The notes under the pieces are model-generated. The model ran no database searches and was not told where the DNA came from. It saw only the letters and a program-made list of their open reading frames with translations. A DNA stretch of 40,378 bases from Planctomycetota bacterium (GTDB lineage: Bacteria; Planctomycetota; Phycisphaerae; Sedimentisphaerales; Anaerohalosphaeraceae): NCBI GenBank assembly GCA_019456225.1, contig VRUI01000045.1, positions 1 through 40,378 of the forward strand, in the 5' to 3' direction. How positions within the stretch are numbered: the stretch's first letter is position 1; each line of letters opens with the position of its first letter. Made by a program: the position numbers and the translations under genes. This document shows positions 1 through 40,378 of the stretch, piece by piece.

Positions 1-77
1 CCGTCCGGCTAATGGTTCCCGCTGCCGGGCCCATAGAGGACTTTCACCTCCAAGTAAGTGTGCCCTGCCGGGCACAC
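1..77. repeat. Structured intergenic repeat-like segment at window edge
   Basis: No coding frame is evident. The 9-mer CTGCCGGGC occurs twice (22-30 and 65-73). A perfect 8-bp hairpin, GTGTGCCC/GGGCACAC with a 4-nt loop, lies at 58-77, and GAGG/CCTC pair across 36-50. The dense small hairpins resemble dispersed palindromic intergenic repeats. The element is cut by the window edge, so its true extent is unknown. Confidence 0.4.
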
Positions 78-80
78 GAT

Positions 81-113
81 AAAAAAAGCGGGCTCCCGTC
101 AAAGGAGCCCGCT
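81..113 (-). terminator. Rho-independent terminator of groES-groEL
   Basis: A 10-bp perfect stem AGCGGGCTCC / GGAGCCCGCT (87-96 with 104-113, 7-nt loop) is followed on the minus strand by seven T residues (81-87 read in reverse). It lies about 60 nt downstream of the groEL stop codon and points the right way to end that operon. Confidence 0.9.
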
Positions 114-135
114 GAAAATTCTCACTGATATATGT

Positions 136-170
136 CATTAGACATTATACAATAATCATTATACATTTAA
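136..170 (-). repeat. Heptanucleotide repeat downstream of groEL
   Basis: Five consecutive 7-mers read CATTAGA, CATTATA, CAATAAT, CATTATA, CATTTAA on the plus strand. In groEL orientation they carry TAA once per unit. The tract sits between the groEL stop codon (175) and the operon terminator, and belongs to the window-wide period-7 family described in the findings. Confidence 0.65.
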
Positions 171-174
171 AAAA

Positions 175-1818
<1,644 letters not shown>

Positions 1819-1832
1819 TTAATAAAATAGCC

Positions 1833-1847
1833 TCGGCCAAGGGCCGA
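1833..1847. repeat. Small GC palindrome (TCGGCC / GGCCGA)
   Basis: A 6-bp hairpin with a 3-nt loop lies in the groES-groEL spacer. Read on the minus strand it is followed by GAGGCTATTT. The same core and similar flank recur at 16477-16492, 25007-25021 and, with compensated bases, 23782-23794. Confidence 0.55.
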
Positions 1848-1853
1848 AACATA

Positions 1854-1881
1854 AATTGCTTATTGCTAATAGCTAATCGCT
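1854..1881 (-). repeat. Heptad repeat overlapping groES stop codon
   Basis: The 7-mers AATTGCT, TATTGCT, AATAGCT, AATCGCT run without gaps. Read on the minus strand the tract begins at the groES stop: the TAG (1880-1882) is completed by the first repeat unit, and later units repeat TAG every 7 bp. Confidence 0.75.
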
Positions 1882-2167
1882 ATCCAATTACTGCCATTAC
1901 GGCGGACTCGTCCATAATGAGGTATTCTTTGCCGTCGATCTTGATCTCGGTGGGAGCGTAGCTGGTAAAGAGAACCATGTCGCCTTTTTTAAGAGTCATT
2001 TTGCTGCGGCTGCCGTCGTCGAGGAGTCTGCCGTCGCCGACGCTGATAACCTTACCGCGTTGTGGTTTTTCTTTTGCTGATTCAGGCAGAACGATTCCGC
2101 CTGATGTTACTGACTCGGCTTCGAGACGTTCGACAAGAACTTTGTCAGCCAGTGGTCTGATCTTCAT
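1880..2167 (-). CDS. groES: Co-chaperonin GroES (Hsp10)
   Basis: GroES is the heptameric lid of the GroEL chamber. The 95-aa product has the family signature from its start (MKIRPLADKVLVERL), the mobile-loop region around ESVTSGGIVLPESAKEKPQRG and the C-terminal half with KKGDMVLFTSYAPTEIKIDGKEYLIMDE. The ATG is preceded by AAAGGA at good spacing. groES is promoter-proximal, as usual, with groEL following. Its stop codon lies inside a heptanucleotide repeat, so the last residues may have been trimmed or replaced by repeat insertion. The end VMAVIG is near the normal length, so function should be intact. Confidence 0.97.
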   Translation of the reverse strand: MKIRPLADKVLVERLEAESVTSGGIVLPESAKEKPQRGKVISVGDGRLLDDGSRSKMTLKKGDMVLFTSYAPTEIKIDGKEYLIMDESAVMAVIG

Positions 2168-2248
2168 TTTGTTGTCCTTTCGTACTTACTGAAAATTTGA
2201 CGTTACATTGTTATTTGAAGTCATAATACAAACAAATTCAAGCTGCAA

Positions 2249-2276
2249 AGTATATACAGCACACAGATAATTACAA
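2249..2276 (-). promoter_or_regulatory. Probable sigma70-type promoter of groES-groEL
   Basis: On the minus strand TTGTAA is followed after 16 nt by TATACT, giving a start about 75-80 nt before the groES ATG. It is a good -35/-10 match. No HrcA/CIRCE inverted repeat (TTAGCACTC-N9-GAGTGCTAA) lies between it and the gene. Confidence 0.55.
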
Positions 2277-2423
2277 GAGCAAATATCATGCCAACTACCA
2301 GAGGACGCCCATATTGCAACATAAGCCGTTATTAGGTAAAGACTTAGGCTGTCATGGCCATTTTGACGTCATCTGGCAATATTGCAGTTTTCGGCAAAAA
2401 CCCTGCCAGCATGACAGTCAGGC

Positions 2424-2450
2424 GTGATGTCGGCAGGATGCCGACATCAC
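2424..2450. repeat. 12-bp perfect hairpin, dispersed palindrome copy 1
   Basis: GTGATGTCGGCA pairs perfectly with its complement around a 3-nt loop (GGA). The inner 21 bp (2427-2447) recur exactly at 27309-27329 downstream of purC in the opposite orientation, which marks it as a dispersed palindromic repeat. Confidence 0.7.
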
Positions 2451-2459
2451 GGAAAATTG

Positions 2460-2488
2460 TTGCATTTTCTCGGTTTCTTTATTATAAT
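2460..2488 (+). promoter_or_regulatory. Sigma70-type promoter for the cNMP-domain gene
   Basis: TTGCAT (2460-2465), a 17-nt spacer and a perfect TATAAT (2483-2488) point toward the gene starting at 2644. This would give a roughly 150-nt 5' leader. Confidence 0.6.
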
Positions 2489-2643
2489 TTTTGTATAGAT
2501 CATCAGCCAATGCGCTAAAACAAGACTCGTACTATCAGATGATTATTGCGTTTTTTGTCAAATCGTAGCCTTTGCATGGATAATTGGCATTAATCGGCCG
2601 ATATATGCCCTGAAACTGTGTCCTGATACGGAGTTATAATTTA

Positions 2644-3144
2644 ATGAGTGAGATAAAATTAACCAAACCACTTCTGGAAGTCAAGAAAGTCCTGCCAATC
2701 CTCAATAAGATCTCCATATTGGCCGGTCTGAACGATGATCAACTATATAATATATTTCGGATGCTGGAAAAAGTGACCTTCACAGATGGGGAAGTGGTCT
2801 TTAAACAGGGTGATCAGCCGAGCTATATCTACATAATCAAAAAGGGGCAGATCAAGCTTTTTGTCGATAACGATGAAAAACCCTTTGAGCTGGTTTCTTT
2901 TGGGGAAGGTGACTGTTTCGGCGAATCTTCGATCATTGGAATTCGTCCGCATGCCGCGACGGCGATCTCCCAGGGAGATACCGAGCTTGTGGTTTTGTCG
3001 AGGTCGACTTTGATGTCGCTTTATGAGTCTGATATTCATCTTTTCAGCACGCTTATCCTTAACATTGCACGCGAAGCCTGCAGGCGGCTTAACGCATCCA
3101 GCGAAACAATACTGCATTACGTCAACTCGCACCAGACATCCTAA
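2644..3144 (+). CDS. Stand-alone cyclic-nucleotide-binding-domain protein
   Basis: The 166-aa product is a single cNMP-binding beta-barrel (Crp/PKA-regulatory type), running from about residue 25 to 145. Visible landmarks are the barrel opening around GEVVFKQGD, the strand YIYIIKKGQIKLF and the phosphate-binding cassette FGESSIIGIRPHAATA. The Glu of the cassette is present, but the Arg that normally precedes AAT is a His, with an Arg two residues earlier, so canonical cAMP binding is uncertain. After the barrel only a helical C-terminus remains. No helix-turn-helix is present, so this is not a complete Crp/Fnr transcription factor. It may sense a ligand and act through a partner protein. The ATG lies behind GGAG. 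A dedicated promoter precedes it and the gene is convergent with the MetX-MetW gene. Confidence 0.85.
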   Translation: MSEIKLTKPLLEVKKVLPILNKISILAGLNDDQLYNIFRMLEKVTFTDGEVVFKQGDQPSYIYIIKKGQIKLFVDNDEKPFELVSFGEGDCFGESSIIGIRPHAATAISQGDTELVVLSRSTLMSLYESDIHLFSTLILNIAREACRRLNASSETILHYVNSHQTS

Positions 3145-3233
3145 CCGGGACTGGGGTCGGAGTGTTCTCTGGAACAACAGGCAAATTCGCAATTACTGAG
3201 CTTCGTTTCTCTCCGCTCTAAAAACATTGAGCT

Positions 3234-5045
3234 TTATCCCTCGTATTTTGAGGTTAGGTAGATCGCTTGTTCGGCTAGGAGGTTTGGCGCCAGTTTTATT
3301 GGGATTTTTCTTGATTTTGATATTGCGATCTTCTTTTCTACCTTTACTCCGAGTTCGCTGCAGAAATTGTCGAAGTCTTCCAGTGTCAGACAGTGTATGT
3401 TCGGCGAGTTGTGCCATCTGAATGGTAATTGCTTTGTTCTTGGAGCGTGTCCTTTCAGAAGCAGCTGCAAGCGGCACCTCCAGTGTCCAAAGTTCGGGAA
3501 ACTGACGATTACTTTTTTTGCGATCCGCAGCAGTTCCTTAAATACGACCTCCGGCTCTTTGACGGTCTGCAAAGTTTGCGACAGTATCGCATAATCGAAG
3601 CTGTCCGTCGCGTATTCGCCGAGTCCCTCATCGATATCTCTGTGTATCACCGATATCCCGCGTTCAATGCAGTGGATCACGAGGTCCTGGTCAAGCTCAA
3701 TGCCTTCGCCGGTTACATTTTTCTCGGCGATCAGGCGGCTTAGCAATTCCCCGTCACCACAGCCGACATCAAGTACCGTGCTACCGGTATCTATAAGCGA
3801 ACTGATAAGCTCATAGTCAACCCTGGTACGTTTTGCGTAGTCCTGTTTTTTCAGGTGTCGTTTTTTTGTCGCGGATTCATCGCCGTTCCTGGCGGAAGTA
3901 CCGATTGGGTCATGTGTAGTATCGAGGAATCCCTGGACAAGCGCCCCGAGAGTTTTCGGTTCGAGCAGGAACGCGTCATGTCCGTATGGCGAGTGGATAT
4001 TGCAATAGCTGACATCTTTGCCGCAGGCGAGCAGGGCATCGAGGATATCTTTGGACTGGGCGGCCGTAAAGAGCCAGTCGCTTGAAATGCTGACGACAAG
4101 AAACCGGCTGTTTGAATTATTGAACGCGTGTTCAAGCGAGCCGTATTCACCGGCGACATCGAAGTAATCCATCGCCTTTGTAATATAGATATAGCTGTTA
4201 GCGTCAAATCGCTCGACGAAAGTCTGCCCCTGATAGTCCAGGTATGCCTCGACGGAAAACTCGTATTTAAGGTCGTAGTTATATTCGTCGGCGTTTCTGA
4301 GCTCTCTGCCGAATTTCTGGTGCATTCCTTCTTCGGATAGATAAGTGATATGGCCTATCATTCTTGCGATGCCCAGGCCGCGGAGAGGCTCTTGATTGTC
4401 GTGGTACTGTCCGCCGGCGAATCCCTGGTCGGCGACGATGGCATTTCTTCCGACGGCGTCAAAGGCGATGGCTTGTACGCTTAGCCTGGTTGTCGAGGCG
4501 GCTACGACGGCGGATTTGACAAAATCGGGATATGCGATTGTCCACTGCAAAACCTGCATTCCGCCCATTGACCCGCCGATAACGCAAAGCAGTTGTTCGA
4601 CGCCGAGCTTATCGAGGAGGAGCTTCTGGACATTAACCATGTCGCCGATCGTAAAGATCGGAAAGTCCAGTCCGTATGGTTTGCCGGTCTCGGGATTAAT
4701 ACTGGAAGGTCCGGTTGTCCCGCTGCAGCCGCCGAGGAAATTGGAACAGATGACGAAATATTTATTCGTATCGATAGCTTTACCCGGTCCGATCATGATC
4801 TCCCACCACCCGGGTTTTTTTTCGGTCGGGCTATTGTAACCGGCGGCATGAGCGTTTCCGGTTAGCGCATGACAGATCAGTACCACATTGTCCTGGGCCT
4901 CGTTAAGCTCGCCATAGGTTTCATAGGCGACATCGATGGGGCCAAGGGTCTTACCGCTTTGCAGTTTCAAAGGGTCGGCGGCGGTTACAACATGGATTGT
5001 CTTAGTCTCGACAATACCAACAGAATTTGACAAGTGTTCTTCCAT
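3234..5045 (-). CDS. metX: Fused homoserine O-acetyltransferase (MetX) and MetW methyltransferase-like protein
   Basis: This single 603-aa protein joins two methionine-pathway proteins that are usually separate neighbours. Residues 1 to about 380 are MetX, an alpha/beta-hydrolase that acylates homoserine. The nucleophile elbow GGSMGGMQ has Ser159, and the other triad residues are Asp323 (SSDWLF) and His356 (GHDAF). After a polar linker (about 381-405) comes MetW, a class I SAM-methyltransferase fold, with VLDVGCGDGELL at 424-435 and the conserved SFPNFGHWRCR and PFRWHNSPNIH segments. MetW is needed for full MetX activity in some bacteria, so the fusion fixes the partners 1:1. There is no stop or frameshift in the linker. 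The start has only a weak ribosome site. Palindromic TGACGTCA-like sites lie 60-90 nt upstream. Acetyl versus succinyl preference cannot be decided by eye. Confidence 0.93.
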   Translation of the reverse strand: MEEHLSNSVGIVETKTIHVVTAADPLKLQSGKTLGPIDVAYETYGELNEAQDNVVLICHALTGNAHAAGYNSPTEKKPGWWEIMIGPGKAIDTNKYFVICSNFLGGCSGTTGPSSINPETGKPYGLDFPIFTIGDMVNVQKLLLDKLGVEQLLCVIGGSMGGMQVLQWTIAYPDFVKSAVVAASTTRLSVQAIAFDAVGRNAIVADQGFAGGQYHDNQEPLRGLGIARMIGHITYLSEEGMHQKFGRELRNADEYNYDLKYEFSVEAYLDYQGQTFVERFDANSYIYITKAMDYFDVAGEYGSLEHAFNNSNSRFLVVSISSDWLFTAAQSKDILDALLACGKDVSYCNIHSPYGHDAFLLEPKTLGALVQGFLDTTHDPIGTSARNGDESATKKRHLKKQDYAKRTRVDYELISSLIDTGSTVLDVGCGDGELLSRLIAEKNVTGEGIELDQDLVIHCIERGISVIHRDIDEGLGEYATDSFDYAILSQTLQTVKEPEVVFKELLRIAKKVIVSFPNFGHWRCRLQLLLKGHAPRTKQLPFRWHNSPNIHCLTLEDFDNFCSELGVKVEKKIAISKSRKIPIKLAPNLLAEQAIYLTSKYEG

Positions 5046-5106
5046 TTGATCTATCTAAAATTCTAAAAATCAAAAAGCACAATCATACTTACATGACCTT
5101 GCAATA

Positions 5107-5156
5107 ACGTCAAATCTATTTGAATCGTGACGTCAGATCGGGCAGCTCGCGCTGCC
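5107..5156 (-). promoter_or_regulatory. Clustered palindromes upstream of metX
   Basis: Within 50 bp lie TGACGTCA (5128-5135), an ACGTCA half-site (5107-5112), the inverted repeat TCAAAT/ATTTGA and a hairpin GGCAGC-TCGC-GCTGCC (5141-5156). The spacing ahead of the metX start suits operators. The hairpin could instead be the tail of the upstream RRM transcript, although no T-run follows it. The regulator is unknown. Confidence 0.35.
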
Positions 5157-5193
5157 GCGCTTTTAGGGCCTGTTCACCATGCAAAAGTGTTCG

Positions 5194-5841
5194 CTATTCA
5201 AAGATATTTGGCCTCATCGGTTCGTCGTCAATGAATGTTTGAGGCTTTTGAGATTTTTGAGGCCTTTGGCGTCTTCCCTGCGGTTTTTGTTTTGCTTCGT
5301 TGACCTTAAGCTCACGCCCGGCAAGTTCCTCACCGTTCATCGCTTCGATCGCTTTTAGCGCCTGGTCCCTGCCATGCATTTCGACAAAACCAAAACCTTT
5401 GGGCCTGCCGCGGTCCTTGATGATCTTGATCTTATGTATCTCGCCAAACCCGGAAAACGCTGTTTTCAATACGGTTTCGTTTGCTTCGGGCGAAAGATTG
5501 CCGACATATATGACGGTCACGTCGCCTGTTGACTCGGTTTTAGCCGAGCCCTTTGCGGCAGCTTTACCAGGAGCCGGTTTGGATTTTTTAACCGGTTTTG
5601 ATTGCAGCTTTTTCTGAGCCGGCTTTTGTGTTGCCGCCGAAGTTGGATGTCCACATTTAAGCGAAAGAATTATCAGCAGCGGGCCAACGAAAAAAGCCAT
5701 ACCTATTATAAAGAAGCCAAAGCTGTGGTAGACATCCATATCAAGCGTTTCAGCTTTAACTAATGCTGATCCGCTGCACAAACAGAAGAAAAACGCCAAA
5801 ATCCCGCAAATTACCCCAAAAACCTTCAAATACTTATTCAT
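5194..5841 (-). CDS. Membrane-anchored RRM-type RNA-binding protein
   Basis: The 215-aa product has two hydrophobic helices at the N-terminus (about 5-25 and 40-62). A basic Lys/Pro/Ala-rich linker (70-105) follows, then one RNA-recognition motif (about 108-184) and an Arg/Gln/Pro-rich tail. Both RNA-contact motifs are canonical: RNP2 is IYVGNL (111-116) and RNP1 is KGFGFVEM (148-155), with the aromatic residues in place. Bacterial RRM proteins are usually small, soluble, roughly 80-110-aa proteins. The two-helix hairpin would leave the RRM in the cytoplasm but tied to the membrane, so mRNA or ribosome tethering at the membrane is a plausible role (inference). AAGGAA precedes the ATG, and a near-consensus promoter (5918-5945) drives it alone. 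Confidence 0.88.
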   Translation of the reverse strand: MNKYLKVFGVICGILAFFFCLCSGSALVKAETLDMDVYHSFGFFIIGMAFFVGPLLIILSLKCGHPTSAATQKPAQKKLQSKPVKKSKPAPGKAAAKGSAKTESTGDVTVIYVGNLSPEANETVLKTAFSGFGEIHKIKIIKDRGRPKGFGFVEMHGRDQALKAIEAMNGEELAGRELKVNEAKQKPQGRRQRPQKSQKPQTFIDDEPMRPNIFE

Positions 5842-6202
5842 TAAACAAATTCCTTAATACCTATAAAAACAGAAAACAGGGCTATATATACCCCTTTAAT
5901 TACTAAACAAGCAGTTCATTATAGCTACTTCGGCTATTTTTGCAATATTATTATGAATTTGATTATTCTAAAGTGAGGAAACCGCCTTTTTTATTGATTA
6001 TGGGGGCCAAATAACGTTGTATTTTGCACGAAATTGCTTTTTACTGCAAGAAAATGGCTGGAAAATGCATATTAAGTGTTATTGGGGTTGATTAATCGCA
6101 GATAATCCATTAAAAGGTAACGCTGTAATGCTGACATGTGGAAATGGCAGCATCTCGAATGAAAATTGTTAATCGAATCATTTATTTTAGAGGTGCATTA
6201 CA
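5842..6202. other. 361-nt spacer between RRM and corrinoid-protein genes
   Basis: Apart from the minus-strand RRM promoter, the spacer is AT-rich and holds a good ribosome site (AGAGGTG) for the corrinoid gene. No cobalamin-riboswitch B12 box and no clear -35/-10 pair was found for the plus-strand gene. No repeat of the families seen elsewhere occurs here. Confidence 0.5.
5918..5945 (-). promoter_or_regulatory. Near-consensus promoter of the RRM gene
   Basis: On the minus strand TTGCAA is followed after 16 nt by a perfect TATAAT. The predicted start gives a leader of about 70 nt before the RRM gene. Confidence 0.65.
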
Positions 6203-6835
6203 ATGGCAGATATGGAAGCTCTTAGTCAGGCAGTCATCAAAGGTGACCAGAAAACAGCAGTAGAAATTACGCAAGCAGCGATCGATGAGGGTACAGATCC
6301 AAAATCGATCCTGGAAGATGGTCTTATTGGCGGCATGAACTATATTGGCGTGCGTTTTAAAGCCAACGAAGTTTATATCCCGGAAGTACTCATCGCGGCA
6401 CGTGCCATGAAGATGGCAATGGAAATCCTCGAGCCGAAACTCGCCGAAGCCGGCGTTGAACCTGTCGGCAAGGCTATGGTCGGTACCGTTCAGGGCGACC
6501 TGCATGACATCGGCAAGAACCTGGTAATCATGATGCTTAAGGGTGCCGGTTTTGAAGTTGTAGACGCCGGAGTTGACGTATCAGCAGAAAAATTCGTCGA
6601 AAAAGCAAAAGAATCCGGCACGCAGATCGTCGGTCTCAGTGCTCTTTTGACAACTACAATGCCGGCTATGGAAACAACGATCAAGGCGATCAAAGATTCC
6701 GGTATCTCGGTTAAGACTATGATCGGCGGAGCTCCTATCACACAGGCATACGCCGACAAGATCGGCGCAGACGGCTACTCAGCAGACGCGGCAAGTGCAG
6801 TAGACAAAGCAAAAGAATTGCTCGGCGTAGCATAG
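6203..6835 (+). CDS. Corrinoid (cobalamin-binding) protein of the methyltransferase type
   Basis: The 210-aa product has the two-domain layout of small corrinoid shuttles (MtaC/MtbC/MttC and the B12 module of MetH). A helical cap domain (about 1-88) is followed by a Rossmann-like B12 domain. The base-off binding signature D99-x-H101-x-x-G104 (DLHDIG) supplies the lower-axial His. The later SALLTTTMPAMETTI and IGGAPIT segments are the family's SxL and GG motifs. It should carry a methyl group on cobalt between a substrate methyltransferase and an acceptor. Neither a methyltransferase partner nor a reductive activase lies beside it. The only candidate in the window is the UroD-like gene 6.8 kb away. 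AGAGGT is well placed before the ATG, and a terminator follows directly, so it is monocistronic. Confidence 0.92.
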   Translation: MADMEALSQAVIKGDQKTAVEITQAAIDEGTDPKSILEDGLIGGMNYIGVRFKANEVYIPEVLIAARAMKMAMEILEPKLAEAGVEPVGKAMVGTVQGDLHDIGKNLVIMMLKGAGFEVVDAGVDVSAEKFVEKAKESGTQIVGLSALLTTTMPAMETTIKAIKDSGISVKTMIGGAPITQAYADKIGADGYSADAASAVDKAKELLGVA

Positions 6836-6855
6836 AACTATTTACAAATATTAAA

Positions 6856-6888
6856 AGCAGCGTTCAATAACGGACGCTGCTTTTTTTT
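6856..6888 (+). terminator. Terminator of the corrinoid-protein gene
   Basis: AGCAGCGT (6856-6863) pairs with ACGCTGCT (6874-6881), extended by G-U and C-G pairs around a 6-nt loop, and is followed by a run of T. It starts about 20 nt after the stop codon. Confidence 0.92.
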
Positions 6889-6923
6889 ATGCGCACAAAA
6901 AAAGTAAACAACAGATATGTATT

Positions 6924-6951
6924 TTTTGCTAATCGCTAATCGCTATTTGCT
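6924..6951 (-). repeat. Heptad repeat overlapping mfd stop codon
   Basis: The units are TTTTGCT, AATCGCT, AATCGCT, ATTTGCT. Read on the minus strand the array starts with the mfd TAG stop (6950-6952) and repeats TAG every 7 bp, exactly as at groES. Confidence 0.75.
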
Positions 6952-9900
6952 AACTCAACATTTTTCTTAGGACCGCTAGCAGTGTTTTTTTTTCGAAGTA
7001 ATTTTTTGTCAGGCGTAGGAGTACTGTTTTTTTGTCCGGGATCCTTACCTGGCCCGGTGCCCTTGCGAAAATGTCTTTTACTCCTTCGTGGGTTTCGAAT
7101 GTGAATATCAGGTCCAGGTCACGGGCTATCAGCGACTTGATGTTTTTTCTCGATGCGCGTAATCTGATGTCGGCTATGTCGAGCAGCGTTTCTACCTGGG
7201 CGGGAACCTTGCCGTAGAGGTCGTTTAGTTCTTCACGCATTAGCTTTAAGTCAACGGCTTCCCTTGTTACAGATATTCTTCGATAGACATCCATCCGCTG
7301 ACGGTCCGAGGCGATGTAGCTCTTGGGGATATAGGTTGACAGTCCGAGATCGATTATCGCGGTCGGTGGTTTTTCTATCGGTTCGTTTTTATGGCGTTTG
7401 ACCGCATCGGCGAGAAGGCGGCAGTACATTTCGTATCCGACAGTATTTATGTGGCCGGATTGCTGGGCGCCTAGAATATTGCCTGCGCCTCGAATTTCCA
7501 GGTCCCGCAGAGCGATCCTGAATCCCGCGCCGAGCTGGGAATACTCTTCGATGGCTTTAAGGCGTTTTGCGGCTATCGGCGTTATCGATCGTGTCGCCGG
7601 CAGGAGCATGTATGCATAGGCGCGGTGTTTATATCTCCCGACGCGTCCGCGGAGCTGGTGGAGCTGGGCAAGGCCGAAACGGTCGGCATCGTTTATTATC
7701 ATCGTGTTTGCGTTTGGAATGTCCAGGCCGGATTCGATGATCGTCGAGCACACGAGAATATCCGTCTTGCCTTTGACGAAATCTATCATCGCTTTTTCGA
7801 GCCGGCTCTTTGGCATCTGGCCGTGAGCGATTGCAATCTTTACGCGCGGATCGTTTACTAACTTCGCAATTTCGCCGGCCATCCGTTCGATGGACTGGAC
7901 GCGGTTGTGCAGGAAGAAAACCTGGCCCTGCCGGTTTAGCTCGTGCACTATCGCTTTTCGTATCGTTTCTTTGTCGTAGCGGCACAGTTTTGTGACGATG
8001 CTGCGTCTGTCCAGCGGCGCGGTGCTAAGCGAGCTTATATCACGCAGACCGAGCATCGACAGGTGGAGCGTTCGCGGGATCGGCGTTGCAGTCATCGTAA
8101 GTATGTCGACGTTTACGCGGTAATGTTTCAGGCGTTCTTTGTGGGCGACTCCGAAACGCTGTTCCTCGTCGATGACCAGCAGGCCGAGATCTTTAAAGCC
8201 GACATCTTTGCTGAGCAGCCGGTGGGTTCCTATCAGGATATCTACTTTGCCCTGCCTGGCTCGCAGGGTGATCTCTTTTGCTTTTTTGGCGGTTACGAAG
8301 CGGTTGAGGATCTCGATGTTTACGGGAAAATCGGCGAAGCGTTCGTTGAAGGTTCGGCCGTGCTGGACGCATAGAACAGTTGTCGGGACGAGGACGGCGA
8401 CTTGTTTTCCGGACTCGACAGCTTTAAACGCCGCCCGCATAGCCAGCTCGGTTTTTCCATAGCCGACATCACCGCAAAGCAAGCGGTCCATCGGACGCGG
8501 CATGGTCATGTCGTCTTTGATCTGATTGATCGAGGTGAGTTGGTCAGGTGTTTCCTGGTACAGGAACGACCCGTCGAATTCTTTTTGCCAGACGGTGTCG
8601 GGGGCGAATGAAAACCCCCCGAGTTTTTGGCGCTGCGCCTGAATATTCAAAAGCTCCGAGGCAAGTTCTTCGACGCCCTCTGCGACATTCAGTTTTTGCC
8701 TTTCCCACTTCTTTGTTCCGACGGTGCTGAGGTTGGGCCGCTTGGGCAGCGAACCGATGTACTTGTGGATAAGGTGGATATTGTGGACGGGGACGTGGAT
8801 GAGAACCTTCTTTGCGTATTCGAGCGTGAGGTATTCGGTTGTAGTTTCTTTTTTTGCGATCGTCTCTATGCCGATAAACTTTGCGATCCCGTAAGAGATG
8901 TGAACGACGTAATCGCCCTTCTGCAAATCGATAAGGCTTTCAACCGGCGAGGTACTGCGTATCTTGCGGATCCTTCGGCGGGTGGCATACTGTCCGAAAA
9001 TCTCATGATGGCTGATGACGATAGCATCGAGGGAATCGACGATGAAACCCTGGCGGATAAAACCCAGGGGCAGGTGGAAATTCTTCGGGATATTCTTAAC
9101 CAAGTCTTTGATCATCTCGGTAACGCGTTTTATCTCGGCGGAATTTTCACAGTACAAAATAACATCGCGGCTTTTTGGCGGGGACGATTCTTCTATGAGT
9201 TTATCGATGACCTCTTTTCCGGACTTCCACATCTCGGCGCCCTTATGCTCGAACTGCTGGGCACTGGTGATACCGAGCGAAATAGATTCGTCTTTGCCGC
9301 CGGCTGGAAACCTGCTGACCTCCAGCGTAACATAATTGCACATCGCCTGGTAAATCTGCTTCCACGAATACAAGCTTGACGGCTCATCGACGCGGGAAAG
9401 GAATGTATCGGAAACCTCAGCGATGTCGACGGGTTCATCCAATAAGATGATCGTATCGTCCGGGAGAAGATTGACCAGCATCTCGGTTTCGGTGAGGTCC
9501 TCGTGTCCCGACGGCGGAACGATAAACGCCGAATCGATATCCTTATCCGACCGCTGCGTATCAAGGTCGACAAGGCGAATACTTTCGATATTGTCACCGA
9601 AGAATTCCACGCGTATTGGGCGGTTCTGCTCGCTGGCGGTTTTGCCGAGTGAGTTTAGTCCCTCGGAAGTGACGGGCGCGAAGATATCGATGATACCGCC
9701 GCGGTGGGCAAACTGGCCGGGGACGTCGACGCTGTCGACATGCTCGAAACCGTTATCGACGAGCCATTGGTTTACAAGCTCCGGCTCGATGGTGGCGTTT
9801 AGTTTCAGTGACAGACCGGACTCATTGAGCCTGCCGGGTTTTGGTACCGGCTGATTAAGAGCCTGCACGCATGTCGCGATTATCAGCGGCTCGGATTTTT

Positions 9901-10228
9901 TAAGACGGGAAAGTCCCAAAGCGATCTTTGTCCGCTGTGCGCCGATCTCGTCGGTAGCGTCGGCATATTTATCCCGCGTCTCCCAGACGGGAAAAATGTC
10001 GATGCCTTTGCCGGCGAAGACCAGCAGGTCGTCAAAAATATTGTCAGAGTCCTCGATGTTTGCACTGACATAAAGCAGCGGCCTTTTTAGCGTACTGGAA
10101 ATGTGATGCGCCAGCAGCGGCGCAAAGGACCCCCACGTCCCGTCGACTTTTACCGGCCCGTCTTTGGCGTCCGGCTCTGACAATCGGGAAATCAACTGAC
10201 AAACAGATTTATCCTTTGAAATGTCCAC
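6950..10228 (-). CDS. mfd: Transcription-repair coupling factor Mfd
   Basis: Mfd is a DNA translocase that removes stalled RNA polymerase at lesions and recruits UvrA. The 1092-aa product is close to the usual 1100-1180 aa. In order it shows the UvrB-homology N-terminal module, the RNA-polymerase-interaction region (LQKGDYVVHISYGIAKF) and RecG-like motor domains. Walker A is GDVGYGKTEL (about 584-593), the Walker B box is DEEQRFGV (about 685-692), and TATPIPRTLHLSMLGLRD, the DILVCSTIIESGLDIP helicase motif and QLHQLRGRVGR follow. The C-terminal autoinhibitory domain ends the protein. The reading frame opens with GTG (10226-10228) without a convincing ribosome site, so the start is the least certain part. 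The stop codon is part of a heptad repeat. The gene stands alone between a terminator and a repeat-rich spacer. Confidence 0.96.
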   Translation of the reverse strand: MDISKDKSVCQLISRLSEPDAKDGPVKVDGTWGSFAPLLAHHISSTLKRPLLYVSANIEDSDNIFDDLLVFAGKGIDIFPVWETRDKYADATDEIGAQRTKIALGLSRLKKSEPLIIATCVQALNQPVPKPGRLNESGLSLKLNATIEPELVNQWLVDNGFEHVDSVDVPGQFAHRGGIIDIFAPVTSEGLNSLGKTASEQNRPIRVEFFGDNIESIRLVDLDTQRSDKDIDSAFIVPPSGHEDLTETEMLVNLLPDDTIILLDEPVDIAEVSDTFLSRVDEPSSLYSWKQIYQAMCNYVTLEVSRFPAGGKDESISLGITSAQQFEHKGAEMWKSGKEVIDKLIEESSPPKSRDVILYCENSAEIKRVTEMIKDLVKNIPKNFHLPLGFIRQGFIVDSLDAIVISHHEIFGQYATRRRIRKIRSTSPVESLIDLQKGDYVVHISYGIAKFIGIETIAKKETTTEYLTLEYAKKVLIHVPVHNIHLIHKYIGSLPKRPNLSTVGTKKWERQKLNVAEGVEELASELLNIQAQRQKLGGFSFAPDTVWQKEFDGSFLYQETPDQLTSINQIKDDMTMPRPMDRLLCGDVGYGKTELAMRAAFKAVESGKQVAVLVPTTVLCVQHGRTFNERFADFPVNIEILNRFVTAKKAKEITLRARQGKVDILIGTHRLLSKDVGFKDLGLLVIDEEQRFGVAHKERLKHYRVNVDILTMTATPIPRTLHLSMLGLRDISSLSTAPLDRRSIVTKLCRYDKETIRKAIVHELNRQGQVFFLHNRVQSIERMAGEIAKLVNDPRVKIAIAHGQMPKSRLEKAMIDFVKGKTDILVCSTIIESGLDIPNANTMIINDADRFGLAQLHQLRGRVGRYKHRAYAYMLLPATRSITPIAAKRLKAIEEYSQLGAGFRIALRDLEIRGAGNILGAQQSGHINTVGYEMYCRLLADAVKRHKNEPIEKPPTAIIDLGLSTYIPKSYIASDRQRMDVYRRISVTREAVDLKLMREELNDLYGKVPAQVETLLDIADIRLRASRKNIKSLIARDLDLIFTFETHEGVKDIFARAPGQVRIPDKKTVLLRLTKNYFEKKTLLAVLRKMLS

Positions 10229-10728
10229 TAATATTTATTCATTTTTACCAATTTTAATGGATGAGAGCCTGTTTTTATGCTTAATATTCTTCACTGGCAA
10301 ATTTTTAAATGACTCAAATACTCAATTATGGTATCATAGACCCTTGTCAAAAGCAAGATATCGGCATATATTATTGTTGTAACCGTTCACAGTTTTTTTT
10401 GACAGGATTACAGGATAAAAAACTGATTATGAAAAATCATGTCAATCCAAAAGAAATTTTATTACTTGCGTAAGGTTAAAAATACTGCATAGCGAACTGA
10501 AATCAGTTAGTAAAATTGTTAAGGCACATGAAATTCAGTTGGCCAATTTCTCGTGAGTACCAACAAGCCTGTTGGCCTGATTTTGAATTTTGCCAAAGAT
10601 AAAGTAGAAACAAAACGAAAAGTTAAAGATTTATAATCATCCTGTTATCCTGTCAAAAAAGAGAGCTTAGAGTGATTAACAGGAAAACCCGTGAACGGTT
10701 ACAAAAAAAGAAAGGGAGTTTAAATTGA
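10229..10728. other. 500-nt spacer holding a MITE-like element
   Basis: The first 150 nt are AT-rich with no clear signals. The remainder is mostly the inverted-repeat element at 10377-10704. The last 24 nt before 10729 carry the AGGGAG ribosome site of the prepilin gene. No credible gene is present. Confidence 0.6.
10377..10704. mobile_element. MITE-like element with nested inverted repeats
   Basis: Perfect 14-bp terminal inverted repeats TTGTAACCGTTCAC (10377-10390) and its complement (10691-10704) bound 328 bp. A second pair of inverted arms, GACAGGATTACAGGAT (10401-10416) versus ATCCTGTTATCCTGTC (10639-10654), matches at 15 of 16 positions, and the adjoining T6/A6 tracts extend the match. 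The interior has no open frame, and contains CCAACA-AGCC-TGTTGG. No target-site duplication is obvious, so mobility is an inference. Confidence 0.5.
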
Positions 10729-11100
10729 ATGTTGGAGTATTATTACAGATCGAACCGTTTGCAAGTGTTGAGCGGCAGCATGGTTAGAAAAAAGGCATTC
10801 ACGTTAATCGAGTTGCTTGTTGTTATTGCGATTATCGCATTGCTGCTGGCTATCCTTATGCCCAGCTTGCAAATGGCCAAAAAGAAGGCCCTGGCTGTGG
10901 TTTGTAAAGCCAATTTGAAACAATGGGGAATGATATTCCTGATGTATACACAGGACAACGCTGATAGATTCTGGGCAGATTACAGGTCCGGTCCCGGCAA
11001 CACTCAAGGTAAATGGATGCCAATGCTTTCTGATATGTATGGCGACGTGGACGAATTTCGTTTTTGCCCGTCGGCAAAGAAACCGAACCGAGCGGCGTAA
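10729..11100 (+). CDS. Type IV pilin-like prepilin, N-terminal part of a frame-disrupted gene
   Basis: The 123-aa fragment has a textbook prepilin cleavage/methylation site ([10 protein letters not shown]) followed by a hydrophobic helix, then [19 protein letters not shown] and a [10 protein letters not shown] region. It closely fits the large H-x9-DG prepilin families of planctomycetes. AGGGAG lies 10 nt before the ATG at 10729, which would give a 23-residue leader. The alternative Met at 10780 gives the more usual short leader (MVRKKA) but lacks a ribosome site. The frame ends prematurely at 11100. Another frame continues with [19 protein letters not shown], and the original frame resumes at about 11165. 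Two compensating 1-nt changes (near the AAAGAAA run at 11077-11085 and in the C4 run at 11165-11168) would restore one protein of about 214 aa. Confidence 0.75.
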
Positions 11101-11160
11101 TCAAAAATCAAGTGTCCGCCATCTGTAAAGCACCTCAGTGTCTGGTTTGGGGGCAATCCT

Positions 11161-11424
11161 ATGAGCCCCAATGATGTTAATCTCAGAAATAACGCGGAAA
11201 AAGTACCTCCCAGTGAGACTTTTTATGATGACATGACTCCTTTGGCCCCATCGACATGGGGCTATGATATGGCAAGAGTATGTATCAACAGGCACAATAA
11301 AACTATCAATATGACTTTTATGGATGGCAGTACACGGTCTGTTAAGCTGACAGAATTGTGGAGTCTTAAATGGCACAAGGATTTTAGAAGGGTTCCAGAG
11401 ATGCCAATACCCTGGTTGAAGTAG
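11161..11424 (+). pseudogene. C-terminal part of the same prepilin gene
   Basis: This 87-codon frame, which has no ribosome site of its own, encodes the conserved C-terminus of the planctomycete prepilin family: CINRHNKTINMTFMDGS followed by RSVKLTELWSLKWHKDF. It is in the same phase as the N-terminal fragment but separated by a stop. The intermediate stretch reads well only in the third phase. It is therefore best seen as the 3' exon-like remainder of one broken gene rather than a separate protein. Sequencing error in homopolymers is an alternative explanation. Confidence 0.65.
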
Positions 11425-11467
11425 AATGCCAATGGCGACAGAAACTTTTTGATACTCCGGGTTTTAT

Positions 11468-11496
11468 TTGAAAATTTGGAAAATTGTGAATATAAT
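11468..11496 (+). promoter_or_regulatory. Strong sigma70-type promoter of the sugar-catabolism cluster
   Basis: TTGAAA (11468-11473), a 17-nt spacer and perfect TATAAT (11491-11496) give a start near 11503, about 70 nt upstream of the first gene at 11571. Confidence 0.7.
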
Positions 11497-11513
11497 GCAC
11501 TAATCGCCCGCTG

Positions 11514-11525
11514 ACGAACGTTCAT
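11514..11525. promoter_or_regulatory. Operator-like palindrome ACGAACGTTCAT
   Basis: A GAACGTTC core with an outer A/T pair lies about 10-20 nt downstream of the predicted transcription start. A central-CG palindrome in this position is typical of LacI-family operators that repress sugar operons. No regulator gene is present in the window, so the assignment is an inference. Confidence 0.4.
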
Positions 11526-11570
11526 AAAAGTGCTTTATTGTGAAAATTGAAAAAAGAAAAGGAGTTGAAA

Positions 11571-12416
11571 ATGAAGATAGGTGCAGATAGTTACTGTTTT
11601 CATCGTTATTTCGGTGAAATTTATGACACCCAGCAAGATCCGGGTAGTCGAATGACCTACGAGGATTTCCTAAGGCGTGCTATCGAATTGAAGCTGGATG
11701 GTGTTTCTCTGGAGACTTGCTTTTTTGAAAGCAATGACGAGGATTACTTAAGGGGCCTCAAGGAGATCATTGATGAGGGCGACCTTGAAGTGGTTGTCGC
11801 GTGGGGTCATCTGGATGGACTGGAATACGGCCAAAGCCAAGCGGCAGTAGAGGAGATGCTGGGGCATTTTAAGACCTGCGAAATACTTGGCTCCAAAGTT
11901 ATGAGGATGGTTGGCTGCCCTCCAGGGCCGCCGAAAGACCCACAACCGATCATGGATAAGTTAGCAGAAGTGATGAAGGATCCGGTTAAGATGGCAGAAG
12001 ACAGGGGCATCAAGTTTGCCATGGAAAATCACTACGATTTTAACTGCGACGAAATGCTTTATATCGTTGAGAAAGTTGGCTCGGATCATTTCGGAATAAC
12101 ATTCGACACTGGTAACGCCCTTCGCATTGGCAACGAACCTGTCAAGTATGCCAAGAAACTTGCCAGGCATATATTTGCAACTCACCTAAAAGATATCGCA
12201 CCGGTTTATGGTGCCGATCCGGATGGTTGGGATTTCATGTCCAGCGTTCCCACAGGAGACGGCATTATCAACATGCCGGCTCTGATCAAAACTCTGCTGG
12301 ATGAAGGTTATGACGGTCTTTTTGCAATCGAGATCGATGCCTTGCATCCAGACTACGAAGACGAAGGCCCGGCATTGGCCAAAAGCGTGGAATATTTACG
12401 GAATCTCGGACTATAG
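11571..12416 (+). CDS. Sugar phosphate isomerase/epimerase (TIM barrel)
   Basis: The 281-aa product belongs to the xylose-isomerase-like / AP-endonuclease-2 TIM-barrel family, which isomerises or epimerises sugars, keto-inositols or keto-glycosides in the cytoplasm. The usual metal-site positions are occupied: Glu in FAMENH, Asp in FDTGN, His in FATHLKD and Glu near the C-terminus in FAIEID. There is no signal peptide. The ATG at 11571 was chosen because GGAG lies 6 nt before it. The frame is open 24 nt further upstream from a TTG that lacks a ribosome site. It is first in the cluster behind a strong promoter and operator-like palindrome, and is followed after 15 nt by an oxidoreductase. The exact substrate is not readable from sequence. 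Confidence 0.85.
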   Translation: MKIGADSYCFHRYFGEIYDTQQDPGSRMTYEDFLRRAIELKLDGVSLETCFFESNDEDYLRGLKEIIDEGDLEVVVAWGHLDGLEYGQSQAAVEEMLGHFKTCEILGSKVMRMVGCPPGPPKDPQPIMDKLAEVMKDPVKMAEDRGIKFAMENHYDFNCDEMLYIVEKVGSDHFGITFDTGNALRIGNEPVKYAKKLARHIFATHLKDIAPVYGADPDGWDFMSSVPTGDGIINMPALIKTLLDEGYDGLFAIEIDALHPDYEDEGPALAKSVEYLRNLGL

Positions 12417-12431
12417 TCAACGGAGACAACA

Positions 12432-13589
12432 ATGAAAGATATAAATGTAGCGATCATTGGCTGCCAGTTCATGGGCAAGGCTCACAGCAATGCGTGGGCA
12501 AATGTGAATCATTTTTTCGATATTCCTTTCAAACCCGTTTTGAAAGTGGCATGCGATTTGAATGAGAAAACTTTAAGCCCTTTTGCCGCTAGATGGGGAT
12601 GGCAGGAAACAGAAACCGACTGGAAGAAGGTTGTTGAAAGGGACGATGTTGACGTTGTCGTCATCACGACACCGCCGACCGTACACCGGGATATTGCAGT
12701 TGCAGCAGCCAAAGCAGGCAAGCACGTCTTTTGCGAAAAGCCGATATCTCTAAATACCGCCGAAGCGCAGGAGATGTATGACGCCGCCGAAAAAGCAGGC
12801 GTGGTCCATTATTTAAATCACGAATATCGAAGATGTCCGGCGATTGCCCTGGCTAAGCGGCTGATCGACGAAGGAAAGATCGGCAGGGTATTCCATTGGC
12901 GAAGCGCGTATCTGCAATCCTGGCTGGTAGACCCCAACTTCCCTCTGACGTGGCACCAAAGAAAGGAATTGGCAGGCTCGGGCGTACAAGCGGGCTTAAA
13001 CTCTCACTGTGTCGATCTTGCCAGGTTCCTCGTGGGAGATATAAAGAGCGTCGTCGCGATGATGACCAATTTTATCAAGGAACGCCCTTTGCCCAGTGCC
13101 GACGCCGGGACATTCAAGGCAGGCTCGTCCGATAGCGAAGAAAAAGGCGAAGTTACCGTAGAGGATGCCATTTCAATGATCGTCGAATTCGAAAACGGAG
13201 CACAGGGTTCGTTCGAGGTGACTACATTTGCACCAGGAAGGAAGAATTACAATTACTTCGAGATATACGGCGACAAGGGGAGCCTGTTATTCGATCTTGA
13301 GCGTATGAATGAGCTTGAGTTCTTTTCGGCCGAAGACCCGGAATATGCTCAGGGGTTCAGGACAATACTGGCTACCGAATCTTGCCACGACTTCGTTGCC
13401 AACTGGTGGCCTCCGGGACATATGCTCGGTTTCGAACACCAGTTCCATCATGGCGTAGTCGATTTCCTCGCCGCAATTGAAAAGGGAGGTTCGGTTACTC
13501 CCAATTTCAAGGATGGTCTCGAGGGAATGAAGATCCTCGATGCAGGACTTCACGCCGCAGAGACAGGTAAGAGAGTTGATATTTCTTAA
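12432..13589 (+). CDS. Gfo/Idh/MocA family oxidoreductase (cytoplasmic)
   Basis: The 385-aa NAD(P)-dependent oxidoreductase has an N-terminal Rossmann fold (VAIIGCQFMGKAHSNAW), the family hallmark CEKPIS around residue 100, and a C-terminal alpha/beta domain with the substrate-side His in LNSHCVDLARFL. It typically oxidises a sugar or cyclitol ring hydroxyl to a ketone. There is no signal sequence, in contrast to the paralogue at 15040. GGAG precedes the ATG, and the gene is 15 nt behind the isomerase and 22 nt ahead of the UroD-like gene, so one transcript is likely. Oxidoreductase and isomerase adjacency is usual for inositol-type or 3-keto-sugar pathways. Confidence 0.9.
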   Translation: MKDINVAIIGCQFMGKAHSNAWANVNHFFDIPFKPVLKVACDLNEKTLSPFAARWGWQETETDWKKVVERDDVDVVVITTPPTVHRDIAVAAAKAGKHVFCEKPISLNTAEAQEMYDAAEKAGVVHYLNHEYRRCPAIALAKRLIDEGKIGRVFHWRSAYLQSWLVDPNFPLTWHQRKELAGSGVQAGLNSHCVDLARFLVGDIKSVVAMMTNFIKERPLPSADAGTFKAGSSDSEEKGEVTVEDAISMIVEFENGAQGSFEVTTFAPGRKNYNYFEIYGDKGSLLFDLERMNELEFFSAEDPEYAQGFRTILATESCHDFVANWWPPGHMLGFEHQFHHGVVDFLAAIEKGGSVTPNFKDGLEGMKILDAGLHAAETGKRVDIS

Positions 13590-13611
13590 CGGTAAGGCGA
13601 TAAGGTATTTT

Positions 13612-14931
13612 ATGGGAAATTACGGTCAGGGAAAATCAACCGGTATGGAACAGACGGCTTTGAAGTCCATTGTAACGGGCTTTGTTCTAAAGGATATGAA
13701 AATCAGCGGTTCGGATGCCGAAGTTTTGCGTCCGCTGGCCGAGAAAGTGACGCAGATCGCTTGTTCCGAGAGAATGAAGGAGATACATCGGGCATGGAAA
13801 TCGCTTAACGATCTTACACCGCTGCGTCCGGTTTTTTTCAGTGACCCGGAAAACGGCTGGAACGAGATCGTAACTGAGACTCAGATGCAGTGTTCGTCTC
13901 TGCTGGGGCGGCACTGGGAAATGGCTTTGCGTAAAAAGATATTCTGCAATGATGAAATGCAGGATGACACGCCGATCGCGAATTTTCTTGATGTTCCTTA
14001 TACGGCGGAGCCGGAGGACTGGGGGTTGTCCGTAGAGTTTGAAAGAACGCAAAGCGATGGGGCGGCGCATTGGGACAGCCCCGTTAAGGATTACGAAAAG
14101 GATCTTGCAAAAATAGATCTTCGCATGCCTGAGATCGATATGGAAACCACCAATGCATGTTTGTCGGAAACGCAGCGGGTGCTTGGCGATATTCTGAGCG
14201 TTCGTTTGAAGGGAACGTGGTGGTGGACGCTGGGGCTTACAATGCCGTTCATCTTTTTGCGCGGGCTTGAAAATCTTATGTATGATATGTACGATCAGCC
14301 TGACGAAGTCAAAGAATTGCTTAGTAGGATCTCATCGGGAACTTTACAGAAACTCGACTGGCTTGAGCAGAAGGGGCTGTTGAGCCTGAATAATGACGCA
14401 ACTTATGTCGGGTCTGGCGGATACGGTTTTACGGACAGTTTGCCTGGGGGAGATTTTTCGGGGACGGTTCGATGTAAAGATATGTGGGGGTTTGCCGAAA
14501 GTCAGGAAACCGTCGGGGTGTCGCCTAAGTTGTACGAGGAGTTTATTTTTCCATACGAAAAACCGATCATGGAGCGGTTCGGCTTGACCTGCTACGGCTG
14601 CTGCGAACCTGTCGATAGCCGGTGGGATATTATTAAGAGGCATCATAATCTGCGGCGGGTTTCATGCTCTCCGTGGGCCGATTTCGAAAAGATGGCTGAG
14701 TATCTGAAAAATGATTATATCTTTTCCATGAAAGTTAACCCAGCCAATATTGCGGTACCGGATCCGGATTTCCAGCAGATCCGTGAAAACCTGCGTCGCG
14801 ATCTTGAGATCACCAAAGGCTGTGTTGTAGAAGTGATCATGAAAGATAATCACACAATAGCAAAGCATCCTGAAAACTTAATTCAATGGTGCCGAATTGC
14901 CAGAGAAGAGATCGACAGTATTATTCAGTAA
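13612..14931 (+). CDS. Uroporphyrinogen decarboxylase-fold protein (URO-D-like, likely not heme synthesis)
   Basis: The 439-aa product shows scattered similarity to the URO-D / corrinoid methyltransferase superfamily, including the C-terminal layout of barrel strands and a Cys-rich turn CYGCCEPVDSRWD (about residue 325). A thiol/metal site at this place is what MtaA/CmuA-type methyltransferases use. It lacks the N-terminal RxxGRY porphyrin-binding motif of true HemE, so heme synthesis is unlikely. Similar proteins are common beside sugar oxidoreductases in Planctomycetota and Lentisphaerota. The substrate is unknown. I chose the ATG at 13612 (AAGG 8 nt before it, 22 nt after the previous stop). 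The frame stays open back to 13540, inside the preceding gene. It ends the first half of the cluster and is followed by a heptad repeat. Confidence 0.65.
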   Translation: MGNYGQGKSTGMEQTALKSIVTGFVLKDMKISGSDAEVLRPLAEKVTQIACSERMKEIHRAWKSLNDLTPLRPVFFSDPENGWNEIVTETQMQCSSLLGRHWEMALRKKIFCNDEMQDDTPIANFLDVPYTAEPEDWGLSVEFERTQSDGAAHWDSPVKDYEKDLAKIDLRMPEIDMETTNACLSETQRVLGDILSVRLKGTWWWTLGLTMPFIFLRGLENLMYDMYDQPDEVKELLSRISSGTLQKLDWLEQKGLLSLNNDATYVGSGGYGFTDSLPGGDFSGTVRCKDMWGFAESQETVGVSPKLYEEFIFPYEKPIMERFGLTCYGCCEPVDSRWDIIKRHHNLRRVSCSPWADFEKMAEYLKNDYIFSMKVNPANIAVPDPDFQQIRENLRRDLEITKGCVVEVIMKDNHTIAKHPENLIQWCRIAREEIDSIIQ

Positions 14932-14954
14932 AAGAGGCATGTAGAAACAATGCG

Positions 14955-14982
14955 GATTATGATTAGCAATTAGCGATTAGCT
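14955..14982 (+). repeat. Heptad repeat downstream of the URO-D-like gene
   Basis: The units GATTATG, ATTAGCA, ATTAGCG, ATTAGCT lie 24 nt after the stop codon. The strand carrying periodic TAG is that of the upstream gene. This is a third member of the same family as at groES and mfd. Confidence 0.7.
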
Positions 14983-15039
14983 GACGAGACTGTTTTCGGT
15001 CAGTTTAAGTAATTTATTTAAAACATGAGAGGTAATGAC

Positions 15040-16410
15040 ATGCGGAAAAAAAACATAAGCAGGCGAGATTTTATCAAAAACTCTGTCGCGGCATCAGCGG
15101 CTTTGAGTGTTCCGACTATCGTTCCCAGTACGGTTTTCGGGGCTGACGCGCCGAGCAATCGCATAAATGTGGGGCAGATCGGGTGTGGAAGTATAGGCAC
15201 CTGGATGCATAGAAATAACTTCAAGCGGATGAAAGATGTGCGCGTTGTAGCTACCTGCGATGCCTTTAAGACCCGCCGCGATAACATGGCCGCATTTTTC
15301 AACAAGCATTACGGCGGCAGCAACATCACTAAGCCGTACGCTGATTTTCGCGAACTGCTGGCCAGCAAAGACGTTGACGCTGTGGTTATTGCCGCCCATG
15401 ACAACTGGCATACGCCAATGTCCATTGCCGCGGCAAAAGCCGGTAAAGATGTCTTCTGTCAAAAACCGCTTTCATTGGATCTGACACGTACCAGGATGCT
15501 CAGAAAGGCAATTAACGACAATAAACGCATATTCCAGTTCTGCACGCAGTATCGCTCGGCGCAGGGGTATCGCCAAGTTGTTGAGCTTGTCAGAAACGGA
15601 TACATCGGCGGATTGAAACACATAGACGTGTGGTGCCGCAATGTGAATTTTGATGCGAAGCAGTATAACGTAAAGCCATACGGTTCAACCGTGGAGGTTC
15701 CAATTCCGGGCGACCTGAATTTTGACGCATGGCAGGGGCCTTCGGATATTGTGCCTTATACAATCGACCGATGCACCAGGTGGGGCGGATTCCACTGCCC
15801 GGAAACATCTTTGGGCTTTTTGGCCGGTTGCGGGATTCACCCTCTCGGCGTAGCCCAGTGGGGCAATAGATCCGACGACACCAGCCCGGTCAAATACAAA
15901 GGAACCGGCAACGTTCCGAAAGAAGGTATTTTCCGGACACTGGAGCATTGGGATGTCAAGTGCGAATATGAAAACGGCGTAACGCTTCGAGTGATGGACC
16001 ACCAGACAGCCAAGGGTGTGGTTACGAAATACCTGCCTTACACCTGGCGGGACGGTGACGGAGTGGTATTCCACGGCACAAAAGGCTGGGTTGGAGATTT
16101 TAAAGGTAATTCTTTCTACGCAAGCGATATGAAGATTTTGAAGACGAAGTTTACAGACGCCCATGAAAGAGTTTATTTTTCCAGGAACCATCACCAAAAC
16201 TTCATCGACTGTGTAAAGTCCAGAAAAGAAACCGTATGCCCGGTGGAAATGGCAATCCGCTGCGACACGATAGCGCACATGGTCAATGTCGCCGCTCAGA
16301 CCGGCAGGGAGATTACCTGGGATCCGAAGGCCGAACAGATCGTCGGCGACGCAGAAGCTGCAAAGATGATCACTCGCCCATACCGTAAAAAATGGAAAGT
16401 CTGGCAGTAG
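15040..16410 (+). CDS. Tat-exported Gfo/Idh/MocA family oxidoreductase
   Basis: The 456-aa product starts with a twin-arginine signal (KKNISRRDFIKNS, then a hydrophobic Ala-rich stretch ending near GADAPS). The Rossmann motif VGQIGCGSIGTW follows, then the CQKPLS hallmark and a C-terminal substrate domain with a CGIHPLGVAQW segment. Tat export suits a protein that folds with its nicotinamide cofactor bound in the cytoplasm, as in glucose-fructose oxidoreductase. It probably acts in the periplasm on a sugar or glycoside. AGAGGT lies 6 nt before the ATG at 15040, which fixes the start over the in-frame ATG at 15025. Codons 2-5 contain an A8 run. The next gene encodes a second Tat-exported protein with nearly the same leader. 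Confidence 0.9.
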   Translation: MRKKNISRRDFIKNSVAASAALSVPTIVPSTVFGADAPSNRINVGQIGCGSIGTWMHRNNFKRMKDVRVVATCDAFKTRRDNMAAFFNKHYGGSNITKPYADFRELLASKDVDAVVIAAHDNWHTPMSIAAAKAGKDVFCQKPLSLDLTRTRMLRKAINDNKRIFQFCTQYRSAQGYRQVVELVRNGYIGGLKHIDVWCRNVNFDAKQYNVKPYGSTVEVPIPGDLNFDAWQGPSDIVPYTIDRCTRWGGFHCPETSLGFLAGCGIHPLGVAQWGNRSDDTSPVKYKGTGNVPKEGIFRTLEHWDVKCEYENGVTLRVMDHQTAKGVVTKYLPYTWRDGDGVVFHGTKGWVGDFKGNSFYASDMKILKTKFTDAHERVYFSRNHHQNFIDCVKSRKETVCPVEMAIRCDTIAHMVNVAAQTGREITWDPKAEQIVGDAEAAKMITRPYRKKWKVWQ

Positions 16411-16449
16411 GGAATGAATAATGATTCCCGACGTAAAGCCGGGATGTTC

Positions 16450-16470
16450 CATATTGTATAATGTATAATG
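16450..16470 (+). repeat. Heptad repeat downstream of the Tat oxidoreductase
   Basis: The units CATATTG, TATAATG, TATAATG lie 40 nt after the stop. They match the array behind groEL and carry TAA every 7 bp on the strand of the upstream gene. TATAAT within the repeat could also act as a -10 element. Confidence 0.55.
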
Positions 16471-16476
16471 AGGGAT

Positions 16477-16492
16477 TCGGCCTTACGGCCGA
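16477..16492. repeat. Small GC palindrome, copy 2
   Basis: TCGGCC-TTAC-GGCCGA hairpin followed by GGCTGTTT, matching the element at 1833-1847 read on its minus strand. Confidence 0.5.
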
Positions 16493-16518
16493 GGCTGTTT
16501 GATTTAAGGGTTTATGAT

Positions 16519-17460
16519 ATGCAGAAAAAAAACATAAGCAGACGTGATTTCGTCAGTGCCGGCGCAATTGCGGCGGTGTCGGCTTTGGGACTTTCTTCGG
16601 GGTGTACTACAGAGTTAGTTAAGAAACCCTGCTGGGACATGAAGCTGGCTACTTCGTCGGTGATGCTGGATAAACTGAAGATCGAACAGGTTTGTAAAAT
16701 ATCGCAACAGCTCGGACTTGATGCACTGGATATCTGGGGCCCTTTCAAATATTTCGATACAAAGTGCGATCACCTTGATGACATCAAGAAGCGGCTCGGC
16801 GGCAAAGGGCTGCGTGAGTTGATGAACAAGCACAAGCTTGAGGTTGCTGCTTTTACTCTTTACCAGAAAGCCGAGCTTTCGCAATACTGGGAAATGATCC
16901 GTGATTACGGCGGCGGTGTGATCGTTCGCAGCGACAGGGCAAAAAAAAGCGATGCTAAAGACATATCGAAAAACATGAAGGCATTTTTTGAAGGTTTGAA
17001 ACCCGAGATCGAGCTAGCCGAAAAATCCAATTCGATCCTGGCAATTGAAAACCATGGCGGCGGCCTTTTGAACCCTATCGATTCGTTTAAGGCGTTTGTC
17101 GAGTTGAACCCGAATCCAAAACGTGTGGGGATCGCCTTTGCTCCATATCACTTGCAGGGATACAAAAAAACACCTATGACAGAGTTTATCAAAGTTGCCG
17201 GCCCGCAGATGAAGTTCTTCTACGCATGGCAAAGACAGGGCAAAAAAAATCCGAACTCACATCAATTGCCGGGCTTCGGTGCGGTTGATTTCACGCCATG
17301 GCTGCAGGCGATGGCCGACGCGAAATATTCGCAGTACCTGTCTATCTTCCTGCACGGACACGGCCCTGTCGATGAAACGCGAACCAATGTTTCCAAATCG
17401 CGGGATTACCTGCTGAAATGCCGCAAGAAAGTTACGCCGAGCCCCTGCCGAAAAGTCTAG
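16519..17460 (+). CDS. Tat-exported TIM-barrel isomerase-like protein with altered metal site
   Basis: The 313-aa product has a twin-arginine leader (KKNISRRDFVSAG) ending in LGLSSGC, which may be a lipobox and make it a lipoprotein. The rest is a xylose-isomerase-like TIM barrel. The first metal ligand is kept (AIENHGGG), but the usual Asp-containing strand reads IAFAPYHL, the His strand reads FFYAWQRQ and the last Glu strand reads YLSIFLHGHG. At least two to three canonical metal ligands are therefore missing. It may use a different metal site, act as a lyase, or be non-catalytic. AGGG lies about 9 nt before the ATG at 16519. The frame is open further upstream, but only across the repeat spacer. 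Its position directly after the exported oxidoreductase suggests that the two work on the same periplasmic substrate. Confidence 0.75.
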   Translation: MQKKNISRRDFVSAGAIAAVSALGLSSGCTTELVKKPCWDMKLATSSVMLDKLKIEQVCKISQQLGLDALDIWGPFKYFDTKCDHLDDIKKRLGGKGLRELMNKHKLEVAAFTLYQKAELSQYWEMIRDYGGGVIVRSDRAKKSDAKDISKNMKAFFEGLKPEIELAEKSNSILAIENHGGGLLNPIDSFKAFVELNPNPKRVGIAFAPYHLQGYKKTPMTEFIKVAGPQMKFFYAWQRQGKKNPNSHQLPGFGAVDFTPWLQAMADAKYSQYLSIFLHGHGPVDETRTNVSKSRDYLLKCRKKVTPSPCRKV

Positions 17461-17471
17461 AGTCCGGTAAG

Positions 17472-20387
17472 TTACTCAACCAACTCCAGCCAGACCTCGG
17501 AGACGACCGCATTAGAGCCTGCCTCTTTCCGGATGCTCACACGCAAATTACCTTTTCTTAGAAGTTCCGCAGGCAAGGTTGCAACTACCTGTTCGGCCCC
17601 CTGTCCTTTCGTATAAGCAGGCAAAGCGGCCCCGAAAAGAAATCTCTTTTTACTACTGCCGTCAATACCAGACGCCCATACGCTCTGTTTTCGCCCGTTG
17701 CCATTATAGTCCCACCAGGTAAGACCAAGCTTGTACCTGGCACCTTTTTGAAGATTCTCAATATCAAATACTATTTCATCGAGTGCAAAAGTTATCTCTG
17801 CACTTTCATGCTTGATATTTTTTGCAGTCGAAGGCTTACAAAACAACCAGCCCTTTCCAGTTCGCTGTGTGATTTTTTCCGGGTAGGGACCGCCGGAAGA
17901 TTTTTCTATTCCGCAATTGATATATGCTTTTACTACAGAATTGTTTTTGCTGCCGATTTCCTTGATACGTTTCTGGCGTCTTTTTCGATCATCTTCGGTA
18001 GCCTTTCTGAGCAGCTTTACTCCGACGTCTTTGGCAGCCTTCTTTTTCGGAGCGGGCTTTAATATAACGATCTCATCCCAGCCGCCGTAGTATTGTGCGT
18101 TGGTGTCTATCCATGCCGCCAGTGCCCGCCACTTTGCCCGGTCAAGCTCAACGCCATAGTGACCTTCTTTCAAAATCTTCATCAGCTTACTTCGTCTCGA
18201 ACCGGTAGCGTTAACTGCAAGCGGCAGCTTTTCGCCCTCGTAACCGCCCACACGAATATAGCTGACATATTCAAGCAGTTTCAAAAACGAATCCGACACG
18301 GCATGCTGCGGACCCTGATCTCTGTCATAAGGAGCAGGAGCGGTAACCATCTTCGTTCCGCGAAGGTCGAAACTCTTGTCCTTGCCTCTTGCACCGTCAT
18401 GACACCGAACACAGTCACTATCAAGAACAGGCTGAACAAATTTCTTAAAGCTAAAGCCCCCTGTCCCCCACGGCGGAGCGACTATCTTCGACGGATTTCG
18501 TTTCATTGCCTTAGGCATAGAAACATTCTTAGGTGTAAAGCCGTATGGCTCGTGGCAACCGGTGCAGCTCACTGATTCGCCGGGCATAACGTTCATGAAA
18601 TTACGCATCCGGCGGATCTCAAGGAAATCCTTATCGAGTGCTTCAAAAAATATCTGCTTGAAAGGCGGCAGATAAAAATGCACCGAACCATCTTCTTCGA
18701 CCGGAACGACACCAAGCACAGCGCGAACATCCCACCCGCTGCCTACTCCCACATCACAACGCTGCGGAGTAGTTCGCACGGTTTTGCTGTATGTCTCCAG
18801 TATACGCAGGTACTTAACCTCGCCGCGCTGAATACCGTCAAGCCCCTGGTAAATATCCGTAATAACAACCCTTGCCGGTGTATCTTTGGCGACTCCTTTG
18901 ACCTTGTCGGGAATCACACGAGGCTTGGGCCGACTCTTTAGTGGTATCGGGCTGTAGCAGGAACTGTCCTTTGCCCTGTAGATCAACTCCTTGTTACCGT
19001 GAACATCCATCAGGTAAAGACCGTAACCTGTACGCAAGGCGTTATTCTTCTCGAACGAATAAGAAGCAAGATAATGTTTTTCCGTAAGCGGATACGGAGA
19101 ACTGTACCAGCCGGTATTGTTAATATTCCTGGAAATATTTTGTGAGTTCGCGTCTTTTGACTTTACCTCATTAAGCACACGTTTGTTCATCTCAGGATAG
19201 CCGATCTCCGGGGTGACGTTGACCATCGAATCAGGTCCGCCGCGGTTGAGTCTTGTGTCGACTATCATAATGGGTCCGACACCGGTATTGTGATGTGCCG
19301 CGCCAGTGGCGATGATCTTGCTGGTACCGGGTATCTGTCTGGCCTCCTGGAAGGCTATCGGGCCAAAGGAAAAGGAATAATGATCGCCGTAGAGCAGACC
19401 GGCCTTTCGACCGTCGGGATTTACCGCCCACAATTGCTGGATAACGTTATAGCCCTTCATCACATAATCCCAGCGAGTGTACATGATGCGCCCGTCTGCG
19501 AGCATGCTCGGATAAAACTCGCCTTCCTTCGGTTCGGTCACCCTCCGCAGATCCCCGCCGTTTGTATCCATCGTATACATCCCGCACGCCAATGCCCAGT
19601 CGCCGCACTGAACATACCGGTCGTCGCGCGAAGTCATAAATGCTATCCGACCGTCAGGCAGATAAATCGGTTCGGTATCTTCCGTTTCGCCGCCGTTGGT
19701 AAGCCTCTTTAAACCGCTGCCGTCAACGCCCACTTCATAAATATCATAAGCATAACACGCCCCGCCGCGAAACCCTGGTTTGTTGCTGCCGTATGGAGTT
19801 GCGGGCACACGTTTTGCTGCGAAGGGAAAGACAATCCGCTCGCCGTCATAAGAAAGATCGGGTCTGCCGATCCCGCCCTGAGAGTAATCGCCGGTGAGTA
19901 TTTCCCGAACCTGTCCTTTGCCGTCAAGCCCTTTCAAAATGCAAAGATTTGCCCCGGGTATCTGAGCTTCGCCGACCCTGTGACCGCATTGATGATTCAT
20001 CCATGGCCACTGACGCTTTACAAAAAGCAATTCATCAAAATCGATCGCCGGATTACTGAGGGTAAGCTCCCGGATCGCCCACCGCACCTTAAAGTACAAC
20101 TCTTTGCTGCTGACGATCTCGTCATTGGCATTCTGCAACACTTTAACATTGCGCAAGACGTTCTCTGCTTTATCTGCCGCTTTATCGGCACCGAGTTTGC
20201 GCATATCAGCGATCATCAAGCGTGCTCTGTCAATCGCCAGGTTCAGCGCCTCCGGTGAGTCGCACTTCAACTTACGCGTAACTTGCTCCTGCCTGGACCA
20301 GTCAACTTCAACCGCTTTTTCAAAACCACCGGCAAATGCCGACAATGACACTGTAACAGAAATAAAAAATATAAATAAATGCTTCAA
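17472..20387 (-). CDS. Hydrazine-synthase-alpha-like diheme c protein (HzsA-related, exported)
   Basis: This 971-aa protein has a signal peptide (hydrophobic run ending SLSAFAG) and a long beta-propeller/TolB-like region with repeated strands such as GRIAFMTSRDDR and GRIMYTRWDYV. It carries two c-type heme motifs, CTGCH (about residue 605) and CVRCH (about residue 655). This arrangement matches the HzsA-related cytochromes widespread in Planctomycetota. True hydrazine synthesis needs the beta/gamma subunits and an anammox context, neither of which is visible. Electron transfer or carbohydrate-linked redox chemistry in the periplasm is more likely. The TTG at 20387 was chosen because AAAGGG lies about 10 nt before it and it opens exactly at the signal peptide. 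The frame extends 40 codons further into the upstream gene without a signal. It converges with the TIM-barrel gene, 11 nt away. Confidence 0.75.
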   Translation of the reverse strand: MKHLFIFFISVTVSLSAFAGGFEKAVEVDWSRQEQVTRKLKCDSPEALNLAIDRARLMIADMRKLGADKAADKAENVLRNVKVLQNANDEIVSSKELYFKVRWAIRELTLSNPAIDFDELLFVKRQWPWMNHQCGHRVGEAQIPGANLCILKGLDGKGQVREILTGDYSQGGIGRPDLSYDGERIVFPFAAKRVPATPYGSNKPGFRGGACYAYDIYEVGVDGSGLKRLTNGGETEDTEPIYLPDGRIAFMTSRDDRYVQCGDWALACGMYTMDTNGGDLRRVTEPKEGEFYPSMLADGRIMYTRWDYVMKGYNVIQQLWAVNPDGRKAGLLYGDHYSFSFGPIAFQEARQIPGTSKIIATGAAHHNTGVGPIMIVDTRLNRGGPDSMVNVTPEIGYPEMNKRVLNEVKSKDANSQNISRNINNTGWYSSPYPLTEKHYLASYSFEKNNALRTGYGLYLMDVHGNKELIYRAKDSSCYSPIPLKSRPKPRVIPDKVKGVAKDTPARVVITDIYQGLDGIQRGEVKYLRILETYSKTVRTTPQRCDVGVGSGWDVRAVLGVVPVEEDGSVHFYLPPFKQIFFEALDKDFLEIRRMRNFMNVMPGESVSCTGCHEPYGFTPKNVSMPKAMKRNPSKIVAPPWGTGGFSFKKFVQPVLDSDCVRCHDGARGKDKSFDLRGTKMVTAPAPYDRDQGPQHAVSDSFLKLLEYVSYIRVGGYEGEKLPLAVNATGSRRSKLMKILKEGHYGVELDRAKWRALAAWIDTNAQYYGGWDEIVILKPAPKKKAAKDVGVKLLRKATEDDRKRRQKRIKEIGSKNNSVVKAYINCGIEKSSGGPYPEKITQRTGKGWLFCKPSTAKNIKHESAEITFALDEIVFDIENLQKGARYKLGLTWWDYNGNGRKQSVWASGIDGSSKKRFLFGAALPAYTKGQGAEQVVATLPAELLRKGNLRVSIRKEAGSNAVVSEVWLELVE

Positions 20388-20427
20388 AATATTTATGCCC
20401 TTTATAAAAATAGTTTTTCTTTTATCT

Positions 20428-20454
20428 CTCTGTGGCCCTGTTTTTCCTCTGTGG
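20428..20454. repeat. CTCTGTGG direct repeat
   Basis: The 8-mer CTCTGTGG occurs at 20428-20435 and 20447-20454 in the spacer between two minus-strand genes. Tandem CCACAGAG phrases of this kind are a common intergenic repeat type in environmental bacteria. No function is evident. Confidence 0.35.
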
Positions 20455-20493
20455 CAAAATAAACTTACAATAACAGAAAGACTGCCGGTAATT

Positions 20494-21033
20494 CTACTCG
20501 CTGCCAAACAGCAATCTGACAGTCGGAATCGCAGACAGGTGTACTTCTATTCCGCAAAAGTCCAGATCTCCGACCTGCAGGGTTCCATGCAGTTTGCTTG
20601 CTTTGATCAGTGCCTCCATCATGAGGTGCATCATCCGTTTACCCTTGACCTTTTCAAGAGCTTCCATTTTCTGCTCAAGTGTAACCGACTCATCGATCAT
20701 GAAATGCGGGATGATTTTTGGCGAAATCCCCAGTTCGACCTCGAATTTTTTCAGCTTATAACCGGCACTTTCGAATGTCGGAAGGTATTTGTGAAGCCTG
20801 TCGGAGATTTCGATGATTTTTTTGTGTACGTGATTGTCGATACTTTTTCGCTTTTCGTGAAGATGCTCCCTGTCATCGGAAGGTTCGGATGGATCGGGTT
20901 GAGCAGATGGGTCGTATGGACCGGAAGGAGCGGCAGAGATGGTCGGCTTTGGAAGATGAGACATACTCTTTATAGACTCGACATCGTGTTTGACTTCCTG
21001 CTTTACTTTGTTGATCATTTTTTCAATCGACAT
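20494..21033 (-). CDS. Hypothetical protein, cytoplasmic
   Basis: I do not recognise a family in this 179-aa protein. It has a Lys/Glu-rich helical N-terminus (MSIEKMINKVKQEVKHD), a disordered Ser/Pro/Asp segment (about 33-55) and a folded C-terminal half with KLKKFEVELGISPKIIPHF and a final strand pattern ending in RLLFGSE. There is no signal peptide or membrane segment. The ATG at 21033 has AGGG just upstream, and a TTG 15 nt earlier is less likely. A strong promoter lies at 21090-21118. The HzsA-like gene starts 106 nt downstream on the same strand, so they may be co-transcribed. Confidence 0.7.
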   Translation of the reverse strand: MSIEKMINKVKQEVKHDVESIKSMSHLPKPTISAAPSGPYDPSAQPDPSEPSDDREHLHEKRKSIDNHVHKKIIEISDRLHKYLPTFESAGYKLKKFEVELGISPKIIPHFMIDESVTLEQKMEALEKVKGKRMMHLMMEALIKASKLHGTLQVGDLDFCGIEVHLSAIPTVRLLFGSE

Positions 21034-21089
21034 ATTGCCCTCGCTCAATAAAAGAGAAAATATTACAGTAAAATACCTTTAACGTCTGC

Positions 21090-21118
21090 ATTGTACAAAA
21101 CAACGAGCAATTTGTCAA
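21090..21118 (-). promoter_or_regulatory. Consensus-like promoter of the 20494-21033 gene
   Basis: On the minus strand a perfect TTGACA is followed after 17 nt by TACAAT, placing the start about 50 nt before the ATG. It may also serve the HzsA-like gene behind it. Confidence 0.7.
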
Positions 21119-21210
21119 TCTAAAAGCAACTACGATAAAAAGAGGTTTGATTCCCGTTTCCTTGGGTTTCATCGCCGGATATGCTTCAGGAGTGTGTTTT
21201 ATAGCAGCCT

Positions 21211-21936
21211 CTACTCCAGGTGGATGACGCCCTGTTTGGCGTCGGCGTCGAGGCTTGCTTTTTTGAGGACGTTGAATATTTTTCTGGGATTTCTGATCTT
21301 ATAGAAATCGAATTCCGGGTCGGTCTCGTCTTTCGTAAACAGGGTAACGGTCCCGATCCCGATCAAACAGTCGACCATCGATCGGTGCAGCTTCATATCC
21401 ACCACGCGGAACATATCGACGTTATCGATCTTACGATTAAAAAGCCCCCGCTCCCACTCGATTCTGTCGGCGGTAACCTCGTATGCGGTGCTCTTTAGAA
21501 GAATAATTTTGCACGCAAAGATCAAAACCGCAAGAATCGCGACGACAACCGCGGCGAGTATCCGGTAGCTCTCAAATGTGATATACATGTTTTTGGTAAA
21601 CTGAAATCGATCCACTGCGAAATTCTGGATATATTGTTCGACCGGCACATAATACAACGCTACTGAAAGGGCAAGGAAAAACACCGTCTTTAAAAAATCT
21701 CCAGTAGCGGCAAAAATTGAAGGTCTCACGCGAAAAAGAATGTCATCTTCTTCCTCGTCAAGCTCGGCGTCCTCATCTTCGTCAAATTCGTCGTCAACAG
21801 ACAGGTTCTCAAGGGCCGGATGGCCGTCCGGATACAAAAATTCCGAGCAAAAACGGCACTTTACCGCCGCTGCGAGGATAGTTTCGGCACAAAAAGGGCA
21901 CTTCTTGGTTTTTTTCTTAGTAATCGTTTCGGGCAT
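21211..21936 (-). CDS. Zinc-ribbon and bacterial PH-domain membrane protein
   Basis: The 241-aa product begins with a zinc ribbon (C13, C16, C27, C30: CPFC...CRFC), followed by a strongly acidic linker (about 47-65) and two membrane helices (about 79-97 and 122-144). A bacterial PH-like (bPH2/DUF304) domain follows, with the signature YEVTADRIEWERGLFNRKIDNVDMFRVVDM and a C-terminal TVTLFTKDETDPEFDFYKIRNP stretch. This class of proteins is membrane-bound and of unknown biochemical role. The zinc ribbon could mediate protein or nucleic-acid contact. The ribosome site is weak. It stands alone, upstream of the 20494 gene and downstream of the parA-like terminator. Confidence 0.8.
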   Translation of the reverse strand: MPETITKKKTKKCPFCAETILAAAVKCRFCSEFLYPDGHPALENLSVDDEFDEDEDAELDEEEDDILFRVRPSIFAATGDFLKTVFFLALSVALYYVPVEQYIQNFAVDRFQFTKNMYITFESYRILAAVVVAILAVLIFACKIILLKSTAYEVTADRIEWERGLFNRKIDNVDMFRVVDMKLHRSMVDCLIGIGTVTLFTKDETDPEFDFYKIRNPRKIFNVLKKASLDADAKQGVIHLE

Positions 21937-22063
21937 AATAACTGTTTCCCGGGCAAATCTTTAGCAAAAGCCGGCACGATTCCGGCGATACAACATTCTA
22001 CAGCAATCGCTAATACCAATATCGTAAATTAACCCCATAAAACATGAATAATCCGCAAAATCG

Positions 22064-22098
22064 CATAACTAACGACTAATAACCAACGGCTTAAGACT
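22064..22098 (-). repeat. Heptad repeat downstream of the ParA-CBM48 gene
   Basis: Units CATAACT, AACGACT, AATAACC, AACGGCT, TAAGACT run beyond the terminator. On the minus strand the consensus is AGTCGTT, the same unit as at 24968-24995. Confidence 0.55.
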
Positions 22099-22101
22099 AT
22101 C

Positions 22102-22138
22102 AAAAAAGCCCCGCTATGATAATATCATCATGCGGGGC
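22102..22138 (-). terminator. Terminator of the ParA-CBM48 gene
   Basis: GCCCCGC (22108-22114) pairs with GCGGGGC (22132-22138), with an additional ATGAT/ATCAT inner stem. On the minus strand it is followed by six T residues. It lies 34 nt after the stop codon. Confidence 0.92.
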
Positions 22139-22171
22139 AATTCTGGTGTTAAGTAAAACATTAGTATTTTG

Positions 22172-23548
22172 TTAGTGAACTTCGAGGATTGAGTTGCATT
22201 CTCCGAATGGGTTCATTTCTGTAACTTCATTGTACGGGTCCTGCTGCCATTGGCCGTCAACTACGAGTCTGTAGCGATACTTGCCCTTGCCCAGCGGCAG
22301 TTTGATCTGCCAGGCGCCTTTTCCGGATATCTTTTCCATCTGCAGTTTGCCTGGCTGCCAGTTGTTGAAGTCACCTGCGATCTGGACACTTTCGGCACGC
22401 GGATAGAGGCTTACGAACATTACGGCATCATCGATCTGGCGAACACCATAGAAATTGGCGAGCTTGTCATCGATAGTCTTAGCAACCGGCTCGTCCTTGA
22501 TATCTTCGACAGCAGGAGCCTCGGCGACAACCTCTTTGGCAATATCTGCGATTGCCGATTTTTCTTCGGCAACTGCTTTTTCTACTACAGGAGCTTTAAC
22601 GATAATCGGCGGAGCCGGCTCGACCTTGATCTCATCGGCGATAACTGGCGCAGATTTGGCATCTTCGACCTTTATCTCTCTGTCCAAAGGCTCTACGGAG
22701 GAGAGCAGTTCGTCGGCACTTGCGCTGATGGCGTCAAGTTTCGACTGTAATGCCTCGACTGCCTGAACGCGCTGGGACTGCGCATCTGTGCTGACAAGTT
22801 CTTCAGCGAACATCTGGAAATCCTTATACCCCTTGCTTGCCGGGTCGTATTCGCTGACGGGCTGACCAAGGCTTGCTGCCTCTTTCAGCTTGGTGTTGAA
22901 ATTGATAACAGACTTGAACATCCGCTCGGAGAAGTGCTTGCGGAGTTCGCTAAGTATCTCGCGGCCCATCTTGGTACGAATATCGTACATGCTGGCAAGG
23001 ACCATAACGTTAATATCCTGTCCGCACTGGTCGCAAAGAACATTAAGCGTCGAAAGCTGTTTACTCAGACCGTGCAGCGAGAAATACCCCGTCTCAACAG
23101 GAACAACAATGTCGCTTGAAGCGCGGATAGCATTGAAGGTAAGCAAGCCAACCGATGGAGGACAATCGATAATGACATAGTCATAATTGCGCTTGACGGA
23201 ATCAAGAACTTTTTTGAGACATAGCTCACTATCTACAAGGCCTGCCATCTGCTGCTCGAAAGCGGCAAGGTCGATACTGGCAGGTGCAAGCTCGAAATTT
23301 TCGGATATCTTCCACATGATCTCGCTCAGCCGAATGGGTTCTCCTCTGCTGTGGCTGACGAGGATGTCGTAAATGCTCTGTTCGATCTGCTCCTCAGGGA
23401 CAGCTAGCCCGACTGCACAATGTGATTGAGAATCCATGTCAATCAGCAATGTCCTGTGACCCTTGATAGCAAGAGCACTTGCCATGTTAATTGAGACGGT
23501 TGTTTTGCCGCAACCGCCCTTTTGATTAATTACTGCAATCGTTCTCAT
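22172..23548 (-). CDS. ParA/Soj-type ATPase fused to a CBM48 glycogen-binding domain
   Basis: Residues 1 to about 255 are a ParA/MinD-family ATPase. The deviant Walker A is KGGCGKTT (10-17) with the signature Lys10, the A' region is LLIDMDSQ (34-41) and Walker B is VIIDCPP (125-131). An Ala/Glu/Val/Pro-rich linker (about 265-370) leads to a C-terminal AMPK-beta-type CBM48 (about 374-456) with IAGDFNNWQP and VVDGQWQQDP. These two motifs carry the two tryptophans (W397, W434) that contact the glucan in AMPK-beta. ParA ATPases position DNA or cargo over the nucleoid. Here the cargo module would bind alpha-glucan, so distribution of glycogen granules to daughter cells is the obvious hypothesis. 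No ParB gene or parS-like array is adjacent. GGGAG precedes the ATG and a strong terminator follows. Confidence 0.93.
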   Translation of the reverse strand: MRTIAVINQKGGCGKTTVSINMASALAIKGHRTLLIDMDSQSHCAVGLAVPEEQIEQSIYDILVSHSRGEPIRLSEIMWKISENFELAPASIDLAAFEQQMAGLVDSELCLKKVLDSVKRNYDYVIIDCPPSVGLLTFNAIRASSDIVVPVETGYFSLHGLSKQLSTLNVLCDQCGQDINVMVLASMYDIRTKMGREILSELRKHFSERMFKSVINFNTKLKEAASLGQPVSEYDPASKGYKDFQMFAEELVSTDAQSQRVQAVEALQSKLDAISASADELLSSVEPLDREIKVEDAKSAPVIADEIKVEPAPPIIVKAPVVEKAVAEEKSAIADIAKEVVAEAPAVEDIKDEPVAKTIDDKLANFYGVRQIDDAVMFVSLYPRAESVQIAGDFNNWQPGKLQMEKISGKGAWQIKLPLGKGKYRYRLVVDGQWQQDPYNEVTEMNPFGECNSILEVH

Positions 23549-23838
23549 ATCTGCTCCCTGCGTCCATTCTGGAAACTGATTCTATTATTATTATGAAAAA
23601 ACACCGCTTGCTTATAGGAAAATCGACAAACCACTAAAAAAACTTTAGTTTTTTATCGGACAATTACACAAAAAACACAAATATTAACATAAATAGTGCG
23701 TATATTTTCGGAACAACTCCCACAAAATCAGTTTTTGCAGGAAAATCCACCTCACTTTTCAGTGTTATTACGCTTATCGCCTCGCCGAAGGCGAATCAAT
23801 ACCACCCGCTCACCTGCTCGGCTTTTCACCTGTTCTAA
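23549..23838. other. Spacer between E2 and ParA-CBM48 genes
   Basis: The 290-nt spacer contains a GAAA-loop hairpin read on the minus strand (CACT/AGTG near 23751-23762), a small palindrome (23782-23794, TCGCC-GAA-GGCGA, related to the TCGGCC family) and an A/T-rich hairpin, AAAAAAC/GTTTTTT (near 23637-23654). A weak promoter candidate for parA is TTTTAG, 17 nt, TATAAG on the minus strand. No gene is seen. Confidence 0.4.
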
Positions 23839-24921
23839 TTACAGGAAATGATCGGCAATTTCCAGGGTCTTTTTGATGTAATCGAGGAACTGGCCGGCAT
23901 TAGCACCGTTAGCGACCCTGTGATCTACGGAAATTGACATTTTCATGATCTTCCTGATCGCGACTTCCTTTTTGTGCGGAACGCAGGTTTCGGTTACTCT
24001 TCCAAGGCCGATTATGCTGCACTGGCCAGGAATTACGACAGGAATAAACATCTCTACCCCGCACGGGCCCATATTGCTGAGGGTTATGCATGCATCTTCG
24101 AGATCTTCGAGCGTAAGTTTTTTCCGGGCTGCTTTTTCAGCTAAGGCGGCTCTTTCGGCGGCAATTGCGGTAACTGTCTTGTCGTCGACATTTTTTATTA
24201 CCGGGGCAGCCACGCCGCCGACAACCTCCATGACCAGTCCAATGCCGATCTCGTCGCTTAATACAATAGCATCGCCGGAAATCTGGCCAGTCATCGCAGG
24301 GTATCTCTTCAGGCACTGTGCCATCGCGAGCATTACAAAATCGTCTATGGTGACCTTGACATCGCCGTCAGCATTCATTTTTTCTATCAAATCGGTGATT
24401 TCAGTAACATCAACCTTGATCGTAAGGTAAAAACACGGTATGTGGCGTTTGCTCTGGACCATCCGGTCGCCAAGAAGTTTCTGGAGTCTGCCGAGGGGTA
24501 TGGTTTTTCCCGGCCGGCAACTGGACTGATCGGCAGAATCGCCATCGGCAAGACTTGAGCATATATCACTGGTATTAACCTGCCGTATCTCGGTGTCATG
24601 GGTGTGAATGTATTCGATTTCTTTGCGAAGGGCCTCTTTTTCGGCGGTTAATTCCTTTAAAAAATCGGCGCAGATATCTTCTTTTTCATCCCCAAAAACG
24701 GCTAACGGGGTGTTGACGGCAACTGTTTCGCTATCGCCGATAAGTATGTGTTTTACAAAACCGCTTTCGGGGGATTCTACTTCAAGGGTCGCCTTATCGG
24801 TTTCTACCTCGAATATGATGTCTCCCTTGCTGACCTTGTCGCCTTCTTTTATCAGGGCTTTGACGATGGTTCCTTCTTCCATCGCTTTTCCAAGTTTCGG
24901 TAATCTTACCGCTATCGCCAT
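23839..24921 (-). CDS. Dihydrolipoamide acyltransferase (E2) of a 2-oxoacid dehydrogenase complex
   Basis: The 360-aa product starts with one lipoyl domain (1-80), with lipoyl Lys43 in ETDKATLEV. It ends with the CoA-dependent acyltransferase domain (about 135-360), with catalytic His334 in VDHRVANGA. The usual DHRxxDG Asp is Asn here, a variation known in the family. The linker (about 81-134) is short and lacks a recognisable peripheral subunit-binding domain, the E1/E3 docking module, so assembly with E1/E3 may be unusual. No E1 or E3 gene is nearby. It acts in the cytoplasm, transferring acyl groups to CoA; pyruvate versus branched-chain substrate cannot be decided. GGAG lies 9 nt before the ATG, and a TetR-operator-like palindrome sits in the leader. 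Confidence 0.88.
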   Translation of the reverse strand: MAIAVRLPKLGKAMEEGTIVKALIKEGDKVSKGDIIFEVETDKATLEVESPESGFVKHILIGDSETVAVNTPLAVFGDEKEDICADFLKELTAEKEALRKEIEYIHTHDTEIRQVNTSDICSSLADGDSADQSSCRPGKTIPLGRLQKLLGDRMVQSKRHIPCFYLTIKVDVTEITDLIEKMNADGDVKVTIDDFVMLAMAQCLKRYPAMTGQISGDAIVLSDEIGIGLVMEVVGGVAAPVIKNVDDKTVTAIAAERAALAEKAARKKLTLEDLEDACITLSNMGPCGVEMFIPVVIPGQCSIIGLGRVTETCVPHKKEVAIRKIMKMSISVDHRVANGANAGQFLDYIKKTLEIADHFL

Positions 24922-24940
24922 TTACTTTAGCTCCATATAC

Positions 24941-24966
24941 TCAAACTGACCTACTGGTCAGTTTGA
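24941..24966. promoter_or_regulatory. TetR-type operator-like palindrome before the E2 gene
   Basis: TCAAACTGACC (24941-24951) and its exact complement GGTCAGTTTGA (24956-24966) flank a 4-nt centre. This gives an 11-bp perfect inverted repeat 20 nt upstream of the E2 start codon. TGACC-N4-GGTCA is the typical shape of TetR-family operators. It could also fold as an RNA hairpin, since it lies within the predicted 5' leader. Confidence 0.5.
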
Positions 24967-24967
24967 A

Positions 24968-24995
24968 AGTCGTTAGTCGTTAGTTTATAGTCGTT
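24968..24995 (+). repeat. Heptad repeat AGTCGTT
   Basis: The units AGTCGTT, AGTCGTT, AGTTTAT, AGTCGTT lie next to the operator-like palindrome. This is the only array of the family that is not immediately 3' of a gene. Confidence 0.65.
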
Positions 24996-25056
24996 AGGGT
25001 TGGATACGGCCTTTCGGCCGAGACATGTATATTTAAAAACTTTGTCTTCCCTATCA

Positions 25057-25084
25057 ATTATAATATTCAGCGACTTATAGTTAA
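25057..25084 (-). promoter_or_regulatory. Promoter of the E2 gene
   Basis: On the minus strand TTAACT, 16 nt, TATAAT. It predicts a leader of about 130 nt that contains the heptad repeat and the palindrome at 24941-24966. Confidence 0.5.
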
Positions 25085-25331
25085 GTCTAGTTGGTATTTT
25101 CGTTTAGTTTCTTTTATTTTATAGAGAATTGTCGCAGTTGCAAGCAAGAAAATCGCGATTATCAGTATCATTATCAAATTTTGAAGGATTTCGCTAGTGT
25201 CTATCTTTGGAAAATGCTCACTTTTGAAAAAATTTTCTTTATCGAACCCGCCGTTAAACCGATATTACAGAAGTAAGAAAAAATGTAACTTTATGGTTTG
25301 GATACTCATACCCGAAACAGGAGATAGAAAA

Positions 25332-25514
25332 ATGACTGAAAAAGAAATCATGAACTGGATGCAAAATAAGGTAAAAGACGGTGAATTCAGTGATGCGGCA
25401 AGCCTTGCAAAAGAGTTTCTGCACACTCATGAGATCACAAATTCGCTGGACCCGGATTTCTCTAAGGCTCTAGATGCCGGATTTAAAGTGGCCCAGGAAA
25501 TCTACGACTTCTAA
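25332..25514 (+). CDS. Small hypothetical protein (60 aa)
   Basis: The 60-aa acidic, helical product (MTEKEIMNWMQNKVKDGEF...) has no Cys, no membrane segment and no recognised motif. The ATG at 25332 was chosen because AGGAG (25319-25323) lies 8 nt before it. The longer frame from 25197 has no ribosome site and a composition unlike protein. No partner gene is adjacent: the thioredoxin gene lies convergent downstream. Function is unknown. Confidence 0.65.
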   Translation: MTEKEIMNWMQNKVKDGEFSDAASLAKEFLHTHEITNSLDPDFSKALDAGFKVAQEIYDF

Positions 25515-25559
25515 AAGCACCCTCGAAAAACCATTCCCGCAGCGGTAATTGTATTGCGG

Positions 25560-25684
25560 CTATTTCGCGGTGTAGATCATATATAGTCCAAAAAGTATGA
25601 TCACAACTCCGCAAATCCGCCTTACGACTGCCGCTGTTTTTTTTTGTTGAAATTCATGTCCCCCCGGCCGAGTTCGCCAAACAT
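25560..25684 (-). pseudogene. Remnant or slippage-dependent one-helix protein (CcdA C-terminus-like)
   Basis: Directly behind the thioredoxin gene an ATG frame (MFGELGRGDMNFNKKK) runs into an A9 run (minus strand, 25638-25646) and then stops. One extra A would join it to VVRRICGVVIILFGLYMIYTAK, a single membrane helix that looks like the last helix of CcdA-type redox membrane proteins. Such proteins normally follow membrane thioredoxins. It is therefore either a decayed internal-deletion remnant or a roughly 40-aa protein made only by slippage on the A run. Confidence 0.4.
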
Positions 25685-25696
25685 GTGATTGTTTAT

Positions 25697-26110
25697 CTAC
25701 TCTTTAAGCACTCCCAGCTCTTTCCACTTTTTGAGGATATCTTCTTTTGAAGTGTATCCTATAACTCTGGCAAGTTCATTTCCGTCTTTGTCGTAAAAGA
25801 TCAGTGTTGGGGCTGCTTCTATATTATATTGTTTCGCAGTTTCGCGGTTATTTATTGTGTCTATGTATCCGATAGCAAAGTCCTCTGAATACTCCTTGTC
25901 CAGTGATTCAAGGACCGGTTTCATCAATTTGCACGGCGGACAAGCCTGAAATCCAAACTCAACAAGCATCGGCAAACCGCGAGCCTGGGCCTTGTGAAAG
26001 TCAAATTTCTTGACAAAAGCATCGTATTGGGAATGGCTGCTGATAAACACAGCAGCAATAACCACAATAATCCCAATAGCCAACAGCAGATTCTTCTTAC
26101 CGGTTTTCAT
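25697..26110 (-). CDS. Membrane-anchored thioredoxin-fold protein
   Basis: The 137-aa product has an N-terminal hydrophobic anchor or signal (about 6-23) and a thioredoxin fold with active site C57-P-P-C60 (FQACPPCKLMKPVL), the cis-Pro segment EAAPTLIFYDKDGNEL and a final helix. The CPPC motif fits a reducing or isomerising role on exported proteins, or c-type cytochrome maturation. The latter would suit the CxxCH proteins of this genome. The second ATG (26110), preceded by GGAG at 6 nt, was preferred over the ATG at 26122, whose ribosome site is too close. It is divergent from purC, and a CcdA-like remnant follows it. Confidence 0.88.
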   Translation of the reverse strand: MKTGKKNLLLAIGIIVVIAAVFISSHSQYDAFVKKFDFHKAQARGLPMLVEFGFQACPPCKLMKPVLESLDKEYSEDFAIGYIDTINNRETAKQYNIEAAPTLIFYDKDGNELARVIGYTSKEDILKKWKELGVLKE

Positions 26111-26331
26111 AATAATCTCCATTTCCTGCTAATATAATAGTCGACCCCATAATGACGTCATATTTATCGGCTTCCGTGTTGGTTATCGACATAATTTGCA
26201 TGATTTTAAGGAAGTACTATGCTATGCCCACGAGTGATATTCTGGGCAACAGCATATATTGACCTTGTAACTAGCTTATATTAGCGTTTTTAAGATAAAA
26301 AAATCCAAATCAAAATTAATCACGCTCGCTC

Positions 26332-26360
26332 TTGACACTTCCCTAACGGCACACTAAAAT
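26332..26360 (+). promoter_or_regulatory. Consensus promoter of purC
   Basis: TTGACA (26332-26337), 17 nt, TAAAAT (26355-26360), giving a leader of about 38 nt before the purC ATG. Confidence 0.75.
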
Positions 26361-26404
26361 AATGACCTTAATGTTCTAATAATAAACTGTTTCGGGAGAT
26401 AACG

Positions 26405-27304
26405 ATGGCAAACGTAATATTGCAAACTGACATACCAGACGTTGAAGTAAGGCACGGCAAGGTTCGGGATATCTATGACCTTGGCGACAAACTCATAATC
26501 GCCGCATCCGACAGGCTTAGCGCTTTCGATGTGATAATGAAAACCGGCATCCCCAACAAAGGTGTTTTGCTTACACAGATATCGAAGTTCTGGTTTGAAT
26601 ATCTCGCAGACACGGTTGAAAATCATCTTATCTCAGATGACGTCAGCGACTTCCCGTCTCCGTACTGCTGCTATAAGGAACAACTTGCCGGCCGCAGTAT
26701 GCTCATCAAAAAGACCGAGGTTCTCCCCGTCGAGTGTATCGTCAGGAGTTACATCACCGGTTCGGGCTGGAAGGAATACCAGCGTGAGGGCACTATCTGC
26801 GGAATCAAACTTCCCGCCGGTCTTAAGCAGTGCCAAAAACTCGCAGAGCCTATCTTCACCCCATCGTCAAAAGCCGAACAAGGCGCCCACGATGAAAATA
26901 TCACCTTCGAAGAAAGCGTGGACATCATCGGTCTGCAAGCCGCTGAATATGTACGCGACAAAAGCATAGAAATTTTCAACAAGGCAAGCGACTACGCAGA
27001 GAGCAAAGGCATCATCCTGGCAGATACAAAATTCGAGTGGGGGATCATCGACGACAAGATCATTCTCATCGACGAAATTTTTACACCGGATTCTTCACGC
27101 TTCTGGCCCGCCGACAAATACGAAGCCGGCCGCGATCAGGACAGCTACGACAAACAGTTCGTCCGAAACTACCTCGAAGAGATCAACTTCGACAAATCAG
27201 GACCGGGCGTAGAACTGCCGGACGAGATCGTCGAAAAAACACTCGCCAAATATGTAGAGGCATATGAAGTACTAACAGGAAAAAAATTCGTACCGGTAGG
27301 ATAA
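26405..27304 (+). CDS. purC: Phosphoribosylaminoimidazole-succinocarboxamide (SAICAR) synthase
   Basis: PurC joins aspartate to CAIR with ATP in purine synthesis. The 299-aa product has the long (non-E. coli) form with the N-terminal HGKVRDIYDLGDKLIIAASDRLSAFDVIM, the ATP-binding region VECIVRSYITGSGWKEYQ, and DTKFEWGIIDDKIILIDEIFTPDSSRFW near residue 210-235. The end of the protein, EVLTGKKF, is typical. GGGAG precedes the ATG and a consensus promoter lies 45-73 nt upstream. No other pur gene is adjacent, and a long-stem terminator follows, so it is transcribed alone. Confidence 0.97.
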   Translation: MANVILQTDIPDVEVRHGKVRDIYDLGDKLIIAASDRLSAFDVIMKTGIPNKGVLLTQISKFWFEYLADTVENHLISDDVSDFPSPYCCYKEQLAGRSMLIKKTEVLPVECIVRSYITGSGWKEYQREGTICGIKLPAGLKQCQKLAEPIFTPSSKAEQGAHDENITFEESVDIIGLQAAEYVRDKSIEIFNKASDYAESKGIILADTKFEWGIIDDKIILIDEIFTPDSSRFWPADKYEAGRDQDSYDKQFVRNYLEEINFDKSGPGVELPDEIVEKTLAKYVEAYEVLTGKKFVPVG

Positions 27305-27308
27305 CGTA

Positions 27309-27329
27309 ATGTCGGCATCCTGCCGACAT
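27309..27329. repeat. Dispersed palindrome copy 2
   Basis: ATGTCGGCA and TGCCGACAT flank a TCC centre. All 21 bases equal the reverse complement of the core at 2427-2447. It lies 5 nt after the purC stop codon. Confidence 0.7.
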
Positions 27330-27381
27330 CATTGCGCGTTACTTTGCAAAACCGGAATGACAACGAAGATAAGATTTAATA

Positions 27382-27451
27382 AAATCCGAAATCCGAACAA
27401 CCGCCGCGACATGAAGTCAGGCAAGTGATTCGGATTTCGGATTTGTTTTTT
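27382..27451 (+). terminator. Long-stem terminator of purC, built from heptads
   Basis: AAATCCGAAATCCGAA (27382-27397) pairs perfectly over 16 bp with 27429-27444 around a 31-nt loop, and is followed by GTTTTTT. Each arm is two 7-mers (ATCCGAA twice, TTCGGAT twice), so a heptad repeat has been used as a terminator. Confidence 0.75.
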
Positions 27452-27466
27452 AAGTAATATAGACCT

Positions 27467-28264
27467 ATGCCAAACCCAGTAATCCAACTTAACAACGTTT
27501 CCTTCCTGCGAAAGGACAAGCGTATCCTTCACGATATTTGCTGGCGAATAGAACCCGGCCAGCACTGGGCCCTTCTTGGTGCCAACAGTTCCGGAAAGAC
27601 TTCGCTGCTGCGGATCATTACCGGTTACGAGTGGCCTTCCAGGGGAACGGTTAACGTCCTCGGAAACGAGTTCGGCAGGTGCGCCATCTCCGGACTTCGC
27701 AAGCATATCGGGTATGTAAGTTCCGCGCTAAATACAAAGCTGCCGGAAAATGACTCTGCGACAGACATAGTCCTTTCCGGCATTGACGCGACGATCGGGC
27801 TTCACCGCCATTACTCCGCAGACGAGCACAAACAGGCGTTTGAATCAATGCAAAAAATGAGCGTCCAGCAATGCAAGGATCAAACGTATTCGATCCTCTC
27901 ACAAGGCGAACGCCAACGCATCCTGATCGCCCGGGCAATAATAAACCACCCGGAAATTTTGATACTCGACGAATCCTGCGCAGGGCTCGACCCGGCTGCA
28001 AGAAATCATTTCCTCAACGATCTGCAAATCCTTACAAGCCACGATAATGCACCTACAATAATTTTTGTGACCCACCACATCGAAGAGATCTCGCCCTGGA
28101 TAACAAATGTATTTATCCTAAAGCAAGGCGTCTGCCAGGCCAGCGGAAAAACTCACGACTTACTAACCAGCGAAACTCTAAGCGACGCCTTCGGCTGCAA
28201 ATGTTCGGTAACAAAAGAAAACCGCCGCTATTACCTCCAGGTAAGCGAGCAGGCCCGAACATGA
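27467..28264 (+). CDS. Soluble ABC-type ATPase, YlmA/ModF-like
   Basis: The 265-aa nucleotide-binding protein has Walker A GANSSGKT (38-45), ABC signature LSQGERQ (144-150), Walker B EILILDE (163-169), the D-loop AGLDP and the switch His in VTHHIEEI. It has no membrane segments. Stand-alone subunits with this pattern (YlmA, ModF) have no assigned permease. The next gene, overlapping by 4 nt (ATGA), is an MFS transporter rather than an ABC permease, and a PHP phosphoesterase follows. Tight coupling suggests a joint function, but the pathway is unknown. The start ATG at 27467 follows the purC terminator closely, and the ribosome site is poor. Confidence 0.9.
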   Translation: MPNPVIQLNNVSFLRKDKRILHDICWRIEPGQHWALLGANSSGKTSLLRIITGYEWPSRGTVNVLGNEFGRCAISGLRKHIGYVSSALNTKLPENDSATDIVLSGIDATIGLHRHYSADEHKQAFESMQKMSVQQCKDQTYSILSQGERQRILIARAIINHPEILILDESCAGLDPAARNHFLNDLQILTSHDNAPTIIFVTHHIEEISPWITNVFILKQGVCQASGKTHDLLTSETLSDAFGCKCSVTKENRRYYLQVSEQART

Positions 28265-29466
28265 ACAGATCCAACGACACACTAAGAGCCCAGTGGATCA
28301 AACTGATCGGCATAACAATTGTTCACTTCCTCACCGACACACTAGCCGGAATGTATCCGGCCGTAATGCCCGACATCCAGGACGCATTCAAATGGGATCT
28401 TGCGAAGGCAAACCTCGTATTCGGTATTCTGATAATCGTATGCAACGCCGGCCAGGTATTCATCTGCAATTTACGTCAGCGTAATCCCAAACCCTTCTTC
28501 CTGCAATTTGGAATCTGCGCAGGTACGGCGATTTGCTTCCTATTCTTCCTCGTCGGCGTACCCGGCGCATTCTATATCATGTGCGCCCTTGCCGTCATTA
28601 CCGGCTGCGGGATCGCCGCCGCCCACCCCGAAGGCCTTCGCGCAGTCCACGACCTTGACGCCATCGGCTCGCCGATCAGCACAGCCGTCTTCATGACCGG
28701 CGGCGCAGTCGGCTTCGCAAGCGGCGGACTCATCGGCAGCTTCTTCGTTTCACAGTTCGGTTTAAAAGGTTTGCTTTGCTTCGCTGCTCCGGCGATCATC
28801 TGCGTAATAATTGTCTACTCCCTGAACATCCGCCTCGCCGTCGAACCGTCTGCGAAAGACAGTTCCCAACCACTCGAAAGCATCGACAATAAAACCACCA
28901 TCGCTTTCTGGCCGATCCTCTGGATGGCTATCGCTTCAACCACCGCCTCGGTCATTCTTGTTTTCCTCCTGCCGACAAGGCTTAAAGAGTTCGGCTTTGA
29001 TCGTAACTTCGGAGGCTTCTCAATAATGATGTTCGGAATGGGCGGAGCCGTCGGTTCGCTTGTCTGGTCGGTTATCGCAAACAAAAAAGGTCAGCTCGCG
29101 GTCGCCTCGATATCGTTTTTCCTCGGCGTCCCGATCCTGCTGGCCTATTTACTTACGTTCGAACATCGCCCAGCCGTCTACCTCCTCTTCGCGTCGGGTT
29201 TCTGTTCATGGGCAGGCTTTCCGCTGCTCGTTTCGATCTCAAGAAAAGCACGCGGACTTACGCTGGCAATGCGAATGGGACTGATGGTCGGAGGAACGTG
29301 GGGAATCTCGGCCACCTTCGAAATGCTCCTCGTCTACCTCGCCAAACCCTTAGGCATCACCGTCAACACACTGCTGTATTTCACGCCGGCATGTTTCGCA
29401 ATAGCGTCGTTCATGGGTCTGATGATAATGATCGACCGACGCAAAAAAGGATTTCAGCAAATATGA
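28261..29466 (+). CDS. MFS transporter, fosmidomycin-resistance (Fsr)-like
   Basis: The 401-aa polytopic protein has about 12 membrane helices. The N-terminal motif HFLTDTLAGMYPAVMPDIQDAF resembles the Fsr branch of the major facilitator superfamily. The loop GCGIAAAHPEGLRAVHD, a Gly-rich helix (TGGAVGFASGGLIGSFF) and a cytoplasmic central loop (about 205-225) fit the fold. The substrate is unknown; small phosphonate or organic acid efflux is possible by family. The ATG overlaps the stop of the ABC gene (ATGA), and its own stop overlaps the next start in the same way, so the three genes form a translationally coupled unit. Confidence 0.88.
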   Translation: MNRSNDTLRAQWIKLIGITIVHFLTDTLAGMYPAVMPDIQDAFKWDLAKANLVFGILIIVCNAGQVFICNLRQRNPKPFFLQFGICAGTAICFLFFLVGVPGAFYIMCALAVITGCGIAAAHPEGLRAVHDLDAIGSPISTAVFMTGGAVGFASGGLIGSFFVSQFGLKGLLCFAAPAIICVIIVYSLNIRLAVEPSAKDSSQPLESIDNKTTIAFWPILWMAIASTTASVILVFLLPTRLKEFGFDRNFGGFSIMMFGMGGAVGSLVWSVIANKKGQLAVASISFFLGVPILLAYLLTFEHRPAVYLLFASGFCSWAGFPLLVSISRKARGLTLAMRMGLMVGGTWGISATFEMLLVYLAKPLGITVNTLLYFTPACFAIASFMGLMIMIDRRKKGFQQI

Positions 29467-30218
29467 TTGACTATGATCTGCACATACACACAGAATACTG
29501 CGGCCATGCTCCCGGCATGAGCATTGAGGCAATCATTGCCGCCGCCGAACAAAAGCAGCTCGAGACCATCGCGATAACTGCCCACATTTTCAGCGAGGAC
29601 GATCTACTGCTGATACCAACAATTAAATCTCAACTCGCCGCCATCAATACGGATGTCAATGTAATAATCGGAGCCGAAGTAGACGCGGACGGAATGCGAA
29701 CCGACGGCAAACTGATCACCGACAAACTCGACGATATCCCCTACGTCCTCGGCAGTATCCACTACATACCCGGCACGGGAATCTACCCGTCATCGCCACA
29801 GGACAATCCGCTCGGCGCAGAAGATTTTTTCCGGGCATGGCAGTCAACATTGATCGGGCTTGTGTCAAATCCCAGGCTAGACACACTAGCACATCCCGGC
29901 AGGCTTGCCGCAATAGCATGCGACATGGATGTATATTTCGACGACATGCTGGCCGTCTTCCACCAGGTCGCAAAGATTTCCGTTAAAAATAATATCTGCT
30001 GGGGAATAAACGAACTAAACGAAAGGAAAATACCGCAAACCTTACACCAACGCTGGAACAGCATCTACAAGATAGCCCTCGATGCAGGCGTAAAACTAAT
30101 ATACGGATCAGACGCCCACAAACCGCAAGAGATAGGAAAACAAACCCACACAAAAAAAACAATCGAAGCAATAGGCGTACAAAACCTTCAAACCCCAAAA
30201 TCCCTCGGTCTGATCTAA
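29463..30218 (+). CDS. PHP-domain phosphoesterase (histidinol-phosphatase / YcdX-like)
   Basis: The 251-aa product has the PHP metal-site motifs in order: D-L-H7-I-H9 with H15, GAEVD, GSIHY, LAHPGR and the final GSDAHKP. These bind two to three metal ions for hydrolysis of phosphomonoesters. Its length is close to HisK/HisJ-type histidinol phosphatases. With no his genes near, a general phosphatase such as YcdX is just as likely. The start ATG at 29463 overlaps the MFS stop by 4 nt. The frame is open further upstream, only inside the MFS gene. It is the last gene of the ABC-MFS-PHP unit. Confidence 0.88.
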   Translation: MIDYDLHIHTEYCGHAPGMSIEAIIAAAEQKQLETIAITAHIFSEDDLLLIPTIKSQLAAINTDVNVIIGAEVDADGMRTDGKLITDKLDDIPYVLGSIHYIPGTGIYPSSPQDNPLGAEDFFRAWQSTLIGLVSNPRLDTLAHPGRLAAIACDMDVYFDDMLAVFHQVAKISVKNNICWGINELNERKIPQTLHQRWNSIYKIALDAGVKLIYGSDAHKPQEIGKQTHTKKTIEAIGVQNLQTPKSLGLI

Positions 30219-30222
30219 ATCT

Positions 30223-30417
30223 TTATAAATTCCACGCTTCGGCGAATTTCTCGAAACTTCTGTCGTATGTCTTTTCCGCTTCTGAAGGAAAGCAGCAAGC
30301 CGGAAGCTGCCGACTTTTCAAATGATACTGAATACAATCACAGCAAACCCCGCGTTTTTGGCAACTGGTATAGGTACACGCACAACTTTTTGAATTTGCT
30401 TCTTTTTTACATTCCAT
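30223..30417 (-). CDS. Small cysteine-rich protein (DUF6485-like)
   Basis: The 64-aa product has nine Cys (C3, C12, C14, C19, C25, C26, C28, C41, C42) in an arrangement typical of DUF6485: MECKKE, SCACTY, CCDC, then LPACCFP and a YDRSFEKF helix. The pattern suggests zinc binding. No function is known for the family. The ATG at 30417 is preceded by GGAG at 8 nt. The longer frame from 30459 would cross the leuB terminator region. It is a separate minus-strand gene downstream of leuB, convergent with the PHP gene, 4 nt away. Confidence 0.8.
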   Translation of the reverse strand: MECKKEANSKSCACTYTSCQKRGVCCDCIQYHLKSRQLPACCFPSEAEKTYDRSFEKFAEAWNL

Positions 30418-30439
30418 TTTTCTGTCTCCATGAATTTTT

Positions 30440-30472
30440 AAAAAAACGCCGCCGACCAATAAGCCGGCAGCG
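30440..30472 (-). terminator. Terminator of the leu operon
   Basis: A 10-bp stem (30463-30472 with 30447-30456, two G-U pairs, 6-nt loop) is followed on the minus strand by seven T residues, 29 nt after the leuB stop codon. Confidence 0.9.
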
Positions 30473-30501
30473 TTCGTTGTTATACAATTAATCTATCCGG
30501 A

Positions 30502-31587
30502 CTAATCGACGAGCTTCTGAGCTACAAGGTCGCCAACTTCGCTGGTCGAATAACCCATTTTGCCGGCTGCCAGCGATTTGAGCTTTTCGCCGGTAACCCA
30601 TTTCACAGCGTCTTCGATTTCCTTTGCCGCCTGCTCTTCGCCGAGCGTATCGAACATCATACCCATTGCACAAACCGCCGCAAGCGGATTAATCACGCCC
30701 ATGCCCGTATACTTCGGAGCGCTTCCGCCGATCGGCTCGAACATGCTCACGCCTTCCGGGTTGATGTTACCGCCAGCCGCGATACCCATGCCGCCCTGCG
30801 TAATAGCGCCGAGGTCGGTGATGATATCGCCGAACATGTTACCGGTAACAAGCACGTCAAACCACTCGGGACTCTTAACCATCCACATACACGTCGCGTC
30901 TACGTGGTAGTAATCACGACGAACATCGGCATAATCTTTTTCGCCCATCTCATGGAACGCCCTGTCCCACAAATCGTAAATGTATGTAAGAACGTTAGTC
31001 TTGCCGACCAGGCCGAGGGTATTTTCTTCGCCGACGCCGCGAGCTTTTTTGCCATGCTTGCGGGCATACTCGAAAGCGTACTTCAAACAGCGGTCAACCT
31101 GAAAGCGGTTGTAAACTGCTGACTGCACGGCGACTTCGTTGGGTGTACCTTTTAGGGTGAATCCGCCCGTGCCGGTATAAGCGTCGCCGGTATTCTCACG
31201 GACAACGACGTAATCGATGTCTGCGGGTTTTTTATCTTTGAGCGGACACTCAACACCCGGGAAGAGTTTAACCGGACGAAGGTTGATATACTGGTCAAGC
31301 TCAAAACGAGCCTTGAGCAGAATACCCTTTTCCAGAATACCCGGAGCAACATCAGGGTGACCGATAGCACCAAGCAAAATCGAATCGAACTGGCGAAGAT
31401 CCTCAACACCGCTATCGGGCAGAGTCTCGCCGGTACGCATATAGCGTTCCCCGCCGAAATCGAACTCGGTCTTTTCAATCTTAAAACCAAACTTATCGGC
31501 AGCGGCATCCATAACCTTAACTGCCTCAACAGTAACCTCAGGGCCGGTTCCGTCACCACCCATAACAGCAATCTTATACGTCGACAT
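30502..31587 (-). CDS. leuB: 3-isopropylmalate dehydrogenase
   Basis: LeuB oxidises and decarboxylates 3-isopropylmalate with NAD+ in leucine synthesis. The 361-aa beta-decarboxylating dehydrogenase has the N-terminal VMGGDGTGPEV, the substrate Arg region ELDQYINLRPVKLF, VVRENTGDAYTG, and the metal/NAD segments GNMFGDIITDLGA and EPIGGSAPKYTG. AAAGGAAG precedes the ATG. It is the last gene of the leu operon, 91 nt after leuD. The gap holds two dispersed-repeat motifs, and the operon terminator follows. It lacks the Arg-rich substrate pattern of isocitrate dehydrogenase, and the leuA-leuC-leuD context settles the assignment. Confidence 0.95.
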   Translation of the reverse strand: MSTYKIAVMGGDGTGPEVTVEAVKVMDAAADKFGFKIEKTEFDFGGERYMRTGETLPDSGVEDLRQFDSILLGAIGHPDVAPGILEKGILLKARFELDQYINLRPVKLFPGVECPLKDKKPADIDYVVVRENTGDAYTGTGGFTLKGTPNEVAVQSAVYNRFQVDRCLKYAFEYARKHGKKARGVGEENTLGLVGKTNVLTYIYDLWDRAFHEMGEKDYADVRRDYYHVDATCMWMVKSPEWFDVLVTGNMFGDIITDLGAITQGGMGIAAGGNINPEGVSMFEPIGGSAPKYTGMGVINPLAAVCAMGMMFDTLGEEQAAKEIEDAVKWVTGEKLKSLAAGKMGYSTSEVGDLVAQKLVD

Positions 31588-31619
31588 CTAAACTTCCTTT
31601 CTTGTTTCTAATTTTTATC

Positions 31620-31673
31620 CGCGGATTTCGCGGATTATATTTTTAAATTTTTTGTAGGGTGGGCCGTGCCCAC
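31620..31673. repeat. Repeat motifs in the leuD-leuB gap
   Basis: The nonamers CGCGGATTT and CGCGGATTA are tandem at 31620-31637. They are followed at 31659-31673 by a perfect GTGGGC-CGT-GCCCAC hairpin, a phrase I recognise as frequent in intergenic regions of environmental bacteria. Related nonamers occur at 32430-32447 and 34351-34368. Confidence 0.5.
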
Positions 31674-31678
31674 GCTGT

Positions 31679-32158
31679 CTATTTTTTGCTTATATGCTTC
31701 AAAAGCCCGCCATCTTCAATAATTTCAACTGCAAAATCTGGAAGCGGATTAAATTCAATCACTGTACCCTGCGTCTTATTGTTAATTACACCGGCTTTGT
31801 AATCGATCTCGATATCGTCACCGTCATTGATCTTTTCCGGAGCCCCCGGTAGTTCTACAACATAGAACCCGCAGTTAATACAGTTACGATAAAAAATCCG
31901 GGCAAAAGTCTGAGCAATAATAGCCCCAACCTTAGCACCCTGCAAGGCCCAAACCGCATGCTCACGACTCGACCCACAGCCAAAGTCATTACCGGCAACG
32001 ATTATATCACCCGCGCCGCATTTATCAACAAACTCACCATCCAGATCTTCCATAACATGAGAGGCAAGCTCAGCCACATCGTCAGTATTCAAATAACGAG
32101 CAGGGATAATCTCATCAGTGTTAATATGATCACGTTTATAAACATGTGCTTTTGACAT
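31679..32158 (-). CDS. leuD: 3-isopropylmalate dehydratase small subunit
   Basis: LeuD is the swivel subunit that completes the LeuC aconitase-type active site. The 159-aa length fits the short (archaeal/thermophile-type) LeuD class that pairs with a 420-aa LeuC. Motifs are the N-terminal RDHINTDEIIPARYL, the substrate loop GNDFGCGSSREHAVWAL and FARIFYRNCINCGF. Its ATG is only 2 nt after the stop of the preceding small membrane protein, and its ribosome site lies inside that gene, so the two are translationally coupled. Confidence 0.96.
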   Translation of the reverse strand: MSKAHVYKRDHINTDEIIPARYLNTDDVAELASHVMEDLDGEFVDKCGAGDIIVAGNDFGCGSSREHAVWALQGAKVGAIIAQTFARIFYRNCINCGFYVVELPGAPEKINDGDDIEIDYKAGVINNKTQGTVIEFNPLPDFAVEIIEDGGLLKHISKK

Positions 32159-32160
32159 AG

Positions 32161-32409
32161 TTATTCTCTTTCATTATCTTCCGGCAAATCAGTTTTGCCG
32201 GTTTTGTTATTTTTTAATCTAAAATCTACATACTGTTCCACATACTTTGCCCATTGAATCATAGCATTAAGAGCAAATAAGAAACCAATGATTATGATAA
32301 AGCCTTCGTTTAAATCTCCAGCAGCTGGCATTGCTAGCGTAAGAAAAAAAACTAAAGCCACGCCAGACACTATAGCGTGTCTTTTTGTGCGTTTATAGTC
32401 TTGCGTCAT
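32161..32409 (-). CDS. Small two-helix membrane protein of the leu operon (paralogue C)
   Basis: The 82-aa product has a charged N-terminus (MTQDYKRTKRH), two membrane helices (about 13-29 and 36-52) and a cytoplasmic tail AKYVEQYVDFRLKNNK rich in charge. AAAGGA lies 7 nt before the ATG. The tail motif K-Y-V-x2-Y-V-D-F matches paralogue B (KKYIDFAIEEK) and paralogue A (KKYIDYKFEEL), both in this operon. I know of no named family. The tight 2-nt junction with leuD argues that it is a functional member of the operon rather than a passenger. A role in membrane attachment or feedback of the leucine enzymes is only a guess. Confidence 0.75.
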   Translation of the reverse strand: MTQDYKRTKRHAIVSGVALVFFLTLAMPAAGDLNEGFIIIIGFLFALNAMIQWAKYVEQYVDFRLKNNKTGKTDLPEDNERE

Positions 32410-32429
32410 AAACCATTCCTTTTATTAAA

Positions 32430-32502
32430 CTCGGATTTCACGGATTATATTTTTCTAACAAAACAAGCAAACCATCAGCAGCCCTAAGCGCAAGCGCCGG
32501 GC
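32430..32502. repeat. Repeat motifs between paralogues B and C
   Basis: The tandem nonamers CTCGGATTT and CACGGATTA (32430-32447) and an AGCCC/GGGCT hairpin with inner GCGC pairs (32480-32502) fill the 104-nt gap. Confidence 0.45.
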
Positions 32503-32513
32503 TAACTAACAAT

Positions 32514-32741
32514 TTACGCTTCACTTACATTCTCATTCGGAGAGCTTGCGCTCTCACGCTTCTGGTTAATCTTTTCTTCAATCGCAAAATCAATATATTT
32601 TTTTGTACCTCGTATCCATAGAAAAATCGCAGACGCCACTAAAACAACTAAGCAAACTAGCGAAATAACTCCCTCCGTATCACTCTTAGAATCATTTCTC
32701 ACCAATACAATCAGCAACAATACAGTAACGAAGGTATTCAC
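32514..32741 (-). CDS. Small two-helix membrane protein of the leu operon (paralogue B)
   Basis: As read from the GTG at 32741 the 75-aa product has two membrane helices (about 2-14 and 24-43) and a tail TKKYIDFAIEEKINQ followed by a polar Ser/Glu end. AAAGG lies 6 nt before the GTG. A 15-codon frame with a better ribosome site (32738-32785) overlaps this start by GTGA. Removing one TG dinucleotide (32740-32743) would fuse the two into MKLEKNYRNDLKGAV-NTFVTV. That gives the same charged, Tyr-containing N-terminus seen in paralogues A and C. The gene is therefore either translationally coupled to a short upstream peptide or frameshifted by a TG duplication. Confidence 0.65.
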   Translation of the reverse strand: MNTFVTVLLLIVLVRNDSKSDTEGVISLVCLVVLVASAIFLWIRGTKKYIDFAIEEKINQKRESASSPNENVSEA

Positions 32742-32785
32742 ACAGCACCTTTCAGGTCGTTTCTGTAGTTTTTTTCCAGCTTCAT
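32738..32785 (-). CDS. 15-codon upstream frame (coupled leader or lost N-terminus of paralogue B)
   Basis: MKLEKNYRNDLKGAV starts at an ATG with GGGAG 6 nt before it, 18 nt after the leuC stop. Its TGA overlaps the GTG of paralogue B (GTGA). The charged sequence resembles the N-termini of the other two paralogues, which favours a broken single gene. Coupling cannot be excluded. Confidence 0.45.
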   Translation of the reverse strand: MKLEKNYRNDLKGAV

Positions 32786-32803
32786 TTCTAGCTCCCTTTT
32801 TAA

Positions 32804-34066
32804 TTAAAGATAATTCCTCGGGTCTGCGAGTTTTCCTTCTATTGCACTTGCCGCTGCTGTTGCTGCGCTTGCGAGGAATACTCCGCTCTTTGGTGACCCC
32901 ATGCGGCCTACGAAATTTCTGTTTGTTGAGCTTACGCATTTTTCGCCCGCTGCTAGGATTCCCATGAAACCGCCGAGGCATGCTCCGCATGTTGGTGCAC
33001 TGAATACGCAGCCTGCGTCGTAAAAAATTTCTGCAAGACCTTCGTCAATGCATGCTTTCCAGATGTCCGGGGTCGCGGGAACTACGATAGTACGAATAGC
33101 AACCTTCTTACCCTTCATGATCTCAGCGGCTATACGCATATCTTCGATGCGGCCGTTGGTGCAGCTTCCGATATACGACTGATCCATCGCCTCGCCTGCG
33201 CAAACGCTGATCTTGACGCCATTACTAGGGAGGGACGGTTTTGCGATCATAGGCTCAAGCGCGGAGCAATCGATCTCGATGGTCTCAACGTAGTTTGCAT
33301 CCGCATCAGACTCAAAAACAACATAATCCTTTTTATCCTTAAGATGAGCGTCGAGATATTCTTTAGTCACTTCATCAAACGCAATGATACCATTCTTACC
33401 GCCGGCCTCTATAGCCATGTTGGTAATAGTCATCCGGGCTTCCATAGACATTTCTCTAAGAGCAGGCCCTACAAACTCCATCGCCCGATACAAAGCACCG
33501 TCTGTCTTAACGATCCGAATCGCCTCAAGAATAACATCCTTACTATACACACCCTTGTTAAGCGAACCATTAAGCACGAACTTCATGGACTCTGGAACCT
33601 TAAACCAAAGCTGTCCCGTAGCGATAGCCGCCGCAAGATCGGTCGAACCAATCCCAGTACTGAAAGCGGCAAACGCACCGTACGTACAAGTATGCGAATC
33701 ACCGCCAACAATAACCTCGCCCGGACGAATATGCCCCTGCTCAGGAAGCAGCGCGTGACAAACACCCGCCTTGCCGACCGGGTAATAATGCTTGATCCCT
33801 TTTTCCCTGGCCCACGTATCAAGCCGCTTATGAAGCTCTGCACTCTTAATATCCTTGGCAGGCTGAAAGTGGTCCGGCGTCACAACGATCTTTTCGGTAT
33901 CAAAAACCTTATCGATCCCATTGGCCTTCAGCATAGAGATAGCCGGAGGAGTCGTAACATCGTGACACATAACAATATCAATATTAGCATTCACTAAATC
34001 CCCGGCCTTAACACTATCTTGGCCCGTAGCCTTAGCAAATATCTTTTCCGTAATAGTCATACCCAT
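32804..34066 (-). CDS. leuC: 3-isopropylmalate dehydratase large subunit
   Basis: LeuC isomerises 2- to 3-isopropylmalate with a [4Fe-4S] cluster. The 420-aa form is the shorter HacA/archaeal-type class. Visible signatures are [28 protein letters not shown], the cluster Cys in [17 protein letters not shown] and the paired Cys in [13 protein letters not shown], then [30 protein letters not shown] (split over two motifs). It lies between small membrane protein A (34-nt gap) and the 15-codon frame of paralogue B (18-nt gap). The ribosome site (GGGTAA) is modest. Its partner leuD lies two genes downstream instead of adjacent as usual. Confidence 0.95.
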
Positions 34067-34100
34067 ATCAATTTACCCTTATATCTTCAATTCTTTCAAC

Positions 34101-34331
34101 TCACTTTTTGAGTTCTTCAAATTTATAATCAATATACTTTTTCAAATACATTACAATTTGACAAACACAACCAACAAACAATAACGATTGACATCCAATG
34201 TATATGAGACTATTTGTAAAATTATCTGGCGAGCTTAAAATAAAAAAGCCTGAGCCAAAAATAACAAGAAACATGATTAAAAGACTTACAACCACAGTAT
34301 GAAATGTTGGTTTGCTATATTGTTTTTTCAT
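34101..34331 (-). CDS. Small two-helix membrane protein of the leu operon (paralogue A)
   Basis: The 76-aa product starts MKKQYSKPTFH, has two membrane helices (about 12-32 and 41-62) and ends in the charged tail YLKKYIDYKFEELKK. AGAGGT lies 6 nt before the ATG. It is the first of three similar small proteins, placed between leuA (47-nt gap) and leuC (34-nt gap). With both tails on the same side the topology would be N-in/C-in. No family is recognised. Confidence 0.75.
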   Translation of the reverse strand: MKKQYSKPTFHTVVVSLLIMFLVIFGSGFFILSSPDNFTNSLIYIGCQSLLFVGCVCQIVMYLKKYIDYKFEELKK

Positions 34332-34350
34332 TTGTAAACCTCTTTTAAAA

Positions 34351-34368
34351 TAATCCGTGAAATCCGTG
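34351..34368. repeat. Tandem nonamer CACGGATTT / CACGGATTA
   Basis: Read on the minus strand, the two nonamers lie in the leuA to paralogue A gap. The second unit, CACGGATTA, also occurs at 32439-32447 (plus strand), and CGCGGATTA at 31629-31637. Confidence 0.5.
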
Positions 34369-34378
34369 GTTAAGCTTT

Positions 34379-35953
34379 TTACAATTCTAAGGTAATCTCT
34401 TCATTGCCCAGCATCTCGGCTGAGACCATTCTGTTTATCGCATCGACGTATGCCTTTGCGCTGGCCTCGATGATGTCCGTCGAGACTCCGCGGCCGAGAA
34501 ACGCTTTTCCGTCGGCGTTGCTTATTCTTACTGTCGCTTCGCCGAGAGCTTCTTTGCCTTCGGTTACTGCGCGTATCGAATATTTCTCGATCTTGGGATC
34601 AAGCCCTGTCGCTTCGCGAATCGCCTGGTACGCTGCGTCAACCGGTCCGTCACCGTCGGTTGCTTTCTGGATAGTTCCGTCTTTGGTTTTTATCTTAACG
34701 CTCGCCGTCGGAACAATTCCCGTCCCGCAGGAAACATGCAAATACTCAAGCTCGTAAACATGCTCGACTTCGCGAACCTGGTCGCTGATGATCGCGATAA
34801 GATCGTCGTCGAAAACTTCCTTTTTCTTATCAGCGACAACAAGGAAACGCTGGTAAATCTCTTCAAGCTCTTCCTTACTAAGCGTATAACCAAGCTCTTC
34901 AAGCCGATGCTTAACACCATGCCTGCCCGTCCGTGCGGTAAGAACAACCTTACTCTTGGGCGAACCGACATCTTCCGGCTTCATGATCTCGTATGTCTCG
35001 CGCTTCTTAAGAAATCCGTCAACATGGATACCGGAACTGTGCGCAAAAGCATTCGACCCGACGATAGCCTTATTGGCCGCAACTTCAAACCCAAGCATCT
35101 CGGCAACCATCTTGCTGGTGCGATAAAAATGCTTTGTATTTATATCCGTCACAACATCAAAGAAATCCTTACGCGTGCGGATCGCCATAACCACTTCTTC
35201 CATCGCCGCGTTACCTGCACGTTCGCCGACACCGTTGATCGTACACTCAACCTGCCGCGCCCCATTAAGAACTCCGGCAAGCGAATTAGCAACAGCCATC
35301 CCAAGATCGTCATGACAGTGAACACTAATAATAGCCTGGTCGATGTTGGGAACTTTTTCGCCGATACTCTTAATAAGGTTTCCATACTCTGCCGGTATCG
35401 CATACCCCGTCGTATCGGGAATATTCAAAACGGTAGCACCGGCGTCGATGACCGCTTCGAGCATCTCATAAAGGTACTCCGGATCTGCCCTGCCGGAATC
35501 TTCACAGTAAAACTCAACCGAATCGGTAAAGCTGCGAGCCAGCTTTACTGCTTCGACAGCCATCCTGATCGCATTGACCTTTTTCTTGCCAAGCGTCAAC
35601 CCATACTTCGCGTCGCTGAACTTGCCGGCGATATGAATATCCGAAACTCCAAGCCCGGTATGTATCCGGCTTTTCTTCGCCTTTGCGATCGCCTTGCCGC
35701 ACGCCTCAATATCAGCGGCGACCGCTCGGGAAAGCGCGCAGATGGTCACCCCTTCGATCTCCCGGCTAAGCAGTTCAACCGCCTCAAAATCTTTGGGCGA
35801 AGAAACCGGAAACCCGGCCTCGATGATATCGACGCCAAGTCGTGATAACTGGCGGGCGATCTCTAATTTTTCACGAACGCCAAGCCGGCTGCCTGCCGCT
35901 TGCTCACCGTCGCGAAGGGTCGTATCGAAAATCTGTATTTTATCTGCTGACAT
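34379..35953 (-). CDS. leuA: 2-isopropylmalate synthase
   Basis: LeuA condenses acetyl-CoA with 2-ketoisovalerate, the first committed step to leucine. The 524-aa product has the catalytic HMGL-like barrel (FDTTLRDGEQAAG at the start, the metal site HCHDDLGMAVANSLAG, and GVGERAGNAAMEEVVMAI), a linker, and the C-terminal leucine-binding regulatory domain (about 395-515). Full length implies normal feedback inhibition by leucine. The ATG at 35953 has GGAG 6 nt upstream, and a TTG 12 nt earlier is part of that ribosome site. It is the first structural gene of the leu operon and follows a Leu-rich leader peptide. Confidence 0.96.
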   Translation of the reverse strand: MSADKIQIFDTTLRDGEQAAGSRLGVREKLEIARQLSRLGVDIIEAGFPVSSPKDFEAVELLSREIEGVTICALSRAVAADIEACGKAIAKAKKSRIHTGLGVSDIHIAGKFSDAKYGLTLGKKKVNAIRMAVEAVKLARSFTDSVEFYCEDSGRADPEYLYEMLEAVIDAGATVLNIPDTTGYAIPAEYGNLIKSIGEKVPNIDQAIISVHCHDDLGMAVANSLAGVLNGARQVECTINGVGERAGNAAMEEVVMAIRTRKDFFDVVTDINTKHFYRTSKMVAEMLGFEVAANKAIVGSNAFAHSSGIHVDGFLKKRETYEIMKPEDVGSPKSKVVLTARTGRHGVKHRLEELGYTLSKEELEEIYQRFLVVADKKKEVFDDDLIAIISDQVREVEHVYELEYLHVSCGTGIVPTASVKIKTKDGTIQKATDGDGPVDAAYQAIREATGLDPKIEKYSIRAVTEGKEALGEATVRISNADGKAFLGRGVSTDIIEASAKAYVDAINRMVSAEMLGNEEITLEL

Positions 35954-36143
35954 TTTTTTCTCCAAGTCTTAATTGCCGCCTATTATGCAGCAATACACGT
36001 AAAATTTCCATCATTTAAATGGTAAAGAAAAACTGAAAGTGGGAGGGGAAAGTTTGAGCGCCTAAAGGCGCAGCAAAACCAGGCCCGGTAAAAGGAGGTC
36101 AGAAAGCCTGATTGTAATGGAAAAATCACTCATAACACCACCA
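35954..36143 (-). promoter_or_regulatory. leuA leader region with attenuator-like features
   Basis: The predicted mRNA leader of about 185 nt encodes the Leu-rich peptide (36062-36133). It contains a GCGCC-TTTA-GGCGC hairpin overlapping that peptide's stop codon, a TCAG/CTGA hairpin inside the Leu codons, and a GACCTCC segment within the peptide codons able to pair with the GGAG ribosome site of leuA. A hairpin with a clean U-run was not found, so the output may be control of translation rather than termination. Confidence 0.5.
36062..36133 (-). CDS. Leucine-rich leader peptide of the leu operon
   Basis: The 23-codon frame begins MSDFSITIRLSDLLLP and ends VLLRL before TAG. Eight of 23 residues are Leu, with three in a row and then two in a row, alongside two Ile and one Val. 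It lies between the leu promoter and leuA on the same strand. The ATG is only about 5 nt after the predicted transcription start, so it would be translated as a nearly leaderless message. Leu-rich leaders that sense charged tRNA-Leu by ribosome stalling are known for leu operons in other bacteria. The assignment here rests on composition and position. Confidence 0.65.
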   Translation of the reverse strand: MSDFSITIRLSDLLLPGLVLLRL

Positions 36144-36171
36144 ATTATAGCAACAAACAAGCAGATATCAA
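36144..36171 (-). promoter_or_regulatory. Promoter of the leu operon
   Basis: On the minus strand TTGATA, 16 nt, perfect TATAAT. The predicted start is near 36138, directly before the Leu-rich peptide. Confidence 0.75.
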
Positions 36172-36276
36172 GAAAACTTTTAAAAAACATAAAGATTTTC
36201 AAAACAAAGGTACCGGGTACGAATATCATAAATTAAGCGGTCTAAAAGGATCGCCTATACCAGACTAAAAGAGGCG

Positions 36277-36492
36277 TCAACTCCCTATCCTTTCGGAATT
36301 AGCCTCTAACCATCTTAATAACCGTTCGGCATCGTCGCCCTTGACTTCCAGGTACGATGTCGGAACCCCGATCCCGCCGCAAGACACCTCATTTTGAAAC
36401 ATCACGTAAACTTTATCACGCCTCTTGGCCTTTATGTAGGTAATCCGGTCGGTATTGATATATTTTCCATCGCCAACATTCAATAAACTCAT
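36277..36492 (-). CDS. Small hypothetical protein (71 aa)
   Basis: The 71-aa product (MSLLNVGDGKYINTDRITYI...) has no membrane segment. The pattern Y-I-N-x-D-x-I-x-Y-I with following beta strands resembles the DNA-binding LytTR fold in outline, but it is too short for a firm call. The C-terminus is an amphipathic helix (DDAERLLRWLEANSE). GGAG lies 5 nt before the ATG. It precedes the leu promoter on the same strand, 105 nt away, and is divergent from the YdcF-like gene. It may be a small regulator, but nothing in the sequence proves this. Confidence 0.65.
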   Translation of the reverse strand: MSLLNVGDGKYINTDRITYIKAKRRDKVYVMFQNEVSCGGIGVPTSYLEVKGDDAERLLRWLEANSERIGS

Positions 36493-36597
36493 TGCTGCTC
36501 CACACTTAAGCCGCTTAACTGTTCAGGTTCATTCAAGTAACGCTTGACATCCATATTATAAACGAAAATCAAAGACAGGCAAACACAAACTACTTTC

Positions 36598-36625
36598 TTG
36601 CAATCAATATTAAAACCAATATAAT
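36598..36625 (+). promoter_or_regulatory. Promoter of the YdcF-like gene
   Basis: TTGCAA (36598-36603), 16 nt, perfect TATAAT (36620-36625), 34 nt before the ATG at 36660. Confidence 0.7.
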
Positions 36626-36659
36626 TGCCCTTAAGAAATGTATTTGATCGGAGATAAAA

Positions 36660-37676
36660 ATGAGCTCAGAAAGACGAGAAAAATCAGGCACAGTCAAACA
36701 AACCATCGGCCGGGCGATCGCATGTTTCATAGGCTGCTTTTCGCTGCTAAATGTCCTCGGTCAGCTCCGTATCGAAGGCTTCAATGCAAACAACTGGTGG
36801 ATCGACTTTGCCTCGTTAAAACCGGCAATAGCAAGCATGATTCTGGTGATAGTTTCACTCCTCTTGTTACTCTTTACGATAATGCCCAACATGCCGCGGC
36901 GGCTGAGAGGCGTAATGGACGGTCTGCTGCTGTTCCTTCTGGTCATCTGCATCTATAATACCTGCACATTTTTCAACCTTCTCAGGCTTAAAACAATATC
37001 GTCAGGATTTCCGGTTCCATTTTCGCTGCTAACCGTGATCGGTATAATAATAGTCCTTTACACCTCCTCTGCACACATACCCAGACACGGGCAATTAAAG
37101 CGAGGCATGATCTTTCTAATAACTTTTGGTTTTTGCATGGGGATGTTTCCACTGGCCCAGATGTTCTGCTTTGGGAAAACCGATTACCGCAGAGACGCAG
37201 ACGTCATCGTCGTATTCGGCGCAGGCGTCAAAAAAGACGGCACAATGTCCGACGCTCTGACCGACAGAACGGTCACCGGCTGCAATCTATACCTTAAAGG
37301 CTTCGCGCCCAAAATAATCTTCTCTGGCGGGCCCGGTCCCGGCGCCGTTGGCGAGACAGAAGCAATGAAAAAAAGAGCTTTGGAAATGGGCGTCCCGGAA
37401 AAAGATATAATAATCGATACCGACGGACTAAACACTAAAAAAACGGTAGAAAACACAAGCGAAATTTTTCAGAACCTCTCCTTCGAAAAAGTCATAGCCG
37501 TAAGCCACTACTACCACCTGCCCCGAATAAAAATGACCTACCAGCGGCACCAGTACCAGGTGCTGACGGTACCTGCAAAGGAAAGCCGGTACCTGCTAAA
37601 AACCCCCCAGTACCTCCTTAGAGAAGTAGCGGCCCTATGGGTGTACTACCTCCGTCCGCTGGCGCCGGGCGTATAA
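36660..37676 (+). CDS. YdcF/SanA-family (DUF218) membrane protein
   Basis: The 338-aa product has four to five N-terminal membrane helices (within about 15-170) and a C-terminal DUF218 domain with the motifs VIVVFGAGVKKDGTMSDALTDR, KIIFSGGPGPGAVGETEAM, a conserved DGLNTKKTVENTSEI stretch and VIAVSHYYHLPRIKMTYQ. Homologues (ElyC, SanA, YdcF) are linked to envelope integrity and peptidoglycan or lipid-carrier metabolism. The catalytic reaction is not settled. GGAG lies 6 nt before the ATG. It is monocistronic with its own promoter, and the final residues are Pro/Gly-rich. Confidence 0.88.
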   Translation: MSSERREKSGTVKQTIGRAIACFIGCFSLLNVLGQLRIEGFNANNWWIDFASLKPAIASMILVIVSLLLLLFTIMPNMPRRLRGVMDGLLLFLLVICIYNTCTFFNLLRLKTISSGFPVPFSLLTVIGIIIVLYTSSAHIPRHGQLKRGMIFLITFGFCMGMFPLAQMFCFGKTDYRRDADVIVVFGAGVKKDGTMSDALTDRTVTGCNLYLKGFAPKIIFSGGPGPGAVGETEAMKKRALEMGVPEKDIIIDTDGLNTKKTVENTSEIFQNLSFEKVIAVSHYYHLPRIKMTYQRHQYQVLTVPAKESRYLLKTPQYLLREVAALWVYYLRPLAPGV

Positions 37677-38019
37677 TAACCCAAACTGACAGAATGGCAA
37701 TGAGTGTTTTCCGGTGGGATGTACAGAGAACCCCTCGAAAAAGTTTACCATAGTTTACCGTTTCTGACCGATTTTTCGGTTGCGTTTTTTTAAATGTCCG
37801 TAATATCCTTTAAATGCTGCGATTAGCGGCTGCTATGGGGGTTTTTGGCGAATTAAGAACTCAATGGGCTTGCTGCATCCATTTCATCGGTTTTTTTGCG
37901 CATCCTCAAAAGCTGAGGTTTATTCTGGTAGGTAAATCCTCTGTGAACCGGCGTTCGTTTCGTGGACATTTTATTATCCCAAAGGGCTGTTTAGTCTCTT
38001 TTTTTGCCTAACGGGGTTA
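37677..38019. other. 343-nt convergent spacer after the YdcF-like gene
   Basis: A weak hairpin ACCGA-TTTT-TCGGT followed a few bases later by a T7 run (about 37767-37793) may end the YdcF transcript. The rest has several T-runs but no gene: an open frame at 37814-38011 lacks a ribosome site and has atypical composition. There is no match to the repeat families seen elsewhere. Confidence 0.45.
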
Positions 38020-40314
38020 CTAATCAGTTTCAATGACCTCAAATTTGATTGGCTTGCTTTCTACCATGCCAGTACGCTGATCTTCCGGTTTAATGCTAAG
38101 TCCCACTCGCAGTGTGTACTTTCCGGGTTTTAGCTCAAGTTGCTTACCATCAGAGATTCGAATCCATTTTTCATCCAGAACAATATTCTTAACACTCTTT
38201 CCTCTCCCTTCGATTCCAGATGTTCCCTCTTTCAAGGCCAGCTGGCGAACATACCACTCGCCATTGATCTCCACTTCAAGAGCGTCGGGCACTTTGAAAA
38301 TATTCATTGTACCTTCACCCGGATGGTTTCTGACATCAAACATGATCAATTGATTCATCCCTTCGGGCCAAACTCGCTGATTTACCCTGACGCGGATGCT
38401 GATGCCGTCGACCGGGTTGCCCCACCAGTTTGGATACTTCTCCCCGGGCTTTTCGTCCATACGATTTTCGTAGTAGTGTTCAACCCATTTCTTAAGCCTT
38501 TTCAAGGTTCTGCGATTGCTTTCAATTTCCTCCGGTGTGCCGTCACGGTTACGGTCGCATACCCATGGTGTTATTAAACCACCATCGCAGGACCCCTGTG
38601 AATATATAATAGAATGTTGATAATAGCTTCTTGTTGAAGGATTTTCGAAATCCAGGCAGCTGAGCAATGCCGGTACTGCCTTTTCACCGGTATATAAACG
38701 CATCAATCGTGGTGGGTGACCCAATGAATTACTGTTTTTTCTTGATTTTATGATGGGCACAAACCATTGGGCATCTATTGGCTGCTTCATCGGGTTTATA
38801 AGCTTTGTCACAATATACTCGCGTAAATCCATATCGTCCAAAGCTCCCCCTTTATCTTCTTCAATACAAGTCTTCAATACTTTTACCGCATCTTCACCGC
38901 CAAAAGCAACAAGGCCATCTACTCCAGCATAACGACAATCTGAGTTTTCATTGTCAAGCGACTCAACAAGAAACTCAAATACATCCGGCGACTTAGTCCG
39001 ACCCATCGCTCGAAGAATTGCCGAAGCAACCTTTGGCTGTGACTCTGGCAATCGCTCAATGAGTGCGTCAATTACAGTTTTTCCCTTCATGCTGCCAAGA
39101 GTTTTTGCTGCCCTACCGCGAATATCTTCGTCCGGGTCTGCCAATGCGGCTACAACTACGCCGACTACTATTGCCATTGCCTCGTCTGTAGTAAATGCTG
39201 CCATGGATTCAAGGGCAGTCAGGCGTGTTGATTTATCTCCACCGGCTTCTGCGGCAATCAATGCAGCCAGAGATTCATAGGTAGGGAGTTGTCCAAGGCC
39301 TTTGATTGCGGCAATGCAAAGATCCAATTGATCATTGGTTGACAATTTAACAAGGGTAGGTACCGCGGCCTCGCCTCCAAACGAGCACATTGCATTGATG
39401 GCATTAGTCAGTAACTGATGACTGCTTCTTTCTGCTTTTTGCCGCAGTTGATCTATAACACGCTGCACATTCCTATCGCTGCGAGGAAGAACCGTTAATT
39501 CGTAGCTGGTTTCGACGGTAACATCAGAATCTTTTTTATCAGTACCAAAGCCACCACCCCAAACATCTGTCGTTAATGTAAAACTGCAGTTGATAGTGTA
39601 AACGCCCGGACTCTCAATTTTCCGAAAATCAAGAATATTTATTATTTCGATCCACAAATTATTTGGATGGGATGTCCGGGACATCCCTAATCCACCCATT
39701 CTCATGACAGTACCGTCAGGTAAAGCCTTGGGATCGGCCAGCAGATTACCTTCTGAATCAAATGCTTTGATACCGAATCGGTCATGCCGTCCCGTGCCCC
39801 GATAGTCACCGCCAAATCCGAATGTTATTGGTTTTTCCGTAAGATTTTTTACTGTAAAAGATGTTAATAACGGTTCACCCAGAACAACCTCGGTCTTATA
39901 AGGCACAAAACCGGCCTTGATTTTCATGCTGTCGCTTTTGTACGGCTTAAGATACTTCGCAAAATTATCAATATCTGTAACGCCGATAGGCAAAATCTCC
40001 ACTTCTACGCTATTGGTCATAAAAACAGGTTTTAAGCGAAGGTCAATATAGCCCATGCCAACCACATATCGACCTGGAGTAAGAGGTTGTGTTAATTTCG
40101 GTGAGGATATTTCAGCCATTTCTACCATCTCAAAACCCAGGCTGATTTCCTTGCCCGGAGCAAGTACCGTTGCCTCATCATAAGGGTCGGTAAATACTGG
40201 ACAGTAACTTATGTTTTTACTGTACGTCTTTTTGTCATTTTCTGCAAAGAGAAGACGAAGAGAACCGAATGACTTGCGTATCGACCGAGGGGTGTTTCGT
40301 ATGTCCAGCGTCAA
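38020..40314 (-). CDS. HEAT-repeat protein with flanking beta domains, 5' end possibly damaged
   Basis: The 764-aa frame encodes an N-terminal beta-sandwich-like region (about 1-270, with repeated PGRYVVGMGY- and PGVYTINCSF-type strands), then PBS-lyase/HEAT-type repeats (about 290-500: AINAMCSFGGEAAVPTL, AAIKGLGQLPTYESL, RAAKTLGSMKGKTVIDAL, AILRAMGRTKSPDVFEFL). Another beta region follows, with PGKYTLRVGLSIKPED near the end. These are scaffolding or regulatory folds, usually exported. Here no signal peptide is visible. The frame opens at a TTG with AAAGGA 8 nt before it, but the first beta domain seems to lack its first strands. The bases upstream read on in frame after a single TAG. The gene may therefore begin outside the window and carry a nonsense change. 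Confidence 0.7.
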   Translation of the reverse strand: MTLDIRNTPRSIRKSFGSLRLLFAENDKKTYSKNISYCPVFTDPYDEATVLAPGKEISLGFEMVEMAEISSPKLTQPLTPGRYVVGMGYIDLRLKPVFMTNSVEVEILPIGVTDIDNFAKYLKPYKSDSMKIKAGFVPYKTEVVLGEPLLTSFTVKNLTEKPITFGFGGDYRGTGRHDRFGIKAFDSEGNLLADPKALPDGTVMRMGGLGMSRTSHPNNLWIEIINILDFRKIESPGVYTINCSFTLTTDVWGGGFGTDKKDSDVTVETSYELTVLPRSDRNVQRVIDQLRQKAERSSHQLLTNAINAMCSFGGEAAVPTLVKLSTNDQLDLCIAAIKGLGQLPTYESLAALIAAEAGGDKSTRLTALESMAAFTTDEAMAIVVGVVVAALADPDEDIRGRAAKTLGSMKGKTVIDALIERLPESQPKVASAILRAMGRTKSPDVFEFLVESLDNENSDCRYAGVDGLVAFGGEDAVKVLKTCIEEDKGGALDDMDLREYIVTKLINPMKQPIDAQWFVPIIKSRKNSNSLGHPPRLMRLYTGEKAVPALLSCLDFENPSTRSYYQHSIIYSQGSCDGGLITPWVCDRNRDGTPEEIESNRRTLKRLKKWVEHYYENRMDEKPGEKYPNWWGNPVDGISIRVRVNQRVWPEGMNQLIMFDVRNHPGEGTMNIFKVPDALEVEINGEWYVRQLALKEGTSGIEGRGKSVKNIVLDEKWIRISDGKQLELKPGKYTLRVGLSIKPEDQRTGMVESKPIKFEVIETD

Positions 40315-40378
40315 CTATAATTTCCTTTTAGCGACAATTATTTTTTCCCTTCGGTTATCGTAACTCTTGCATGAACTA

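Follow-up and report, generated by a model that had tools for sequence, protein, structure and literature searches.

A nearly leaderless, leucine-rich leader peptide conserved before leuA in one planctomycete order, and its possible role as an attenuator without an intrinsic terminator

Why does a short reading frame packed with leucine codons stand directly in front of leuA in a planctomycete, and how might it act on the genes that follow? We addressed this question in a stretch of 40,378 nucleotides from a member of the Anaerohalosphaeraceae (Planctomycetota, order Sedimentisphaerales; contig VRUI01000045.1, positions 1 to 40,378), hereafter called the window. Its leucine genes lie on the minus strand in the order leuA-leuC-leuD-leuB, with the leucine-rich leader frame directly 5′ of leuACDB. 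The leuA gene (34382-35953) encodes a 2-isopropylmalate synthase with a LeuA_dimer domain (738 bits to NF002086), and a Shine-Dalgarno motif, GGAG, can be read in front of it at 35960-35963 (minus strand). Next on this strand come leuC (32804-34066; 3-isopropylmalate dehydratase large subunit), leuD (31679-32158; the small subunit of this enzyme) and leuB (30502-31587; 3-isopropylmalate dehydrogenase).

The leader is preceded by a promoter, P1 (36144-36171, minus strand), composed of the -35 box TTGATA (36171-36166), a spacer of 16 nt and the -10 box TATAAT (36149-36144). P1 matches the consensus at 11 of 12 bases and carries TG before the -10 box. The leader ATG (36133-36131) lies ten bases past the -10 box, which leaves a predicted 5′ UTR of only a few nucleotides. 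The frame itself (36062-36133, minus strand; MSDFSITIRLSDLLLPGLVLLRL), identified as an open reading frame and by its conservation in relatives, comprises 23 codons and ends with the stop codon TAG at 36064-36062. Eight of the 23 codons specify leucine, among them CTC CTT TTA and TTG CTG, and at least eight leucines occur in only two of the 250 ATG frames of 15-30 codons in the whole window. The frame stays open upstream to an ATG at 36229 (55 aa); we favor the start at 36133 because of the position of P1 and the conserved start positions in relatives. The leader also contains the motif GACCTCC (36100-36094), and a small hairpin, H2 (GCGCC-TTTA-GGCGC, 36071-36058), overlaps the stop codon. The promoter just before the frame, the leucine codons, the hairpin and GACCTCC had all been pointed out in an initial annotation of this DNA, and each was found as described. 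Farther upstream, 5′ of P1 on the same strand, a 71-aa frame (36277-36492, minus strand) gave no match in a Pfam search.

To read the leader in a wider context, leuA relatives were taken from 59 genomes of the family and order, plus GTDB contigs, and the upstream DNA was inspected. This yielded 51 leaders of the window's type (type A), in 48 of which the start codon was covered. In every one of these 48, an in-frame ATG lies 30-75 nt 5′ of the last leucine codon. The type A peptides are alike at little but their end, ...GLxLLLR(R/P/L/Q)*, and their leucines are concentrated in the last eight codons. Counting back from the hairpin, leucine occupies 100, 73, 88, 58, 35, 48, 44 and 23% of the codons and then at most 6%, the first value being 100% by construction because the search pattern required CTG or TTG there; the two other reading frames contain 10 and 3% leucine. 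An ATG frame with at least four leucines in its last nine codons was found 5′ of leuA in 39 of the 51 relatives; the antisense strand gave 0 of 51, and only 0.8% of shuffled sequences contained one. The nearly leaderless start is also conserved, since 42 of 48 relatives have a -10 box 4-11 nt 5′ of the leader ATG. Additionally, 36 further, out-of-sample leaders have a -10-like box 4-13 nt 5′ of the ATG, although some of these boxes are weak. This spacing implies that the transcript would start at, or within a few nucleotides of, the leader ATG.

Because a plain hairpin pattern gave about one extra match per genome, similar to its reversed control, we turned to a covariance model of 50 positions (the leucine run, H2 and the start of the tract described below), built from 46 relatives with the window's own sequence left out. 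In the window's genome the leader was the sole real match (E 1.3e-6; next match, E 8.6). Across the order, the model matched 107 of 148 genomes and 58 of the 66 high-quality ones, nearly always once each; the genomes without a match include a family with a different hairpin (f5) and several incomplete assemblies. We fetched 40 further matches, of which 37 lie just 5′ of leuA, and in 36 of them an ATG frame closes with the leucine run; the remaining three are weak secondary matches (E ~0.005-0.02). Three of the 37 repeat loci already seen and were excluded from the independent set used below for hairpin H1 and the tract. The leader in the window is beyond chance, and the features on which the initial annotation had drawn, namely the leucine codons, the short start and the hairpin, are all conserved in relatives. 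From this conservation we consider it very probable that the leader senses leucine.

In a leuA tree, all type A and type B loci fall in one clade (100/100), with few losses of the leader. The leader is lost or decayed, with leuA retained, at L008/L034, L010, L014 and L016. One family contains two leuA lineages, L028/L029/L024 and L001/L005-L007, which are ~62-65% and 76-81% identical to the leuA of the window and both carry the same leader. The leuA genes of some Acidobacteriota and of one Desulfobacteraceae MAG (L042-L045) are nested in the planctomycete leuA clade and have no type A leader, a placement that looks as it might after horizontal transfer. One of them, L045, was automatically labelled C in the tree and was not counted, as its terminator may belong to the upstream gene.

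The leucine codons of the leader are set between two local hairpins. H2 (36058-36071, minus strand) has a core that is invariant in the aligned relatives and follows the pattern (C/T)TGCGCC-N2-8-GGCGC(A) in type A, over or just before the stop codon; owing to this invariance, no covariation occurs within type A. In family f5 (L129-L133, L059 and L074), whose leader type forms one clade (100/100) beside type A in the leuA tree, H2 is replaced by CTAGCCC-NNNN-GGGCTAG, directly after the leucine codons and ending at the stop codon. This hairpin is a block replacement of H2 in which the pairing is preserved. At two loci (L047 and L048), a palindromic repeat of ~40 nt sits inside the H2 loop 5′ of leuA, with the H2 arms kept and the leader frame open. 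The other hairpin, H1 (36077-36113, minus strand; 5′ arm 36113-36104, 3′ arm 36086-36077), was placed by minimum free energy folding, and it precedes and overlaps the leucine run. In the window it has an unusually long loop, and a strict short-loop search gave it no score. In relatives, its 3′ end lies ~10 nt before the last leucine codon and its arms vary by genus (CAGCA/TGCTG, GGCCG/CGGCC, AAGGC/GCCTT, ATCGAC/GTCGAT and ACCGAC/GTCGGT). Because the register of H1 shifts between genera in the alignment, it was tested by shuffles and not by RNAalifold-type covariation. H1 has a mean energy of -5.4 kcal/mol in relatives. Dinucleotide shuffles give -1.0 (sd 0.28) at this place; shuffling among synonymous codons gives -2.5 (sd 0.34), and none of 100 synonymous sets came near the observed value. 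In 33 independent leaders, H1 reached -6.0 against -3.2 (sd 0.44) for synonymous shuffles, with 0 of 200 sets as low.

How could such a leader control leuA? Between the leader and leuA of the window we found no intrinsic terminator, that is, no GC-rich hairpin with a U tract, and among the 51 relatives there is no conserved one, a few single loci having a hairpin with a T run. The earlier sense that a terminator is absent is thus borne out in both. Mutually exclusive antiterminator pairing was not enriched in the window's leader type. Pairing of the leucine run, the H2 5′ arm and the Shine-Dalgarno region with other downstream RNA remained at chance values, and pairing of the H2 3′ arm with downstream RNA was weak (mean z -0.38; 12% with p<0.05, at few loci only). 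Covariance models from Rfam, the Leu leader included, gave no match. An antiterminator formed by an H2 arm and a GCGC in the spacer of the downstream promoter P2 was considered and rejected; it looks good in L134, L137 and L118 and is found neither in the window nor overall.

What follows H2 instead is a C-rich, nearly G-free, unstructured tract (36018-36057, minus strand), recognized by its composition against background, which we regard as a candidate Rho loading site. C-rich, G-poor and unstructured RNA is what Rho loads on. In relatives, the 40 nt 3′ of H2 contain 26% C and 6% G, with G down to 1% at 10-20 nt past H2, and the folds predict this tract to be unpaired. At least 8 C and at most 2 G in 40 nt were found in 55% of leaders and in 0.6% of same-locus windows, an enrichment of ~90-fold, and in 48% of the independent leader set. 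YC dinucleotides, however, are only mildly enriched (12.0 vs 8.1, ~1 sd). As neither a terminator nor an alternative pairing partner was found, the foremost candidate for the switch is the tract, and the window's genome encodes a rho gene (651.7 bits; cut-off 509.45). Between the leader and leuA lies a second promoter, P2 (TGGAAA-17-CATAAT; 35982-36010, minus strand), whose -10 box and 17-nt spacing recur in most relatives. Its -35 box, in the window and in relatives, often coincides with a palindromic TTTCCAGTGGAAA, suggesting a putative protein-binding site. A reading of the P2 element as a sigma-54 promoter was rejected by eye, as the spacing does not fit.

We therefore put forward, as a proposal whose chances we judge evenly balanced, that the leader is a ribosome-mediated, leucine-sensing transcription attenuator of leuACDB that operates without an intrinsic terminator; that its output is of the Rho type is a separate point, on which our confidence is equally divided. 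Translation of the peptide, control by leucine and termination by Rho are all three what we infer from sequence. P1 would start an almost leaderless RNA, onto which a ribosome could load once the 5′ end emerges and read the peptide of 20-27 codons, the last third of which is rich in leucine. When leucyl-tRNA is plentiful, the ribosome would reach the stop codon and depart, H1 and H2 would fold and the tract behind the stop codon would lie bare. Rho could then load on this G-free, C-rich RNA and end transcription before leuA. Under a shortage of leucyl-tRNA, the ribosome would halt on the leucine codons, melting H1 (and H2 too, if it stands on the last codons) and shielding the 5′ part of the Rho loading region, and transcription would therefore proceed into leuA. 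P2, located 3′ of the tract, would supply a base level independent of the leader. The likely sign would be that of tnaC, in which a standing ribosome bars Rho and a departed one admits it. As we found no conserved alternative pairing that would couple the position of the ribosome to the tract, simple masking would have to account for how a stall leads to readthrough. The weak point is that most of the tract would stay accessible with a ribosome on the first leucine codons; in addition, stalling might raise Rho action, counter to the model.

Several other explanations deserve consideration. H2 is the best conserved structure of the leader, and it might itself either terminate transcription despite lacking a U tract or act as a pause hairpin, in which case the mechanism would be intrinsic or based on pausing and not on Rho. 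Some bacteria are reported to use terminators that lack U tracts, and the spacing of ~11 nt between the end of H1 and H2 might suit a pause hairpin. However, the U tract is absent, and the regulation would have the wrong sign: with leucine abundant, the ribosome would reach the stop codon and open H2, and a stall at the first leucine codons would let H2 form. We consider this explanation unlikely. Alternatively, P2 could be the main leuA promoter, and the peptide and tract could act through mRNA stability or the traffic between P1 and P2. P2 is indeed conserved and, where the leader has been lost, it is retained (L008/L034, by eye, and L010), but such a role leaves the leucine codons, H1 and H2 unexplained, and we regard it as quite improbable.

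The initial annotation had hinted at a translational switch, in which GACCTCC in the peptide codons pairs with the ribosome site of leuA. The GGAG before leuA fits such a scheme, in which the region of the leucine run would hide the ribosome site, and the actinobacterial LEU element (Seliverstov et al. 2005, PMC1262725), which among described terminator-less leuA leaders comes nearest, is drawn with a base stem of leucine codons and the Shine-Dalgarno sequence. Across 49 leaders, however, pairing between the leucine run and the Shine-Dalgarno region of leuA was at the level of shuffled sequences (mean z -0.06; p<0.05 in 2%; window, z +0.17). Because it is no better than chance, the idea fails in this form. 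The variant in which the C-rich tract hides the ribosome site was likewise rejected (mean z +0.27, chance level). Moreover, relatives differ in the gap between H2 and leuA, which ranges from about 100 to 370 nt. Translational control of this kind is thus very unlikely. What stands of the earlier reading as leu attenuation is the leucine-rich, nearly leaderless leader with a stop-codon hairpin before leuA; it lacked H1, the G-free tract, P2 and the classical attenuators of other planctomycetes discussed below. Finally, that the frame merely encodes a small expressed hydrophobic protein and no regulator is extremely improbable: its C-terminus is hydrophobic, but the N-terminal half is unconserved in sequence and variable in length, the C-terminal codons are tied to hairpins at the nucleotide level, and the frame always precedes leuA.

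Returning to the Rho-type attenuator, we compared it with leaders elsewhere in the phylum. In other planctomycete families, a leucine-rich frame 5′ of leuA is followed by a terminator 17-42 nt past the stop codon, with energies of -17 to -26 kcal/mol, at 13 loci, two of them near-copies (L164, L165, L169, L173, L175, L179, L183, L186, L149, L095, L111, L178 and L189). In 9 of these 13, the 5′ arm of the terminator pairs with the last part of the frame (p<0.05 vs shuffles). These loci look like classical attenuators, mostly with an antiterminator at the stop codon. They share with the window's order the phylum and a leucine-rich frame before leuA, whereas the leaders of that order have neither terminator nor antiterminator. 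Since other families use terminators after a Leu leader, the sensor would be widespread in the phylum and the output different in the window's order.

The classical leu, trp and ilv attenuators (E. coli leuL; the Rfam Leu leader) likewise have a short peptide rich in the end product before the cognate operon, and hairpins around the regulatory codons. In contrast, the window's leader is nearly leaderless, has a hairpin on its stop codon and P2 behind it, lacks any intrinsic terminator or antiterminator that we could find, and matches no Rfam model. With the usual hairpin that stops transcription missing, it may be seen as a variant of the classic bacterial switch. The actinobacterial LEU element also combines leucine codons before leuA with the absence of a classical terminator; here, pairing of the leucine run with the ribosome site is at chance, two local hairpins and a G-free tract are present, and the phylum is different. 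The Rho-controlling leaders tnaC of E. coli and mgtL of Salmonella share unstructured, C-rich and G-poor RNA by the leader stop codon and the lack of an intrinsic terminator. Unlike the tnaC/mgtL arrest peptide, the signal proposed here is the supply of leucyl-tRNA at leucine codons, and the action of Rho is presumed. Leaderless polycysteine sORFs of mycobacteria, reportedly described by Canestrari and colleagues in 2020 (cited in PMC13236596), resemble the leader in being nearly leaderless short frames that are rich in the end-product amino acid and precede biosynthetic genes; the planctomycete frame differs in its leucine in place of cysteine, its flanking hairpins and tract, and its phylum. 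The initial annotation knew of no prior description for planctomycetes, and our full-text literature search found no planctomycete Leu leader either; a 2010 survey by Lopatovskaya et al., which lies outside that search, could contain cases. Leader genes in planctomycetes have been counted, with no leuA named (PMC4833913).

We tentatively propose, with somewhat less than even confidence, that one planctomycete order uses an undescribed design of leucine attenuator, with a nearly leaderless sensor, leucine codons between two local hairpins, one of them on the stop codon, a G-free tract for Rho loading that takes the place of the terminator, and a bypass promoter. In comparison with related families, the sensor would have been kept and the mode of termination exchanged. 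Most known cases of amino acid attenuation come from Proteobacteria, Firmicutes and Actinobacteria, and they are usually found through their terminators. A terminator-less, nearly leaderless version kept across an order would escape searches of this kind, and it would offer a defined and testable case of a stalled ribosome gating termination without an intrinsic terminator. As both designs occur in one phylum, the exchange of one mode for the other may be open to study. The proposed mechanism would also imply that transcription and translation are coupled at this operon in planctomycetes, a debated point owing to their cell plan.
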